Part shown: one piece after another, positions 1 to 64,000 of the stretch | Layout: each line of letters starts with the position of its first letter | Position numbering within the stretch: position 1 is the stretch's first letter | NCBI RefSeq assembly: GCF_030295325.1 | Contig: NZ_AP027059.1 | Location: 2,166,637 to 2,230,636, forward strand | Source: Haliovirga abyssi | GTDB taxonomy: Bacteria; Fusobacteriota; Fusobacteriia; Fusobacteriales; Haliovirgaceae | DNA: 64,000 nucleotides | Direction of reading: 5' to 3' | Translations under genes and position numbers: made by a program | The notes under the pieces: model-generated | What the model was told of the DNA's origin: nothing | What the model saw: only the letters and a program-made list of their open reading frames with translations | The model's database searches: none

Positions 1-190
1 AATTACAATTTTTTTGACAAATATTACTAAACTCTATAATCCCTCTATAATAAACTTTATCTCCTACATTATCTAATTTTATTTTATATGCTTTTTTATA
101 TAATTCTTTTAATTTTTCTTCATTTTCTTCTTTCATAAAAGATAATATTTCATTTCTCCCAAGCTCTTTTTCATTTGATACACTACTCAT
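1..190 (-). CDS. hydE: [FeFe]-hydrogenase maturase HydE, N-terminal part (partial)
   Basis: The reading frame begins at the ATG whose complement is at 188-190, preceded on the minus strand by a GGTGG ribosome-binding site, and runs off the left edge, leaving 63 codons. The translated start has a charged helical N-terminus and then RGIIEFSNIC, which matches the stretch just before the radical-SAM cysteine cluster in HydE and its relatives BioB and PylB. HydE is a radical-SAM enzyme needed to build the diiron subcluster of [FeFe] hydrogenase. The CxxxCxxC motif itself lies outside the window except for its first Cys, so BioB or PylB cannot be fully excluded. The wording around RGIIEFSN favours HydE. 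Confidence 0.65.
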   Translation of the reverse strand, partial: MSSVSNEKELGRNEILSFMKEENEEKLKELYKKAYKIKLDNVGDKVYYRGIIEFSNICQKNCN

Positions 191-354
191 TTTTACCACC
201 TTGCCTTTTTTTATTTTATTTCCATCTATATATTTTGAATCGCCAAATAATATTCGCAGGAATTACAATTCAAATATACATACGATTTCAACAATAAAAT
301 TATAACATATTTTTTTATTATTTTGAACTATTTTTTATAAAAAAAGTAAACAAT

Positions 355-606
355 TTAGTGAGTGCCGCAACTGCAACTAGAGCCAGAAAAAGCTTTCATT
401 ATGCTTTCATCAGTTCCATCAAAATAATTTATAACTTTTTCAGTACAAATATCACTACATTTTGTACATCCTACAGGACATTTTTCAGAATTAATTAAAT
501 TTATTTGATTATTTTCATTCACTAAAAGTCCTAAAGGACAAACTACCACACACGCCATACATTTTGTACATTTTCCACTAATTATAGGATACCAATTTTT
601 TGCCAT
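355..606 (-). CDS. 2[4Fe-4S] ferredoxin-like protein
   Basis: An 83-residue protein with two four-cysteine clusters: C13-x2-C16-x2-C19-x3-C23-P and C43-P-x2-C47-x2-C50-x3-C54. This is the arrangement of bacterial 2[4Fe-4S] ferredoxins that carry low-potential electrons in the cytoplasm. The start is the ATG at 604-606, because GGAGGG lies 5 nt upstream; an in-frame TTG four codons earlier overlaps that ribosome-binding site. The protein ends in an unusual CSCGTH tail with two extra cysteines that could bind metal. It lies just upstream of hydE on the same strand, consistent with hydrogenase or redox metabolism, although the 164-bp gap leaves co-transcription open. Confidence 0.8.
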   Translation of the reverse strand: MAKNWYPIISGKCTKCMACVVVCPLGLLVNENNQINLINSEKCPVGCTKCSDICTEKVINYFDGTDESIMKAFSGSSCSCGTH

Positions 607-930
607 TTTTCCCTCCAAATTTTATTTTTTTATTTCCTAAAGTTTTTTTATCTTATATCGATAAATATAATATCCAAAGATATATCTCCCCGATGTATCT
701 TAAAGAATGTTAAAAATTACAGAAATAGTATTTTTAACATTCAAATCCATGATATTTAGAAGAATAGGGCTTTTACCAGCTCTATTCTTCTATAAAAACA
801 TCCCGTTTCGGATGATTTAAAGAACGTTTAAAAAATAAGTTTCTTGTATTTTGTTATAAAAACGCTTTAATCGTTGCGTATTTTATAATAAAATGATAAG
901 GTTGTTTTTAAATCGTTCCTAAGAAAGAGC
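607..930. other. Intergenic region with two palindromes and a family A element
   Basis: No gene is visible. From left to right it holds an inverted repeat at about 704-742 (GAATGTTAAAAAT.../...TATTTTTAACATTC) that resembles a worn, shortened family A element; a clean hairpin at 758-791 with 10-bp arms AGAAGAATAG/CTATTCTTCT but no T-run on either side; and a full family A element at 821-919. The role of the 758-791 hairpin is unknown. It lies in the 5' region of the ferredoxin gene. Confidence 0.6.
821..919. mobile_element. Family A palindromic MITE-like element, copy A1 (99 bp)
   Basis: Starts AGAACGTTTAAAAAATAA and ends TTTTTAAATCGTTCC, with a mirrored interior (ATTTTGTTATAAAAACGC against GCGTATTTT..AAAAT), so the whole copy can fold as one long hairpin. 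It is flanked by TAA at 818-820 and 920-922, read as a 3-bp target duplication. It has no coding capacity. It abuts the terminator stem at the end of hemZ. Confidence 0.8.
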
Positions 931-948
931 TTAGTGTAGCTCTTTCTT
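921..948 (-). terminator. Hairpin overlapping the hemZ stop codon
   Basis: Perfect 11-bp arms AAGAAAGAGCT/AGCTCTTTCTT around a 6-nt loop that contains part of the hemZ stop codon. On the minus strand the T-run is short, because family A copy A1 begins directly behind the stem. It probably served as the hemZ terminator before the insertion. Confidence 0.5.
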
Positions 949-2322
949 TATTTTTTGTACTTTATTTTTTAATCTCTCATCAAATTCTTTAATGTATATT
1001 ATTGGATCTTTCGGATTTATTAATCTAGTTATATCTTCTCCATTTACAAATTTTGTTATTGCTCCTCCACCTATCCCTATTGTAGTTTGATTTTCTTCTA
1101 TTACTTGGATATTAAACACAGATTCTTTCCCTTTTACTGAATAACCTATATTCTCTCCCCAATCAGCACTATTTTTTTGTCTATACATATAATAAGGAGC
1201 TAATTTTTTTTCATTTAAAACCTCTTTTAATGCTTTTTCTAATTTTTCTCCATTCAATTCTTCAATTTCATGCCCTTTTTTATATAATTTAGATGCTTTT
1301 TTTAATGCTAACATATGAATTGTTAAATTTTCCATATCATATTTTTTTATATTTTTTATTGTTTCCAAAATATCTTCTGTTGTTTCTCCTGGAAGTCCGA
1401 TAATAAAATCCATATTTATTATAAGCCCTATCTTTTTAGATATTTCATACATTTTATCAAATTTTTCTCTATTAAACACTCTATTCACTTTCATTAAAGT
1501 ATCCTCATTAAACGTTTGAGGATTAAGGCTAATTCTATCAACTCCATATTTTTTTAATATTTCCAGTTTTTTTTCATTTAAAACATCACTTCTTCCTGCT
1601 TCAAAAGTAAATTCCTTCAAATTAGAAATATCGAAATTTTCTCTGACTTTTTTCAAAAGAGATTCCATTTCATATTCAGATAATATAGCCGGAGTTCCTC
1701 CACCTATATATATCGATTCTATTCCCACTTCTAATTCTTTTGTTAATTCACCAATTATTTTTATTTCTTCCAATAGTTTTTCCAAAAAATCTCCATAACG
1801 CTCTCCCATTTTTCCTTTTTTTTCATACGAAGCAAATGAACAATATGTACATTTTGTGGGACAATATGGTATCCCTATATAAACAGTTATAGCTTTTCTA
1901 TTTAAATATTTTAGTTCAGTCTCAACTATTTCTAATAACAGATCTATCTTATCCTCTGATACTAAATATATTTTTTCTAATAAATATTTGATTTTATCTA
2001 TTGAAAACCTTTTATCCATAAATTTTCTGACTAATTTTGTTAATCTTACTCCAGTTAGTGATCCCCATTTATATTTTTTGTCATATAGTTTTAATAATCC
2101 TGATTTTGCCATAATTTTTTTCTGTTCTTCAAATCCATCTATATTGCTTTCTGAAAATTTGATTTTTTTATCTTCTTTTTTTAATTCTAATATAATTTCT
2201 TTATTTTCTTTTATTAAATTTATCTCTATATTATCGTCTTTAGCTTCTGGAATTAATATTCTAATAAACTCTTTTATACCTGCTATTTTTAATTCAAAAT
2301 TTGATTTTATTATTTTTATCAC
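931..2322 (-). CDS. hemZ: HemZ-like oxygen-independent coproporphyrinogen III dehydrogenase
   Basis: A 463-residue radical-SAM protein of the HemN/HemZ group. The cluster motif C154-x3-C158-x2-C161 lies in GIPYCPTKCTYCSF and is followed by the SAM-binding GGGTP near residue 208. A C-terminal RQKNSADWGENIGY segment is typical of HemZ. The family oxidatively decarboxylates coproporphyrinogen III in anaerobic haem synthesis, although several HemN relatives have other roles. The N-terminal ~140 residues precede the radical-SAM barrel, as in HemZ. The start is uncertain: the annotated GTG sits inside the ribosome-binding site AGAGAGGTGAT, and the codon at ideal spacing is ATA, three codons further in. 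No other haem genes are in view. Confidence 0.75.
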   Translation of the reverse strand: MIKIIKSNFELKIAGIKEFIRILIPEAKDDNIEINLIKENKEIILELKKEDKKIKFSESNIDGFEEQKKIMAKSGLLKLYDKKYKWGSLTGVRLTKLVRKFMDKRFSIDKIKYLLEKIYLVSEDKIDLLLEIVETELKYLNRKAITVYIGIPYCPTKCTYCSFASYEKKGKMGERYGDFLEKLLEEIKIIGELTKELEVGIESIYIGGGTPAILSEYEMESLLKKVRENFDISNLKEFTFEAGRSDVLNEKKLEILKKYGVDRISLNPQTFNEDTLMKVNRVFNREKFDKMYEISKKIGLIINMDFIIGLPGETTEDILETIKNIKKYDMENLTIHMLALKKASKLYKKGHEIEELNGEKLEKALKEVLNEKKLAPYYMYRQKNSADWGENIGYSVKGKESVFNIQVIEENQTTIGIGGGAITKFVNGEDITRLINPKDPIIYIKEFDERLKNKVQKIKKELH

Positions 2323-2434
2323 CTCTCTTAATTTATTTTATTTTTATTATATCATATTTATCAAATTTTATGTATAGGTTATTGTGACATTATACACAAT
2401 AAAATTTAAAATAAAAACAGACGACTTAATATAC

Positions 2435-3910
2435 TGTACCCTATAAGATGGACATTTAAAAAAAAGTTGCATCAGATATGGTATTTTTATATAATATCTA
2501 TAATGTTAATTTAATAGATTGGAGGATTTCATGAGCAACAAAATATTCACAAAAAAAGAGATTGAAATTTTATCAAAAAATAAATATGTCAAAACTATAA
2601 GTTCTAAGGCAATCACATATACATCAGAATTCAGAAGAATTTTTATTGCAGAAAGTCAAGATAAAATTTTACCTAGAGCAATATTTGAAAAATATGGATT
2701 TGACGTACAAGTATTAGGGATGAAAAGGATTCGATCAGCAGCAGCAAGATGGAGACGTGCCTATAAAGAGCAAGGAGTATTAGGGTTAGATGATAGAAGA
2801 AAAGAGAACTCTGGACGACCTTTAGAAAGAGAGCTATCTTTAGAAGAGAAATATGAAAGGCTTCAAGTAAAAAATGATTATCTTCAAGCGGAGATTGATT
2901 TGCTAAAAAAGCTAGACGTGCGAGAAAGAGAGGTGAACGGTAAATTAATTGAATTATCGCCATCAGAAAAGTTTGTTATAATCAAAGATGTAATAGAAAC
3001 AAGTGGTGTAAAAAATATTATAAAATATTTATGTGAAGTTGCAGAAATTTCTAGAACAAGTTATTATAACTATTTGTCTGAAACTTCCAAAACAAATAAA
3101 AGCAATCAAGAATTAGAAGATGAAAAAGCAAGAGATTTAATCATAAAAGCATATGAATTCAAAGGTAGGCAAAAGGGAGCTAGACAGATAAAAATGACTT
3201 TAGAAAATGAATTTGCTACAATTTTTAATCTGAAAAAAATCAGAAGAATTATGAAAAAATATAGTATTGTATGTACGATTAGAAAGGCAAATCCTTATAA
3301 GAGAATAGCAAAGGCTACAAAAGAGCATACAACTATTCCAAATAAATTGAATAGGGAATTTAAACAAGAAATACCAGGGAAAATATTATTAACAGATATA
3401 ACATACCTATCATATGGTAATGGTCAACGTGCGTATTTATCAACTATTAAGGATAGTTCAACAGGAGAAATACCTGCATATGTATTATCTAAAAATATTA
3501 AGTTAGAAATTGCAACAGAAACAATAAGAACTCTTATGGAAAACAAAAGCTTTAAAATTCATAAGGATGCATTAATACATTCTGATCAAGGAGTCCATTA
3601 TACAAGCCCAACATTTCAAAAATTAGTTAAAAATAGTGGCTTAGATCAGTCAATGTCAAGAAGAGGTAATTGCTGGGACAATGCTCCTCAAGAATCATTT
3701 TTTGGCCACTTTAAAGATGAAGCAAATATTAAAGAATGTAATACATTTGAAGAATTAATTAATGAGATTGATGATTATATGGATTATTATAATAATTATA
3801 GATGTCAGTGGGGATTAAAAAAGATGACTCCTATAAAATATAGAAATCATCTTTTAGAAAATAAATCAGCTTAACTACTTTTTTTTAAAATGTACTTGAC
3901 AAAGGGTACA
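2435..3910 (+). mobile_element. IS3-family insertion sequence, complete
   Basis: The ends are TGTACCCT and AGGGTACA, forming imperfect inverted repeats of about 27 bp that also share an ACATTT..AAAA inner block. The element is about 1476 bp and carries one transposase gene on the plus strand. TG...CA ends and the DDE transposase place it in the IS3 family, probably near the IS150 group. No perfect target duplication was found: the flanks are ATAC on the left and GATT on the right. The outer flanks are the two arms of a terminator hairpin. Confidence 0.85.
2531..3874 (+). CDS. IS3-family transposase, single fused frame
   Basis: A 447-residue DDE transposase. Residues 1-140 correspond to OrfA, with helix-turn-helix segments and a coiled-coil stretch around 100-130. 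Residues 145-447 correspond to OrfB, with the catalytic residues D289 (LLTDITY), D352 (HSDQGVHYTSP) and E388 (NAPQESFFGHFK), and D(35)E spacing. Most IS3 elements join two frames by a -1 frameshift, whereas here both parts lie in one frame, which occurs in some branches. The start is the ATG at 2531, 5 nt after GGAGG; an upstream TTG overlaps that site. The gene looks intact and the element may be active. Confidence 0.9.
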   Translation: MSNKIFTKKEIEILSKNKYVKTISSKAITYTSEFRRIFIAESQDKILPRAIFEKYGFDVQVLGMKRIRSAAARWRRAYKEQGVLGLDDRRKENSGRPLERELSLEEKYERLQVKNDYLQAEIDLLKKLDVREREVNGKLIELSPSEKFVIIKDVIETSGVKNIIKYLCEVAEISRTSYYNYLSETSKTNKSNQELEDEKARDLIIKAYEFKGRQKGARQIKMTLENEFATIFNLKKIRRIMKKYSIVCTIRKANPYKRIAKATKEHTTIPNKLNREFKQEIPGKILLTDITYLSYGNGQRAYLSTIKDSSTGEIPAYVLSKNIKLEIATETIRTLMENKSFKIHKDALIHSDQGVHYTSPTFQKLVKNSGLDQSMSRRGNCWDNAPQESFFGHFKDEANIKECNTFEELINEIDDYMDYYNNYRCQWGLKKMTPIKYRNHLLENKSA

Positions 3911-3951
3911 GATTATAAAAGTCGCCTGTCAAATATAAAACTTTTTTTATT

Positions 3952-6783
3952 TTAGTGCAAAACTACCATTTCATTAGTGCTAAGATCAAATGTAGCTGAA
4001 CCATTTGAAACGCTTACACTATCACTTCCTAAAATACTTTGATAAGTTCCATTAGATTTAGCTAAACCGCTAACAGATAATGTAGTATGAGCTCCTCTAT
4101 TCACCGCAACTGTTACTACATCATTTCCATCAACTCTTTCAAATACAAGTACATCATCATTTACCCATTTTTCATTATACGCACCTTTTTGTACAGCACT
4201 GCTATTTGCTCTTAAATTTGATAATTTCCCAAGTTCACCATATAACGGTGTAGTTGTATCAAATGAAGGCATCATTTCTCTATTCCAAGGATCTTCTCCT
4301 GTTTTAACTTGCCCAAATACAACTTCTTGATTTCCATTAGATGTATATTGCTCCGTTCCATAATAAACAACAGGTATTCCTGGTAGCACTTCCAAAAGTT
4401 CTATCCCTAAATCTATTCTTTGTTTCATATAATTTTCATCATTCCAACCTTTTACATATTTCAAATATGTTGCTGTTCTTCTAGCATCATGATTGTCCAT
4501 AAATGTTGGTTGCCAATCTGGTGAATTAAATTCATTTGCTCTTTGTTTTACATAATTACTTAAATCTTTCATTGTTGAATCATCTGCTATAGCTCCTTCT
4601 ATTTTGTATTTCATTTGGAAATCCAACACTGCAGATCCAGAACTGTTTGCAAAATTTATAGAAGCTGAATTTCCTGCTCCAGCATCATACCATTCTCCAA
4701 AGAAATATACACCTTGAGTTCTATGTAATGTATTTATTGCATAATCATTCAAAGTAGTAGTAAATTCTTTTATAAAGTCTCCATCAATATGTTTTACTGC
4801 ATCTAGTCTAAACGCATCAACTCCTGCATCCATCCATTTTTCTGCCGCTCCAATTAAATAATTTTTTGTTAATTGACTTTTATGACAGAAATCTGCTAAT
4901 CCATACATATCTTTTACTATATAATTAGGATAAATATCCCAATCTCCTGCCGCTGCATCTATACCGCCATTATGATGATAATAATTTCCATAAGCCCATT
5001 GTTTTCCACCCATATCAAAATATCTTGTCGGTCCATCATTTGGATGATCTGTTAATTTAACTCCATCCTTATATAACGCTCCATATTCATCAGTATATGC
5101 AGGATTAGAGTGATTTAAAGCAAAATCTAAAACTAATTTCATCCCTCTTTTTTCCATTTGTTTATCTAATTCTTTAACTAAAGCCCAATCTCCTAAATGT
5201 TCATCAACTTCATAAAAATCTTTCGCCCAATATCCATGATATCCAACTTGGTCATAAGTTTCGTCTACTCCATCTGTATTATCCACTAATGGAGTTACCC
5301 AAACTGCTGTTATTCCCATATTTTTTAAATAATCAAGTTTATTTATAAGCCCTTGTATATCTCCACCAAAATATTTTCTCCAATTGCTCTTATCTGCTGA
5401 ATATTGCGCTGGATTATTTCCATTATTGTTAGATGGATCTCCATCGCTAAATCTATCAGTCATTAAGAAATAAATTGTTCTTCCTCTCATATCTACAACT
5501 GGAGGTACAATTTCTGTTGCTGTTATTTCTTTTGTAGTTTCATTAAATATTATTTTATATTCTTTATCCCCTGCTGGGACAGAAGATGCATAAGTTTCGC
5601 TTTCATCATCATTCACTATGCTAAATGCTACATCAGCTCCAAAAGTAACAGTTATTTCTCCATTAGTTAAAATATCTTTTCCAAAATTGTTTGCTGCACC
5701 TTTAAAATACCAGCTAGGTCCAACTTGTTCTGCTGCTGTTATTGTTTTTGTCCCTGCATCAAATGCTACTAAATAATTAGTGTTAGCATTCAAACTGTAA
5801 TCTGCTGTTGGATAATTTTCTGTCCAGTCTCCATAATGATCTATTTTAAATCTTGGTCCGCCTCCATCATCTCCAGCTCCTGTTGTTATTGATGTCTCCC
5901 ATTTTCCTGTTGTACTATTATAAGTAAGTGCATCTGCTGCCCAACCATTAAAGCTTCCTCTTATAAACCATCCATCCTCTGGAGTTGTTTGCTCTGTAGC
6001 TGTTATCGCTTTTGTTGTTTCGTTAAATGTTATTTTATATTTTTTATCTCCTGCTGGGACAGAAGATGCATAAGTTTCGCTTTCATCATCATTCACTATG
6101 CTAAATGCTACATCAGCCCCAAAAGTAACAGTTATTTCTCCATTAGTTAAAATATCTTTCTCAAAATTATTTGCCGCACCTTTAAAATACCAGCTAGGTC
6201 CAACTTGTTCTGTTGCTGTTATCGCTTTTGTACCTGCATCAAATGCTACTAAATAATCACTGTTAGCATTCAAAGTATAATCTGCTGTTGGATAATTTTC
6301 TGTCCAATCTCCATAATGATCTATTTTAAATCTTGGTCCGCCTCCATCATCTCCAGCTCCCGTTGTTATTGATGTCTCCCATTTTCCTGTTGTACTATTA
6401 TAAGTAAGTGCATCTGCTGCCCAACCATTAAAACTTCCTCTTATGTACCAAGCATCTACAGGATTACCTTTCGGAGTCGCTGTTATTGCTTTTGTATCAT
6501 CATAAAATACAATTGTATAAGTTTTATTTGCATCTACTGTATAATCTTGAGCTGGATACGATTCCGCCCAATCTCCATAACGATCTATCTTAAATCTTGG
6601 TCCGCCACCACTATCTCCATTTGCAAAAGTTACTTCCAATTCCCATTTATGATTCCCTTGATACGTCATTTGTGTGCCTTGCCACGAGTTAGCGCTCCCC
6701 TTTAAATAAGCTTGATTCCAGTCTGCATAAATCCCCATTGTGAAAACTAAAAATGCAGTAATCAAAATTGATACTCTCTTCAT
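3952..6783 (-). CDS. Secreted GH13 alpha-amylase with five N-terminal starch-binding-like modules
   Basis: 943 residues. Signal peptide 1-20 (cut after GIYA), then five beta-sandwich modules at about 24-105, 110-195, 197-266, 271-356 and 358-425, and a GH13 catalytic domain from about 432. The GH13 signatures are intact: VLDFALNHSN (551-560), FRLDAV with nucleophile D661, FFGEWYD with acid/base E697, and FMDNHDARR with D766. The longer modules contain WYIRGSFNGW and GGPRFKIDHYGDW, resembling SusE/CBM26-like starch-binding folds. Residues 112-265 are almost identical to 272-425. It should hydrolyse alpha-1,4-glucans outside the cell. The start follows AAGGAGGAAGAAAG. Its terminator holds the IS3 element, and the divergent neighbour carries the same modules. 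Confidence 0.9.
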   Translation of the reverse strand: MKRVSILITAFLVFTMGIYADWNQAYLKGSANSWQGTQMTYQGNHKWELEVTFANGDSGGGPRFKIDRYGDWAESYPAQDYTVDANKTYTIVFYDDTKAITATPKGNPVDAWYIRGSFNGWAADALTYNSTTGKWETSITTGAGDDGGGPRFKIDHYGDWTENYPTADYTLNANSDYLVAFDAGTKAITATEQVGPSWYFKGAANNFEKDILTNGEITVTFGADVAFSIVNDDESETYASSVPAGDKKYKITFNETTKAITATEQTTPEDGWFIRGSFNGWAADALTYNSTTGKWETSITTGAGDDGGGPRFKIDHYGDWTENYPTADYSLNANTNYLVAFDAGTKTITAAEQVGPSWYFKGAANNFGKDILTNGEITVTFGADVAFSIVNDDESETYASSVPAGDKEYKIIFNETTKEITATEIVPPVVDMRGRTIYFLMTDRFSDGDPSNNNGNNPAQYSADKSNWRKYFGGDIQGLINKLDYLKNMGITAVWVTPLVDNTDGVDETYDQVGYHGYWAKDFYEVDEHLGDWALVKELDKQMEKRGMKLVLDFALNHSNPAYTDEYGALYKDGVKLTDHPNDGPTRYFDMGGKQWAYGNYYHHNGGIDAAAGDWDIYPNYIVKDMYGLADFCHKSQLTKNYLIGAAEKWMDAGVDAFRLDAVKHIDGDFIKEFTTTLNDYAINTLHRTQGVYFFGEWYDAGAGNSASINFANSSGSAVLDFQMKYKIEGAIADDSTMKDLSNYVKQRANEFNSPDWQPTFMDNHDARRTATYLKYVKGWNDENYMKQRIDLGIELLEVLPGIPVVYYGTEQYTSNGNQEVVFGQVKTGEDPWNREMMPSFDTTTPLYGELGKLSNLRANSSAVQKGAYNEKWVNDDVLVFERVDGNDVVTVAVNRGAHTTLSVSGLAKSNGTYQSILGSDSVSVSNGSATFDLSTNEMVVLH
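5510..6450 (-). repeat. Tandem ~480-bp duplication inside the GH13 amylase
   Basis: Two consecutive copies of a module pair (about 6450-5990 and 5970-5510 on the minus strand) encode nearly the same 154 residues at a 160-residue spacing. The DNA itself is nearly identical over long runs, which points to a recent unequal-crossover duplication. Confidence 0.85.
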
Positions 6784-7149
6784 CTTTCTTCCTCCTTATA
6801 ATTTTGTTTTGATTTTGATTGTTATTTTCTTTTAAAGAACATTACAACCTTTTTAAGTGCTTAGCAACAATTAACTATAGCAATTTTGTTTCAAAAAAAA
6901 TTATTTTTATTTTCAATGAATACTAACCTTCAGAAATCATTTTTAAACTTAATGTATATTTTTTTATACACAATGCAACTTTTTTTACCCATCTTTTCAC
7001 TTACGATTATTTTTTAACCAATGATTAAATTATTAAATAATAAAAAAAAGCTTAATTTTAACGGCTATTTTTAATATAATTTAATATTTTGAACTGTTCC
7101 AGCATTTTTTGAACTATATTTGCTACTGAATGTTTAACTATTAACCGCA

Positions 7150-7352
7150 GAAACGTTTGGAAAATAATTTTTTTATATTTTGTTATAAAAACGCTTAAAG
7201 AATATTTAAAAAATAAGTTTTTCATATTTTGTTATAAAAACGCTTAAATCATTGCGTATTTTAGAACAAAATTAGGAAGGTTATTTTTAAATCATTCCTA
7301 AATCATTGCATATTTTAGAACAAAATAGAAATGTTGTTTTTTTAGCTATTCC
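7150..7352. mobile_element. Family A element, outer copy A2, interrupted by copy A3
   Basis: The left half GAAACGTTTGGAAAATAA...AACGCTT and the right half ATCATTGCATATTTTAG...TATTCC together make one 100-bp family A element once the 103-bp insert is removed. GCA flanks it at 7147-7149 and 7353-7355 as a 3-bp target duplication. Confidence 0.8.
7199..7298. mobile_element. Family A element, inner copy A3 (100 bp), nested in A2
   Basis: Starts AGAATATTTAAAAAATAAG and ends TTTTTAAATCATTCC. It is flanked by TAA at 7196-7198 and 7299-7301. Removing 100 bp plus one TAA rejoins the outer copy seamlessly, so this copy arrived second. Confidence 0.85.
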
Positions 7353-7375
7353 GCAGTTATATTGTAGTTATATTA

Positions 7376-7395
7376 TAGATAGAAATTTCTATCTA
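7376..7395. promoter_or_regulatory. Perfect 20-bp palindrome, candidate operator of the GH57 gene
   Basis: TAGATAGAAATTTCTATCTA is a perfect inverted repeat just before the ribosome-binding site AAGGAGGATG (7401-7410). It overlaps or follows the likely promoter, so it could be a repressor site or a 5'-UTR stem. No second copy was noticed. Confidence 0.5.
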
Positions 7396-7414
7396 AAAAA
7401 AAGGAGGATGTAAA

Positions 7415-10400
7415 ATGAAAAACATCAAAATGAAACTTCTACTTCTGTTGGCAATACTACTTTCTACACTATCTTTTGGGGAGGTTGCTGCTACTCATAT
7501 CTACCATAATCATATGCCCAATTTTTGGCCATTTTATGATGTAGAAACTTATAACAGTACTAATGTTGGGGACCCTGTGAGATATATGTATGACGGGCAG
7601 GTAATAAATGCTAAAATTAATCCACCTGCAAATTGGTTCTTTTTACCAGATGGAAGTGCTACGCCTCATGATGATCTTGTTGCTTATTATACCCATCATG
7701 CAAAAACAGGTGCATATCTATCTTGGCCAATGGATACTGCTAATGGTAATCATGACAGATATCCAAAAAGTCAAACTCAAGTAACAATGTCTGGTGCTGT
7801 AATTACCAATGTAGAAAGTTTTGCAGAATTAAACAATGTCTCAGGATATGAAAATGATAACTGGGGACAATATTGGAGAGATGTCCATTACGGAACAAGA
7901 ACAACAAATGGATTTCCTGCTCTTGATTTAATTCATTTTACAGGTCATCATTCTATGGGACCATTAGTTGGAAAAGATTTTTTTTTAAAAGATTTAATAT
8001 ATCAAAATGTAGTTTTATCAAGACCATATTTTTTAGGAGATGGATTTAAATCTTCCAAAGGATATTTTCCTACAGAATTAGGTTTTTCAGAAAGATTAAT
8101 ACCTACTCTTGCAAAATTAGGTGTAAGCTGGTCTGTGTTAGGAAACGTTCATTATTCACGTGCTTTAAAAGATTATCCTTATTTAAACGATCCTGGAAAA
8201 GATTGTTTAGTATCTCCGCCAAATAGAGCAGATATGAGAAATACTGATACATATGGTGGTTCATGGGTTGATAGACATATGTTTAATGAGCAGCAAACAA
8301 CATATAATAAATTCCCTTTTGCTTCTATTCCGCATTATGTAAGATATATTGATCCCGAAACAGGAGCTGAATCAAAAATAGCTGGAATACCTGTTGAACA
8401 AGCTGGTTCATGGGAAGAAGGATATCAAGGAAGTGTTTCTGGAGGTTTTTTAAAACAATTTGAAGGTAATACAAATGGAAGAGAACAATATTTCGTTGTT
8501 GCTCACGATGGAGATAATTCTTCTGGAAGAGCTGGAGATGGTGGAACTTGGGCAAATTCTGGAAATGTAACTTATGCTGAAAGTGGTATTGAAGGTATCG
8601 GAGTAGACGAGTATCTATTAGCTCATCCAATTCCACAAGATGATATAGTTCACGTGCAAGATGGTTCTTGGATAGATACAAGAGATTCTTCGTCTGATCC
8701 AACTTGGTATCATTGGCATATACCTATGGGAATTTGGAAAGGTCAATTTGCAGATTTCAACAGAATAAATGGTACAAATTATTCTCCTAAAAAAAACCTA
8801 GATGGAGTTGAAGAAGGGCATACAGTTTCATTTGAATATGGTTACCATTATTTAGAAAGAAACTTTGCTTTATTACAAGCTGCTGAAAACTATGCTAAAA
8901 CAGCTGAACAAATATGGTTAGACAGCCATCCAAACTACTGGCATCCTACATCTCAATTAGATTATGAAATAGTTGGAGCTAACAACACTGCAAATCAGCT
9001 TAATCCATATATGTATTCATTCCCTGTAAAAGGAGATTCTAATAACGATTACGCCGGCGGAGCTAATCCAGCTGAATTAGGTTGGTATTTCTTAACAGCA
9101 TCTATTGATTCTGGTTTTGGATATTATGATGAGAATGTAGATGATGGTGTAAAACCTACTGTTTCGTTTGATCAATCTCTTTATTTTTCGAAACCATATG
9201 TAGAAGCTAACTTAGCAAATGATAAAACAGGTCCTTCTGTATGGTGGCCACAAAGATATCCATACAATCCTGGAAGTGCTAATAAAAGTAAAGCTGAAGG
9301 ATGGACATTACAATATTTTGATAACAATTTTGGAATATACACATATGCGTTTGATGCAAGTGGAATACAAAATATAAAAGTGAAGATTAGAACCCATTCA
9401 GAAAAATGGGCAGACCCTAAAGACAGAACTTACCAAGTATATGACCCACAAAAATTATCTAATCAAGGTGTGCCAGAAATAAATCCTGCTAACGTTGGAA
9501 ATTGGGTAGAATATCCTATGACTAAAAGAAGTTTACAAGATTCTATAAATGGAGTAGATTGGCAACCTTCAGGAAAAGAGATGATGAATATAGTCTCTGC
9601 TCAAGAGATAGGAGATATGTATTATTCATATATCGGAGATTATAGAGATCAGCTTATAGATTATTATATAGAAGCTACAGATTCAAAAGGAAACATTACA
9701 AAAAGTAATATTCAACAAGTATATGTTGGTGCTGGAAAATATAAAAATGTAGATGATAAAATTATAGAAGATGTAAATGGAACTATAGAAGGAACATATC
9801 CATTTGTTACTAATGTATCTCCTGAAAGAAAAATTGATTTATATGTAGAAAACATTGAATCAAACAGTGTAAATGTTGAATATGTAAAAGAAGATGGTAG
9901 CTGGAGCAGTATGAAACTTATGGATTCTGTCTCTGCTGATCCAAAATACAAACATACAGTTATAACTTTTAGGTCAGAAAATAGTTCTACTAAAATAAGA
10001 TATACAGATAATAACGGTTCTTCTTGGAAGCCTTCTGCTAGCGGCGTTGATGTTTCAACTGGAACATACACAATCTATTCAGATAATTCTATACAAGCTG
10101 GAGCTCCTAGTGGAATATCTTTCACTACTACCATTTATTATAAAGGTGCTCTTGGAACTAATATACATTGGGCTCCAACAGATGAGGCTGGTACACCTAT
10201 AGAGAGCGAATGGACTATCGCTCCAGGCGACCCTATGGAAACAAGCGATATCTATGGTTATGTTTCAAAAACTTTAAATTTAGGTATGCACAATAAAGCA
10301 ATGGTATGTTTTAACCAATCTGGAAGCAATTGGGATTCTGACCATTTATTTAATTCAGGAACTTGGACTTATGAAGCTGGTGTTATCACATCAGGAAAAC

Positions 10401-11491
10401 CTTCAGAAGTCATAAATTATCCTGCAATACCTTCTGGAGTAGCAGGAACGGCTCTTTCTATTTCAGAATTAAAAATCAATTGGGATAGTGCTCAATATGC
10501 TACTTCATATAAATTATATATGTCTAGTTCTACAAATGGTGTTTTTAATGAAATTACTGATACTACTAATTTAGAGTATACTGTGACTGGATTAAATGAA
10601 AATACAACATATTATTTTAAAGCAAAATCATTTAATAGCAATGGAGAGTCTGATTACTCTAATGTTATTTCTGCTACTACACAAAAGTTGAACTATCCAG
10701 AAATACCTTCTGGAGTAGCAGGAACGGCTCTTTCTACTTCTGAATTAAAAATCAGTTGGGATAATGCTCAATATGCTACTTCATATAAATTATATATGTC
10801 TAGCTCTACAAATGGTGTTTTTAATGAAATTACTGATACTACTAATTTAGAGTATACTGTGACTGGATTAAATGAAAATACAACATATTATTTTAAAGCA
10901 AAAGCATTTAATAGCAATGGAGAGTCTGATTATTCTAATGTTATTTCTGCTACTACACAAAAACAAGCTGTAGATGGTTGGTTCATTAGAGGTAGTTTTA
11001 ATAGTTGGGGGACTGATGCTTTAACTTTTAATAGTTCTAATGGTAAATGGGAAATAACTATTACTACTGGGAATGGCGATAGTAATGGTGGTCCTAGATT
11101 CAAGATCGATCATTTTGGCGATTGGAGCGAAAATTATCCGAATGATGATTATAGTTTAGATACTAACTCTAGTTATAAAATTGAATTTGATGCTAGTAGC
11201 AAGGCTATAACAGCTACTTTGCAAGGTAATCCAGCAGACAATTGGTATATTAGAGGTAGTTTTAATGGTTGGGGAACTGACGCTTTGAGTTTTAATAGTT
11301 CTACTGGTAAATGGGAAATAACTGTTACCACTGGAAATGGCGATAGTAACGGTGGGCCTAGATTTAAGATTGATCATTTTGGTGATTGGAGTGAAAATTA
11401 TCCTAATGCTGATTATGGATTGAATTCTAATAGTAGTTATATTATTGAGTTTGATGCTAGCAGTAAGGCTATAACAGCTACTTTGCAATAG
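7415..11491 (+). CDS. Secreted GH57-type glycoside hydrolase with CBM25, FN3 and starch-binding-like modules
   Basis: 1358 residues. Signal peptide about 1-22. The GH57-like catalytic region spans about 25-560 and starts with the HNHMPNFW motif (31-38). YFPTELGF holds the probable nucleophile E221, and VVAHDGDN (361-368) holds the probable acid, assigned by analogy with GH57 conserved regions. A CBM25-type starch-binding domain lies at about 900-990 (TIYYKG...CFNQSGSNWD), possibly preceded by a second binding domain at 803-890. Two near-identical FN3 domains (1001-1090, 1093-1182) and two modules (1187-1270, 1276-1358) follow; the last two match those of the divergent GH13 enzyme. GH57 enzymes are alpha-amylases, glucanotransferases or pullulanases, and which activity applies cannot be decided here. 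The start follows AAGGAGGATG. Confidence 0.85.
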   Translation: MKNIKMKLLLLLAILLSTLSFGEVAATHIYHNHMPNFWPFYDVETYNSTNVGDPVRYMYDGQVINAKINPPANWFFLPDGSATPHDDLVAYYTHHAKTGAYLSWPMDTANGNHDRYPKSQTQVTMSGAVITNVESFAELNNVSGYENDNWGQYWRDVHYGTRTTNGFPALDLIHFTGHHSMGPLVGKDFFLKDLIYQNVVLSRPYFLGDGFKSSKGYFPTELGFSERLIPTLAKLGVSWSVLGNVHYSRALKDYPYLNDPGKDCLVSPPNRADMRNTDTYGGSWVDRHMFNEQQTTYNKFPFASIPHYVRYIDPETGAESKIAGIPVEQAGSWEEGYQGSVSGGFLKQFEGNTNGREQYFVVAHDGDNSSGRAGDGGTWANSGNVTYAESGIEGIGVDEYLLAHPIPQDDIVHVQDGSWIDTRDSSSDPTWYHWHIPMGIWKGQFADFNRINGTNYSPKKNLDGVEEGHTVSFEYGYHYLERNFALLQAAENYAKTAEQIWLDSHPNYWHPTSQLDYEIVGANNTANQLNPYMYSFPVKGDSNNDYAGGANPAELGWYFLTASIDSGFGYYDENVDDGVKPTVSFDQSLYFSKPYVEANLANDKTGPSVWWPQRYPYNPGSANKSKAEGWTLQYFDNNFGIYTYAFDASGIQNIKVKIRTHSEKWADPKDRTYQVYDPQKLSNQGVPEINPANVGNWVEYPMTKRSLQDSINGVDWQPSGKEMMNIVSAQEIGDMYYSYIGDYRDQLIDYYIEATDSKGNITKSNIQQVYVGAGKYKNVDDKIIEDVNGTIEGTYPFVTNVSPERKIDLYVENIESNSVNVEYVKEDGSWSSMKLMDSVSADPKYKHTVITFRSENSSTKIRYTDNNGSSWKPSASGVDVSTGTYTIYSDNSIQAGAPSGISFTTTIYYKGALGTNIHWAPTDEAGTPIESEWTIAPGDPMETSDIYGYVSKTLNLGMHNKAMVCFNQSGSNWDSDHLFNSGTWTYEAGVITSGKPSEVINYPAIPSGVAGTALSISELKINWDSAQYATSYKLYMSSSTNGVFNEITDTTNLEYTVTGLNENTTYYFKAKSFNSNGESDYSNVISATTQKLNYPEIPSGVAGTALSTSELKISWDNAQYATSYKLYMSSSTNGVFNEITDTTNLEYTVTGLNENTTYYFKAKAFNSNGESDYSNVISATTQKQAVDGWFIRGSFNSWGTDALTFNSSNGKWEITITTGNGDSNGGPRFKIDHFGDWSENYPNDDYSLDTNSSYKIEFDASSKAITATLQGNPADNWYIRGSFNGWGTDALSFNSSTGKWEITVTTGNGDSNGGPRFKIDHFGDWSENYPNADYGLNSNSSYIIEFDASSKAITATLQ
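10415..11488 (+). repeat. Two tandem duplications in the 3' part of the GH57 gene
   Basis: The FN3-coding units at about 10415-10684 and 10691-10960 are almost identical in DNA. They are followed by two starch-binding-like units at about 10973-11224 and 11240-11488 that are similar but more diverged. Domain duplication is therefore layered in age. Confidence 0.8.
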
Positions 11492-11516
11492 AGGGTAATA
11501 AGAAAAAAGAACAGAA

Positions 11517-11551
11517 GAAGCCGGTTAGCATATTGCTAACCGGCTTTTTTT
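11517..11551. terminator. Bidirectional terminator between the GH57 gene and the vWA giant
   Basis: Strong GC-rich stem AAGCCGGTTAGCA/TGCTAACCGGCTT with a 3-nt loop, followed by TTTTTT on the plus strand. The stop of the convergent gene at 11550 overlaps the T-run, so this mainly terminates the plus-strand gene but can fold in both directions. Confidence 0.9.
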
Positions 11552-14500
11552 AGTTTCCGCCTGCTTCTTCTCTTCCTGTTATTTGAGAGCCTCCTGTTGT
11601 TTCTACATTTACGTTTATTTCTCTTTTTTCATTTTTGGATTTAGCTTTTATATCAGTTTGTATTATTTTTGATATTAAATATTTTCTTGTGTATGTTGCT
11701 TTATTCCCCAGATTATCATAAACATCTATACTAAAAGTTACTGTTTGTCCAAATAATCTAGAATTATTTGCTAATGTAAATGTTGCAAATTTTTCAGGTA
11801 TAATACTATCTGCAACCGGCGTAGAACTAGGTGTTGTTGATACCTCAAGCCCACCATTTATCGAAATAGCGACACTAGTAGTAATCCCATCTGTAGTAGT
11901 TCCCTTTAATGTAATTCCTGAAATTTTATATACTCCAGCCTGTTCTGTTATTACTGATAAATCTATTGGCATTTTATAAGTATATGAATTATTTGTTGAA
12001 CTACTTGGCTCAATTGTAGCTGAACCTATCAAAATTGGATTTTCTGATCCAACTATTGTATCTACTACTATTGTATCATATATATAACTAGCAGATATAT
12101 TTCCTGCCTTATCTACCGCCCATACATATACATCATTTCCGTTATTTTGGTTATCTACCAATCCACTAACTTCAAACGCATTATAAGTGTTATCAAATGC
12201 ACTTATCGAAGACGTTGTAGTTACAAATACGCCACCTATTGGATTAGTGCTATTAGCTTTTCCTATAAATCCTGTAGTATCAGGAGACCACGTTGCTCCA
12301 TTACGTAATACTCCCATATATGCACTACTATTTGTTGTGTACGCAGGATCTGTTTCGCTCTTTATTACATCACTGGCATCACCAGGCCATCCATTTACTG
12401 CCTCTTCTGGTATAGCTTGAATAGCTCCTGATATAGTTGGTGAAGTATTATCTAAGTTAATATGCTTTGTTACAGTTGTTGAATTTCCAGCCATATCTGT
12501 CACTGTAAATGTAATTACTACAACCTGAGATGTATGCACTCCTGAATCTGTTACTTTTATATGTGTTGTATCTGTAGAATTATTGTCTCCAATTTGTATT
12601 GTACTTGGTGTTGTTGATATAGTTCCTGTATATACTGTATTCATTGTTGTATTATTTAACAATCCAAGATAATCAACTGTTTTGGTTTGTACAGCATATT
12701 CTGCCACATCTGCTGTAAGTTTAATTTCATCTCCAGCTTTTACATATTTAGGATTAATAATAGGATTAAATCCATTTTTATCTACTACTTTTATAGCTGA
12801 AAAACTTGTTATACTTGGTGGTTTTGTATCTACATATAGCTCTGCTTTTTTATTAAAATAGGATATATTTCCTGCTTTATCTATTGCTACAAAAGCATTT
12901 TCAGTTGTATTTTCTACTTTTTTACTTTGATAATATCCATCACTTGGACTATAAACCTCAGATAAATCCCCTGTATATGTATTATCATTTTTAGTTAAAC
13001 TTATATTATATATTTTAAAATCATCATTCACTATATGTGCAGAATCTAATCTTGGCAAATCTGATTTACTTCCATCATAATTTCCCCAAAATACAAATCC
13101 TTCAACTCCAGATTCATCATCTGCACTAGCATTTATAGTAAATCCAGGAGTCTTTGTCCGTATTGCCTGTGCTGTAGTTGAATATACAACTCCATTTAAA
13201 GTATTAATCGTAAAATTACTTGGCGGTGTATCATCTATCACTATTGGTATTTCTACGCTTGTTTTATTTCCTGCTAAATCTTCTACTGTTACTATTAACT
13301 TTGTTTCTCCTGATACTAATTTTAAATTATTAGAACTTATAGTATCATTACCCCATGTAATTGTATAATTATTATCCGTTCCGCCTGTTTTTGAACTCCA
13401 TTCTTTTGAAGTAGTCCCGAGTTTAGCCAAAGTATTATCTTGAGATAAATTTGCTTCTACAACATCTGCTGTTATTTTAATATCATTTCCTGTTTTTCCA
13501 TATATTTTAACTATATTAGTTGTATTTGAAGTAAAGGTAGATTTATTTGTAGCTATAGTTGTATCTCCTGTATCTGTATTCCATAAATTATATATATTTA
13601 TATTTTTTACATTTATCTGATTTATTACTGGTGGAGTTTTATCATATATTATATTCTTAATTATTTCTATCCATGCACTTTCATTAGATGCCCTATCTCT
13701 CACTTGAGCTTCTATAGAATATTCTCCTTCTGTTACTCCACTTGGTAAATCTATATACCCTCCTTCTGTTGGCTTATATGTTTTCCAATTAGTATTTATC
13801 TCATTAGCATCTTTTATAAATTTTAGTTTTATTTGTGCTATTCCACTTCCTTTGTCTGTTGCATCTAATAATATTTTTATCTTGTCAGAAGATAAAAAAT
13901 ATTTAATTCCTCCATTTGTTGTCGTTTTTACTTTTTTATAACTACTTCCCTTTTCTTGCCATATTGTATCTATCCCATTTATAACTGGTTCTTTAGTATC
14001 ATATACATATTCAACCTCTGCATCTGGAATAGGTGTTGTATTATAAACACTATCAGTTAATACAAACTTTAATTTATGCTCTCCATCTTCATAAAAATTG
14101 CTATTATCATTACATATATTTCTTATAGCTCCAAAAGTAGTTATTTTTCCTGTAATCCCTGAATAAATATTATTCCAATCAACTCTTGTTATAGAAGAGC
14201 CATTCCCATCTTTTTTATTTTCCCAGTCAATATCTCTTTTTATATTTTTATCTAAACCAACAGCAAAATATTTTATTCCAGAACCTGTTCCTGTTTGACT
14301 TCTATCTTCTGCAACTATTCTTATTTTAACTTTGCTCGATTTAATATTAAAATATTTTCTCCATTTATCATCAGAATCACTTGTTTTATTTTCTATTTCC
14401 TTTATACTTTGTACTAAATTACTTTTCAAATCTTTATTGGATATTATTATATCATTTACCACTGGAGGTTGATTATCTAATTTTATACCTGTAACTTTTT

Positions 14501-17500
14501 TCTCCATTTGGTTTAAAGCTGTATCTTGAGCTACAATGCTTACTTTAAATAATTTTTTATCTACTGTTATTTTATCCATAAGAGTTTTTACAGGAACCCT
14601 TAATGTGAAATAGTACCACTTTTTCCCATCTTCTACTTTTAACTCTATATTATCTTTTATAATTTTAGAATATATATTTTCTCCTTCTGACATAGCATTA
14701 GTTTGTAAATTTATATTTACTACAAATTTATCTATTTTATTATCTAATATAGTTCCTGAAGCTTTAGTGGTATTTGCCTTAAATTTTATTAATACATTCC
14801 CTTTTCCGTCTGTTAAAAATCCTTTTTTATTTTTTGGAGTTAATATTTCCAATGTTATAGGTTGTTTTGGAGCAGTATATTGTCTATTCGAAACTGTATT
14901 TATATCATCTGGCGTTAATATTTCTTTATTATCTTTTTCATTTTTTAAATTTATTAGTTTAAAATCAACTTTTCTTACTGTCCCATCTTTATCTGAAAAA
15001 GGAGTATCATATGTAACTGACCATCTTTGTACAATTCCTATATCTTTTGTCGCAGCTACCAATGCCTTATCTACTAAAGTTTTTCCATTTATATCTTTTC
15101 GCCCATTTCCCATCTCATACATATGAAATCCATCACCTAAAGACAATTTGAATTTATAGTAATATAAATCCCCTACATCTGAAGGAGTCATTCCTCGATT
15201 TCCCAAATCGTCATGTATATAATAAAACCACCTATAATATTTTTTATATTTTCGTATATCTAATTTTGAATATTTACTAGGTATAACTCCACCATTCCAA
15301 TATATTTCATTAGTTAGCCCTTTTTTATCAACATGATATATACCTGTTAAAGCTATACTATTATCCGATATCTCTTTAGATAATTTACTTACAACATTCT
15401 TTTTTTTATAATCGTTAGGTAAATCATCTAAATCTGCATTTTCATCAGTTAAAAACATTATCCATTTTTTTGATTTTATTACTCCACTATTGTCATTTAA
15501 AATATTCCCATTAGCGTCTATACTTCTACCATTTTTTTTTAATTTTTTAATAGCATAGTATATTGCCCATAGACTATTTTCTTGTCCATAGTTAAATCCT
15601 GATGTTGCGTTCAAATTCTCAAATGCATTTATCAATCCATTCCATCCATCTAAAGATCCAAACCAACCATCTTTTTTATAAACCCCTAAATAATAACGAT
15701 CTTCAAATTCTTCTATTTTTTTATGCCATATTCCTGTTGTACTATCGGTATTTTGTCTAGGCCCAAAAGTTATTAAATTAAATTTAACATCAAATCCATT
15801 ATCTGTTAAAGTATTTACAAATCCTTTTAACCCATCTTTTACAGAATCAATTTCCTCCTGCATAGAACCTGAATTATCTATACACAGAACTATATCTAAT
15901 GGATATTTAAAAACTTTTAATGATGATATCGATAAAGCTCCTTGAGTAACTACTATAGCTTTTGTTGCTGTTGGATGTTCTTCTTGTAAGTTAATAGTTA
16001 TTCCTGTGTTTGTAGATACAAATAAATTACTTAATTCAGGAGCCTTTATTGAAAATGGCATCATTGTTGAATAATTAACTTTTATCTTTGAAAATCTACT
16101 TATATCTATGTTATCTATTCTAAATAATCCATTTTTTGTCATAGGATGTTGTGCTATATCAGGAATATCAGAATGGAATTTTTCTGTATTCCCATAAGTT
16201 ATAACTTTATAATTTCCATCTGAACCAGTCTTTACTGTATATACAGATATTAAATAATCCCCTAAATTTAACCCAATTAACTCTAAATTACTTCCTGGAG
16301 TAAAACTAATAATAGCTCCTCCAGCAGAAAAAGATTTTAATCCATCTTTTTCAAAAACAAAATCTACATAATTTGAAGTTTCACTATAAAAATTCTTTAT
16401 CATATTATCTGCTTTATTCTGTGGATCTTGCCCTCCACCACCAATGATAGTTGGATCAACTATATTTAATGGGTTTTCTTTTTTATATACATTCCACTTA
16501 TAATTAGTTATAACATTAGAGGTATTTGTAGCTTTTTCTAATCTAAATACTAGCTTTTGATTATTGTAAATTTCATCTGGATTTGGTACATCTCCTTGCC
16601 ATCCAATTGTCACTTTATCACTATTTTCTGTTGGTGTTGATAACTCTAATTTATTAGTAGAACTCATAGTTGCAATTTTAGTTGTACTTAAATCATCTTC
16701 TATTTTATCCAATTCAGAATTACCTATACTACTTACTTTAGCTACCATTACAGCAGTTTGTGTTGTTAATGGTGTATTCTTCTTATATTCCCATTTAACT
16801 CCATAATTATTATCATTCAATTCAAAATTTGATATATCATCATAACTATACTCAGTTTCAAATAATGAATTAAACCCATTTTTTAAATTTATAGCTTTAA
16901 TTTTCTTATAGTAATTTTTATCCATAAATTTATCAAAAATTTTATAATTACCATTAGTAATATCTTTTTTTGCTTTTGAAATCATCCACTGATCTATTTC
17001 TCTGTTTGTACTCCCAATTAAATTAGCAACATACTCTCTATTTGCATCTTTTCCTTCATAATTTATATATTTATTATTAACTTTTATATCAAATAAAACT
17101 CTTCTTTTACTCCCATCTGGAACAGAATACGGAGAATCATATCTTAAATTCCATAATTTTACAAAATTAAATAAATTTAGAGTGTTATGTAGCTCTAATT
17201 TTAAAATATTTAAATCATTTTTTATTTGATAAAATTTAAATTGTTCTCCCATTATTAATTTTAAATGAGCATAATGCTGTTCATTCTCCACTGACATATT
17301 ATTAGGATATTCTCCTTCTTGATCCAAATCATCTTTTAACATTAATTTATCTTTTTTCACTCCACCAATACCAATTAATTGTATATCATTCATTCTTAAC
17401 CTAACAGCTAAATCGCTTGAATTTTTCTCTCCTGTAGCGTTTGAATCTGTAATAAATATAATAACTCTATTTGATGGAATTGTCCCTGTTGGTTTATCTA

Positions 17501-19655
17501 AAACTTCCAAATTACTACTTAAACTTCTTGCATTTTTCTCCATATATATAATTGCTTTGTCAATAGCTTTATCCGATGGTTCTTTTGAAAGATTAGAACT
17601 ACCAACATTAATTTTAGATAAATCCAAATTATCTTCCCAGTCATTGCTTGGTGTCCAAACATCATCTTTTCCTTTAGTTCCAAAAGTATATAACTTATAT
17701 TTAACATCATACTCACTATTCTTTCTTAAATCCTCTTCAAAATATTCCCAAGCTTGTTTTACTTTTTCTAACTTATCTTCCATTGATTTTGAAGTATCTA
17801 AACACAATATTACATCCAAAGGTTTTTTTATATTTTTATATCTTTTGTCTTCTGCTACAAAAATATTACCAGAATTAATAATCTTTTTTTCATTTTTATC
17901 TAAATTTTCTTCTGCAATTTCATTATTATTCTTGTAATAAATATCATCTTTTGTTATCTTTATATCATTTTTTGTTTTCGTTATGAAGCCAACATTAATT
18001 GTATTAAAAGCATCTGAATTTATATTATTTATATAAAATTTATTATCTCTTATATTTCCACTTAAATTACTACTTGGCATATTAAAATAAGTTTCTGCAT
18101 CAAATGTATATACTAAATATTTATCATTAGCTTTTAAAGTGTATAATTGTATCCTATATTGTCCTACAGGAAATCCTAAAAGTTCAAATTCTCCTAATTT
18201 ATAACTACCTTTAATTTTATTTATTTCTATACTATTAGAAGTTCTATAATCAAAAGAAAAATCAACATAATTAATTTTATTGTCAATAAAATCTTCTAAA
18301 TTTCCTCCATCGATAATTTTTTTCAAAGGATTCCCTTTCATAAATTCTACTTTATTTACATCTGTATCTATTTTACTTATTCTAAAGATAATTCTTTGTT
18401 CTTTATAAGTAGATAAATACTTTATTCTAATATTGTTATCCTCATTCCATTTAAATGAAACACTATTTATTTTTTCTACAGCTTCAAATCCTTTTATTTG
18501 TACTGGAATTTTCATATCTAAAGTTTTAGATATATCATCTTTTTTATAAAATTTTACTGTTTCTATATCCGAATTATTATCTATTTGTTTAAAAATTAAT
18601 ATACTACTTCTTGAATTCCCACCATTATATTCCCAAAAATTATTACTTTTGACAAATGGTTTAGCTGTTCCCCAAAAATCTATATTATAAAAATGTTGCA
18701 AATAATTATTTTCATCTATATTAACTCCGTATGGAACATTCCCTCCATAATCATTTACTCCGTCTATTTTATAATCTCCATTAACTATTTCAAAATCTGG
18801 TTTTCCTACAATAACTTGTCTTCTATCTCCTTCTGGAATATTTTTAACTGTAACATTTATATTTTTATTTATTACATTTCTTGATAATTTTATTATTGCA
18901 TTTCCTGCTCCTACTCCTAATACTTTCCCTTTTGATACTGTAGCTATATTTTCATTAGATGAACTCCAGTTTAAATATTTAGCAACATTCCTTCTCAAAG
19001 TATCATCCGCATTATTGTAGCTAGCGTATATTTTTATTGTTTTATCAAAGGTTTTATAAACAGTGATATTTTGTTCAGAAATATATATTTTTTTTATATA
19101 TTTATTTTCCCAAGCTGTTTCCCAATTTCCATCAACAAGTTCTACCTGATTTGTAACAGTTCCAATTAAAACTTTACCATCATTTTTTATTATTACTGTT
19201 CTAAAGTCTTGAGTATCTGTTATCTTTTTTAGATTATCATTTGGACCTGTATATTCCTCATATTTTGGAGTATTTAATGAATTATTTGGATCATCCCCTC
19301 TTATATATAATCTCGTATGAAAAGTATCACCATTTCCGCTATAATGCATAGTTCCTTTATAAAATCCATCGCCATCTACATCGGTAAGCTCTAATGCTCC
19401 TGCAGTATTTTGCTCTGTAACAGTACCTTTCAAATTTTTATCATACCCTTTCATTGGCATTCCACTTTGATTAGTTAATCCATTTACATCACTATAATCT
19501 GCATTATATGCAAATAAATATACCTTTTCTGGCAAATCATTCCCCCACAAAACACTCATATCAACTTTAACTGTAATATCTGTATCTACTGCTAACAAAT
19601 TTACTGAAAAAACCGATGATAAAAATAGCAAAATCCCCAATATTATTTTTTTCAT
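11550..19655 (-). CDS. Giant secreted protein with Big2, two vWA domains and serial Ig-like repeats
   Basis: 2701 residues with a signal peptide (about 1-22). A bacterial Ig-like Big2 domain lies at about 195-270. There are two von Willebrand A domains, at about 610-830 with the MIDAS motif DTSKS and at about 1250-1480 with DNSGS. From about 1725 onward come at least six Ig-like units, each opening with a D-x-x-x-P motif (DNQPPVV, DTKEPVI, DKTPPVI, DDTPPSN, DTKPPSI, DNTSPTI). There is no LPxTG, SLH or obvious outer-membrane anchor, and the C-terminus is short and polar. The architecture suggests an extracellular adhesin or matrix protein with metal-dependent ligand binding. The secretion route is unknown. 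It overlaps its upstream partner by ATGA and is thus translationally coupled. Confidence 0.75.
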   Translation of the reverse strand: MKKIILGILLFLSSVFSVNLLAVDTDITVKVDMSVLWGNDLPEKVYLFAYNADYSDVNGLTNQSGMPMKGYDKNLKGTVTEQNTAGALELTDVDGDGFYKGTMHYSGNGDTFHTRLYIRGDDPNNSLNTPKYEEYTGPNDNLKKITDTQDFRTVIIKNDGKVLIGTVTNQVELVDGNWETAWENKYIKKIYISEQNITVYKTFDKTIKIYASYNNADDTLRRNVAKYLNWSSSNENIATVSKGKVLGVGAGNAIIKLSRNVINKNINVTVKNIPEGDRRQVIVGKPDFEIVNGDYKIDGVNDYGGNVPYGVNIDENNYLQHFYNIDFWGTAKPFVKSNNFWEYNGGNSRSSILIFKQIDNNSDIETVKFYKKDDISKTLDMKIPVQIKGFEAVEKINSVSFKWNEDNNIRIKYLSTYKEQRIIFRISKIDTDVNKVEFMKGNPLKKIIDGGNLEDFIDNKINYVDFSFDYRTSNSIEINKIKGSYKLGEFELLGFPVGQYRIQLYTLKANDKYLVYTFDAETYFNMPSSNLSGNIRDNKFYINNINSDAFNTINVGFITKTKNDIKITKDDIYYKNNNEIAEENLDKNEKKIINSGNIFVAEDKRYKNIKKPLDVILCLDTSKSMEDKLEKVKQAWEYFEEDLRKNSEYDVKYKLYTFGTKGKDDVWTPSNDWEDNLDLSKINVGSSNLSKEPSDKAIDKAIIYMEKNARSLSSNLEVLDKPTGTIPSNRVIIFITDSNATGEKNSSDLAVRLRMNDIQLIGIGGVKKDKLMLKDDLDQEGEYPNNMSVENEQHYAHLKLIMGEQFKFYQIKNDLNILKLELHNTLNLFNFVKLWNLRYDSPYSVPDGSKRRVLFDIKVNNKYINYEGKDANREYVANLIGSTNREIDQWMISKAKKDITNGNYKIFDKFMDKNYYKKIKAINLKNGFNSLFETEYSYDDISNFELNDNNYGVKWEYKKNTPLTTQTAVMVAKVSSIGNSELDKIEDDLSTTKIATMSSTNKLELSTPTENSDKVTIGWQGDVPNPDEIYNNQKLVFRLEKATNTSNVITNYKWNVYKKENPLNIVDPTIIGGGGQDPQNKADNMIKNFYSETSNYVDFVFEKDGLKSFSAGGAIISFTPGSNLELIGLNLGDYLISVYTVKTGSDGNYKVITYGNTEKFHSDIPDIAQHPMTKNGLFRIDNIDISRFSKIKVNYSTMMPFSIKAPELSNLFVSTNTGITINLQEEHPTATKAIVVTQGALSISSLKVFKYPLDIVLCIDNSGSMQEEIDSVKDGLKGFVNTLTDNGFDVKFNLITFGPRQNTDSTTGIWHKKIEEFEDRYYLGVYKKDGWFGSLDGWNGLINAFENLNATSGFNYGQENSLWAIYYAIKKLKKNGRSIDANGNILNDNSGVIKSKKWIMFLTDENADLDDLPNDYKKKNVVSKLSKEISDNSIALTGIYHVDKKGLTNEIYWNGGVIPSKYSKLDIRKYKKYYRWFYYIHDDLGNRGMTPSDVGDLYYYKFKLSLGDGFHMYEMGNGRKDINGKTLVDKALVAATKDIGIVQRWSVTYDTPFSDKDGTVRKVDFKLINLKNEKDNKEILTPDDINTVSNRQYTAPKQPITLEILTPKNKKGFLTDGKGNVLIKFKANTTKASGTILDNKIDKFVVNINLQTNAMSEGENIYSKIIKDNIELKVEDGKKWYYFTLRVPVKTLMDKITVDKKLFKVSIVAQDTALNQMEKKVTGIKLDNQPPVVNDIIISNKDLKSNLVQSIKEIENKTSDSDDKWRKYFNIKSSKVKIRIVAEDRSQTGTGSGIKYFAVGLDKNIKRDIDWENKKDGNGSSITRVDWNNIYSGITGKITTFGAIRNICNDNSNFYEDGEHKLKFVLTDSVYNTTPIPDAEVEYVYDTKEPVINGIDTIWQEKGSSYKKVKTTTNGGIKYFLSSDKIKILLDATDKGSGIAQIKLKFIKDANEINTNWKTYKPTEGGYIDLPSGVTEGEYSIEAQVRDRASNESAWIEIIKNIIYDKTPPVINQINVKNINIYNLWNTDTGDTTIATNKSTFTSNTTNIVKIYGKTGNDIKITADVVEANLSQDNTLAKLGTTSKEWSSKTGGTDNNYTITWGNDTISSNNLKLVSGETKLIVTVEDLAGNKTSVEIPIVIDDTPPSNFTINTLNGVVYSTTAQAIRTKTPGFTINASADDESGVEGFVFWGNYDGSKSDLPRLDSAHIVNDDFKIYNISLTKNDNTYTGDLSEVYSPSDGYYQSKKVENTTENAFVAIDKAGNISYFNKKAELYVDTKPPSITSFSAIKVVDKNGFNPIINPKYVKAGDEIKLTADVAEYAVQTKTVDYLGLLNNTTMNTVYTGTISTTPSTIQIGDNNSTDTTHIKVTDSGVHTSQVVVITFTVTDMAGNSTTVTKHINLDNTSPTISGAIQAIPEEAVNGWPGDASDVIKSETDPAYTTNSSAYMGVLRNGATWSPDTTGFIGKANSTNPIGGVFVTTTSSISAFDNTYNAFEVSGLVDNQNNGNDVYVWAVDKAGNISASYIYDTIVVDTIVGSENPILIGSATIEPSSSTNNSYTYKMPIDLSVITEQAGVYKISGITLKGTTTDGITTSVAISINGGLEVSTTPSSTPVADSIIPEKFATFTLANNSRLFGQTVTFSIDVYDNLGNKATYTRKYLISKIIQTDIKAKSKNEKREINVNVETTGGSQITGREEAGGN

Positions 19656-20155
19656 TTTTTATCTCCCCCTATTGTATTTTTATATGCTTTCATTTTATTT
19701 ACATCTACTTTTAAAATTTTTAACTCTTCTGCTGTTTTTTTCATTTTATCAAATTCATCATTCATTTGATAAATCTCTATTAAAACAGGATATATTAATT
19801 TTTTTTCTTCAGGAGTTTTTATATCTTTTGATACTTCCTCTATTTTAGACATATAAGCATAAATATCCCCTTTTTCTTTTTTATTATAAATTTTCCAAAA
19901 TTTCCCTACTAATGCTTTCTCTTTTATTATTCTATCTTTAGTAATCGTTATTTTTTCTAATGGTTTTACATAATTTTCTTCCGCTTCTTTTAAACTCTTT
20001 TTATAAACTTTTTTTGCTTCTTTTTCTATTTTTTTATTTTTTTCTATTGTTTTTAACATTTCTTTTTTTTCTGGACTTATCATATAATTACTATAATAAA
20101 AATAACTTCCTATCACTATTATAATAACACTTGTAGTATATACTAACTTTTTCAC
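19652..20155 (-). CDS. Small membrane-anchored charged helical protein, partner of the vWA giant
   Basis: 167 residues and not recognised as a known family. One N-terminal membrane segment (about 5-24) is followed by a lysine/glutamate-rich region predicted by eye to be helical (about 30-165), possibly a coiled coil. The start is GTG, 10 nt after AGGGGG. Its stop overlaps the start of the giant gene (ATGA), and a good promoter lies directly upstream, so the two form one operon. Its topology (short anchor, long exposed helix) would suit an assembly or anchoring factor for the giant protein; that is inference from context only. Confidence 0.65.
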   Translation of the reverse strand: MKKLVYTTSVIIIVIGSYFYYSNYMISPEKKEMLKTIEKNKKIEKEAKKVYKKSLKEAEENYVKPLEKITITKDRIIKEKALVGKFWKIYNKKEKGDIYAYMSKIEEVSKDIKTPEEKKLIYPVLIEIYQMNDEFDKMKKTAEELKILKVDVNKMKAYKNTIGGDKK

Positions 20156-20191
20156 TGTCTATCATCCCCCTATATTTTCTTCACACTTTAC

Positions 20192-20220
20192 ATTATAGCT
20201 TATGTACGCTTTTTTTTCAA
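20192..20220 (-). promoter_or_regulatory. Promoter of the vWA-giant operon
   Basis: On the minus strand TTGAAA (20215-20220), a 17-nt spacer and a perfect TATAAT (20192-20197), 37 bp before the GTG start. Confidence 0.75.
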
Positions 20221-20364
20221 TATGTTTTTTATAAGAAATATATATTTTTATATTTCTTCTTTGGTATACTATTTTCGATTTAATTCCATTCTCGATAATT
20301 TCTAATTTTAACGCCTTTCCTATATAGTATACTCATTTATTAATAAAAAAACCACTCATTTTCC

Positions 20365-20397
20365 ATAAAAAAAGCAGAGACTTTTCATCTCTGCCTT
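20365..20397 (-). terminator. Terminator downstream of ldhA
   Basis: On the minus strand GCAGAGA and TCTCTGC arms around a 7-nt loop, followed by a run of seven T. Confidence 0.85.
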
Positions 20398-20404
20398 TTC
20401 CCTA

Positions 20405-20428
20405 GGAATGGCTTAAAAATAACGTTCC
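20405..20428. mobile_element. 24-bp minimal family A element, copy A4, at the ldhA stop codon
   Basis: GGAATGGCTTAAAAATAA followed by CGTTCC keeps both family A termini with almost no interior. CTA flanks it on both sides (20402-20404 and 20429-20431). The right CTA is the complement of the ldhA TAG stop codon, so the duplication coincides with the stop. Confidence 0.65.
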
Positions 20429-21424
20429 CTATTCATATTCAATCTCATTTTCAATAATCTTACCCTTAAAAAAGCTATCTATATTCCCTAAAGTAGTCTC
20501 CGTAATATTATATAGAGCCTCTTTTGTAAAAAATGCCTGATGAGATGTCACTATTACATTATTAAATGTTAATAATCTCGCTAACAGATCATCTGTTATT
20601 ATTTCTCCTGACATATCTTCAAAAAAGTATTCATCTTCCTCTTCATACACATCTAATCCTGCTGCACTTATTTTTTTAGTTTTTAATCCTTTTATAATTG
20701 ATTTTGTGTCTATTAATTTTCCTCTTCCTGTATTTATTATCATTACTCCATCTTTCATATTGCTTATAGACTCTTCATTTATTATATATTTTGTTTCTGT
20801 TGTTAATGGACAATGTAATGATATTATATCAGATTTACAATACAACTCTTTTAATGTAACATATCTAAACCCTAACTCTTTTTCTGCTTTTTTATCAGGA
20901 TATTTATCATATGCCAAAACATCCATTCCAAAACCATTTAATATTTTTATTACTATTTTAGCTATTTTCCCTGTTCCTATTATACCAGCAGTTTTTTTAT
21001 GCATATCAAATCCCATTAACCCATTTAATGTGAAATTACCCTCTCTTACTCTTAAATATGATTTATGTATTTTTCTATTTAAAGTCATAATAAGCGCTAC
21101 TGTATGCTCTGCAACTGCATAAGGCGAATAACTTGGGACTCTAACCACTTTTATTTTTCCTTTAGCTGCCTCCAAATCTACATTATTATATCCTGCACAT
21201 CTAAGTGCTATTAATTTTACTCCATTTTCTTTTAATTTATTTATAACATTTTTGTTTATATCATCATTTACGAATACACAAACTACATCATATCCTTTTG
21301 ATAAAGCAACTGTATCTTCACTTAAATGTGGTTTAAAATATTTTAATTTGAAACCATATTTTTTATTTGCATTATTAAAAAAATTTTCATCATACTGCTT
21401 TGTATCAAAAAAAGCAATTTTCAT
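20429..21424 (-). CDS. ldhA: D-lactate dehydrogenase (D-2-hydroxyacid dehydrogenase family)
   Basis: 331 residues, close to the usual LdhA length (~330). The NAD-binding motif GIIGTGKIA lies in the middle, NTGRGKLID and the LRCAGYNNVDL substrate-side motif match fermentative D-LDH, and the SHQAFFT segment carries the catalytic His. The catalytic Arg and Glu lie in NTGRG and LDVYEEE. The enzyme reduces pyruvate to D-lactate and regenerates NAD+ in the cytoplasm. The start is the ATG at 21424, 9 nt after AAGGAG; the ATG three codons upstream touches that site and is too close. It has its own promoter and terminator and is divergent from malQ. Confidence 0.9.
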   Translation of the reverse strand: MKIAFFDTKQYDENFFNNANKKYGFKLKYFKPHLSEDTVALSKGYDVVCVFVNDDINKNVINKLKENGVKLIALRCAGYNNVDLEAAKGKIKVVRVPSYSPYAVAEHTVALIMTLNRKIHKSYLRVREGNFTLNGLMGFDMHKKTAGIIGTGKIAKIVIKILNGFGMDVLAYDKYPDKKAEKELGFRYVTLKELYCKSDIISLHCPLTTETKYIINEESISNMKDGVMIINTGRGKLIDTKSIIKGLKTKKISAAGLDVYEEEDEYFFEDMSGEIITDDLLARLLTFNNVIVTSHQAFFTKEALYNITETTLGNIDSFFKGKIIENEIEYE

Positions 21425-21450
21425 ATTAACCATCTCCTTTTTATAATCTC

Positions 21451-21479
21451 ATTATACTATTCTTTATGTAAAAAGTCAA
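21451..21479 (-). promoter_or_regulatory. ldhA promoter
   Basis: TTGACT (21474-21479), 17-nt spacer, TATAAT (21451-21456) on the minus strand. Confidence 0.8.
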
Positions 21480-21513
21480 GAATTGTGTGATAGAATTAGT
21501 CAAAATTTTTAAG

Positions 21514-21542
21514 ATGACAAAATGTATATTTTATGGTAAAAT
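21514..21542 (+). promoter_or_regulatory. Possible malQ promoter
   Basis: ATGACA, 17-nt spacer, TAAAAT. A TATAAT at 21551 is an alternative -10 box but lacks a good -35 at normal spacing. Confidence 0.4.
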
Positions 21543-21586
21543 TAAGTAATTATAATACACAAACAAATTTTAGGAGGTATATAACT

Positions 21587-23071
21587 ATGTTTGAAAGAAG
21601 CAGCGGAGTTTTATTACATGCAACATCTTTACCGGGTAAGTTCGGTATAGGTACTCTTGGAAAAGAAGCATATCAATTCGTAGATTTCTTAATTAAAAGT
21701 AATCAAAAATTATGGCAGACTTATCCACTTGGTCCTACTGGATATGGTGATTCACCTTATCAATGTTTTTCAGCATTTGCTGGAAATCCATTACTAATTA
21801 GTTTAGAAACAGTTGTTGAGGATGGACTTTTAACTAATAGCGATTTAGAAACAAATGAAAAATTTGATGAAAGTAAAGTTGATTTTGGAAAAATAATTAA
21901 TTTTAAATTTCCTATTTTGAAAAAAGCTTTTGACAATTTCTCAAACGGCTCTTTTGAATTAGAAAAAATTAAATTTGAAACTTTTGTCAAAAAAAATTCT
22001 AATTGGTTAGATGATTTTTCACTTTTTATGTCTCTAAAAGAACATTTCGGTGGTAAACCTTGGATTGAGTGGGACAATGATATCAAATTAAGAGAAGAGA
22101 ATGCTCTAAGAGATTATAAAAATAAACTAAAAAATGATATTGAATTCCAAAATTTTATACAATATCTATTTTTTAAACAATGGAAAAAATTAAAAGCATA
22201 TGCTAATCAAAATTATATAAAAATTGTAGGAGATATCCCTATTTTTGTTGCTTTTGATAGTGCTGACGCTTGGTCTAATCCAGATATTTTTCTATTTGAC
22301 GAAGAAAGAAAACCAGTAAGAGTAGCAGGAGTTCCACCTGACTATTTTAGTGCTACAGGTCAGCTTTGGGGAAATCCTTTATATAATTGGGATAAATTAA
22401 AAGAAACTAATTTTGCTTGGTGGATAGATAGAATCAAAGCAAATCTTGAACTGTCTGATATAATAAGAATAGATCATTTTAGAGGATTTGCTGAATATTG
22501 GGCTGTTCCATATGGAGATAAGACTGCAATAAATGGAGAATGGTGGCCTGCACCAGGTAAAGAACTTTTTGAAGCAATTGAAGCTTCACTTGGAAGTTTA
22601 CCTATTATAGCAGAAGATCTTGGACTTATCACTCCTGATGTAGAAGAATTAAGAGATCATTTTAATTTGCCGGGAATGAAAATATTACAATTTGCTTTTG
22701 ATTCTTCAGAAGAAAATAATTATATTCCTCACAGTTATAATAAAAATTGTGTAGTTTATACAGGAACTCACGATAATGATACTGTAGCTGGATGGTTTGA
22801 AAAAGCTTCAAAAGATGATAAAAAATATGCTTTAGATTATTTTAATAGTAATGGCGAAGATATTTGTTGGGATTTCATTAGAGGAGCTTGGGCTTCTACT
22901 GCTGTAATTGCCATAACTCCACTTCAAGATATTTTGAGACTTGGAAGCTTTGCTAGGATAAATACTCCTGGAGTAGCTGCTGGAAATTGGCAATGGAGAT
23001 TTAAAGCAGAAGATATTACGAATGAGCATATATCTAAATTAAAACACTTAACTACAATATATGGCAGATAA
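21587..23071 (+). CDS. malQ: 4-alpha-glucanotransferase (amylomaltase, GH77)
   Basis: 494 residues, the normal MalQ length. The GH77 catalytic residues are D296 (RIDHFRGF), E343 (IIAEDLG) and D396 (YTGTHDNDT); SSGVLLHATSLPG at the N-terminus and WQTYPLGPTGYGDSPYQ are also typical. It transfers maltosyl units between malto-oligosaccharides in the cytoplasm, linking starch breakdown to glucose and longer dextrins. The start is the ATG 9 nt after AGGAGG; an in-frame ATG 54 nt upstream lacks a ribosome-binding site. It belongs functionally with the amylases at 4-11 kb and 50 kb. Confidence 0.95.
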   Translation: MFERSSGVLLHATSLPGKFGIGTLGKEAYQFVDFLIKSNQKLWQTYPLGPTGYGDSPYQCFSAFAGNPLLISLETVVEDGLLTNSDLETNEKFDESKVDFGKIINFKFPILKKAFDNFSNGSFELEKIKFETFVKKNSNWLDDFSLFMSLKEHFGGKPWIEWDNDIKLREENALRDYKNKLKNDIEFQNFIQYLFFKQWKKLKAYANQNYIKIVGDIPIFVAFDSADAWSNPDIFLFDEERKPVRVAGVPPDYFSATGQLWGNPLYNWDKLKETNFAWWIDRIKANLELSDIIRIDHFRGFAEYWAVPYGDKTAINGEWWPAPGKELFEAIEASLGSLPIIAEDLGLITPDVEELRDHFNLPGMKILQFAFDSSEENNYIPHSYNKNCVVYTGTHDNDTVAGWFEKASKDDKKYALDYFNSNGEDICWDFIRGAWASTAVIAITPLQDILRLGSFARINTPGVAAGNWQWRFKAEDITNEHISKLKHLTTIYGR

Positions 23072-23133
23072 AATTGACAATTAAAAAACTATTTTATAAA
23101 CAAATTATGCTAATTAAATCGAATAAAATATGA

Positions 23134-23273
23134 CAACGCAGAGGCGCAGAGTTATCAGAGATTCACAGAGAAAATAATAAAATTAAAAATATAAGCTACA
23201 GACTTGTTCTGTAGCTTATATTTATTGCTAAATGCTCTCTGTGTAACTTTGCGTTCTCTGCGCCTCTGCGTTG
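23134..23273. repeat. Long palindromic repeat with CGCAGAGGCGCAGAG ends
   Basis: The left arm CAACGCAGAGGCGCAGAG is mirrored by CTCTGCGCCTCTGCGTTG at the right end. At the centre is a perfect hairpin AAATATAAGCTACAGA/TCTGTAGCTTATATTT (23187-23223), which could terminate malQ. Sequences of this type occur scattered in many unrelated bacterial genomes (recalled, not searched). Confidence 0.75.
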
Positions 23274-23294
23274 AATCTCCTCTTTTTTACAACT

Positions 23295-23337
23295 GTTTTT
23301 ATAACAAAATATAAGAAACTTGTTTTGTTAACGTTCC
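23295..23337. mobile_element. Truncated family A element, copy A5 (right half only)
   Basis: GTTTTTATAACAAAATA followed by AAGAAACTTG...AACGTTCC matches the right half of full copies such as A8. The left half is absent and its place is taken by the flank of the CGCAGAGG palindrome. Confidence 0.6.
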
Positions 23338-23421
23338 TAATTTAAGTTTTTTATTTTTTATTTGTGTAAATTGGTGTGAATTGGTGGCTAATCTTTTTTT
23401 TTAACCATTCCCAAACTAATA

Positions 23422-24168
23422 TTAAATTCCAAAACTCAATCTAGCTCCAAATACAGGACTTTGAGAATTAGAAAGTGGTCCATCTATTTCTTCGTCATCT
23501 AGTTGCCATTTCCCTTGTAAATCTAAATTCATCATATATTCAGCAGATAAATCTAATGAAATAAAGCTTCCTATTCTTTGATGAATATTTAATCTTGGTG
23601 CAAACATTAAATATTCTTTTGTTAATATATTTGAATGTGGAGCTGCAATAACTTCTCCAAACTCATTTTTTATATCATCATATATTAGTGTTAAAGTTGC
23701 ATTTCCTCCACCAAACAAAAATCCAGCACTTACGTTTGTACCTGTGCTTTTTATTAAAAAAAGACCTTTTTCATATACAAATCCGCCATATCCTATTTCC
23801 AATTTAACTTTTTTATCTCCAATTATACTCATTATCCTTCCAGTTGCTCCATATCCTCCAAATCTATTTTTGAAAGTTCCACCTATTCCACCGCCACCAA
23901 AAGCATACATCACATTATAATTTCCATATTTTTGCCCTTCCAATTCTTTAAATCCAGCTGATTTTAATTTTACATTTAATTCTGAAAGGTCTAAAAATAA
24001 TACACTTAATAATGGACCGCCATTTCCAACCATTCCTTGTTCATCATTCAGTTCAAAATTCATCATTTCTTTATTATTAATTCTTTTTTCTTTTAACCTT
24101 TTTCCATTACCAAATGCTACTGTTGAAAACATAATTGTTGCTAACAAAACTATTAATACTTTTTTCAT
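23422..24168 (-). CDS. Secreted glycine-rich beta-rich protein, probable outer-membrane barrel
   Basis: 248 residues, not assigned to a named family. The signal peptide (about 1-19) ends at AFG; the mature part alternates hydrophobic and polar residues and has GG-rich turns (AFGGGGIGGTF, GFLFGGGNATL). The C-terminus GARLSFGI has the alternating pattern with a near-terminal aromatic residue seen in outer-membrane beta-barrels. The start is the ATG at 24168 after AAGGAGGAG. The gene stands alone between repeat-rich regions. A role in the outer membrane is inferred from composition only. Confidence 0.6.
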   Translation of the reverse strand: MKKVLIVLLATIMFSTVAFGNGKRLKEKRINNKEMMNFELNDEQGMVGNGGPLLSVLFLDLSELNVKLKSAGFKELEGQKYGNYNVMYAFGGGGIGGTFKNRFGGYGATGRIMSIIGDKKVKLEIGYGGFVYEKGLFLIKSTGTNVSAGFLFGGGNATLTLIYDDIKNEFGEVIAAPHSNILTKEYLMFAPRLNIHQRIGSFISLDLSAEYMMNLDLQGKWQLDDEEIDGPLSNSQSPVFGARLSFGI

Positions 24169-24562
24169 TCTTATCTCCTCCTTATTTTTTGGTAGTGTCA
24201 AATAAAAGTTGCCTTTTTAATCCACTACCCTTTATATTTGTTATCTTTGCACGTTATATTTGACTCCTCTCCCAAAACAAATAACTATTTAATGCTAAAT
24301 TTTATTTCTATACAATAATTTCTAATATAATTTCAAATACTTTTCAGACCTCATCCCCAGCCCTTCTCCTATCTTAGGAGAAGGGAGTAAAACAACAAAT
24401 CCAATATCCACGCTATAGTTTTCTCCTAAGTTAGGAGAAAACTACAATAAGAAATGAGGTGTGTCAAAATAAATTCTCATCAAAATTTACATTGTATCTT
24501 TCATAAACTTTTGACACTATCATAAGTTTTCTGACTATTCATTTTACATACGTACCATAGTT
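24169..24562. other. Intergenic region with TGTCAA inverted repeats and a double-hairpin repeat
   Basis: No gene. GGTAGTG at 24191 pairs with CACTACC near 24228. A composite palindrome follows at 24345-24458, then TGTCAAAA (24462-24469) pairs with TTTTGACA (24509-24516). Confidence 0.6.
24345..24458. repeat. Composite palindrome with two TCTCCTA-core hairpins
   Basis: Outer arms GACCTCAT/ATGAGGT enclose two perfect hairpins: CCCTTCTCCTA-TCT-TAGGAGAAGGG (24361-24385) and AGTTTTCTCCTA-AGT-TAGGAGAAAACT (24417-24443). The shared core TCTCCTA/TAGGAGA suggests an internal duplication. It resembles the REP/BIME-like CCCTCATCCCC..CCCTTCTCC repeats seen in many genomes. Confidence 0.75.
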
Positions 24563-25231
24563 TCATTTATCAACTTTTTTCCCAAATATTGATAATCCAA
24601 AATAATTTTCTGTTACTTCATAGGTTTTGAAATTGCTTTCTTTTAATAACAATAATATTTCATTTTTGGTATATGCTGCATTAATTGAAGATTTCAACCC
24701 CTGTTTCATTACTTGTTTTTTTAAATTTGCCTTCATTAATAAGAAAATCAATGGATTTGTATTTCTTTTTAAATCCCCAATGAAAAAATTACCACCAACT
24801 TTTAATACTCTTTCTATCTCATTTATTACATTTACCGGATTTTCCCATTCATGAAGTGAATTAGCTGTAAAAACTCCATCAAAAAAACAGTCAGAAAAAG
24901 GAAGTTGTTCAGTCGCATCCCCCATCTTTATTGTAAGATTTTCCTTAACACCATATTTTTCTGCATTAATTTTAGCCAATTTTATCATATCTTCGCTTAT
25001 ATCTAACCAAGAGAGAGAGGCATTCGAACATTTTTTTAACCACTCAAGTCCTAAATATCCAGGTCCAGGCCCAATTTCTAAAACTTCACCTTCTATAATT
25101 CCCGATTTTATTATCTCATTTGTTTTTAAAAGTCCACGTTCACAAAGTTTTTTTTGCATTTCATCATAATCTTGAACAAGCATTTCTCCTGTAATTCCAT
25201 GGTTTGTTTCTGGAACTCTTTGTTTTTTCAT
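24563..25231 (-). CDS. Class I SAM-dependent methyltransferase
   Basis: 222 residues with a Rossmann methyltransferase fold. Motif I VLEIGPGPGYLGLEW lies at about 50-64, the acidic residue ending strand 2 is in WLDISEDM, motif II is GDATEQLPF, and FDGVFTANSLHEW is the Methyltransf_11-type segment. The substrate cannot be told from sequence; the family includes UbiE-like enzymes and small-molecule methyltransferases. The start follows GGGAGGAGAATCAAA. No operon partner is evident, as the next gene upstream ends about 105 bp away. Confidence 0.8.
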   Translation of the reverse strand: MKKQRVPETNHGITGEMLVQDYDEMQKKLCERGLLKTNEIIKSGIIEGEVLEIGPGPGYLGLEWLKKCSNASLSWLDISEDMIKLAKINAEKYGVKENLTIKMGDATEQLPFSDCFFDGVFTANSLHEWENPVNVINEIERVLKVGGNFFIGDLKRNTNPLIFLLMKANLKKQVMKQGLKSSINAAYTKNEILLLLKESNFKTYEVTENYFGLSIFGKKVDK

Positions 25232-25337
25232 TTGATTCTCCTCCCTATTATAATTAAAATTATTTTGTTATTTCTTATTTTGAATCCTACTTTTAAATTG
25301 TTAATTATCAATTATCCATTGTCAATTATCTTTCCCA

Positions 25338-25763
25338 TCATATATCTTTTAATTTTTTTTGCAAATCTTTTAATTTCATGTTAATAAAAGATGAATAAAA
25401 AATATATATAATCACACCTGAAAAACTTGCACCCAAAATCGGTAATATTAACAAATTTAATATATCTCTTCCGCCACTAAAATAAGATACACCAGAAGTT
25501 AAGACCATAACTAAAATTACCTCACAAATAATTGTTAATCTCATATTTATTGTTTTCCTAAGAACAAATATAAAAACATACTTAGAAATATATCCTATAA
25601 TTATTCCTATTAATCCACTTATAAGTAAAGATATTATTATTATTTTACCCTCAACATAATTACTTAACACTCCAATTAAATAAAAACCATCTATAACTAT
25701 TCCTATAAACATAAATAGTAATATTTCCTTTATTAACTTTATTATCTTCTCCATAAATTTCAT
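25338..25763 (-). CDS. DUF3021-type membrane protein, partner of LytTR regulator
   Basis: About 141 residues with four membrane segments by eye (roughly 10-32, 40-62, 74-95, 102-125) and a basic C-terminal tail, as in DUF3021. This family is usually encoded directly downstream of a short LytTR regulator and is thought to modulate it. The start is most likely the ATG whose A overlaps the LytTR TGA stop; the ribosome-binding site AGGAG is only 4 nt away, so an ATG four codons further in is possible. Translation is coupled to the preceding gene. Confidence 0.75.
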   Translation of the reverse strand: MKFMEKIIKLIKEILLFMFIGIVIDGFYLIGVLSNYVEGKIIIISLLISGLIGIIIGYISKYVFIFVLRKTINMRLTIICEVILVMVLTSGVSYFSGGRDILNLLILPILGASFSGVIIYIFYSSFINMKLKDLQKKLKDI

Positions 25764-26320
25764 CACACTCCTAAATATTTTTTAAATTTTTTTAAATATG
25801 TCCTTGTAACTTCAACTTTTTTATTTGTCCCTTCAAATTTAATAATCAGTTTATTATCAAACCATGGGATAATTTGACTTATATTTCTTATACTAACTAT
25901 ATTAGATTTGCTGACTCTCATAAATTCCTTTGAATCTAATTTTTCTTCTAATTCGTACAACTTCTCTTTTATTTTATATATTTTTTTCTCATTTTCAACA
26001 ATGCAGTATATATTATTATTATCTGCTTCAAAAAATTGGACTTTTTTAAGAGAAATTAATTTTATCTCCTCATCATCTTTCCCAGCTATAAAATCTTTAT
26101 TAGAGTTGCTGTTATTACAAAAAAATTCATCTAAAAAATCTAAAAATTGATTTAAATTTTCGCTATTAAATAAAATATAAATTTTATTATCTTTTTCTAC
26201 ATTTATAGTTTCATCTATAAAGACAGTATTTGCATTTAAATCTAACTCTATACCTTTTGCTTCTAATAGAGTTTTTATAATTTTAAATTTTTTATCTTCG
26301 CAAATTAAAGATGCTTTCAT
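25763..26320 (-). CDS. LytTR-family DNA-binding regulator
   Basis: 185 residues. Residues 1-80 are a small N-terminal region of no clear family. Residues 85-185 form a LytTR DNA-binding domain (ISLKKVQFFEADNNNIYCIV, FMRVSKSNIVSIRNI, VTRTYLKKFKKYL). Without a receiver domain it belongs to the LytTR regulators paired with a membrane protein (here DUF3021) rather than with a histidine kinase. The start follows AAGGAGGTGACAA. A promoter lies about 110 bp upstream. Such pairs often autoregulate; no direct-repeat LytTR site was identified. Confidence 0.85.
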   Translation of the reverse strand: MKASLICEDKKFKIIKTLLEAKGIELDLNANTVFIDETINVEKDNKIYILFNSENLNQFLDFLDEFFCNNSNSNKDFIAGKDDEEIKLISLKKVQFFEADNNNIYCIVENEKKIYKIKEKLYELEEKLDSKEFMRVSKSNIVSIRNISQIIPWFDNKLIIKFEGTNKKVEVTRTYLKKFKKYLGV

Positions 26321-26431
26321 TTGTCACCTCCTTAATTTCATATTAATTTTTTCAGTATCTTTTTTTTAGTAATATTTGAGATAATATTGATTTGTTAGTT
26401 ATTTGAGTTAAAGTTTATTTCATATAATAAT

Positions 26432-26459
26432 ATTATACTAGATAATAATGTTTTTTCAA
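26432..26459 (-). promoter_or_regulatory. Promoter of the LytTR-DUF3021 pair
   Basis: TTGAAA (26454-26459), 16-nt spacer, TATAAT (26432-26437) on the minus strand. Confidence 0.6.
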
Positions 26460-26528
26460 ATAGATTTATTGTATTCTGCAATTTTTCTTCTGTAAAGTGT
26501 AATTATATCTCTTTAAGTTTAAATATAA

Positions 26529-26563
26529 TAAAAAAGGACCTGTTAAAACAAGTCCTTTTTTAT
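26529..26563. terminator. Terminator behind the chemoreceptor gene
   Basis: AAAAAGGAC and GTCCTTTTT arms around TGTTTTAACA, with T-runs on both strands. Confidence 0.85.
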
Positions 26564-26577
26564 TTGTTTTTTTAAAA

Positions 26578-28935
26578 TCAATCCAATATTTTCATTATTT
26601 CATCAATAAGATTTAACACTATCTCTTTATTTGCTAACGTATCTTGATATAGTTCCATAGCCTTTTCAAAGTTATTCTTTTTAAGTTGTTCATAAATCGA
26701 TTTAGTATTATTATGAATATTTTTATGAGGCACTAATATCTTTTCCCAAAGCTCTTTAATTTCTATTGGTGGCTTTGTTGAATAATAAGTTATTCCAAAA
26801 CTACATTGATATTCATTTTCTTCTAAATATTCCTCAATTAAATGCTTTTTAACTTGAACTCCTAATTTTTCTACATATGTAATATGAGCCTTCTTCATCT
26901 CTTTTAAAAAATTTTTAATATCTTTTATTGAATATAAATTAAAATTATTTAGTAATTTTGAAAAACTAACATTAAGTTCATTACTTTCATCAATTGTATT
27001 ATCTATTGTAGTATTAATATAATTTTTAATAGACTTAAATTCAGTAAAAATTTGTTTAATATTATCATTTGTATTAAAAATTTTAGTAGTTGTATCTTTA
27101 AGAACATTAACTATTTCTGTATTAAAAGAAGATTGCTCTTCACTTATAGCAGTTAGATTATTTATCTCTTCTGAAATATCTTCAATTTTTTTATCAATAT
27201 TATAACTTCCTGCAACAACTTTTTCAATATTTTCTTCAGATTTAGTAACGCTCATACCTATTTGATTACCATTTTTATTAACTTCAGATATTTGAGCTTT
27301 AATATTTTTTAATATATCATCTATGCTATTTGTTGCTTTTTTAGAATTTTCAGCTAAAGTTCTAATTTCATTAGCAACTACGGCAAACCCTTTCCCCGCT
27401 TCTCCAGCCCTAGCTGCTTCTATTGCAGCATTTAATGCAAGTAAATTAGTTTGTTCAGTAATGTTATTAATAGCAGTAATAATTTCTTCTATATTATTTG
27501 CTTTAATTACTAAATCATTAGTTTGTTTTTTAAAATTTTCTGCAAATACTTTTAACTCTTTTACTTGTCCATTTATACCATTAATAGCTTTACTGCTAGT
27601 ATTAGAAGTTTCTATCAACTCATTTATAGATAAAGAAATATTTTGAGCACTTTCTGCAACTATAAAAGATCCGTTAGAAACTTTTTCTTCACTAAGTTTA
27701 ATTTCCTCTAAAGAACTATTTATACTGTTAATATTATTATTAGTTTCTCCCAATCTGTTTATAGTATCATCCATTAAATCTCCATTTAATAATAGTTCTC
27801 TCTTAAATTTATTTATATATAAAATAGTTTTTTTAAAACTAGAAAAAATATCCATTAAAATATTTTTTAAAAATAAAATGCTTTCTTTTAACTTAAAAGA
27901 GCTTTTCTCTAATTCATTTTTAGAGTTTGAATTTACATTAATTTTACTAATTGAATTATAATTATTCATTTTAATATTTTCAGAAATATTTTCAATTAAT
28001 AAAACTTTAGATAATATACTTTTTATAATATATATATATATTGGAATAGAAATTAATAATATAAAAATCCCAATATACAAAATATTTTTTATAACTTCGT
28101 AAAAAATATTTTGTAATAATGATATATCTTCTTTTGTTAAAATAGCACCTATAATTTTACCATTAAAATCTGTTAAATAATTTGCAACATACATATTAGA
28201 ATTTATATATTTAAAAAAGCCAAAATTTTTATCAAAAATTTTATCATTATTATCAAGTATATATTTTTTAATTTGAGTTAAATTAAAAATATTTTCAAAT
28301 TTATTATTACCATCTTCATAAAACATATTATCTTCTTTTTCATTTTTCCAATTATATACTTGATATAAAATATTTTCATTCTCTAAATTAGATAAAAACT
28401 TTTTATTTAATTGAATACCCGCTTCCACTGTACCTATAAATTTATTATCATAATAAACAGGAGAAACATATCGAAGTATAAGTCCACTTTTTCCAATTTC
28501 AATACCTTTAATATTTTTTTTATTTTTATTAGATGCAACGATTGTTTTTCTCCAACTTAAGTCATCTCCAGATTTATCATAATTATTAGTTCTTAAAAAT
28601 GATTTAATATCCTTTGTATGAAAATGTATAATAGATATTGCATATTTTATTTTTAAATTATTTAAATCATATTGTGTATTTAAATAATCAAATAATTCTT
28701 TTTTTTGATTATTGTAAAAATATAGTTGTACTTTTTCATCATTTTTAATTTCATCAATAATTAAATTTAAAATAACTCCTTTTTTATTTAACTCTTTAGA
28801 TATAATCTTTTTTTGAGCACTATATTTTGTTTTTAATAAATTATTTTGAAATATTTTAGTAGTAAAAAAAAGTACAAATATACTAAAAATTAAAAAACCA
28901 GAAAAAACAAAATTAAAAATTTTCTTTAAGCTCAT
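26578..28935 (-). CDS. Methyl-accepting chemotaxis protein with C-terminal CZB-like zinc-binding domain
   Basis: 785 residues. TM1 about 5-26, a large extracytoplasmic sensor region (about 30-280, cache-like by length and pattern), TM2 about 285-308, a cytoplasmic signalling domain (about 370-650) with the conserved tip region [18 protein letters not shown] around residue 500, and a C-terminal domain (about 680-785). The last has His and Cys in CZB-like positions ([23 protein letters not shown]), as in chemoreceptor zinc-binding domains. It would sense an external signal and control CheA. The start is the ATG 5 nt after AGGGGTGG. No che genes are in view. Confidence 0.85.
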
Positions 28936-28958
28936 AATAACCACCCCTTTATATTTTT

Positions 28959-28987
28959 ATTCTAACTTCCGTTTTATAAATTGTCAA
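28959..28987 (-). promoter_or_regulatory. Promoter of the chemoreceptor gene
   Basis: Perfect TTGACA (28982-28987), 17-nt spacer, TAGAAT (28959-28964) on the minus strand, 23 bp before the start. Confidence 0.8.
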
Positions 28988-29018
28988 GTTTTTGTAGAGA
29001 AAAATATTATTGCTCTCC

Positions 29019-30221
29019 CTAATCTAAAATATTTTTTAACTTCCCTGTAAAAGAAGTTGCAAACTCTTTTGTTGCTAGATATTTATCTACAAAAGTAACT
29101 ATAAAAGATTCCTTATATCTTGGCGGTATAATTGTTAATGGCCACATATGTTTTATTATTATATCCTTTTCTATTTTATTTAACTTAAAATTCTTTTCTG
29201 AATTTTTTAATGCTATCTTTGGATGTGCAAACCCATGTAACTTATTCTTTGCTAAATCCGGCTCACTATGATTTCTCCAATCATATAAGAAAAAATCATG
29301 CAAAAGTCCCCCTCTTGCTGTTGATTTATAATCAGCTCCTATATATTTACTTATTTTATAAGATAAATATGAAACTTCTAATACATGTTTATATATTGAT
29401 GAATTATGATGATAAAAATTCTTTAATTTTAAAAATTCTTTATTCTCTATAATATCCTTTACAATATTATAATACTCCTCCTCAGAAGGAGTTTTTCCTT
29501 TTTCATACTCTATTTTTTTGCTATTTATTAAAGATATGATTTTCCCTACTCTTTGGCTAAGACTATCAGATATATTTTTATATATAAATCCACTTAAATT
29601 TGGAAAGGCTTTTGTCAATCTTATTGTTGATAAAAAAATCTTTTCTATCTCTAAGTTATTTAGATTTTCATGATTTTCTTTAAAGAATAATATTTTCCTC
29701 TTAAATCTACTTAAAGCATTAGAAGATATAATTAAATCTGTTATAAAATATAATATCATCATAACAGATATTCCTTCTAATATTTCAGGATTTTGTTTAT
29801 ATAAGATTTTTTTAAAAAATGGATGTATTTCATAATTAAATATAATTGCTAATACCATCCATGCTAATGAAAATTTTAAACATACTTTTCCACCGATATT
29901 AAATCTGTCCTTAGAATAATCCCACAACTTAACTTTATATATCATTTCTAATAATTCTCCTACAATATATTCTATAATTGTTAAAATAATAAAAAATATT
30001 AAACTTTTTAAAGCTATATTATCAAATTTTCCATTATTCAAACTATTATTTATCCAAACAACTGTTAAGGCCCCAATTCCATAAATAGGGGTGAATGGCC
30101 CCATCAAAAATCCAGCATTTACAAATCTTTTCTGTCTATAAGAACGATATACCACTTCTAAAATCCATCCTAAAAATGAGTAAATTGTAAAAAACATTAT
30201 AACATAAAATATATTTTCCAT
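29019..30221 (-). CDS. Fusion of a CmpB-type putative ABC permease domain and an HD domain
   Basis: 400 residues. Residues 1-160 form several membrane segments with SFLGWILEVVYRS and NAGFLMGPFTPIYGIGA, typical of the 'putative ABC-transporter type IV' (CmpB) family. Residues about 255-400 form an HD phosphohydrolase domain (HHNSSIYKHVLEVS, GGLLHDFFLYDW with the HD pair, and IIKHMWPL). HD domains hydrolyse nucleotides or cyclic nucleotides. Both parts are known separately and together in anaerobes, but the function is unknown. The start follows AAGGATGTG. It has no operon partner. Confidence 0.75.
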   Translation of the reverse strand: MENIFYVIMFFTIYSFLGWILEVVYRSYRQKRFVNAGFLMGPFTPIYGIGALTVVWINNSLNNGKFDNIALKSLIFFIILTIIEYIVGELLEMIYKVKLWDYSKDRFNIGGKVCLKFSLAWMVLAIIFNYEIHPFFKKILYKQNPEILEGISVMMILYFITDLIISSNALSRFKRKILFFKENHENLNNLEIEKIFLSTIRLTKAFPNLSGFIYKNISDSLSQRVGKIISLINSKKIEYEKGKTPSEEEYYNIVKDIIENKEFLKLKNFYHHNSSIYKHVLEVSYLSYKISKYIGADYKSTARGGLLHDFFLYDWRNHSEPDLAKNKLHGFAHPKIALKNSEKNFKLNKIEKDIIIKHMWPLTIIPPRYKESFIVTFVDKYLATKEFATSFTGKLKNILD

Positions 30222-30504
30222 AAATTCACATCCTTAATTATTATTTTTTACATTATCCTCTTTTTATATCTACTTCTATTATCCCTATTTTTTTACTTCT
30301 AGAAATTCTCCAAAGCAACCTCCAAAACTAATTATTAATAATAATTTTTTTAATCTCTTCATCTTTTATCTCTTCCTTTTTATATTATACACTATTTATA
30401 GTCGAAATGAAACAATAAAAAGTCAAGAGAATAAAAATAAAGAAGCAATTTTTATTAAAAAAATTGCTTCTTTATGATTTTTTTACTATTCTTTACATTT
30501 AATT
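30222..30504. other. Intergenic region before the CmpB-HD gene
   Basis: Contains the terminator of the next gene (30438-30474) and an AT-rich upstream region. No gene and no convincing promoter were recognised. Confidence 0.5.
30438..30474. terminator. Bidirectional terminator behind the large lipoprotein gene
   Basis: TAAAGAAGCAATTTTT and AAAAATTGCTTCTTTA arms; T-rich sequence follows on both strands. Confidence 0.85.
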
Positions 30505-33297
30505 TTAATATCTATCTATAAATTCCTCTTTACAATCTTGCATTATAAGTTCTGCATCTTTTTCTTCTACATTTAAATCAGATATTTCATAAGTCCCTAC
30601 ATCAGAAATAATTCCAACATTAGTTAATACACTATTTATAAAGTTTTCAGCTTTTAAAGTTGTGGTTTTTAATTCTATTTCCCCTGTTGGCGTTACTGAT
30701 AATAGTGCTGGATTTTTGCTTTTATAACCATTTGAATCTACCTCTCCAATTGCACCTGCTGCATATAACATTTTATTATCATCTCTTTTAAAAACTCCAT
30801 TAAATTCTACACTTTCCCCTTCTCCTGTAACTCTTTTGGACCATCCATATACACCATCACTTGAAAATTTAATAAAATCTGTAGCATAACCCTCATCTAT
30901 CAAAACTTTTGCCATTCCAATTACACCAACATCAGCTACAACTTCTAAATCTGTAAATGGATAATCTATCTCATTCATTACTCTATTCCATTTCAAATCT
31001 CCATTTTGTGAAAATTTAGCTATAAATCCTCCTTTTTCAGCCCATCCTGAAATATAAAATCCTTCATCTTCCGATGTAACTATAGAATCAAACCTTGTTG
31101 CTAATGCCTCTTGATCATCATCTAAATTATCAATTATTATATATTTATCCCAAACTTTATTCCAATTTTCATCATATTTTATCATTACACCTTGTGGAAT
31201 AAATACTCCTCTATTTACATTACCTATTACTACATACCCATCTTTTACAGGTGCTGCTCCAATTATATCTACAAATACTCCCTCTTCTCCTTCTTGATCT
31301 GGAAAAACATTATATGTCATTTTTTCCTTCTTTTCAATTACTCCATTGGAATTTACAATCATAAAACTCCCGCCAAATGATACTATAAATTTATCTTGTG
31401 TTATTTTAGCTAAATGAGTCTCTAAAGTTAATCCGCCTACATCTACATTTAAAACTTTTCCCCAAACACTTTCTCCATTTTCATTTAATTTTGCTATAAT
31501 AACTCCCTCACCTGTAATTCCAGCTACAATATATCCATCACTAATTTTTTTTATTTTATTAAGAAATAATGTTAACTTCTCTCCTTCAACTTTAACCTTT
31601 GCAAATTTATTAAAAATGATATTTCCATCTTTATCATAATTTGTTAACATTGAAAATTGAAATGGTGCACTTGCTAATGCCATAAATCCATTTTCTCCAT
31701 TTGTAACTATATCCTTATAGTCATAATACCCCATTAACATTATTGGATTTTCTGGCATTTCTGCTCCACTTAAAATTTCATCCATAGTTGGAATATTTCC
31801 ATAAAATTTATATTTTTTTATCCACCCTTTTTCTAATTCTGGCACCTCTTCTGGTTTATATTCTCCATCTCCATCATTAAAATACTCTGCTGATACTATT
31901 TTCTTTTCATAAATAGGCATTGTATATTCATATCCATCTAATCCTAAACCATTAAATCCTATTATTGCTTCTATTCCTCCATATACATTCCACCATGGAT
32001 TTTTATCTATATCTGCTTCTCCTCTGAAATATAACAATACTTTTCCAGTTCCTGCTAATACTGCATTTGTATATAAAGCTACTTCAAATTTTGCTCCTGT
32101 ATACATTTTAAACTTTGCATTTGCTTCAATTTCAGGTTGAGAAAAATCAAAATTATTATTTAATTCTCTTTTTCCTCCCCACTCTCCATTACTATAGCTT
32201 ATTTTAACTTCAGCTGTTGCTTGTTCCGATAAAGAGTATTTAAATTTACCATTTATCTCTCCATTACTTCCAACTACCAAATACATAGATGGAGTTATTA
32301 CTATTGGTACATTTCCTATAAATATATTAAATGGCATAAATGAATAACTAATTAATTTTACTTCCTTATCCCAAGTTTTATGTAAATTTCCAGTTATTTT
32401 TAAATTACCAGAGATATTACTATCTACCCCAAAGCCAAACTCTTTTATTGTAAATCCAGATATATCTATATCAAAATCTATTCCAGGATCTATAGATAAC
32501 TCTCCCTCCAATTTTATTTGGTCATCTGTTGTGTTTTCATCATTGTCTTCATCATATACAACTGTATTTATCTGACAAACCATATCTCTTGCTTCATCTA
32601 CTCTTGATATTTTTATCCCTCTATAATTTGTAGAAACTCTCTTTATATCATTTTTAGTTAATTTAATTTTTTTATTTACTTTTGCTTGTTCTACAACGTC
32701 AGTTATCTTTGCTGGCTTAAAAATAATCTCTTTTTTTCCATTTTTCTCTATAATACTATCAACTTTTACCAATAATCCTTTTGGAAACTTATCACTTACT
32801 CCAGATACTATTATATCATCTTTTTTATAAGGAATCTCCTCTCCAACTGAAAATATAATTTTATTATTATCTATATCAACTTCATCTATCTTATTTTTGG
32901 TATCTTCATCTAAAACAACTGCTTTATCTGATATTTTTACTGGTGTTTTTACTGCTTTTATTTTTAATATATTACTCTCCAAATCTTTGTATTTGGCTTT
33001 TATGCTATATTCCCCCTCTTTAGTTGTAGTAAAAACATTTCCAGTTATACTCTCACCATTAACATAATATGCAATATCTGTTGTTATCTCTTTTTCGACA
33101 CCATTTCCATCCTTTTCTATTGCTTTTAGTGTTGTTTTCTCTACTCCATTTGCCTCAATTTCTAATTTGTCAGAAGTTATTACAATAGATTTTTCTATAT
33201 TTTTCTCTTCTGTTTCTGGAGTTGTACTTGAAAAACACCCTCCTAAATTTAACATTAACACCAATGTTCCTAGTAAAATAATTATTCTCTTTTTCAT
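30505..33297 (-). CDS. Large lipoprotein with Ig-like N-terminus and repeat-rich C-terminal half
   Basis: 930 residues. Lipoprotein signal with lipobox NLGGC (C21). An Ig/invasin-like domain follows at about 38-115 (IVITSDKLEIEANG, Big-type). The middle part is beta-rich. The C-terminal half (about 530-900) repeats a pattern of DGYIVAG..., IIAKLNENGESVWGK and FIAKFSQNGDLKWNR, as in beta-propeller or PQQ-like 'GF(I)VAG..D..G' proteins. It is probably exposed at the cell surface or in the periplasm; a binding role is inferred and the ligand is unknown. The start follows AGGAGG at 9 nt. It is a single-gene unit with its own terminator. Confidence 0.7.
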   Translation of the reverse strand: MKKRIIILLGTLVLMLNLGGCFSSTTPETEEKNIEKSIVITSDKLEIEANGVEKTTLKAIEKDGNGVEKEITTDIAYYVNGESITGNVFTTTKEGEYSIKAKYKDLESNILKIKAVKTPVKISDKAVVLDEDTKNKIDEVDIDNNKIIFSVGEEIPYKKDDIIVSGVSDKFPKGLLVKVDSIIEKNGKKEIIFKPAKITDVVEQAKVNKKIKLTKNDIKRVSTNYRGIKISRVDEARDMVCQINTVVYDEDNDENTTDDQIKLEGELSIDPGIDFDIDISGFTIKEFGFGVDSNISGNLKITGNLHKTWDKEVKLISYSFMPFNIFIGNVPIVITPSMYLVVGSNGEINGKFKYSLSEQATAEVKISYSNGEWGGKRELNNNFDFSQPEIEANAKFKMYTGAKFEVALYTNAVLAGTGKVLLYFRGEADIDKNPWWNVYGGIEAIIGFNGLGLDGYEYTMPIYEKKIVSAEYFNDGDGEYKPEEVPELEKGWIKKYKFYGNIPTMDEILSGAEMPENPIMLMGYYDYKDIVTNGENGFMALASAPFQFSMLTNYDKDGNIIFNKFAKVKVEGEKLTLFLNKIKKISDGYIVAGITGEGVIIAKLNENGESVWGKVLNVDVGGLTLETHLAKITQDKFIVSFGGSFMIVNSNGVIEKKEKMTYNVFPDQEGEEGVFVDIIGAAPVKDGYVVIGNVNRGVFIPQGVMIKYDENWNKVWDKYIIIDNLDDDQEALATRFDSIVTSEDEGFYISGWAEKGGFIAKFSQNGDLKWNRVMNEIDYPFTDLEVVADVGVIGMAKVLIDEGYATDFIKFSSDGVYGWSKRVTGEGESVEFNGVFKRDDNKMLYAAGAIGEVDSNGYKSKNPALLSVTPTGEIELKTTTLKAENFINSVLTNVGIISDVGTYEISDLNVEEKDAELIMQDCKEEFIDRY

Positions 33298-33483
33298 TTA
33301 AATAGCCTCCTCTTATTATTTCTCTCAGTAATATTAATTATAATTTATTATATATTTTATTAATAGTGGTATTGGTAACTTTTACCAAATGACAAAAGTA
33401 ATTCTTTTTATCTTATTTAATTACAGATGCTATTGATTTCTATATAATATTAGGCTATACTATATTTATAATTTTATTGCTAA

Positions 33484-33526
33484 GGAACGTTTAAAAAATA
33501 ATGTCCTCATATTTTTAAGCCATTCC
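33484..33526. mobile_element. 43-bp shortened family A element, copy A6
   Basis: GGAACGTTTAAAAAATAA ... ATTTTTAAGCCATTCC with a deleted interior. TAA flanks it on both sides (33481-33483, 33527-33529). It ends 22 bp before the start of the following gene, so it lies in its leader or promoter. Confidence 0.75.
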
Positions 33527-33548
33527 TAAAAAGTAGAGGAGTTTTTTT

Positions 33549-34868
33549 ATGGGAGATGGAAGATATTATACACCTTATATGTTTTTTGCTATTTTAATAT
33601 TAACTTTTTCTTCTATTTTATTAACCTTATCAACTGTTTTCTTTTACATAAGGAGAAAAAAAAAGCTTATAAATAACTCTTTAATTATAATTTTAATATT
33701 AAATTATATTTTTGTAATTTCTCTATTTTTAGATAAAGTTATCTTTAGTCTAAAAATCTCTTTTTACTTAAAAAATATTATCTACTATACATATTTTTGT
33801 ATACTAAACTATTTTGATTTCTATATTTTAATATTTTTAAAGGAACGTATTAAAAAAGATAATAAATATTTATCTGCTATTTTTTTCTTTATTACTATTT
33901 TTACTTTTACTTTAACAACCTTAAATTTTATACTAAATATTAAATATAAAATACTTTTTTATCCTATTTATTTTAATAAGATAGTTTTTTCAAATCTATT
34001 TTATATAATTTTTTATCTAAATATATTTACACTATTTATATCCTCTATGTATAAAATTATAAAATATAAACCAAATATATATTTTATAAAGGCAAATTTA
34101 TTAATAATTTTTACTATTTTTATTGAAATTTTTTTACTGTTTTTTATAAATATTCATATTTTTAACATAGAGTTATTTTACTATTATATCCCAATCTCAA
34201 TATTTACTTTAATTTATGTGGGATTAAAATTTATGCCTGATTATTATATACCTGAACTATTTTCTAACACCATTTATAAATTAAATGAACTTATTATAAT
34301 AACAGATATAGATGGGAAAATATTATTTAAAAATCATAATTTTTTTATTATAGATATAAAAAGCATAGATTTTATTTATAACAATAATATAATCTCTATA
34401 TTTAATAATTTTAATGTAACTACTTTAACAAAAGAATCTAATTCTCAAGAAAATATTTTTAAAATTTTCTTAAATAACAAAGAATATTATCTGTCTTATG
34501 TTAAAGATAAAATCAAAAAAAATAGTAACTATTTTTTTATCTATAAAATTAAAGATATCTCATCTTTTTATTCTACTCTAATGGAATTAGATAAAAAAAA
34601 TACCTCTTTGAAATATATAAATTTTCAATTAACAAAATACTCTGATAAAAATAAAGAGTATAATTATGAAAACAGAAAAAAGGAGTTACTAAACAATATA
34701 CAAAATTCTCTTGGACACAATATTATTGAATTGGTAAAATTATTGGAATCATACAACATTATAAAAGGTAATTCAAATAAAAAATATAGTATACTAACTA
34801 AATCTATTAATAAATCAAGAAAAATTTTAACCGATATTAGGAATACCGTTAATAATTTTAAAAAATAG
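33549..34868 (+). CDS. Sensor-kinase paralog without phospho-acceptor His or ATPase domain
   Basis: 439 residues. The N-terminus has about seven membrane segments (roughly 8-222), as in 7TM histidine-kinase sensors. A degenerate PAS-like domain (236-340) follows, then a coiled region and a short dimerisation-like helix pair (about 375-439). Aligned on LGH, the NSLGHNI segment matches RELHDILGHSL of the kinase encoded 0.8 kb downstream, but the phospho-accepting His-Asp is Gln385-Asn386. The reading frame stops before any HATPase domain, and the next gene's ribosome-binding site follows at once. It is therefore probably a pseudokinase sensor or dimerisation partner. The start follows AGAGGAG. 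Confidence 0.75.
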   Translation: MGDGRYYTPYMFFAILILTFSSILLTLSTVFFYIRRKKKLINNSLIIILILNYIFVISLFLDKVIFSLKISFYLKNIIYYTYFCILNYFDFYILIFLKERIKKDNKYLSAIFFFITIFTFTLTTLNFILNIKYKILFYPIYFNKIVFSNLFYIIFYLNIFTLFISSMYKIIKYKPNIYFIKANLLIIFTIFIEIFLLFFINIHIFNIELFYYYIPISIFTLIYVGLKFMPDYYIPELFSNTIYKLNELIIITDIDGKILFKNHNFFIIDIKSIDFIYNNNIISIFNNFNVTTLTKESNSQENIFKIFLNNKEYYLSYVKDKIKKNSNYFFIYKIKDISSFYSTLMELDKKNTSLKYINFQLTKYSDKNKEYNYENRKKELLNNIQNSLGHNIIELVKLLESYNIIKGNSNKKYSILTKSINKSRKILTDIRNTVNNFKK

Positions 34869-34886
34869 AGACGAGAGGTGTGAATT

Positions 34887-35531
34887 ATGATTAATATTAT
34901 CATTGCAGATGACCAAATTTTATTAGCAGAATCTTTAAAGTTAATATTGGAAACTGATAAGGAATTAAAAGTTAATGCCATTGTAGAAAATGGAATTTTA
35001 GCAATAAAAAAAGTTGAAGCTAGCAAACCAGATGTTATATTATTAGATATAAATATGCCTAAATTAAATGGAATAGAGACTGCTAAAAAAATTAAAAAAA
35101 TATCTCCTAATACAAAAATTTTAATGCTTACTACTTTTGAGAATAGAGAAAACATTATAGATTCTTTTGTTTCTGGTGCTGATGGATATATTGTAAAAGA
35201 TATCTCCCCAGAAGAACTAATTGCTGCGGTAAAGTTTACATATAAAGGATTACATATAACTCATTCAAGTGTACATAAAATTTTAATAGATGAGTTTTTA
35301 AAATTAAAAAGCAGAAAAAATATATTAGATTCTAACTCTTCTCAATTAACAGAAACTGATTTAGATATTATAAAATTAATTGCTCAAGGAAAAAGTAATA
35401 AAGAGATTTCTAAAAGTTTATATTTTGCAGAAGGAACTATAAAAAATAAGATATCATCCATTTTAAATAAATTAGATTTAAGGGATAGAACTCAAATAGC
35501 TATTTTTGCAATTGAAAATAATCTTATATAG
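34887..35531 (+). CDS. NarL/FixJ-type response regulator
   Basis: 214 residues. Receiver domain 1-120 with the acidic pair D8/D9, phospho-acceptor D54 (DVILLDINMP), a Thr in LMLTTF and K105 in VKDIS. LuxR-type HTH at about 148-212 (LTETDLDIIKLIAQGKSNKEIS, GTIKNKISSIL). It lies between two sensors and should be phosphorylated by the complete kinase downstream. It starts 18 nt after the pseudokinase stop with GAGAGGTG. Its TAG stop is shared with the left edge of family A copy A7; before the insertion the same TAG would have overlapped the kinase's ribosome-binding site. Confidence 0.9.
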   Translation: MINIIIADDQILLAESLKLILETDKELKVNAIVENGILAIKKVEASKPDVILLDINMPKLNGIETAKKIKKISPNTKILMLTTFENRENIIDSFVSGADGYIVKDISPEELIAAVKFTYKGLHITHSSVHKILIDEFLKLKSRKNILDSNSSQLTETDLDIIKLIAQGKSNKEISKSLYFAEGTIKNKISSILNKLDLRDRTQIAIFAIENNLI

Positions 35532-35626
35532 GGACGAAAAATAACTTACCCATTTAGTTTATAAAATAGGCAATGTTTCTAGCCTTTTTATAAACTAATA
35601 TGAGAACATTATTTTTTAAACGTTCC
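35531..35626. mobile_element. Family A element, copy A7 (96 bp), between response regulator and kinase
   Basis: Starts GGGACGAAAAATAAC and ends ATTTTTTAAACGTTCC, in the opposite orientation to copies A1-A3. ATA is duplicated (35528-35530, 35627-35629). The first G completes the TAG stop of the response regulator, so its protein end is unchanged. Confidence 0.75.
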
Positions 35627-35641
35627 ATAGGAGTAAAAATT

Positions 35642-37354
35642 ATGAATTATAACTTAAAATTAGAGATATTTTATATAGAATTTTGGCATATTTTATTTAT
35701 AACCCTATCTTTAGGAGCTATATTTTATCTATATTTAAAATCTAAAAAAAGCAAACTATTATACTCTTTTATATATCTTCAATTATTAATAATAGTATGG
35801 ATGATTGCTAAAATATTAAAAACAGTCTCTTACAATGTTAATTTGCGTTGGTTCTTTATTGTAATGCAATACTTTGCAGTATCTTTTATAGGTGTTGCTT
35901 TTTTAGAGTTTGCATATATCTACCTACATAAAAAAATAATTAAAAAGAAACTTAGATTATTTATATATATTTTTCCTATTTTGCAAATAATAACTGTTAT
36001 CACAAACCCTTGGCATCACTTATTTTATAAAACTTTTACCTTTTATAGTGATAGTTTTGGGATACTTTTTTATTTATACCTTTTTATAGAATACCTAATG
36101 ATTTTCATAGGTATATTTTGGTGTGCAAAAAAATTAAAAAACTCTTTTTATACAAAAACAAAAAAAGAGCTTTACCTTATATCAACAGCTATTTTATTTC
36201 CCTTTTTATTTAATTTTATCTATATTTCTGGTCTATTAAAAAATTTTTTTTATAAACTTAATATTAGATTTGTATTTGATATTACACCATTATCTTTTAC
36301 AATATCTCTTTTAATTTTTGTATATATAATATTTAACTATGAATTTTTAGATGTTATCCCTATTTTAAAAGAAAATATCATTAAATATGTAGATTCTGCA
36401 ATTATTTTAACTGATAAAAATTTTCAAATAATAGAAATAAATAACTCTGCCAAAGAGCTATTTGATATATATAATGTAAAAATTGATAACTTTAGAGAGC
36501 TATATTTTAAAATGTTTGATAAAAACCCTAAATTAGATGAAGTCAATGTCCAATTTACAGAATTAAATATAAATAACAAAAAAATATATTTTGAAGTTAA
36601 ATCTCTTTCTATTTTAGATAATAGTAAAAACAGTATAGGAACTATTTTTAATATAACTGACACTACTGATTTAAACAACTTAAAATCAGATTTAGAATTA
36701 AAAAATAAAACTATACTTGCTTCAAATAAACAATTGAAACAAAGAATTTTGTTATCTCAAAAAATTTCTGAAATAAAAGTTTCTAATTTAGTTGCAAGAG
36801 AGTTACATGATATTTTAGGTCATTCTCTAACTCTTGTTATTAATCTGTTAGAATCTTCTAAAATATATTTTAATAAGAATAGAGAACTCTCTAATAATCT
36901 TATAAATGAATCTATAAAAATATTAAATTTAGGATATAACGACTTAAAAAAAAGTTTAAATAACAAAGTTACGAAAGAAAAAAATAGCGATGATTTAAAA
37001 GAAGAACTTTTATTACTAATAAATAGATTTAAACAAGCTGGATTAAATATAAAATTCTCTATTTCTGGAGAAAACACACTATTTTGTAATAAAAAATATA
37101 CTTTTATAAAGAAAATATGTCAAGAGGCTCTAACAAACTCTTTAAAATATTCTGATACAAAAGCTGTATTTTTATCAGTAAAATTTAAAAATAAAAAATC
37201 CCAAATAAACATTATTGATAGTGGAAAAGGTTGTGATAACATTATAAAGGGAACTGGTTTAAATAGTATGGAATATAGAGTTAAAGAGTTTAACGGAACC
37301 TTTAATTATACAAGTGAAAAAAATCAAGGATTTATAATATATGCTGAGTTATAA
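35642..37354 (+). CDS. Histidine kinase of the HisKA_3 (NarX/DesK-like) type
   Basis: 570 residues. An N-terminal region of about seven membrane segments (roughly 10-235), a PAS-like domain (about 245-350), a HisKA_3 dimerisation domain with phospho-acceptor H389 (RELHDILGHSL) and a HATPase domain with the N-box ICQEALTNSLKYS and G-box IIDSGKGC. It matches the upstream pseudokinase in layout, so the pair arose by duplication. The start is the ATG at 35642, 9 nt after AGGAG; an in-frame ATG at 35600 lies inside the family A element. The original ribosome-binding site was adjacent to the regulator's stop codon. Confidence 0.85.
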   Translation: MNYNLKLEIFYIEFWHILFITLSLGAIFYLYLKSKKSKLLYSFIYLQLLIIVWMIAKILKTVSYNVNLRWFFIVMQYFAVSFIGVAFLEFAYIYLHKKIIKKKLRLFIYIFPILQIITVITNPWHHLFYKTFTFYSDSFGILFYLYLFIEYLMIFIGIFWCAKKLKNSFYTKTKKELYLISTAILFPFLFNFIYISGLLKNFFYKLNIRFVFDITPLSFTISLLIFVYIIFNYEFLDVIPILKENIIKYVDSAIILTDKNFQIIEINNSAKELFDIYNVKIDNFRELYFKMFDKNPKLDEVNVQFTELNINNKKIYFEVKSLSILDNSKNSIGTIFNITDTTDLNNLKSDLELKNKTILASNKQLKQRILLSQKISEIKVSNLVARELHDILGHSLTLVINLLESSKIYFNKNRELSNNLINESIKILNLGYNDLKKSLNNKVTKEKNSDDLKEELLLLINRFKQAGLNIKFSISGENTLFCNKKYTFIKKICQEALTNSLKYSDTKAVFLSVKFKNKKSQINIIDSGKGCDNIIKGTGLNSMEYRVKEFNGTFNYTSEKNQGFIIYAEL

Positions 37355-37362
37355 AATCTATA

Positions 37363-37395
37363 AAAAACAGGAGACGTTTAATCTCCTGTTTTTTA
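37363..37395. terminator. Bidirectional terminator between the kinase and ribBA
   Basis: AAAAAACAGGAGA and TCTCCTGTTTTTT arms with a short loop, serving both convergent genes. Confidence 0.9.
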
Positions 37396-37399
37396 TCTT

Positions 37400-38623
37400 T
37401 TATTTTTCACTTTTTTTATTTTCATCTTTTAAATTAAGTATATGTCCTAACTTTTCTTCTTTAGTTTCAAGGTAAAATCTGTTTTCAACTTTTGGTTCCA
37501 TTTTTATAGGAACTCTTTCTGTTATTTTTAATCCATATCCTTCTAATCCTACTATTTTTCTTGGATTATTTGTTAATAATCTTATACTTTTCATTCCAAT
37601 ATCTGCTAATATTTGTGCTCCCACTCCATAATCTCTCAAATCATCTTTAAACCCCAATTTTTCATTTGCTTCCACTGTATCATATCCTTTATCTTGCAGA
37701 TGATATGCGTGAATTTTATTTGTAAGTCCAATCCCTCTTCCTTCTTGTCTTAAATATAAAATTACTCCTTCTCCTTTTTCTTCTACCATTTTCATCGCGG
37801 TATGAAGTTGATCCCCACAATCACATCTTCTAGAACCAAATACATCTCCTGTTAAACATTCTGAATGAACTCTCACTAAAACATTTTCTTTTCCTTCTAC
37901 ATCTCCTTTTATAAGCGCCACATGTTCTTTTCCATCTATATCATTTTCATAAGCGTATATCTTAAAAATTCCATAATCAGTTGGCATTTTCGCTTCACTA
38001 ACTCTTCTTACCAATTTTTCCGTTTTATTTCTATATTCAATTAATTTTTCTATTGAAATTATTTTCAAATCATGTTTTTTTGCAAATTCTCTTAATTCAG
38101 GAAGCCTTGCCATTGTTCCATCTTCCTTTAATATTTCACATATTACTCCTACTGGTTTTAATCCTGCCATTTTAGCCAAATCTACTGCTGTTTCTGTATG
38201 TCCTGCTCTATTTAATACTCCACCTTTTTTAGCTATTAGAGGAAAAATGTGCCCTGGTCTTCTAAAATCTTCAGCTTTTTTACTCTCATCTGCTAAATCA
38301 AATACTACTTTAGCTCTATCTCCTGCAGATATTCCTGTTGTAGCTCCTTCTTTTGCATCAACTGAAATTGTAAAAGCTGTTCCAAACATATCTGTATTTT
38401 CAGATGTCATTAAATTTAATCTTAGTTCTTTTGCTCTATCTTCTGTTATTGGAGCACAAATAAGACCTCTCCCAAATTTTGCCATAAAATTTATCATTTC
38501 AGGTGTAACTTTTTCTCCTGCAGCTATTAAGTCTCCTTCATTTTCTCTATTTTCATCATCTACTACAATAACCATTTTACCATTTTTAATATCTTCTAAT
38601 GCTTCCTCAATTTTATTTAACAT
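37400..38623 (-). CDS. ribBA: Bifunctional riboflavin enzyme RibBA
   Basis: 407 residues, the usual length. The N-terminal half (1-200) is 3,4-dihydroxy-2-butanone-4-phosphate synthase ([13 protein letters not shown], the HTETAVDL region). The C-terminal half (205-400) is GTP cyclohydrolase II, with the zinc site [15 protein letters not shown], and [15 protein letters not shown]. The two activities make both precursors of riboflavin. Control is evident: promoter, FMN aptamer and terminator precede it on the same strand. The ATG at 38623 is 37 nt from the only good ribosome-binding site (AAAGGTGG), with a perfect hairpin in between. Confidence 0.95.
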
Positions 38624-38629
38624 TTTTAT

Positions 38630-38655
38630 TCGTTATAAAAAAATTCTTATAACGA
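38630..38655 (-). promoter_or_regulatory. Hairpin between ribosome-binding site and start of ribBA
   Basis: Perfect 9-bp arms TCGTTATAA/TTATAACGA with an 8-nt loop, placed between AAAGGTGG (about 38661-38668) and the ATG. Folding the hairpin brings the site to an effective spacing of about 11 nt, so it may be needed for translation. Confidence 0.6.
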
Positions 38656-38701
38656 TTTCACCACCTTTCTTTTTATTTTTATATATAATTTTCAAAAAAA
38701 T

Positions 38702-38739
38702 AAAAAGCCCTAAGAACGTTTAAAAACTAAGGGCTTTTT
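38702..38739 (-). terminator. FMN-riboswitch terminator (expression platform)
   Basis: AAAAAGCCCT/AGGGCTTTTT arms. On the minus strand the stem is followed by TTTTTATTTTTTT. It starts about 12 nt after the aptamer, as expected for transcriptional control by FMN. The loop holds GAACGTTTAAAAAC flanked by TAA on both sides. Confidence 0.8.
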
Positions 38740-38751
38740 TTTAATTATAAT

Positions 38752-38857
38752 TTCTATCATCCAGACTTTAACTGTCGGTTTTGGAATTGCACCAAATCAA
38801 GCTTACGCCTCGCGGACTATTACCGCCGGTAGGGAATCACACCCTGCCCCGAAATAT
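38752..38857 (-). ncRNA. FMN riboswitch (RFN element)
   Basis: The minus strand reads the conserved RFN blocks in order: TTCGGGGCAGGGTG, ATTCCCTACCGGCGGTAATA, GTCCGCGAG, TTGATTTGGTGCAATTCC, AAAACCGACAGTTAAAGTC and TGGATGATAGA. FMN binding is known to promote termination before ribBA. Confidence 0.95.
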
Positions 38858-38897
38858 TTTGTTTTTATAAATCAAATTTATACTTTTCTCTTAAATA

Positions 38898-38926
38898 AAT
38901 ATACCACTTCTTACTTGTTTTGTCAA
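38898..38926 (-). promoter_or_regulatory. ribBA promoter
   Basis: Perfect TTGACA (38921-38926), 17-nt spacer, TATATT (38898-38903), about 40 bp before the aptamer. Confidence 0.85.
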
Positions 38927-39055
38927 CTTTCTTTTCTATTTAATTTTTCTAAGTTCTACAGTTTAATTGAAAAAACAACTCTCATAAAAAGAAATTCTTT
39001 TTAACCAATGCCATCAAGGATAATTTAACAATATAAAATAAGTGCTAGATATGGC

Positions 39056-39199
39056 AAAAGATTCAGCACAAAGACACAAAGTTCTCTAAGGTACACTAAG
39101 AAAACATTTTTTATTCTTTGAGTAATAAACTTATTATCCCTCTACACAATCCCCTCTTTGTGACCCTTTGTGCTCTCCTTTCTTCGTGCTGAATCTTTT
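39056..39199. repeat. Palindromic repeat with CACAAAGACACAAAG arms
   Basis: AAAAGATTCAGCACAAAGA at the left is mirrored by TCTTCGTGCTGAATCTTTT at the right, with CTTTGTG..TTTGTG inside. It resembles short palindromic repeats found across many bacterial phyla. Confidence 0.7.
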
Positions 39200-39215
39200 A
39201 TGTTTTAAAAAAAAT

Positions 39216-39244
39216 TTCGCAAAACCATATATTTATGATATAAT
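39216..39244 (+). promoter_or_regulatory. Possible yjdM promoter
   Basis: TTCGCA, 17-nt spacer, perfect TATAAT (39239-39244). Confidence 0.5.
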
Positions 39245-39284
39245 AAATTTAAACTAAATTATAATAAAAAAAAGGAGAGCAAAA

Positions 39285-39620
39285 ATGAATAATTTACCAA
39301 ATTGTCCTGAATGTAATTCGGAGTATACTTATAGCGATGGGAATCTTTTCATATGTCCTGAATGTGGTTATGAATGGACTCCAGAGTCAGAAAATGAAAG
39401 TAACGAAAAAGTTTTTAGAGATGCAAATGGAAATATTTTAAATGATGGAGACACTGTAGCATTAATAAAAGACTTAAAAATCAAAGGGAGTTCTACAGTT
39501 ATAAAAATAGGAACTAAAGTAAGAAATATTAGACTTGTGGATGGAGATCACAATATAGACTGTAAAGTTAATGGCGTTGGAGCTATGAAATTAAAATCTG
39601 AATTCGTAAAAAAAATATAG
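39285..39620 (+). CDS. yjdM: YjdM/PhnA-family zinc-ribbon protein
   Basis: 111 residues, the normal length for the family. The N-terminal zinc ribbon has C8-x2-C11 (NCPECNSEY) and a second CPEC (C24-x2-C27); the C-terminal part carries [13 protein letters not shown] and [10 protein letters not shown], hallmarks of YjdM (formerly PhnA). The protein is widespread but its function is not settled; an early link to phosphonate use was not confirmed. The start follows AAAGGAGAGC. It is a single-gene unit ending in a strong terminator. Confidence 0.9.
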
Positions 39621-39642
39621 AAAACTTAAAAAGTTATATCTT

Positions 39643-39687
39643 AAAAAAGAGCCTTTAACAAAAATTGTTAGAGACTCTTTTTTTTAT
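39643..39687 (+). terminator. yjdM terminator
   Basis: AAAAAAGAG..TTTAACA and TGTTAGAGACTCTTTTTT arms followed by a long T-run. Confidence 0.8.
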
Positions 39688-39758
39688 ATTTTATTTTGAA
39701 TTTCTCCATAAAATTATTTCAACCTATCTTCTCAATTAATAGTATCAATTAACAACAT

Positions 39759-39878
39759 GATTAGAACCCAAAAAGGTAGTTTTCTAAAATCATACCACTA
39801 CATATAGTTTCGTAAAAACTTTCGAACACTATATGTAGTGGTATGAAGAAAACTAAATACCTTTTTGTGGGTCAATCA
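39759..39878. repeat. Family B palindromic element, copy 1
   Basis: Begins GATTAGAACCCAAAAAGGTA and ends TACCTTTTTGTGGGTCAATC; the inner arms ATACCACTACATATAG/CTATATGTAGTGGTAT are perfect complements. The copy at 48470 differs at only a few bases. It lies directly behind the porin gene and could also act as its terminator. Confidence 0.85.
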
Positions 39879-39883
39879 TAATA

Positions 39884-41101
39884 TTAAAAACTATATTTTA
39901 CTTTTGTATAAATCATATCATTATTATCAAATTGTCCAAAAGGTCCACTATCTCCAACAAAAATATCTCCTCCACCTATTATATTAAATCCATCAAATAA
40001 GCTATAATCAACCTTTGTTTTTATTAAAGCATCTTTTGTTTCTACATTATAATATGCAAACAGTTGACAAAATAGAGTATCTCTTAAAAACTTATCATTA
40101 ATGTTTAAAGTTAATGTAGTCTTTAGTTTATCTTGCATAACCTCATCTTCATCTTTATAATCCAATATATATTCTTGAATAATTTGATTGCTTAAATTTA
40201 CACCTAATATATTATAGTCTATGCCAATCATATAATTCAAATCATTCTTTTTTACTACTCCTTCATTTAAAATATTTTTTGTTTGCAACGCTTTATCAAT
40301 ATATAATGCTCCTTCTCCTCTTAAAATAAGACCAGCTACTGATTTACTAAAACTTCCACCTATAATTTTATTTCTATAATATTCAGGTTGAACTACTAAT
40401 CCAGAACTCCCTTTTGAAATATTATTTACAGGTGTAGAATTCCATAAATATCCACTTATTAATTCATAATCTAAAAAATCATTTATAGAAGAAATTTTTA
40501 TAGCAAAACTACTATTTTTCAAATTATTCTTCATTGACATTTTAGATAAATCCATTGTTGCGTTCTCAAATTCCTGAGGCTTTTTTATTGCCCAAATAGA
40601 ATTTGAAGCTGGTAATATATCTCCTTGAAAATCTGGTATAAATACTGTTTCTACTGTAGTATCTCCAAAATAATAATCTAATTTAGCAGCATTAACCCCT
40701 ATCCTTATCTCATCAAAATCTGGCAATATAAATTCTGTCAAATCTTTCGGAGAAATAACATCAGTAATAAATACTCCATCAGCTTTTCCAAATATTATCT
40801 GTTGTTTCCCTATTCTTAAATCAAAATTTTCAAAATAAAGGTCTATATATCCCTCTTTTAATTTTAAATCAATATTAGATTCAGAATTATAATTATAAAG
40901 AATTGGATTTATATGTAATTTCCCTTTATCTCCACTATAATCTAAATTCAAATTAAAGCTATTTTGTAAAATGGAATAATCTCCATTCTGCAATAAAACT
41001 CCTGTGTAGTTTTGCAAATAACCAGTTGTTTCTAACTGATTTGCAAATACTCCCTGAGTAAATAAAAGCCCTAATGAAATCAATAACAATATCTTTTTCA
41101 T
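39884..41101 (-). CDS. Outer-membrane porin-like protein of the RND-associated DUF1302-like type
   Basis: 405 residues. Signal peptide (about 1-20, FANQ). The mature part is a beta-barrel with alternating residues; DLRIGKQQIIFGKADGVFITDVISPKDL (given in parts: LRIGKQQIIFGKADG, SPKDLTEF) resembles DUF1302-like and alginate-export-like porins, and it ends in an aromatic residue (KVKYSF), the classical barrel signal. It overlaps the preceding LolA-like gene by one base (TAATG) and is the last gene of the MMPL/LolA-like/porin operon, suggesting transport of a hydrophobic compound across the envelope. The start follows GAGGTG. Confidence 0.75.
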   Translation of the reverse strand: MKKILLLISLGLLFTQGVFANQLETTGYLQNYTGVLLQNGDYSILQNSFNLNLDYSGDKGKLHINPILYNYNSESNIDLKLKEGYIDLYFENFDLRIGKQQIIFGKADGVFITDVISPKDLTEFILPDFDEIRIGVNAAKLDYYFGDTTVETVFIPDFQGDILPASNSIWAIKKPQEFENATMDLSKMSMKNNLKNSSFAIKISSINDFLDYELISGYLWNSTPVNNISKGSSGLVVQPEYYRNKIIGGSFSKSVAGLILRGEGALYIDKALQTKNILNEGVVKKNDLNYMIGIDYNILGVNLSNQIIQEYILDYKDEDEVMQDKLKTTLTLNINDKFLRDTLFCQLFAYYNVETKDALIKTKVDYSLFDGFNIIGGGDIFVGDSGPFGQFDNNDMIYTKVKYSF

Positions 41102-41886
41102 TATCTAACACCTCTTTTCATCATTCTTTCTGTAAATTGCCTATCTGAAATATTAGTATTATGCTTTACATCTTTTAATGAAATTGTTGTTTTATGATTA
41201 TTTTGTATATTTGTCATTACACTTTTCATTACCGTTAATATTCCATCTATTTCATCTATCTTTTTTATTTCCAAAGTCTTCAATAACTCTCCATCTTCAT
41301 CATAAAATTCTCTTTTTAATCCAATCCATTTATCTTTTATAACCCAGCTTATAACTTTAGAGTACATATAATCTTCATCTTTTGTAATACTCTCTATAAC
41401 ATAACAATTTTCACCATTCAATTTTTCCATTTTAATTATTTTATGATTATCCTCTTTTGGTTTTCTATCTCCCAAATCATCATATGTGAAATCAGAACCC
41501 ATAAAATAATCACTTTTACTATCACTTGATATAGCTTTTATTCTTTTTATTGCTGGTAAATATATCCATTGTTCATCATTTTTATTTTCATCATCGTAAC
41601 TCCAATTCATAAAAGATGTATTTTTTATATCCGATGGTGCTGTAAAAAACATTATTTTTTTGGTAACTTTTCCAAAATCTTTTGAAAACTGCGATATTTT
41701 TCTAATTCTCTTATCTCCATACCTGTTTTCTAGTGTCATAGTCATTTTAGAAGTTTGACTATTTCCTGTATCTCTATTGTAGACTTTTTCCATAACCTCT
41801 AGTCCTGTCATATCAAATGCAAAACTATAACTTCCTAATATTACCATCATTCCCATTATTATTACTGTTTTTATTAACTTTTTCAT
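41101..41886 (-). CDS. Outer-membrane lipoprotein-sorting (LolA-like) protein
   Basis: 261 residues with a signal peptide (about 1-23, SFAF). The mature part shows WIYLPAIKRIK, DYFMGSDFTYDDLGDR and SWVIKDKWIGLKREFYDEDG, typical of the periplasmic LolA-like family encoded with MMPL/RND pumps. LolA-like folds shield lipid moieties in the periplasm. Its place between pump and porin supports a shuttle of lipid-like cargo. The start follows AAGGAGGAG. Confidence 0.8.
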   Translation of the reverse strand: MKKLIKTVIIMGMMVILGSYSFAFDMTGLEVMEKVYNRDTGNSQTSKMTMTLENRYGDKRIRKISQFSKDFGKVTKKIMFFTAPSDIKNTSFMNWSYDDENKNDEQWIYLPAIKRIKAISSDSKSDYFMGSDFTYDDLGDRKPKEDNHKIIKMEKLNGENCYVIESITKDEDYMYSKVISWVIKDKWIGLKREFYDEDGELLKTLEIKKIDEIDGILTVMKSVMTNIQNNHKTTISLKDVKHNTNISDRQFTERMMKRGVR

Positions 41887-41927
41887 TTTCTTCTCCTCCT
41901 TCTAATTTTGTATTTATCTGTCAATAG

Positions 41928-44240
41928 CTATTTTTCTTTTTTATCTTTAAATATAAATTTAGGCTTAATTGTATTTATAGCAATTAACATAATTGTCAAA
42001 GTTGACACAAATGCTACAAACATATTAAATGATATTAATGCTCCAAGCTCTCTATTTGGCGGAAATACAGAAAACATTAATACTGAAAATCCTAAAATTA
42101 CAACTACTGCATTGAAAAATATAGCTTTTCCTGCTTCTTCCATTGTATGTTTTGCTATTTCAATTTCATTTCCATCTCCTGCTGCCCTCATTTTATATCT
42201 ATCTATAAAATGAATTGCATAATCTACTCCTATTCCTATTGATATACTTGATAATAGTGCTGTTGTTGAAGAAAGAGGTATTTTTAAAAATCCCATAACC
42301 CCAAATGTTGTTAATGCTGTTAATGCAATTGGAATTATACCTATAAATCCTGCAACCACACTTTTAAACATAAATGCAATTAAAACTCCTATTAATATTA
42401 ATGATAATCCTAAACTTTGTATTTGCCCTTCTAATATCAAATCTGTAAATACCAAAGATTTATATGCAGAACCTGCATAATTAATCTTTATCCCTTTAAA
42501 CTCATTTTTATTATTTTTGACTACATCTATTACTTTTCTTATCAGCTTAGAGTTATCTGATTTTAATTGCAATTGCATATTTAATTTTTTATAATTATAA
42601 TCTATTACTTTATTTAAATTTTCAGGGTCTCCACTCATTGAATACAGTAACAGATATTGAGCTATCAAATCTCTACTACTTGGTATTGTATAATAACCTT
42701 CTTTATCTCCATTCATTACTAAATTCATTCTTTTTAAATAATCTGTCAATGAAAATGTTGCTCCAACTCCATCTATTTTTTCAATTTTAGCTTGTAAATC
42801 ATCTATTTTTTTTAATATTTCAGGATTCTTAAAATCATTTTCTTTCCCTTCAAATATTATATTTAACTTTGTTGTCCCACCAAAATTATTATTTATAAAT
42901 GTATCTGCTTTTACAATATTACTATTTTTTTCAAATTTACTTAAAAAACTTGAATCTACCCAAATTTTTGACATTCCATATATTGAAATCACTACTATTA
43001 TTACAGTTAATCCAACTATGTATAATTTTGATTTTAATATTTTTTCTGTTATATTATCCATAAAACTATTTTCTGCTATCTCTGCCTTACCGCTTTTCTC
43101 TTTTTTAGTTAAATGTGGCAATCCAAATAGAAACACTGAAGCTGGTAAAAACATCAAAGATAATACCATTGCAAATAACACTCCAAATGCTGTAAATATT
43201 CCAAAATATTTAACTGGATATACTTGAGAAGTTAATAGCGATAAAAATCCAACTGCTGTTGTTATAGATGTCATTATTACAGGTTTATACAATTCACTTA
43301 AAACCTTTTCTATAACTATCTCTTTTTTTAATTTATTATCTTTTTCATTACTCTCTTTTGTATAATGTTTAATATGACTAAATATATGTATCCCATCTGC
43401 CACACCAATTGCAATCAACATTACTGGTATCATTGTTGAAATAGAATATATTGGAATCTTCAGATATGTCATTAATCCAAATGCCCAAATGGCACTAAAT
43501 AGCACAATTAACAATGTTATTATTGTTCCTTTTATAGTCCTTAACGTTAAATATAAAACTATAATTATCACTAAAATTACAATTGGAATCATTTTTTTCA
43601 TATCTTTGGGAGCTAATAGTGCTAAACTTCCTTCGATTACAGGTCTTCCTGCAATATATATTTTATCTGAACCTGTATTATATTTAGATGCCATATCCTT
43701 CAAATCTTTATACATCTTTTGAGAAAAAATATCTTTGTCTAATTCTGCAATTATTAATGTTGAATTATAATTTTTAGAAACAAGTTTACCAAAAATCATA
43801 TTATTATTTTTTACATTTTCTTTTAATTTTTCTAATTTAGATTCTGTTTTAGGAACTCTTTTAAAAAATGAATTTACTTCCATTCCATATTCATCACCTA
43901 CAATATTTTCAGCAGTATAAAGGCTTACAACATCTGCTTTTTTTATTTTAGGATATTTTTGCAATGCTTTTGTAATATCTTTTACTTTCTGTAGAGTTTC
44001 ACTATTGATTACTCCATTTTTATTTTCAATTGCTATTATTACTCCATCTTTTATATTGAACCATTCTTCCGCTTTATCACTATAGACAAATGCAGGATTA
44101 TCTTTTGGCATATACTCATCTAAATTTGTTTCTAAACGCCCATTGCTTTTTATTGCTTTTAGCGAACCTACTGTTAATAATATCATAACTATAAATATTA
44201 TTATTGGATGTTTATAAATCTTTTTTAATAACTTTAACAT
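41928..44240 (-). CDS. MMPL/RND-family transporter
   Basis: 770 residues. Twelve membrane segments are expected: one near 14-32, a group at 220-370, one near 400-420 and a group at 620-760. Two large periplasmic loops lie at about 35-215 and 425-615. ADGIHIFSHIKHY and GVDYAIHFIDRYK are the paired TM motifs of MMPL/HpnN-like pumps (the intramembrane Asp residues carry protons). It is the first gene of the operon with LolA-like and porin genes and probably exports a lipid or hydrophobic compound. The start follows AGGGAGTG. A family A element lies in its leader. Confidence 0.85.
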   Translation of the reverse strand: MLKLLKKIYKHPIIIFIVMILLTVGSLKAIKSNGRLETNLDEYMPKDNPAFVYSDKAEEWFNIKDGVIIAIENKNGVINSETLQKVKDITKALQKYPKIKKADVVSLYTAENIVGDEYGMEVNSFFKRVPKTESKLEKLKENVKNNNMIFGKLVSKNYNSTLIIAELDKDIFSQKMYKDLKDMASKYNTGSDKIYIAGRPVIEGSLALLAPKDMKKMIPIVILVIIIVLYLTLRTIKGTIITLLIVLFSAIWAFGLMTYLKIPIYSISTMIPVMLIAIGVADGIHIFSHIKHYTKESNEKDNKLKKEIVIEKVLSELYKPVIMTSITTAVGFLSLLTSQVYPVKYFGIFTAFGVLFAMVLSLMFLPASVFLFGLPHLTKKEKSGKAEIAENSFMDNITEKILKSKLYIVGLTVIIVVISIYGMSKIWVDSSFLSKFEKNSNIVKADTFINNNFGGTTKLNIIFEGKENDFKNPEILKKIDDLQAKIEKIDGVGATFSLTDYLKRMNLVMNGDKEGYYTIPSSRDLIAQYLLLYSMSGDPENLNKVIDYNYKKLNMQLQLKSDNSKLIRKVIDVVKNNKNEFKGIKINYAGSAYKSLVFTDLILEGQIQSLGLSLILIGVLIAFMFKSVVAGFIGIIPIALTALTTFGVMGFLKIPLSSTTALLSSISIGIGVDYAIHFIDRYKMRAAGDGNEIEIAKHTMEEAGKAIFFNAVVVILGFSVLMFSVFPPNRELGALISFNMFVAFVSTLTIMLIAINTIKPKFIFKDKKEK

Positions 44241-44267
44241 AATTTTTCACTCCCTTTTTATTATTGA

Positions 44268-44366
44268 GGAACGGCTTAAAAATAACCTTCTGATTTTGTT
44301 TTAAAATACGCAATGGTTCAAGCGTTTTTATAACAAAAAATGAGAAACTTATTTTTTAAACATTCT
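44268..44366. mobile_element. Family A element, copy A8 (99 bp)
   Basis: GGAACGGCTTAAAAATAACC...TTTTTTAAACATTCT. The flanks TGA and TTA are not a perfect duplication, so this copy is older or altered. It lies between the crp terminator and the MMPL gene, most likely inside the leader RNA. Confidence 0.75.
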
Positions 44367-44401
44367 TTATCTTCTAAATTAATTATACTCTATAAAAAGG
44401 A

Positions 44402-44431
44402 AAAACACCGTAACTATAGTCACGGTGTTTT
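44402..44431 (-). terminator. Terminator of the Crp-family regulator gene
   Basis: AAAACACCGT/ACGGTGTTTT arms with a 10-nt loop and a T-rich tail on the minus strand. Confidence 0.85.
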
Positions 44432-44459
44432 GGGCGTTATCTTATTTTTTAATTTCATT

Positions 44460-45113
44460 TCAAAGTATTACTTCCTCTAATTTTTCTAAAGACAATATCT
44501 CTATTACACTATTTTCTTCCTTAATTATTTTTTCATCTTTTAATTTCTTAAAAGCTCTTGAAACAACCTCTCTTGAACTCCCTAACGCTCTTGCAATCTC
44601 TGTTTTTGTTTTGATTTTTATTATTTTCCCTCCATTTGATTTTTCATAAATCATCAATATATATTTAGCAACTCTCTCAACCATTTTAGAATATGATAAT
44701 ATTTCTATTAAATTAGATAAATTAACCATTTTTTTGCTCATCTCTTTTAAAAAATTTACTAAAAACTGTTTATTTTCAAAGGAAATTAATAACTGTTCTT
44801 TTGATAATTCATAAATTTCACAATTCTCTTCAGCTATTATATTTGCTGGATATAAATCTTCATTAAATAACAATACTCCTCCAAACATCTCTCCTTCATT
44901 AACCGTTCCTATCTTTTGCTCTTTTCCACTTGAAAAATATTTAACTATATCCAATTTCCCTTTAACCATAATTGTTAATACAGTGCATTTTTCTCCTTGA
45001 TTGTATATTATTTCGCCTTTTACTAATCTCTTCTTTTTAAAGTATATCTTCTTATCCTCTAAATTTTTATTATCAAAAAAATTTTCTAAACTAAAATTTT
45101 CTGCTATTTTCAT
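44460..45113 (-). CDS. Crp/Fnr-family transcription regulator
   Basis: 217 residues. A cNMP-binding-like beta-roll at about 20-120 (KGEIIYNQGEKCTVLTIMVKG, GEMFGGVLLF), a dimerisation helix, and a Crp-type HTH at about 165-200 (TKTEIARALGSSREVVSRA). It lacks the N-terminal cysteine set of FNR, and the cAMP-site arginine is not evident, so it is a generic Crp-like sensor. It begins 11 bp after the upstream gene, with an unusually distant ribosome-binding site (AGGAG about 15 nt away), and closes the two-component operon. Confidence 0.85.
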   Translation of the reverse strand: MKIAENFSLENFFDNKNLEDKKIYFKKKRLVKGEIIYNQGEKCTVLTIMVKGKLDIVKYFSSGKEQKIGTVNEGEMFGGVLLFNEDLYPANIIAEENCEIYELSKEQLLISFENKQFLVNFLKEMSKKMVNLSNLIEILSYSKMVERVAKYILMIYEKSNGGKIIKIKTKTEIARALGSSREVVSRAFKKLKDEKIIKEENSVIEILSLEKLEEVIL

Positions 45114-45124
45114 AATTTATATTC

Positions 45125-45589
45125 TCATCTCCTCTTTCCTCTTCCATTCCAGTTTCCATTCTTACCATTTCCATGATTCCTATTTTGCGTTCTCATTGCT
45201 CTATTTCTACCACTTCCAAAATCATTAAATCCATGTCTCATCCATAAAAATTCATCTTTATCATTAATAAAACTATATCTTTTTATCTTATCTTTCCCCA
45301 AAATAATTTTAACTTTTCTTATATGGTTTATTTTATTATATACGCTATATTCTATTTCTATATTCTCACCTTTTTTAAATTCAATCTCATTATAATCTAC
45401 AAACCATCTAGGACCTATCACAAACGCTATCTCTTTTACAGTTTCGCTCTCTTTCCCCTTAATAGATACTTTTAAAATATTATTATTTTGCTCTAAAACA
45501 ACTCCTTTAATTATATTTATATTATCACTATCTTCTGCAAAAATAACAAAACTAAAAATCAATAACATTAATAAAATAACTTTTTTCAT
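45125..45589 (-). CDS. Secreted protein with basic Gly/Asn/Arg-rich tail
   Basis: 154 residues, no known family recognised. Signal peptide (about 1-18, IFAE), a beta-rich middle (about 25-110) and a C-terminal tail (about 118-154) rich in Arg, Asn and Gly, ending GNGKNGNWNGRGKRR. The same kind of tail closes the DxNxDG-repeat protein at 49.5 kb. The start is the ATG at 45589, 6 nt after GGGGTG. It lies between an NtrC-type regulator and a Crp-type regulator on the same strand, so it probably belongs to their regulon. Confidence 0.6.
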   Translation of the reverse strand: MKKVILLMLLIFSFVIFAEDSDNINIIKGVVLEQNNNILKVSIKGKESETVKEIAFVIGPRWFVDYNEIEFKKGENIEIEYSVYNKINHIRKVKIILGKDKIKRYSFINDKDEFLWMRHGFNDFGSGRNRAMRTQNRNHGNGKNGNWNGRGKRR

Positions 45590-45628
45590 CTTAATCACCC
45601 CATTTAAAAAACTCTTTAAATTATCCTA

Positions 45629-46954
45629 TTATTCCCAATCTTTTAATTTATATCTTATACCACGACTACTAATCCCCAATATTTTAGCAGCTTGTGTTTT
45701 ATTTCCATTACAATGCTCTAATGTTTTTAATATTGCCTCTTTCTCTATTTCATTTAGAGTTTTCCCAACATAACAATCCTCAACATCTTTTTTATTTTCA
45801 CTCTTTTTTATCTCAATTTCCATATCTGGCATTATTAAAAATCTTTCTACTAAATTTTCTAACTCTCTCACATTCCCTGGAAATTGGTATTTTTTATATT
45901 TTTCTATTAATTTCCCTTCATAATTTCTAGCTTCCTCTTCTGTAACTTTGTATTTTTTACTATATTTATCTATAAAATATTTTATTAATAGCTCAATATC
46001 TCCATCTCTTTCTCTTAATGGAGGCAAGATTATCTTTACTAAATTCAATCTATAATATAAATCTTCTCTAAAATTTCCTTTTTTTATCTCATCTTCTAAA
46101 TTTCTATTAGTAGCAGCTATAACTCTACAATTAATTTTTATAGGATTTCCCCCACCAACTTTTTCAATCTCTTTTTCTTGTAATACTCTTAAAAGTTTTG
46201 CTTGTAATTCTATATTCATCTCTCCAATTTCATCAAGAAAAATTGTACCCTCTCCAGCTAATTCAAATTTTCCTTTTTTATCATTTATGGCTCCTGTAAA
46301 ACTTCCTTTTTTATGTCCAAACAGCTCACTTTCTACTAAATTATCTGGTAAAGTAGCCACATTTACTGCTATAAAAGGCTCATTTTCCCTATTCCCACTA
46401 TTATGGACAGCTTTTGCTACTACCTCTTTTCCTGTTCCGGTTTCTCCCTCTATTAATACTGGCACGTCTAAATCAGCTACTTTTTTTATTATATTTTCTA
46501 CATTTTCCATCTTTTTAGATTGATAAATTAAATTAGTTTTAGCTGAATTTTCTTTAATTATATCTTTTAAGTTTCTATTTTCTATTTTTACTTTTTTTGT
46601 TTCTAACGCCTTTTTTATTGTCTCTTTTAATTCTTCTATATTTACAGGCTTTGTCAAAAATCCATAAGCCCCTTTTTTCATACATCTAACAGCTGTTTCA
46701 ACTGTTCCATATGCTGTTAATAATATAAAGCTAATATCCAATTTCAATCTGTTTATCTCATCTAAAAAATCTTCTCCTGTTAAATCAGGCATCTTATAAT
46801 CTGATATAATCAAATCTACTCTCTCTTTTTTAGACAAATCAATTCCAGCTTTCACTCTATTTGCTGTATAAACTTCATATCCCTCTAATTCCAATATATC
46901 TTTTAATATATCTAGTTGTACTTCTTCATCATCTACAATTAATATTTTCCACAT
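45629..46954 (-). CDS. NtrC/ZraR-type sigma-54 response regulator
   Basis: 441 residues. Receiver 1-120 with D8/D9 and phospho-acceptor D52 (LIISDYKMPD). AAA+ sigma-54 domain at about 142-375 with Walker A GETGTGKE, the sigma-54 loop GSFTGA (commonly GAFTGA, here Ser), Walker B GTIFLDEIGEM and the R-finger region. Fis-type HTH at 400-441 (GNKTQAAKILGISSRGIRYKL). It activates RpoN promoters after phosphorylation by the kinase encoded upstream. The start is the ATG 2 bp after the kinase stop; the ribosome-binding site GAGGTG lies in the kinase's last codons. Confidence 0.92.
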   Translation of the reverse strand: MWKILIVDDEEVQLDILKDILELEGYEVYTANRVKAGIDLSKKERVDLIISDYKMPDLTGEDFLDEINRLKLDISFILLTAYGTVETAVRCMKKGAYGFLTKPVNIEELKETIKKALETKKVKIENRNLKDIIKENSAKTNLIYQSKKMENVENIIKKVADLDVPVLIEGETGTGKEVVAKAVHNSGNRENEPFIAVNVATLPDNLVESELFGHKKGSFTGAINDKKGKFELAGEGTIFLDEIGEMNIELQAKLLRVLQEKEIEKVGGGNPIKINCRVIAATNRNLEDEIKKGNFREDLYYRLNLVKIILPPLRERDGDIELLIKYFIDKYSKKYKVTEEEARNYEGKLIEKYKKYQFPGNVRELENLVERFLIMPDMEIEIKKSENKKDVEDCYVGKTLNEIEKEAILKTLEHCNGNKTQAAKILGISSRGIRYKLKDWE

Positions 46955-46956
46955 AT

Positions 46957-48414
46957 CTATTTCACCTCTATAAAAATTTCTGTTCCAATATTTTTTTCTG
47001 ACTTTACATCTATTCCCCAATTATGAGCATCAATTATCTTTTTAACTACAAACATTCCAATCCCATTCCCCATTGATTTTGTTGTATAATATAATTTAAA
47101 AAGATTTTCTAATTCCTCTTTATCCATTCCAATTCCATTATCTTTTATTAATATCCCCTTTTTGTCTACTTTAATTTTTACCTCTTTAAAATCTCTTTTA
47201 TCCAAAGCTTCTAAACTATTTCTTATTAAATTTATTAATACTTCCTTTAACTTATCTTTATCTCCAATTACAATTAAATTTTCTCTGTTTTCAAATATAA
47301 CATTTACCTCTTTTTCTTCAAATTGAGGCTTCATAAATTCATATATCTCTTTTATTAATTCATTTAAATTCAACTCTTTTTTATTTAAATTCAAATTTTT
47401 TCTAAGAGCTAAAAACTCCTCTATTATCCTATTTATTCTAAAAACTTCTTTGGACATTATCTCTATATATTTTTTTATTTTTTCATTTTCAGCTATTTTT
47501 TTTAGATATTCTATACTGTAATTTATTGTATTAATCGGATTTCTTATTTCATGTGCAACCATCGAAGCCATTCCACCAAGCAAAATATCTTTTTCTTTTT
47601 CTTTTATATAATTTTGTGCCTCCAATAATCTTTTTTGATGAATATTATAAATCACCATAAAAATTACAACTACTATTATTACAAATAGATTAAAAATTAA
47701 ATTTATAAGTCCTCTATTAATCTCCTTATAATCATTTGTGAAATTCATATATAATACCATTTTATAATTATAAATTAAATTATTCAATTTATCATCTATT
47801 TTTAAATTAGATATTGTTTTTATAATTTTTAAATTTTTATCCACATTCCCTATTTTTATAAAAATTTTATTAGAATTATCTAAAATTTCTATTTTTTTTG
47901 TTTCTCCACCTTTTATAATATTTGACAAAATCTTATTCAAAGATATATTTTTTATTAATTCTTGAGGTTTAGGATATCTCTTTATTATAATATAATCCCC
48001 TTTTTCCCCTGCTAAATATATACTGCTACTGTCATTATAATATTCTACAACTAATATCCCATTATCTAATATCTCTTTTAATCTATCTTTAAATATTGGA
48101 ATTTTATTATCTCCAAATATTATTTTAAAATTCTTATCTAATTTCACAGAATTATTTTTACTAAATTTTGTATATTTAAAATCTAAAAATATCTTTTCAT
48201 AAAATATCTCTTCTATATAAAAGTATTTTTCAATAGATTCATCTAAAAGTATTTTTACTGTATTTGATAATTTTTTAGTCTTTATTTTAATTTTATATTC
48301 TAAATACACCTTTTTTTCTGCATAAGCATTTATATTATATACTCCATAAATTATAGATATACCTATTATAATTAAAAAAATCGTATTTTTCCTCAATTTG
48401 TTTATATAATTCAA
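46957..48414 (-). CDS. Membrane histidine kinase paired with the NtrC-type regulator
   Basis: About 485 residues. TM1 (about 9-26), an extracytoplasmic sensor of about 210 residues, TM2 (about 238-256), a HisKA domain with the phospho-acceptor His in MVAHEIRNPINT (about residue 288) and a HATPase domain (LINLIRNSLEAL N-box, IKDNGIGM, TTKSMGNGIGMFV). It resembles ZraS/AtoS-type kinases. The most likely start is TTG at 48414, 8 nt after AGGTGG; two in-frame GTG codons upstream lie inside that site. Confidence 0.88.
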   Translation of the reverse strand: MNYINKLRKNTIFLIIIGISIIYGVYNINAYAEKKVYLEYKIKIKTKKLSNTVKILLDESIEKYFYIEEIFYEKIFLDFKYTKFSKNNSVKLDKNFKIIFGDNKIPIFKDRLKEILDNGILVVEYYNDSSSIYLAGEKGDYIIIKRYPKPQELIKNISLNKILSNIIKGGETKKIEILDNSNKIFIKIGNVDKNLKIIKTISNLKIDDKLNNLIYNYKMVLYMNFTNDYKEINRGLINLIFNLFVIIVVVIFMVIYNIHQKRLLEAQNYIKEKEKDILLGGMASMVAHEIRNPINTINYSIEYLKKIAENEKIKKYIEIMSKEVFRINRIIEEFLALRKNLNLNKKELNLNELIKEIYEFMKPQFEEKEVNVIFENRENLIVIGDKDKLKEVLINLIRNSLEALDKRDFKEVKIKVDKKGILIKDNGIGMDKEELENLFKLYYTTKSMGNGIGMFVVKKIIDAHNWGIDVKSEKNIGTEIFIEVK

Positions 48415-48426
48415 TATTTTCACCAC

Positions 48427-48662
48427 CTAAAAAAAATAGAATATAACAGCTCTTTAAATTTAAAATTATGATTAGACCCCCAAAAGGTAGTTTTCTAAAA
48501 TCATACCACTACATATAGTTTCGTAAAAGCTTTCGAACACTATATGTAGTGGTATGAAGAAAACTAAATACCTTTTTGTGGGTCAATCAAATTATTATTA
48601 ATTTTTAAAAAGAGCTTAATTATATTCTACTTTATAACAGATTAATTATCAATTGTTATTTT
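48427..48662. other. Intergenic region before the kinase gene
   Basis: Holds the second family B element and AT-rich sequence. No promoter was identified with confidence. Confidence 0.5.
48470..48588. repeat. Family B palindromic element, copy 2
   Basis: GATTAGACCCCCAAAAGGTA...TACCTTTTTGTGGGTCAATC, nearly identical to the copy at 39759 (about four differences, clustered at the left end and centre). Confidence 0.85.
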
Positions 48663-49425
48663 TTAATTCCACTTATTAAATCTTCTTTTCCCAAAATGTT
48701 TACCACTTTCTATAGAAACACTCTTTTCAATACTGTAACCTGAATTGTGTTTAGCTATATTTTGATTTTCAATTAAACTATTTGCTCCAACTACAGCTAA
48801 TGCAAATATTGATACAACTCCTATTACTTTTGGAATAAATTTAAGCTCTTTTGTCTTTTTAGGAACGGCTTAAAAATAACCTCTCCATTTGATAATAAAA
48901 GATGCAATGTTCTAAGCATTTTTATTATCAAATATAAAAAAATATTTTTTTAAACGTTCTCTTAGGTTGTGCTGTTAATTCTGTCATATACCCAAAAGGA
49001 CATACTTGACACCAAGTTCTTGGTTTAAAAAACACTCCTAATATAGTTCCAACTATTGTACTTGTTAATATAAATCTAAAAAATACAAATCCAATCTTGA
49101 GTAAATCTCCTCCTGTCTTCGTTAAAGAATATATAAAGAACCCAAACATTAACGTAAAGAACAGTGCTTTAAATTTTCTGCTTTGAAAAAACTTAGGTGC
49201 TTTTTTATTTAAAGATATCTTTTGTAATATTTTTGTTAAAAAATTTCCTCTTGGGCAATAAAACGCACAAAATGTTTTTTTCTTATCTTTTATACTCATA
49301 TAAACTGCTGGTATCATACATAATAATGCTGCTAAACCAAATAATGGGTTAATTATAGCTAATAATAAAAATAATATCATTAATGTCCAGTTCCATTTTA
49401 AATATACCTCTTTTAATTTTTTCAT
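48663..49425 (-). pseudogene. NapH-like 4Fe-4S membrane protein, interrupted by a family A element
   Basis: The 5' part (start 49425, after GAGGAGATAAAAAA) encodes two or three membrane segments and the cysteine motifs FCAFYCPRG and WCQVCPFG of NapH/NosR-like electron-transfer proteins. It now stops within the inserted element, giving 165 residues ending FKKIFFYI. Downstream of the element the same frame resumes (PKKTKELKFIPKVIGVV, membrane segment, stop at 48663). Removing the 100-bp element plus one TTA gives an uninterrupted 219-residue frame (660 nt). The product would pass electrons across the membrane via two [4Fe-4S] clusters. Both Cys motifs precede the insertion, so the short form may still fold. 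Confidence 0.85.
48862..48961. mobile_element. Family A element, copy A9 (100 bp), inside the NapH-like gene
   Basis: GGAACGGCTTAAAAATAACC ... TTTTTTTAAACGTTCTC with a perfect TTA duplication at 48859-48861 and 48962-48964. Stop codons in the element end the host frame. This is the clearest evidence that the family has moved. Confidence 0.9.
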
Positions 49426-49474
49426 TTTTTTATCTCCTCTCTTTTTTATTTTTTATAAACTTTTATAATTTTAT

Positions 49475-49526
49475 CCGTAAAATCTATGACTAATTTATAT
49501 TTAATTTTTCACCATAGATTTTACGG
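49475..49526 (-). repeat. Perfect 14-bp inverted repeat between the DxNxDG gene and the NapH-like gene
   Basis: CCGTAAAATCTATG and CATAGATTTTACGG surround a 24-nt AT-rich loop. There is no T-run, so an RNA processing or stabilising stem within an operon transcript is more likely than a terminator. Confidence 0.6.
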
Positions 49527-49547
49527 CTTCTAATTTCAACTTAAACT

Positions 49548-50060
49548 CTATCTTCTTCCTCTACCTTGTCTTTGACCTCTATTTCCTTTATTTCTATTGT
49601 TTCTTCTCATATTTTTTCTACCACTGTTTCCTTTCCCATAAGCTGGTCTATTGTCATTAATACCATCTCCATTTGCATCTACGAAATTATCATTTATTCC
49701 ATCTCCATTCTTGTCCACAAAATTTCTACCTTGCCCATTTGGATTTGCTCTTCCTGTCCCTCTTTGCCATACTGTTACTGCTGAATTTGTTGTATTAACT
49801 CTGTTTCTGCCATACCCTCTTCCATAAGCAGGTCTATTATCATTTATTCCATCTCCATTTGCATCTACGAAATTATCATTTATTCCGTCTCCATTCTTGT
49901 CTACAAAATTTCTACCTTGTCCATTTGGATTTTGTTTTCCTGTTCCTCTTTGCCATACTGTTGTTGCTTTTGCTGTTGTTGTAGTTGTTCCCTCATCTGC
50001 CATTACCAAACTTCCTATAATCATCATTGCTCCCAAACCTAATACCAATCCTTTTTTCAT
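49548..50060 (-). CDS. Secreted DxNxDG-repeat protein with basic tail
   Basis: 170 residues. Signal peptide (about 1-21, VMAD). Two repeats of about 58 residues follow, each with TVWQRGTG, PNGQGRNF and two calcium-loop-like motifs FVDKNGDGIND and FVDANGDGIND (four loops in total, pattern D-x-N-G-D-G-x-x-D). The tail is Arg/Asn/Gly-rich and ends GNRGQRQGRGRR. The loops look like EF-hand or thrombospondin type-3 calcium sites. The start is the ATG at 50060, 9 nt after AAAGGAG. It lies upstream of the NapH-like gene on the same strand, so a shared periplasmic or redox role is likely but unproven. Confidence 0.7.
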   Translation of the reverse strand: MKKGLVLGLGAMMIIGSLVMADEGTTTTTAKATTVWQRGTGKQNPNGQGRNFVDKNGDGINDNFVDANGDGINDNRPAYGRGYGRNRVNTTNSAVTVWQRGTGRANPNGQGRNFVDKNGDGINDNFVDANGDGINDNRPAYGKGNSGRKNMRRNNRNKGNRGQRQGRGRR

Positions 50061-50309
50061 TTTAAACATCTCCTTTAATTTTTTATTTATTGACCTATTA
50101 GGTCTTAACACTCTATATATAGCAACTCTATTTCAAAAATATTATTTTTATCTATTTTTTTATAAAAAAATTATAATTTTTATTTTATATTGCTCTCGGC
50201 TTAAATAAAATCAACATTTAAAGCACAAAAATATTTATTAAAAAAATTTATTTTCAACAGTTCAACTTGTATCTCTTGAAAATCAATTAGATATTCTATC
50301 CTATTAAAC

Positions 50310-50363
50310 AAAAATGCCTATGCAAAAAATTCATAGTATGAAAATTTTGCATAGGCATTTTTT
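50310..50363. terminator. Long-arm bidirectional hairpin
   Basis: AAAAATGCCTATGCAAAA and TTTTGCATAGGCATTTTT arms with an 18-nt loop and flanking T-runs on both strands. Confidence 0.75.
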
Positions 50364-50410
50364 GTAATTTATTTATATTTTCTGAATAAAATTATACTTT
50401 CCTAACAAAT

Positions 50411-50457
50411 AAAAAAAACTATACAATTCAACTTTTTTGTTGTTGTATAGTTTTTTT
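50411..50457 (-). terminator. Terminator of the cytoplasmic amylase gene
   Basis: AAAAAAACTATACAA and TTGTATAGTTTTTTT arms, 15 bp behind the stop codon. Confidence 0.85.
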
Positions 50458-50471
50458 CTATTATTTTTATC

Positions 50472-51818
50472 CTACCCTATTCTCTTCAAAATTCTTCCCC
50501 AATTTGAATACAGTTTTATCTCTCGATTATTATATAAATCAACCTCATTATTATCATTCAAAACATCTATATATCGCCCAGCAGGTATATTATGCTCTTT
50601 CAAATTCACTTCATTTTCAGATGAATTAAATATTGCTATTACCATTTCGCCATTATATTCTCGCTTAAATCCAAATTGCTCTTGTTTAACAAATATCTCT
50701 TCATAATTTCCATATTTTATAGCTTGCGAACTCTTTCTAATTTGTGATAATTTAGAAATATGATTTACCATGTTAGCTGATTTATTAGAGTTCATATAAT
50801 TAATATCCAGATCAGGTCTTAATTCTCTATCACTACCATTCCATTTTTTTCCTTCTATCTCCCATTCACTACCATAATATATAGATGGAATTCCAGGCAT
50901 TATATATAGCATTGTATATAATGTATATAAATCTTCTTTTTTCTTAATAGTTGTAGCAACTCTCTCTACATCATGATTATCTGCAAAATTATACATTGCA
51001 ATATCTTGATAAATTCCACCTTTTGAAAATTGTCTTTTTAAAGAATGAGCTATCTCAAAATAATTTTTATCATTATGAGAAGAGTATAATCCTTTATAAC
51101 ATTCATAATTTGTAGTAGAATCAAGTTTTCCTTCTTTTATCCATCTACTATAATCTCCATGAACTACTTCTCCCATTAGCCAAAAATTTTGTTTTCTGTT
51201 TTTAACTGTTTCTGATAATTTTCTCATAAAATCAAAATCAAGAGTATCTGCCGCATCAAGTCTTATCCCATCAATATCAAATTCATCAATCCAATATTTT
51301 GCAGCATTTAATAAATATTCTACTACTTCAGGATTTTTAAGATTTAATTTAACAAGATTATAATTTCCATCCCACGTATTATATGTGAAATTATCATTAT
51401 ATGGACTTCTTCTGCTAAAATCTACACCGCTGAACCAATCTTTATATTTTGAATTTTGCCCATTCCATTGTAAATCTTTAAAAGTAAAATGTTCTCTCCC
51501 TACGTGATTAAATACTCCATCCAATACAACTTCTATTCCGTTGTCATGCAAAGCTCTTACTACTCCTTTAAACATTTCATTATTTCCTAAACGTCTATCA
51601 ACTTTATAATAATCAACTGTATCATACCCATGTTCAAAAGATTCAAAAATAGGTCCTAAATAAAGAGCATTTACTCCTAAAAATTTCATATGTGGTATCC
51701 AATCAATAATTTTATATAACCTCTCTGTTGGATTCGATTGAAAATCATTTCTTTCTGGTGCTCCACAAAATCCTAAAGGATAAATGTGATAAAACATTTT
51801 TTCGTTTGCTAAATTCAT
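50472..51818 (-). CDS. Cytoplasmic GH13 alpha-amylase-type enzyme
   Basis: 448 residues, no signal peptide. GH13 regions: DGVFNHVG, DGIRLDAAD (nucleophile Asp), LMGEVVHGD (acid/base Glu) and NFADNHDVER (third Asp). A compact enzyme without extra binding modules, as in cytoplasmic maltodextrin-acting amylases and cyclomaltodextrinases. It would degrade imported oligosaccharides together with MalQ. The start follows GAGGAGGAG. A TetR operator lies 30 bp upstream, so it is probably controlled by the neighbouring repressor. Confidence 0.88.
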   Translation of the reverse strand: MNLANEKMFYHIYPLGFCGAPERNDFQSNPTERLYKIIDWIPHMKFLGVNALYLGPIFESFEHGYDTVDYYKVDRRLGNNEMFKGVVRALHDNGIEVVLDGVFNHVGREHFTFKDLQWNGQNSKYKDWFSGVDFSRRSPYNDNFTYNTWDGNYNLVKLNLKNPEVVEYLLNAAKYWIDEFDIDGIRLDAADTLDFDFMRKLSETVKNRKQNFWLMGEVVHGDYSRWIKEGKLDSTTNYECYKGLYSSHNDKNYFEIAHSLKRQFSKGGIYQDIAMYNFADNHDVERVATTIKKKEDLYTLYTMLYIMPGIPSIYYGSEWEIEGKKWNGSDRELRPDLDINYMNSNKSANMVNHISKLSQIRKSSQAIKYGNYEEIFVKQEQFGFKREYNGEMVIAIFNSSENEVNLKEHNIPAGRYIDVLNDNNEVDLYNNREIKLYSNWGRILKRIG

Positions 51819-51847
51819 TTTTTTCTCCTCCTCTTTCTTTTTATACT

Positions 51848-51859
51848 TACCGTTTGGTA
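51848..51859. promoter_or_regulatory. TetR operator before the amylase gene
   Basis: TACCGTTTGGTA, of the form TACC-N4-GGTA, the same core as the site in the tetR promoter. Confidence 0.65.
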
Positions 51860-51870
51860 TAGTGTTCCTT

Positions 51871-51896
51871 TAAAATAAAAGGGTAACTTGTACCCT
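51871..51896 (-). terminator. Short terminator behind tetR
   Basis: GGGTA/TACCC stem followed by TTTTATTTT on the minus strand. The stem is short, so read-through into the amylase gene is possible. Confidence 0.5.
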
Positions 51897-51901
51897 CAAT
51901 A

Positions 51902-52474
51902 TCAACTAAAAATTCCATACATAAATTGTCTACACAGTTGTCTTGCACTTTCTTCACTTATATCTTTTTCATCTTTAGTATAAAAATAATATGATATCCC
52001 AGAATTTATCATTCCCATAAATGAAAATGTATACATCCTACTTCTTCCTCTCATATTCCCATGTTGCTTTTCAGCTTCTAAAAACATTTTTTCTATTAAC
52101 ATGTGCTGTTTTGTATGATATTCCATTGTAGATTTATATGTCTGACTTTTTTCAGGTGAATACGCATGATTTAATATTAATCTGTAAAAATCAGAATTTT
52201 CTTTTGCAAATTTAAAATAACAAAACATTATTTTTTCTAATGTCAAAACTATATCGCCTTTATAATCACTTATTTTAGCAAGTTCATCTAAAAAAGGTAA
52301 AAACTTTTCTGTTAATATAGCATTTATAAGACCTTCTTTGCTTCTAAAATAGTGATATAATGTAGGCTTTTTTACTCCTGCTGAATCAACTATTTTTTGA
52401 ACTCCTACGTTATCATATCCCTCTTTAGCAAATAATTCAAGGGCGAATTTCATTAATTCTTCTTTTTTTGACAT
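51902..52474 (-). CDS. TetR-family repressor
   Basis: 190 residues. N-terminal TetR HTH (about 8-54): LELFAKEGYDNVGVQKIVDSAGVKKPTLYHYF (given in parts: LFAKEGYDNVGVQ, AGVKKPTLYHYFRSK). The helical C-terminal ligand domain (60-190) is of unknown specificity. The start follows AAGGAG. Its promoter carries the operator TACCATTCGGTA between -35 and -10, giving autorepression, and a matching site precedes the amylase gene. A maltodextrin-like or lipid ligand cannot be told from sequence. Confidence 0.88.
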   Translation of the reverse strand: MSKKEELMKFALELFAKEGYDNVGVQKIVDSAGVKKPTLYHYFRSKEGLINAILTEKFLPFLDELAKISDYKGDIVLTLEKIMFCYFKFAKENSDFYRLILNHAYSPEKSQTYKSTMEYHTKQHMLIEKMFLEAEKQHGNMRGRSRMYTFSFMGMINSGISYYFYTKDEKDISEESARQLCRQFMYGIFS

Positions 52475-52500
52475 CGGTTTTCTCCTTATCGGTTTTGTTT

Positions 52501-52529
52501 AGTATACCATTCGGTACAGTAAATGTCAA
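52501..52529 (-). promoter_or_regulatory. tetR promoter with operator in the spacer
   Basis: Perfect TTGACA (52524-52529), 17-nt spacer, TATACT (52501-52506) on the minus strand. The operator at 52505-52516 overlaps the -10 box and spacer. Confidence 0.85.
52505..52516. promoter_or_regulatory. TetR operator in the tetR promoter
   Basis: TACCATTCGGTA, form TACC-N4-GGTA; bound repressor would block RNA polymerase. Confidence 0.7.
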
Positions 52530-52731
52530 GATATTTTTATACAATTTACTTTAACATTTCATAATTTTATAAATTTGAGTATATTTTTTAGAATATTTAG
52601 ATATATTAAAAAATAAATTTGTCAAAATTATTTTTTACTTTTTTTAATTTTTACTATGCCATACTTATCTTTATAACAATATAAAGACTGTATATAAAGC
52701 TACTTTTATTTTTCACTCTACAACAATTTTT

Positions 52732-53997
52732 TCAATTCATAGCATTTTCATTTTCTAATTCACTTATTTTTCTATTTTCTATTTTTTCCCATTTTATCAT
52801 AAATATAACAACAGAGACAATCAGTACCATCCCACTAATTAAAGGTAAAAAATTTATTGCATATTTTTCTATAATAGAACTTGATAAATATACCGCTAAA
52901 GGAGATAATATACTTCCTCCCATAGTAATAACTCCTAATATTTTTCCTTTTTTATTATCTGGGATTATGTCCTGAAACAAAATCATCAATTTTATATTTG
53001 ATATTATCATAAATAACCCAAAGAAAAACATATCTATTAAAAATAAAGAAAAAACTAAAATTTTAGCTTTAATATTAACTATAGTAATAACTCCTATAAC
53101 TAAAAGAAAAAATGCCATTAAAATAGTTGATTTATATGGATATTCTACTTTTAATTTTTTCTTATTAACTATAATAGACCCAAATAATGCTCCTATTGAA
53201 AAAAATGTCCTCAAAATTCCAAATTCAACAGAAGAATACCCTTTTAAATTAATAATGATATATGGAACTGGTATTAAATAACCAAAATTAAAGAAAAAGT
53301 TAAAAAGAACAAATGATAAAAATAGAGTTAAAATTTTTTTATCATTTTTAATATCAGCAAATCCTAATATTAATTCACTAAAAAATTTATCTTTTTTCTT
53401 TTCAAGATTAGAGACAATTTTATTATATCTTAAAAATAATTCACTTATTCCAGATAACAAAAAAGATATCCCATTTATAAAAATAAAAATTTTAATATCA
53501 ACTATATAATAAATTACTCCACCAATAAGTGGACTTAATATATAAGTTAATGAATTAATAGTCTCATTTAACGAATATAGCTCTTTTATTTCATTATTTG
53601 ATATTAACTCCTTTAAAGAACTATCAAATAATATATTAAAAAAAATACTTGTTGTTGATAATAAAAACATTGTAATATAAATAAATTCTATCTTTACCCC
53701 AAATAAGTTTACTGTAAAATAAAAAAAAGATAATATAAAAAAACTTAAAAAATCACTAATAGCTAACATCCATCTTTTATTTATTCTATCTACCAAAGTT
53801 CCTATTATTGAAGAAAAAAATATTCTTGGTAAATAGGTTACTATTAAAGATAATCCAAATGACAAAGGAGAACCTGTTATTTTTAAAATATAGTAACTTA
53901 AAGCAAAATTAAATATATTAGTCCCAAATAATGAGATTATTTTACCTAATAATAATAATATCTTATTTTTATTTCCCGATAAATTTATAAACTGCAC
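52732..53997 (-). CDS. Major facilitator superfamily exporter (MefA-like group)
   Basis: About 421 residues with about twelve membrane segments; LLLGKIISLFGTNIFNFAL in TM1 and the loop-2/3 motif GTLVDRINKRWML are typical of MFS_3-type drug or macrolide exporters. The substrate is unknown. The preferred start is a GTG at 53997, 8 nt after AGGAGG; the ATG two codons upstream is only 2 nt from it. The gene stands alone, with AT-rich flanks. Confidence 0.8.
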   Translation of the reverse strand: MQFINLSGNKNKILLLLGKIISLFGTNIFNFALSYYILKITGSPLSFGLSLIVTYLPRIFFSSIIGTLVDRINKRWMLAISDFLSFFILSFFYFTVNLFGVKIEFIYITMFLLSTTSIFFNILFDSSLKELISNNEIKELYSLNETINSLTYILSPLIGGVIYYIVDIKIFIFINGISFLLSGISELFLRYNKIVSNLEKKKDKFFSELILGFADIKNDKKILTLFLSFVLFNFFFNFGYLIPVPYIIINLKGYSSVEFGILRTFFSIGALFGSIIVNKKKLKVEYPYKSTILMAFFLLVIGVITIVNIKAKILVFSLFLIDMFFFGLFMIISNIKLMILFQDIIPDNKKGKILGVITMGGSILSPLAVYLSSSIIEKYAINFLPLISGMVLIVSVVIFMIKWEKIENRKISELENENAMN

Positions 53998-54269
53998 TAG
54001 CATCTCCTCCTACCAGTTTTTTCCAATGTAATAGTTGCAAATACTTGCGAATATATTTTTTCATTAGATTTTAATTTTATATGAATCTTTTTCAAAATAG
54101 AATATTTAAATATGTTGAATTATATTAATAAGCAAGTTTGTTTCAAACGTAGCATTGAACAGCCCTGTGTATAATATAATCCATTTTTCTAGTTGTAGTT
54201 CTTAATTCACTTTACCTACTCTAAATGCGAAAGAACCAAAAAACTTGACACACCCCACCTTTTAACAAT

Positions 54270-54932
54270 TTAATATTCCTTAAAATGGATTTTATCAACA
54301 TTGTTAGCGATAGTAAAAAGAGAGTTAAATCTTTCTTTTATTTCGTTGAACACTTCATTTTTAGAGTTGTTTGCATTAATTCTTTGAATATTTTCTTTAT
54401 TAGTTATTATTTTTTCAAACATATTTCTAACTTTAGTTAAAATATCTATATTTTCATCAATTCTATGCTCCTTTTCTTTTCTTGTCAAAATTCTTTCTTG
54501 AGATAAGCTTAATTCGGTGTCAAAATAAAAAATTAGATTAGGTTCTTCGACTAATGAAAGAATCTTCTCCACCCATTCCATCTCCTCTTTCGTGCATCCA
54601 TATCCCATTCCATAGGCAATAAAGTCTATTTTATGTCTGTCACATAGTAAGAAGTCATATTCCGACACTTCTTTCATTATCTTTAAGTAGTGATGTGTCA
54701 CGTCATAAGCCAAACCAATTCGAACAATAAACGGTGGCAGTTCATGATATGCACATGGATCCCCAAAGTATCTATCACAATACTCATAAATTACTTCTAA
54801 AGCAGAAAATTGTACTTTTGTAGTCTTTACTTTAAATCCTTTATTTGAGAGATATTCATAAAGGTTATTCATCTGAGTTGTTTTTCCTGAACCATCAATT
54901 CCAGAAAAACTTATTACATATGGTTTTTTCAT
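54270..54932 (-). CDS. Thymidylate-kinase-like P-loop kinase
   Basis: 220 residues. P-loop GIDGSGKTTQ (11-20) and a Walker-B/DR(H/Y) segment CDRHKIDFIAYG; the LID-like region ILTRKEKEHRID is arginine-poor compared with true Tmk. The family phosphorylates dTMP or related nucleoside monophosphates, and stand-alone relatives have varied roles. Base composition is less AT-rich than its neighbours by eye, and it is framed by TGTCAA-type repeats (about 54242-54248 and 54960-54967), so recent transfer is plausible. The start follows AGGGAGG. Confidence 0.7.
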   Translation of the reverse strand: MKKPYVISFSGIDGSGKTTQMNNLYEYLSNKGFKVKTTKVQFSALEVIYEYCDRYFGDPCAYHELPPFIVRIGLAYDVTHHYLKIMKEVSEYDFLLCDRHKIDFIAYGMGYGCTKEEMEWVEKILSLVEEPNLIFYFDTELSLSQERILTRKEKEHRIDENIDILTKVRNMFEKIITNKENIQRINANNSKNEVFNEIKERFNSLFTIANNVDKIHFKEY

Positions 54933-54996
54933 TTTTTTACCTCCCTTATTCTCTGGGTAGTGTCAAATATAAACATTTATACTTTAATATATATCA

Positions 54997-55178
54997 TTAT
55001 ACCCTTTTAAAAATTTCTTTTCTATTTATACCTAGTTTTTCAAGCTTTTCATTAATTCCATTTTTTCATTATATTTCAGATTATTTTTTAATAAAAAATC
55101 ATTATAATCATCTATATTATAATTTTTAGAAATCATTTTCATATATTCCCAAATTAATTCTATTATTAAAATTCTCAT
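54997..55178 (-). pseudogene. Small gene remnant with a frameshift
   Basis: From the ATG at 55178 a 48-residue frame (MRILIIELIWEYMKMISKNY...) stops at 55032. Switching frame near 55055 continues naturally as INEKLEKLGINRKEIFKRV to a stop at 54997, giving about 60 residues. No family was recognised. It may be a decayed gene or a sequencing error. Confidence 0.4.
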
Positions 55179-55390
55179 TGGTTGTTACCTTGATTTGATA
55201 AATTGTATATTTTTTCACATTCCATAATAAAATCCTCTTCTTATTATATATTTTTATTTTTAAAATTATAACTCATATAATTTTTAATACTATTTTGAAA
55301 AACTAAGAAATTACAAAATTCTAAATACGATTTTTAGATTTTGAAAAATTCGAACAATTCAATCTCTTTACAGTCCCATTGGACTAAAAC

Positions 55391-55419
55391 ATTATACTAC
55401 ATACAAATATTTTTTTCAA
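55391..55419 (-). promoter_or_regulatory. Strong orphan promoter on the minus strand
   Basis: TTGAAA (55414-55419), 17-nt spacer, perfect TATAAT (55391-55396). The transcript would start near GTTTTAGTCC-AATG-GGACTGTAAAG, a small hairpin, about 200 nt before the small gene remnant. Confidence 0.6.
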
Positions 55420-55454
55420 GTTCTTTAGCTTAAGATAATGTAAAATAATTATAG

Positions 55455-55497
55455 AATTTTAGCCACCAATTTACACTAATATACACCAATAATTAAA
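55455..55497. repeat. AGCCACCAATTTACAC-type repeat motif
   Basis: AGCCACCAATTTACAC...ACACCAAT is the reverse complement of the motif at 23363-23396 (GTGTAAATTGGTG...GGTGGCT). It resembles a repeat seen in many bacterial genomes. Confidence 0.6.
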
Positions 55498-55681
55498 TAC
55501 AAATGAATGATATTTTATATTCATCAGTGTTAACCTCTGTTCATATCGTGATTTTAAATGTTTTTTTTTATATTTTTGTATTAAGATTCTTTTTCTATAA
55601 AAATTTGCCACTATCATCATTCTTTAAATTTCATCTCTAATATTCATATCCAAACCTTAAACTATTCAAATTATATAATAA

Positions 55682-55710
55682 TTGATTTTTCCATTAAACA
55701 ATAGTATAAT
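55682..55710 (+). promoter_or_regulatory. Promoter of the flavoprotein gene
   Basis: TTGATT (55682-55687), 17-nt spacer, perfect TATAAT (55705-55710). Confidence 0.75.
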
Positions 55711-55751
55711 TAATAAACAAACTTTTACAAAAATCTAAGGAGGTAAATTTT

Positions 55752-57104
55752 ATGAGCGTTAATAAAGTAGTAGCTATAATCGGTGGCGGTGCAGGTGGAA
55801 TGACAACTGCTGCTCAATTAAAAAAATATGATTCATCTATTGATGTAGTTGTATTTGAAAAATCTTCATATGTTGCTTGGGCTGGATGTCCAACTCCATA
55901 TTTCATTGCAAACGAATTACCATTTGGAAGTGTGGCACATTATACTCCTGAACATTTTAGAAATATCAAAGGAATTCAAATTTATGATAATCACGAAGTG
56001 GAAAAAATTAATTTTGACTCAAATTCATTAATTGTAAAAGGTGAACAATTTAATGGTGAATTCAAATATGATGAATTAGTCATTAGCACAGGCGGAACTC
56101 CATTTACTCCACCTATAAAAGGTTATTCTAAAGATATAAAAGGAATTTTTAGATTATCTCATGCTGTTGATGCTATAAATATCAAAAAATATATAGAAAA
56201 TGATAAACCTAAAAAAGGTGTTATTATAGGTTCTGGATTTATAGGTATAGAAATGGCAGAAAGTCTTTCTCTAAACAGTATAGAAACTGTTGTCGTTGAG
56301 AAAATAGACCGAATTTTCCCAATGTTTAGCAAAAAACTTCTTGCTCCAGTATACAAAAAATTTGAAGAAAAAAATATAAAATTAATTTTAAACAATTCAG
56401 TAGATGAAATTTTTTCTGAAAACGGAAAAGTTACAGGTGTAAAATTAAATGATGGTTCTACAATTGATGCTGATATTATCATGATGACAATTGGAACTAG
56501 ACCAAATACAGAATTAATTGAAAAATCAGGATTTCAACTTAATGAAAATAGCAGAGTTTACGTGGACGAACATTTAAAAACATACATACCAAATGTATAT
56601 GCATTAGGTGATATGATTTTTACAGATAATATTATTACAGGCAAAAAAGTTTATGCTCCTTTTGGAGACGTTGCAGATAAACAAGGTATCGTAGTAGCAA
56701 GCAATATAACTGGAACGCCTATGAAATGGAAAGGTGTAATGGGGACTTTTGCCACTTCATTTTTTGATGTTAGATTGTCTAAAACAGGTCTTACATTAGA
56801 AGAAGCAAAAGAAAATGGATTTAATGCTGGTTCTGTTTCTTTAAAAGCTTTTACTAAAGTTCCAGGATTTGCTGACTCAAGAGCAAATTCCATTGAGGTA
56901 GTTTATGATAAAGATTCAGAAACTATTTTAGGTGCATTTATGGTAGGATATGAAGCAGTTGCTCAATTTATAGACCAATTTGCAATAGCCATTAAATTTA
57001 AATTAAATTTAGAAGACTTATTTGACGTAGATTACGCTTATTCACCAACTAATTCTACTGTATGGAATCCATTCCTAGCAGCATTTAGAAAAATATTAAG
57101 ATAA
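55752..57104 (+). CDS. CoA-disulfide-reductase-like FAD/NAD(P)H oxidoreductase
   Basis: 450 residues. The FAD-binding GGGAGG at 11-16 follows VVAII; the redox Cys C46 lies in YVAWAGCPTPYF. The NAD(P)H motif GVIIGSGFIGIEMAE lies in the middle and ALGD of the FAD O2 strand at about 285. The C-terminal dimerisation domain ends ...FLAAFRKILR. A single active Cys marks the CoADR/NADH oxidase/NADH peroxidase group. It could reduce CoA disulfide, persulfides or O2/H2O2 in the cytoplasm, useful for an anaerobe; the exact substrate is unclear. The start follows AAGGAGGTAAATTTT. Its promoter is good, and a family A element lies 25 bp behind it. Confidence 0.85.
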   Translation: MSVNKVVAIIGGGAGGMTTAAQLKKYDSSIDVVVFEKSSYVAWAGCPTPYFIANELPFGSVAHYTPEHFRNIKGIQIYDNHEVEKINFDSNSLIVKGEQFNGEFKYDELVISTGGTPFTPPIKGYSKDIKGIFRLSHAVDAINIKKYIENDKPKKGVIIGSGFIGIEMAESLSLNSIETVVVEKIDRIFPMFSKKLLAPVYKKFEEKNIKLILNNSVDEIFSENGKVTGVKLNDGSTIDADIIMMTIGTRPNTELIEKSGFQLNENSRVYVDEHLKTYIPNVYALGDMIFTDNIITGKKVYAPFGDVADKQGIVVASNITGTPMKWKGVMGTFATSFFDVRLSKTGLTLEEAKENGFNAGSVSLKAFTKVPGFADSRANSIEVVYDKDSETILGAFMVGYEAVAQFIDQFAIAIKFKLNLEDLFDVDYAYSPTNSTVWNPFLAAFRKILR

Positions 57105-57128
57105 GAAATAGCATAGCTTATATACTTA

Positions 57129-57227
57129 GGAACGTTTAAAAAATAAGTTTCTTATATTTTGTTATAAAAACGCTTAAATTATTGCGTATTTTAAAACAAA
57201 ATGGGAATGTTATTTTTAAGCCATTCC
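57129..57227. mobile_element. Family A element, copy A10 (99 bp)
   Basis: GGAACGTTTAAAAAATAAG...TTTTTAAGCCATTCC with a perfect TTA duplication (57126-57128, 57228-57230). This is the best-preserved copy and a good reference for the family. Confidence 0.85.
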
Positions 57228-57260
57228 TTAGTAAATTTAGACTTTCCTAATATATATAAG

Positions 57261-57299
57261 AAAAGAAGCCTTTTTTAAAAACCGGCTTCTTTTCTTTTT
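57261..57299. terminator. Bidirectional terminator between flavoprotein and DUF2161 genes
   Basis: AAAAGAAGCC and GGCTTCTTTT arms with a 13-nt AT-rich loop and T-rich tails on both strands. Confidence 0.85.
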
Positions 57300-57329
57300 C
57301 TCTTCTTCTAAATTGTACATTGTCCACTA

Positions 57330-58016
57330 TCAATTATTCTTATAATATTCAACTATATCAGGATATTTCCCCATCTCTTCTTTCCCTTTATCATTTAATT
57401 TATATACTCCTCGTTCAACCCTATCAAACCATCCATAAAAGTTTTTAATCAAAATACTGCTTGTTTTTTCCCCTGTTCCAATTTTTTTTAATTCTTTAGC
57501 AGATAAAGGTCCATTTTTTTCCAAACAACATGCAATAAATATATTCTGCTCTTTATAAGCTGTCATTATTGCTGTTCTTCTACTTCCTCCTATATTTCTA
57601 TTCCCAGTTCTCCCCTTTATCTCTTCTATTATTGCAAATCTCTGTTTTTTACTTTTTCTCTCTACATATTCATTTGGATGAAATATTATATCTACTCTTG
57701 TATCTTTTTTTAGAAAAACAACAAATATCAACCCTAACTCTAATTTTTTTAATAACCTAACTATATCTTTCCAATTTTTAGGCAAATTTTCAGGCCTTGG
57801 CACTGCAATATAAACAGAATCTGCTCTCCTCTGTCTTTCAACTGCTTGAACTAATAAAGTCAAATTTATACTTTTTTTCAGCTCTATAATAATAAGATTA
57901 TCATCTTTTATTGCAACTACATCACAATCTTTAACTTCACTTTTTACATTATAGCCATTTTTTGCCATATAATCATAAATTGGTTTATATAAGTCTGTTT
58001 CTTTAATTTTTTTCAT
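57330..58016 (-). CDS. DUF2161 protein with PD-(D/E)XK nuclease-like fold
   Basis: 228 residues. The N-terminal half has D32-V-V-A...E-x-K (DCDVVAIKDDNLIIIELKK), the restriction-like nuclease signature. A winged-helix-like C-terminal part follows (SAKELKKIGTGEKTSSILIKNFYGWFDRVERGVY). The family is widespread but not characterised. The start follows TTGGAGG. It lies 21 bp behind the potassium-channel gene on the same strand, so the two are probably co-transcribed. Confidence 0.75.
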   Translation of the reverse strand: MKKIKETDLYKPIYDYMAKNGYNVKSEVKDCDVVAIKDDNLIIIELKKSINLTLLVQAVERQRRADSVYIAVPRPENLPKNWKDIVRLLKKLELGLIFVVFLKKDTRVDIIFHPNEYVERKSKKQRFAIIEEIKGRTGNRNIGGSRRTAIMTAYKEQNIFIACCLEKNGPLSAKELKKIGTGEKTSSILIKNFYGWFDRVERGVYKLNDKGKEEMGKYPDIVEYYKNN

Positions 58017-58037
58017 AATTCCTCCAAAGCCAAAAAA

Positions 58038-58880
58038 TCAATCCAAATCAATATCTTTCCCACAATATGGACATTTCATCTTTTTTTCTTTTTCAATTGC
58101 TATCTCTTCTGTAAAAGCTGATGCCAATATACCAGTTGGCAACGCAAATAATCCAATCCCTAAAATAGATATAATTGCACCTAAAAACTTCCCTAAAGCC
58201 GTTATTGGATAAATATCACCGTATCCTACAGTAGTCAAGGTTGCAATCCCCCACCACATCGCTGCTGGAATACTCGAAAAAGCTTCTGGTTGTGCTCCAT
58301 TTTCTATATAATACATTAGACTAGAAGTAATTATAAGTAGTACAATTACTATAAACAGGGATATTAAAAGCTCTTCTCTTTTTTTCTTTATAATTTTATA
58401 AAATGTCGTAACCGCTTTTGAATACCTTCCAACTTTTAAAAGTCTAATCAATCTAAATAATCTTACAGCTCTCATAATTCTCAAATCAAATGGAATTAAA
58501 ACAGGCAGATAAAATGGTAATATTGCTAATAAATCTATGATTGATAATGGGGATAATATAAATTTAATTCTTGCTTTAAATTTATTTTTTTCTTTTTTAT
58601 ATTTATCATCTTCCACACAAACCCATATTCTCAAAATATATTCCACACTAAAAATTATAACTGATATAAATTCAAAATATAAAAAAACTTTTCCATATTT
58701 TGTAACTAAACTATTTACAGTTTCTAGTATTACAGCCAATACATTTAGAGATATTAAAATCATCATAAAAATATCAAATATTTTACTCTCTTTATCTCCC
58801 TCTTTTGCTTTTTCCAATATTTCATATAATCTTTTTCTTTCTATTTTTTTAAATTTAGCCAATCTTTTAAAATTATACAT
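58038..58880 (-). CDS. Voltage-gated-type potassium channel with C-terminal zinc-knuckle tail
   Basis: 280 residues, six membrane segments. S1 about 33-53, S2 66-86, S3 105-125, S4 with regularly spaced arginines (DLRIMRAVRLFRLIRLLK, about 132-149), S5 170-190, pore helix and selectivity filter TVGYGD (217-222), S6 230-255. The short tail ends KCPYCGKDIDLD, a CxxC pair that could bind zinc between subunits. It is a Kv-type channel in the inner membrane, lacking a cyclic-nucleotide or RCK domain. The start is the ATG at 58880, after AGGGGGATTTTTT. Confidence 0.88.
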   Translation of the reverse strand: MYNFKRLAKFKKIERKRLYEILEKAKEGDKESKIFDIFMMILISLNVLAVILETVNSLVTKYGKVFLYFEFISVIIFSVEYILRIWVCVEDDKYKKEKNKFKARIKFILSPLSIIDLLAILPFYLPVLIPFDLRIMRAVRLFRLIRLLKVGRYSKAVTTFYKIIKKKREELLISLFIVIVLLIITSSLMYYIENGAQPEAFSSIPAAMWWGIATLTTVGYGDIYPITALGKFLGAIISILGIGLFALPTGILASAFTEEIAIEKEKKMKCPYCGKDIDLD

Positions 58881-59005
58881 AAAAAATCCCCCTTTTGCAA
58901 ATAATTAAATCGTATGGATATTATAGTTTAAATATATTAATCAAAATCAAAGATTATACTTTTTTCTTGATAAAAAAGTACCAAAAAATCAAGTGCTAAT
59001 GCTCC

Positions 59006-59109
59006 AAGTAATAATTTTCTAAGGCTCATTCCCTACAGTTGCCAAACTCGCTACGCTCAAACAATGTCAACTGCTTAACGGGAATTTCACCAAGAAAATT
59101 TATTACTTT
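59006..59109. repeat. Palindromic repeat with ACTCGCTACGCTCAAAC core
   Basis: Outer arms AAGTAATAATTTTCT/AGAAAATTTATTACTT, middle ATTCCC/GGGAAT and inner CAGTTG/CAACTG enclose ACTCGCTACGCTCAAAC. The nested arms make a long cruciform. The GC-rich core stands out against the AT-rich background. Confidence 0.7.
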
Positions 59110-59302
59110 CCGCAAATGCACGGGGAAAAATTAAAACATTAAAATATTAAAACATTAAAACATTAGATTCTTTAATCAACTACTCAACTACATTAAAATT
59201 CAACATATGATTACCCTATTTTATTATCGGATTCTTTTATTAATTCATTATAAAAAAACAGCGTAGCTTATTTTCATGAATAAATTTATACTTTCCTAAC
59301 AA

Positions 59303-59346
59303 ATAAAAAATGAGTCCAAACCCTAAAATAAGCTTGGACTCATATA
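59303..59346 (-). terminator. pheT terminator
   Basis: ATGAGTCCAA/TTGGACTCAT arms with a 14-nt loop, followed on the minus strand by TTTTTTATTTG. Confidence 0.9.
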
Positions 59347-59369
59347 TTTATATTTTTAAAGAACTTTTT

Positions 59370-61751
59370 CTAACTTCTTAACTTACCATTAAATCTTTTT
59401 TCTATATTTCCCAAAATCTTTTTCAAAACTTTATCTACTTCTTCATCTTTTAGTGTATCAGTTTCACTTCTAAAAGTTACACTTATTGCAATACTTTTAA
59501 ATCCTTTTTCTACTTGTTCTCCTTTATATACATCAAATAGCTCAACTTTTTCTACTATTTTTCCACCTTTTTCTATAACTTTTAATAAATCTCCAACTAA
59601 AACATCTTCTGGTGCAACAATTGCTAAATCTCTTTGAATAGCTGGATATTTAACTATTTTTTTATATCCCGTTTTTTTCTTAGAATATTTTTCTATCTTT
59701 TCAATATCAAATTCTGCTATATATACTCTTTCTTTTATTCCCATATTCTCAAGCACATTAATATGAATTTCTCCATAACTTCCAATTAAATCTCTTCCTA
59801 CATATAAATCTACACTTCTACCTGGATGAAACATTTTAGATTCACTTCTTTTTAATGTATAATTTTTAAAATTTAGTATCTCAAAGAATGATTCTACATA
59901 TCCTTTTAAATCATAAAAATCATAATTATTAGGCTTTGCATCCCATAAATTTTTATTATTTTTTCCAGATAATGCTACTCCAAATTTTAATGTTTCTATA
60001 GGTAATTTTTCTTCAGATTTAAAAAATAGTTTGCTTACTTCAAATATTTTTAAATCCGAAATATTTCTATTTAAATTATCTTTTATATTTGTTAAAAAAC
60101 TATATGCAAGTGTTGGTCTAAGTATTGCCATATCTTCATTAATAGGATTTTTAATTTTTACAGTTTCAGCTTCATTGTATATTTTATTTAATCCAGCTTC
60201 AGGGATAAAGCTATAATTTATAACTTCTTGAAGCCCTATTTCACTTAAATATTTTTTATATTTCATAGCTAAAGCTATATTTGAATCTATTTTTCCTGGC
60301 TTAATATTTTCTGTTGGCATAATAGATTGTATATTCTCAAATCCATAAATTCTCAATACTTCTTCATATAAATCTGCAGCTCTTTCCAGATCTCCTCTAA
60401 ATGATGTTGGAATTACTTTTAAATCATCTCCTAAATCTTCAACTTCTAATTCTAAATTTTTAAGTATTTCTACAATTCTGCTTTTTTCTATATCTTTTCC
60501 TAAAAATTTAGATAATTTATTTATATTTAACATAATTTCTTTTGTTTCAGGTTTTTCTATATATTTATCAACTATTCCTTGTACAATCTCTCCACCTGCT
60601 ACACTTTGGATTAATTGTGCTGCCCTTTTAGCTACAGTTTCTGTATCTTCTATATCAATTCCTCTTTCATATCTATATGAAGCATCACTTGCTAATCCCA
60701 ATTTTTTAGATGTTTTTCTTATATTTTCTGGTTTGAAATAAGCAATTTCTATAAGCAAATCTTTTGTTTCATTTGTAATTTCTGAATTTAATCCACCCAT
60801 AACACCTGCTATTGCAACAGCTTTTTTAGTATCTGCAATAACTAACATAGACGAATCTAATTCTCTTTCTACATTATCAAGTGTAACTATTTTTTCATTT
60901 TCATTAGCAGCTCTAACTACTATTTTTTTCCCTTCTATTTTATCATAATCGAAAGCATGTATAGGATGCCCATATTCCATTAAAATATAATTACTAACAT
61001 CTACTACATTATTTATACTTCTAATTCCAATTGCATTTAATCTTTTTTTCAACCAGTTTGGCGATTCACCTATTTTTACATCTTTTATAACACAAGCTGC
61101 ATATCTTTTACATTTTTCACTGTCTACAATATCTACATCAATATAATCAGATGCTTTTTCAGAATTTTCTTCTATTTTTATTTCAGGATATTTTACTTTT
61201 CTTCCATAATATGCACCTAATTCTCTTGCTATTCCAATATGTGATAGACAATCTGGTCTATTTGGTGTTATTTCAAGCTCAAAAACTATATCATTTTCTT
61301 TTAAATGCTCTTTCAAATTTTCTCCAACTTTTGCATTTTCTTCTAATATCATTATTCCTTCATGAGATTCAGATAATCCAAGCTCTTTTTCAGAACATAA
61401 CATCCCCTCTGATTCCACTCCTCTTATTTTAGCTTTTTTTATCTTAAACTCTCCAGGTAAAATAGCTCCAACTTTTGCAACTGCAACTTTATCCCCATTT
61501 TTATGATTTTTAGCTCCACATATAATTGGCAAAATCTTATCTCCTACATCAACTTTACAATAAGTTAATTTTTCAGAATCAGGATGTTTTGTAAGCTCAA
61601 CTATTTTTCCTACAACGACATTATCTAAAAATTTTCCTTGCTCTTCAATAGCTTCAACCTCTTGTCCTATCATAGTTAAAGCATTTTCAAGCTCCATTAT
61701 ATTTTCATTTATATCTATATACTGACTTAACCATTCTAACGATATTAACAT
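59370..61751 (-). CDS. pheT: Phenylalanyl-tRNA synthetase, beta subunit
   Basis: 793 residues, the normal length. N-terminal OB-fold tRNA-binding domain (about 40-150, KVGAILPGEFKIKKAKIRGVESEGMLCS in parts: KVGAILPGEFKIK, GVESEGMLCSEKELG), B3/B4 editing region with ISLNP-like HAFDYDK, B5 domain, and the FDX-ACB anticodon-binding domain at the C-terminus (VKYPAIQRDLAIV). With PheS it forms the alpha2beta2 synthetase that charges tRNA-Phe. The start is the ATG at 61751, after GGGAGGAACACA; a further in-frame stretch to 61859 has no ribosome-binding site. A 154-bp gap separates it from pheS. Confidence 0.95.
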   Translation of the reverse strand: MLISLEWLSQYIDINENIMELENALTMIGQEVEAIEEQGKFLDNVVVGKIVELTKHPDSEKLTYCKVDVGDKILPIICGAKNHKNGDKVAVAKVGAILPGEFKIKKAKIRGVESEGMLCSEKELGLSESHEGIMILEENAKVGENLKEHLKENDIVFELEITPNRPDCLSHIGIARELGAYYGRKVKYPEIKIEENSEKASDYIDVDIVDSEKCKRYAACVIKDVKIGESPNWLKKRLNAIGIRSINNVVDVSNYILMEYGHPIHAFDYDKIEGKKIVVRAANENEKIVTLDNVERELDSSMLVIADTKKAVAIAGVMGGLNSEITNETKDLLIEIAYFKPENIRKTSKKLGLASDASYRYERGIDIEDTETVAKRAAQLIQSVAGGEIVQGIVDKYIEKPETKEIMLNINKLSKFLGKDIEKSRIVEILKNLELEVEDLGDDLKVIPTSFRGDLERAADLYEEVLRIYGFENIQSIMPTENIKPGKIDSNIALAMKYKKYLSEIGLQEVINYSFIPEAGLNKIYNEAETVKIKNPINEDMAILRPTLAYSFLTNIKDNLNRNISDLKIFEVSKLFFKSEEKLPIETLKFGVALSGKNNKNLWDAKPNNYDFYDLKGYVESFFEILNFKNYTLKRSESKMFHPGRSVDLYVGRDLIGSYGEIHINVLENMGIKERVYIAEFDIEKIEKYSKKKTGYKKIVKYPAIQRDLAIVAPEDVLVGDLLKVIEKGGKIVEKVELFDVYKGEQVEKGFKSIAISVTFRSETDTLKDEEVDKVLKKILGNIEKRFNGKLRS

Positions 61752-61905
61752 TGTGTTCCTCCCTATTATAATTAAATATTCCTGTGCTATTTCTTTCTCT
61801 CTGTTTAATACACGTATATTTTTTATTTTTACCCCCTCATGAATTGTCCTTACAGACATCTCACAAAAGATAACATTAACCCGTTCGCTCCTACATGTTC
61901 TCTCT

Positions 61906-62922
61906 CTATTTAAATTGTCTCAAAAATCTCATATCATTTTCGAAAAATGCTCTCAAATCATCTATTCCTTTTCTAAGCATTGCCACTCTTTCTATTCCTA
62001 CTCCAAAAGCAAATCCACTATATTTTGTCGAATCATATCCTACTTCTTCTAATACTTTCGGGTCTACCATTCCACACCCCATTATTTCTAACCATCCACT
62101 TCCTTTACATACTCTGCAACCTTTTCCGCCACAAACTACACATTCTACATCCATCTCTGCTGATGGTTCTGTAAATGGGAAAAAATGTGGTCTAAATCTT
62201 GTTTTTCTTTCTCCAAATGCTCTAATTACAAACTCTTCTAATATAGCTTTTAAATTTGCAAACGAGATATTTTCTCCAACCATTAATCCTTCCATTTGAT
62301 GAAACATTGGTGTATGTGAAATATCATAATCAGAACGATAAACTTTACCTGGACATATCATTCTAAGCGGTGGTTTATGTTCTTTCATATATCTTATTTG
62401 TACAGGTGATGTTTGAGTCCTAAGTACCACATCATCCTCTATATAAAATGTGTCTTGCAAATCTCTTGACGGATGAGTTTCTGGAATATTTAATGCTGTA
62501 AAATTATAATAATCTAATTCTACTTCTGGTCCATCAGAAATATCAAATCCCATTTCTATAAATATTTCTTTTAAAAATTCTGTAGTTTCAGTTATAGGAT
62601 GTAATCTACCAGCTGCAACTTTTTTCCCAGGTAATGTTATGTCTATAACCTCTTTTTTTAACTTTTCTTCTTTTTCTTTTTCTTTTAATATGTTAAATTT
62701 TTCTTCTAATTTTCCATTCAAAAAATTTCTTGTTTCATTTACTATTTGACCTATAATTGGCCTATCTTCTTTTGATACTTCTTTCATCCCTTTTAATATT
62801 TGAGTAAATTCACCTTTTTTCCCCATTAGTTTAATTTTAATATCTTCAAATTCTTTTAAATTAGCTATTTTTTCAATATTATCTTTTGCTTTTTCTTTTA
62901 ACTCGATTATTTTCTCTTTCAT
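61906..62922 (-). CDS. pheS: Phenylalanyl-tRNA synthetase, alpha subunit
   Basis: 338 residues, the usual length. An N-terminal coiled coil (about 1-90) binds tRNA-Phe; the catalytic domain has motif 2 (HPSRDLQDTFYI and VLRTQTSPVQIRYM) and motif 3 (GFAFGVGIERVAML). The CVVCGGKGCRVCKGSGWLEI stretch is a cysteine-rich form of the segment before motif 3 that occurs in some bacterial PheS proteins. The start follows AGGAGG. It has only 35 bp to the upstream nuclease gene, so a T-box leader is absent and regulation probably comes from further upstream. Confidence 0.95.
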   Translation of the reverse strand: MKEKIIELKEKAKDNIEKIANLKEFEDIKIKLMGKKGEFTQILKGMKEVSKEDRPIIGQIVNETRNFLNGKLEEKFNILKEKEKEEKLKKEVIDITLPGKKVAAGRLHPITETTEFLKEIFIEMGFDISDGPEVELDYYNFTALNIPETHPSRDLQDTFYIEDDVVLRTQTSPVQIRYMKEHKPPLRMICPGKVYRSDYDISHTPMFHQMEGLMVGENISFANLKAILEEFVIRAFGERKTRFRPHFFPFTEPSAEMDVECVVCGGKGCRVCKGSGWLEIMGCGMVDPKVLEEVGYDSTKYSGFAFGVGIERVAMLRKGIDDLRAFFENDMRFLRQFK

Positions 62923-62957
62923 CTTTCCTCCTGTTTTTTATAATTCAATGTTTTTGA

Positions 62958-63968
62958 TTATTTTTCTATATTCTTGATTAACTTTTCTATATTTTCCAAT
63001 TTATCCTCTTTTCTTATTGCATTTTTTACTTTTTCTAATTTTTCTATATTTTCTATTTGAGTTATATTTTTCATTAATTTTAATCCAGATTTTCCAAATT
63101 TTATATCTAATGCTAATTCTATTCCTTCTATCATTCCTTCTTTTTTCCCTTCTGTTCTTCCTTCTTTTTTCCCTTCTTCTCTTCCTTTATATAACCATAT
63201 GTTTTTTGACTTCTCTATTCTTTTTTCTACTAATCTTTCTGCTGTCGTCATGGCAATCTTACCTCCCTCTTCTGACACATTTTCTTTAATTAATTCTATT
63301 AATTTCTTATCATCTATTTCCGTAGTATTTAATAAATATATTGTTATACTCTTTATTGCATCTATATTTGAATTCGACAATAATTTCAATATAGTTGGTA
63401 ACTCAATTAATAAATCACTACTATAAATATACTTCAATAATTTCATCATAGCTTTTAATTCTGAAACCCCAACTATCTCACTGTCTTTATATTTACTTAA
63501 ATCATATAGCATATATTGAAAATCAGGTATATATTTTTTTAATTTATCATCTTTTAACTTTAACATATCAGAAAATTTTTCTTCTATATTCCAAACTTTT
63601 TTCCCATGATATATTACCAACGGTAATATTATTGGTAATTTCTCTTTCTGTTTCATTTTACTTTTCCAAATTTTCAACATATATTCTAATAATTGTAACA
63701 TTATAAGTTTATCGGGATAACTTTTATGCTCAAATAAAAAGTAAATATAACTTTCTTCTCCTGATATTTTTACTTTATATAATAAATCTGTAAAATATTC
63801 TTGAAGTTCTTCTGTTACATAACTATCCTTCTCTATTTCCAATTCCTCCAAATTTATAAGCTCATATATGTCCTTCCCTAAATAATTTTCTAAAAAACTC
63901 TTAGCATTATCTTTTTTTGTCAATATCTCTTTTACATACTTATCATGTGGATTTACTAATTTCCCCAT
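62958..63968 (-). CDS. Rpn-family PD-(D/E)XK nuclease (recombination-promoting)
   Basis: 336 residues. The N-terminus NPHDKYVKEILTKKDNAKSFL is characteristic of Rpn/transposase-31 proteins. The nuclease core is YFTDLLYKVKI (Asp) and YIYFLFEHKSYPDK (E-x-K), followed by LPLVIYHGKKVW. The C-terminal region carries a GREEGKKEGRTEGKKEGMIEG low-complexity stretch (in parts: GREEGKKEG, RTEGKKEGMIEG), a frequent variable linker, and a short coiled tail. The family promotes DNA recombination and is often multi-copy. The start follows AGGTGAAAA. Confidence 0.85.
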   Translation of the reverse strand: MGKLVNPHDKYVKEILTKKDNAKSFLENYLGKDIYELINLEELEIEKDSYVTEELQEYFTDLLYKVKISGEESYIYFLFEHKSYPDKLIMLQLLEYMLKIWKSKMKQKEKLPIILPLVIYHGKKVWNIEEKFSDMLKLKDDKLKKYIPDFQYMLYDLSKYKDSEIVGVSELKAMMKLLKYIYSSDLLIELPTILKLLSNSNIDAIKSITIYLLNTTEIDDKKLIELIKENVSEEGGKIAMTTAERLVEKRIEKSKNIWLYKGREEGKKEGRTEGKKEGMIEGIELALDIKFGKSGLKLMKNITQIENIEKLEKVKNAIRKEDKLENIEKLIKNIEK

Positions 63969-64000
63969 TTTTCACCTGCTTTATAATAATTTTTTTACTT

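Follow-up and report, generated by a model that had tools for sequence, protein, structure and literature searches.

A MITE-like palindromic element has very probably trimmed a weakly constrained tail from a NapH-like membrane Fe-S protein of Haliovirga abyssi

In the window analysed here, a stretch of 64,000 nucleotides from the genome of Haliovirga abyssi, the insertion of a MITE-like element at a TTA has very probably cut a weakly constrained tail off a NapH-like protein, the core of which is kept and is probably functional. According to the mechanism proposed, a non-autonomous palindrome of this kind has entered the NapH-like Fe-S gene with duplication of 3 bp, presumably with a transposase supplied in trans. 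Stops read in frame within the element end the protein 10 residues past the junction, resulting in the removal of a C-terminal extension together with its hydrophobic segment. The short protein, which retains the whole family core with the CxxxCP/CxxCP motifs, probably still folds and transfers electrons, and the insertion may have been tolerated because only a weakly constrained tail was removed. The locus represents a clean, empty-site-verified case of a MITE that has cut a protein back to just the architecture seen in its wider family.

Insertion site and reconstructed frame

The locus is composed of the following features.

48862..48961 (+), palindromic MITE-like element of 100 nt with an inner hairpin; end E1 = GGAACGGCTTAAAAATAA on the left, end E2 = GGAACGTTTAAA (reversed) on the right
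48859..48861, left copy of the target-site duplication, TTA, based on the flank reading and the family-wide 3-bp duplications
48962..48964, right copy of the target-site duplication, TTA, on the same basis
48928..49425 (-), truncated NapH-like membrane Fe-S ORF of 165 aa, based on the Pfam match, the Cys motifs and the frame reading
48663..48858 (-), the gene's orphaned 3' end, which encodes the C-terminal extension and is open down to the stop at 48663-48665

The minus-strand gene starting at 49425 enters the element and encounters three stops in a row (TGA TAA TAA) after 165 codons, the product being made up of 155 gene codons and 10 element-encoded residues, RTFKKIFFYI. Cutting out 48862-48964, namely the element and one TTA (103 bp), gives an open frame of 660 nt, which consists of 219 codons and the stop at 48663-48665. 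The 100-bp palindrome flanked by TTA, the removal of which in silico restores 660 nt and 219 residues, had been described in the initial annotation, and its coordinates and frame were all reproduced.

The direct repeat at the site is also readable as TTAGG, with GG both at the start of the element and in the host after the right TTA. The 3-bp reading is preferred because copies across the genome start with GGAA and duplicate exactly 3 bp; a 5-bp duplication is ruled out by this conserved family start and by the finding that none of 101 clean copies has a duplication of 4 or 5 bp. An exact 3-bp duplication was observed in 80 of these 101 copies (shuffled mean 26.2, maximum 36; 4 bp, 0/101), which bears out the earlier view of a mobile palindrome inserted with a 3-bp target duplication. 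The right end of the window copy reads CGTTCTC versus CGTTCC or CGTTCT in the family, and this one additional base is the reason for its length of 100 rather than 99 bp.

Empty sites in the sister genus

Among 84,980 species genomes, the best relative was a Fusobacteriales MAG (L031), apparently identical with record G058/L032. Its orthologue, the core of which is 91% identical to that of the window gene, possesses a site without the element, with GCACAACCTAAAAAAGC continuous across it, and its alignment with the joined window sequence has no gap at the insertion point. In G076, the second genome of the same sister genus, the long form is also uninterrupted. The empty-site alleles that the initial annotation had suggested seeking in related genomes are therefore present in two of them, and the read-through of these orthologues upholds the view of the visible protein as a truncation relative to the ancestral form of the lineage. 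Given the empty sites in the sister genus, the insertion dates from after the split between the two lineages. In the sister genus, a DUF2202 ferritin-like gene follows the NapH-like gene (L031 3697-4236; L165 from ~2276), which is not seen at the window locus.

The truncated protein and its lost tail

Membrane Fe-S proteins of the NapH/NosR/CcoG type are characterized by two CxxxCP/CxxCP-type motifs. Like them, the window protein matches Pfam Fer4_5 (PF12801; E 8.9e-8, 31.7-32.4 bits, curated cut-off 22) and harbors two such motifs, CAFYCP (residue 53) and CQVCP (residue 139). Both lie inside the retained core, as had been pointed out for the short form, and their four Cys are invariant in alignment A1 of the homologues. 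Unlike that type, most members of the family here have only about 155-165 residues, a soluble ferredoxin-type domain was not detected, and the gene neighbours of the homologues vary from genome to genome. Upstream of the truncated gene, 49548-50111 (-) encodes a secreted-looking protein of 187 aa that contains duplicated DKNGDGINDN repeats and lacks any match in Pfam.

The extension is short (62 codons) and carries one hydrophobic segment at residues ~159-185 of the joined frame; it shares 40-41% amino acid identity with its uninterrupted counterparts in G058 and G076, and 50-59% in the hydrophobic part. Its loss means one predicted membrane segment fewer, which would move the C-terminus to the other side of the membrane.

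When 98 Fusobacteriota genomes were searched with a profile, 20 matches were obtained, distributed over 17 genomes, the window genome included. The extension occurs in two of the 19 other homologues of the phylum, both from the sister genus, while the remaining 17, including one partial frame, terminate 9-19 residues past the second Cys motif; four of these 17 have a CPMS/CPMK motif that escaped the motif expression, and for them tail lengths of 11-17 residues were taken directly from the sequences. The truncated window form terminates 20 residues past the same motif. The three bearers of the extension (window, G058 and G076) constitute one clade with support of 100/99. Nei-Gojobori counts, made on short sequences and with high dS in the tail, gave a dN/dS of ~0.07-0.11 for the core when the window gene is compared with its sisters (~0.07 versus G058), and ~0.55 for the extension, rising to ~1 between the two intact sisters.

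These counts indicate strong purifying selection on the core in the window-sister pairs. Limited to one clade and high in dN/dS, the extension is a lineage-specific, weakly constrained addition that evolves rapidly even where it is intact. The initial annotation had taken the 219-residue form as complete and the 165-residue form as damaged, a contrast that could not be sustained, since 17 of 19 element-free homologues end near residue 165. Such relatives had been named as grounds for abandoning the truncation; the part of the proposal that survives rests on the sister-genus pair, which does keep the segment. Judged from these comparisons, the cut-off part lies outside the conserved family protein, yet its loss is a real truncation, as the closest relatives have the segment, and the insertion returns the protein to the family-typical length. 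A weakly constrained tail makes a working short form likelier than could be known from the window alone, and such a form is plausible.

The element family

Haliovirga, a genus with one species, makes up a separate family within Fusobacteriales and is alone in that family among the genomes compared; its genome comprises two replicons of 2,427,922 bp and 297,551 bp. Genome-wide matches to the end motifs amounted to 93+104 for E1 and 82+97 for E2, with 0-5 for reversed-pattern controls, which corresponds to ~200 copies in the 2.73 Mb of the genome, spread over both replicons. The structures of the copies were surveyed in ~0.84 Mb of sampled sequence, where the majority of the full copies are 99 bp long. 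The element is short and non-coding, with stops in nearly every frame of the consensus and the window copy; it has terminal inverted repeats (GGAAYGGCTTAAAAATAA and GGAACGTTTAAAAAATAA as inverted ends), duplicates its target and is multicopy and dispersed, features by which a MITE is recognized. The duplicated 3-mers are mainly TTA (38), TAA (22) and ATA (6), the rarer ones including TAT, AAA, TGA, CTA, TTG and TTT, and the broader target sequence resembles YTWAR.

Short forms of 38-54 bp are devoid of the inner hairpin, and forms of 199-200 bp are constructed by one copy sitting in the central TTA of another, with 13 candidate nested junctions in a motif search. Spans of 146-152 bp were rejected as a class of their own, being mostly cross-pairings inside nested 199-200-bp copies; a 146-bp variant with a different middle (AAGGCTCAAGGTTC...; L079 15962-16107, L110 3196, L126 1501) is a possible separate subfamily. 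Long repeats starting at element ends (L110/L126 and L113/L151) turned out to be paralogous host genes with an adjoining copy rather than transposons. Several copies are 100% identical to the consensus, which suggests that their subfamily was active not long ago. The element was not detected in the 59 other Fusobacteriales genomes searched, nor in viral contigs (by exact end motif) or plasmids; an Rfam search of the stretch examined gave no match for it, and a literature search on fusobacterial MITEs returned nothing relevant. An apparently undescribed, genome-saturating element is thereby defined in a deep fusobacterial lineage.

Besides the copy in the NapH-like gene, the window contains the following.

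57129..57227 (-), full copy, intergenic, with a TAA/TAA duplication
44268..44366 (+), full copy
821..919 (-), full copy with TTA/TTA flanks
7150..7298 (-), composite of a full element (7199-7298) and, next to it, the right half of a second, as would result if one copy had entered the other at its central TTA and loss had followed
33484..33526 (-), 43-bp short form with both ends, no inner hairpin and a TTA/TTA duplication
35514..35626 (-), diverged full-length copy with the E2 end intact and the E1 end degraded

An E1 end at 20405 and an E2 end near 23337 were rejected as the borders of a 2.9-kb element and are regarded as remnants, as the genes between them are dehydrogenase-like and amylomaltase-like (named by eye).

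Placement relative to genes

Clean copies rarely lie within an ORF (3/78, 4%; matched random TWA sites, 70%) and are frequently located no more than 6 nt from a stop codon (13/78, 17%, versus 2% of random sites). As TAA and TTA are both target and stop codon, insertion there doubles the stop and spares the gene, which would illustrate how dense repeats can persist in a compact genome with its genes unbroken. Either target choice or purifying selection may underlie this bias. The NapH-like insertion is one of the few within a gene; three further copies apparently lie inside ORFs (L085 1501-1599, L114 1501-1599 and L153 1413-1510), with a joined frame of 652 codons in the case of L085.

Hairpin and age of the window copy

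Among 58 distinct 99-bp copies, both-sided changes were found at 6 of 25 consensus pairs (23 cells), several of which are present in the window copy, whose plus strand folds at -22.9 kcal/mol. Selection may account for paired changes of this kind, and so may template switching, by which palindromes are corrected. Of 64 full-length copies, only one is more isolated than the window copy (83% identity to its nearest neighbour and 79% to the consensus), which implies either a diverged source copy or a residence of some duration at the site. The probability of the tail still being open was calculated as 0.79, 0.54, 0.27 and 0.10 at 0.02, 0.05, 0.1 and 0.2 substitutions per site, so that the open tail favours a modest age as a loose bound. 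The truncation had been called recent: the open tail speaks for this and the divergence of the copy against it, so that the word holds in the sense of after the split from the sister genus and nothing tighter, a stronger sense being weakly supported.

Comparison with known elements and the mobilising enzyme

Bacterial MITEs such as RUP, Correia/NEMIS and ERIC have been reviewed, RUP of Streptococcus pneumoniae being 107 bp long with 108 copies (PMC2229807). Like them, the present element is below 200 bp, non-coding and A+T-rich, with terminal inverted repeats, a stem-loop, a target duplication, a mainly intergenic position and a high copy number (PMC2229807). It differs from them in its GGAAYG ends and in that it often inserts at stop codons and in the centres of other copies, and its 3-bp TWA-type duplication departs from the typical TA-flanked MITE ends of that review (PMC2229807). 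The 3-bp duplication, which includes TTG, AAA and TTT, also led to the rejection of an IS630/Tc1-derived MITE with its 2-bp TA duplication. RUP has a partner in IS630-Spn1, whereas no autonomous partner sharing the ends of the present element was found in the ~0.84 Mb sampled or via four DDE families.

The IS5 family (ISL2/IS1031 groups) and the eukaryotic PIF/Harbinger-Tourist MITEs generate 3-bp TNA/TWA target duplications. The present element resembles them in its 3-bp duplication. In contrast to those systems, the genome here yielded no transposase domain of the IS5 or Harbinger type: searches for PF01609, PF13359, PF13586 and PF13340, in each of which the positive controls worked, gave no match, and thus a transposase of the DDE_Tnp_1, DDE_Tnp_4 or DUF4096 type, as expected for an IS5/Harbinger-derived MITE, was not recovered. 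Judged from the duplications, the element was most likely moved in trans by a DDE-type transposase that cuts with a 3-nt stagger; this partner may have been lost, may belong to another transposase family or may lie outside the sampled sequence. Other candidates were rejected by their different ends, including a 1.48-kb rve-type IS (8 copies; ends TGTACCC), a ~1.8-kb rve-type IS (3 copies; ends GGTAGTGTC), a degenerate rve gene and an IS200. The 1.48-kb IS, located in the window at ~2430-3915, exists in eight near-identical copies across both replicons.

Alternative explanations

That the joined frame is coincidental, the gene never having included the extension, could be entertained for an AT-rich sequence and a short tail, yet this is refuted by the empty sites and practically without any likelihood, as two sister-genus orthologues read through and their tails align at 40-41% identity. 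A dying pseudogene, in which the element destroyed the gene and the core is now drifting, deserves more consideration and is nevertheless rather unlikely. The hydrophobic segment of the nearest orthologues is gone and 10 foreign residues have been added, as this explanation would have it; however, the core keeps all of its 155 codons and shows 91% identity to that of G058 with a dN/dS of ~0.07, a signal that may mostly predate the insertion, and most family members naturally terminate at this point.

As for the element itself, an origin as a REP/BIME-type palindrome, which a Y1 (RAYT/IS200-type) transposase would mobilise without duplicating the target, would accord with the high copy number, the palindromic structure, the mostly extragenic position and the one Y1_Tnp gene in the genome. 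This origin is very improbable, for the two flanking 3-mers covary between copies (TTA, TAA, ATA, TAT, AAA, TGA, CTA and others), unlike a fixed target motif, and the sole Y1 gene looks like an ordinary IS200 beside an IS21-like gene with no element ends around it. The MITE-like insertion that trimmed a weakly constrained tail is the preferred reading. Its most far-reaching version, which combines a TWA-preferring, lineage-restricted element that hits stops and its own centres, a hairpin kept by paired changes, an unrecognised transposase and a one-step trimming of the lineage-specific long protein back to the family-typical short one, is offered as a speculative and improbable whole.

Other sequences in the window

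A second palindromic family (ends GACCCCCAAAAGG...) is represented by two copies, 39749-39886 and 48460-48597, which are 94% identical, and the latter is situated just downstream of the truncated gene; more copies were found in L080, L116 and L109. In addition, long tandem-like coding repeats occur at 5513-6619 and 10415-11464 with a spacing of ~264-480 nt, and an FMN riboswitch is located at 38745-38860 (-), with a score of 110 bits.
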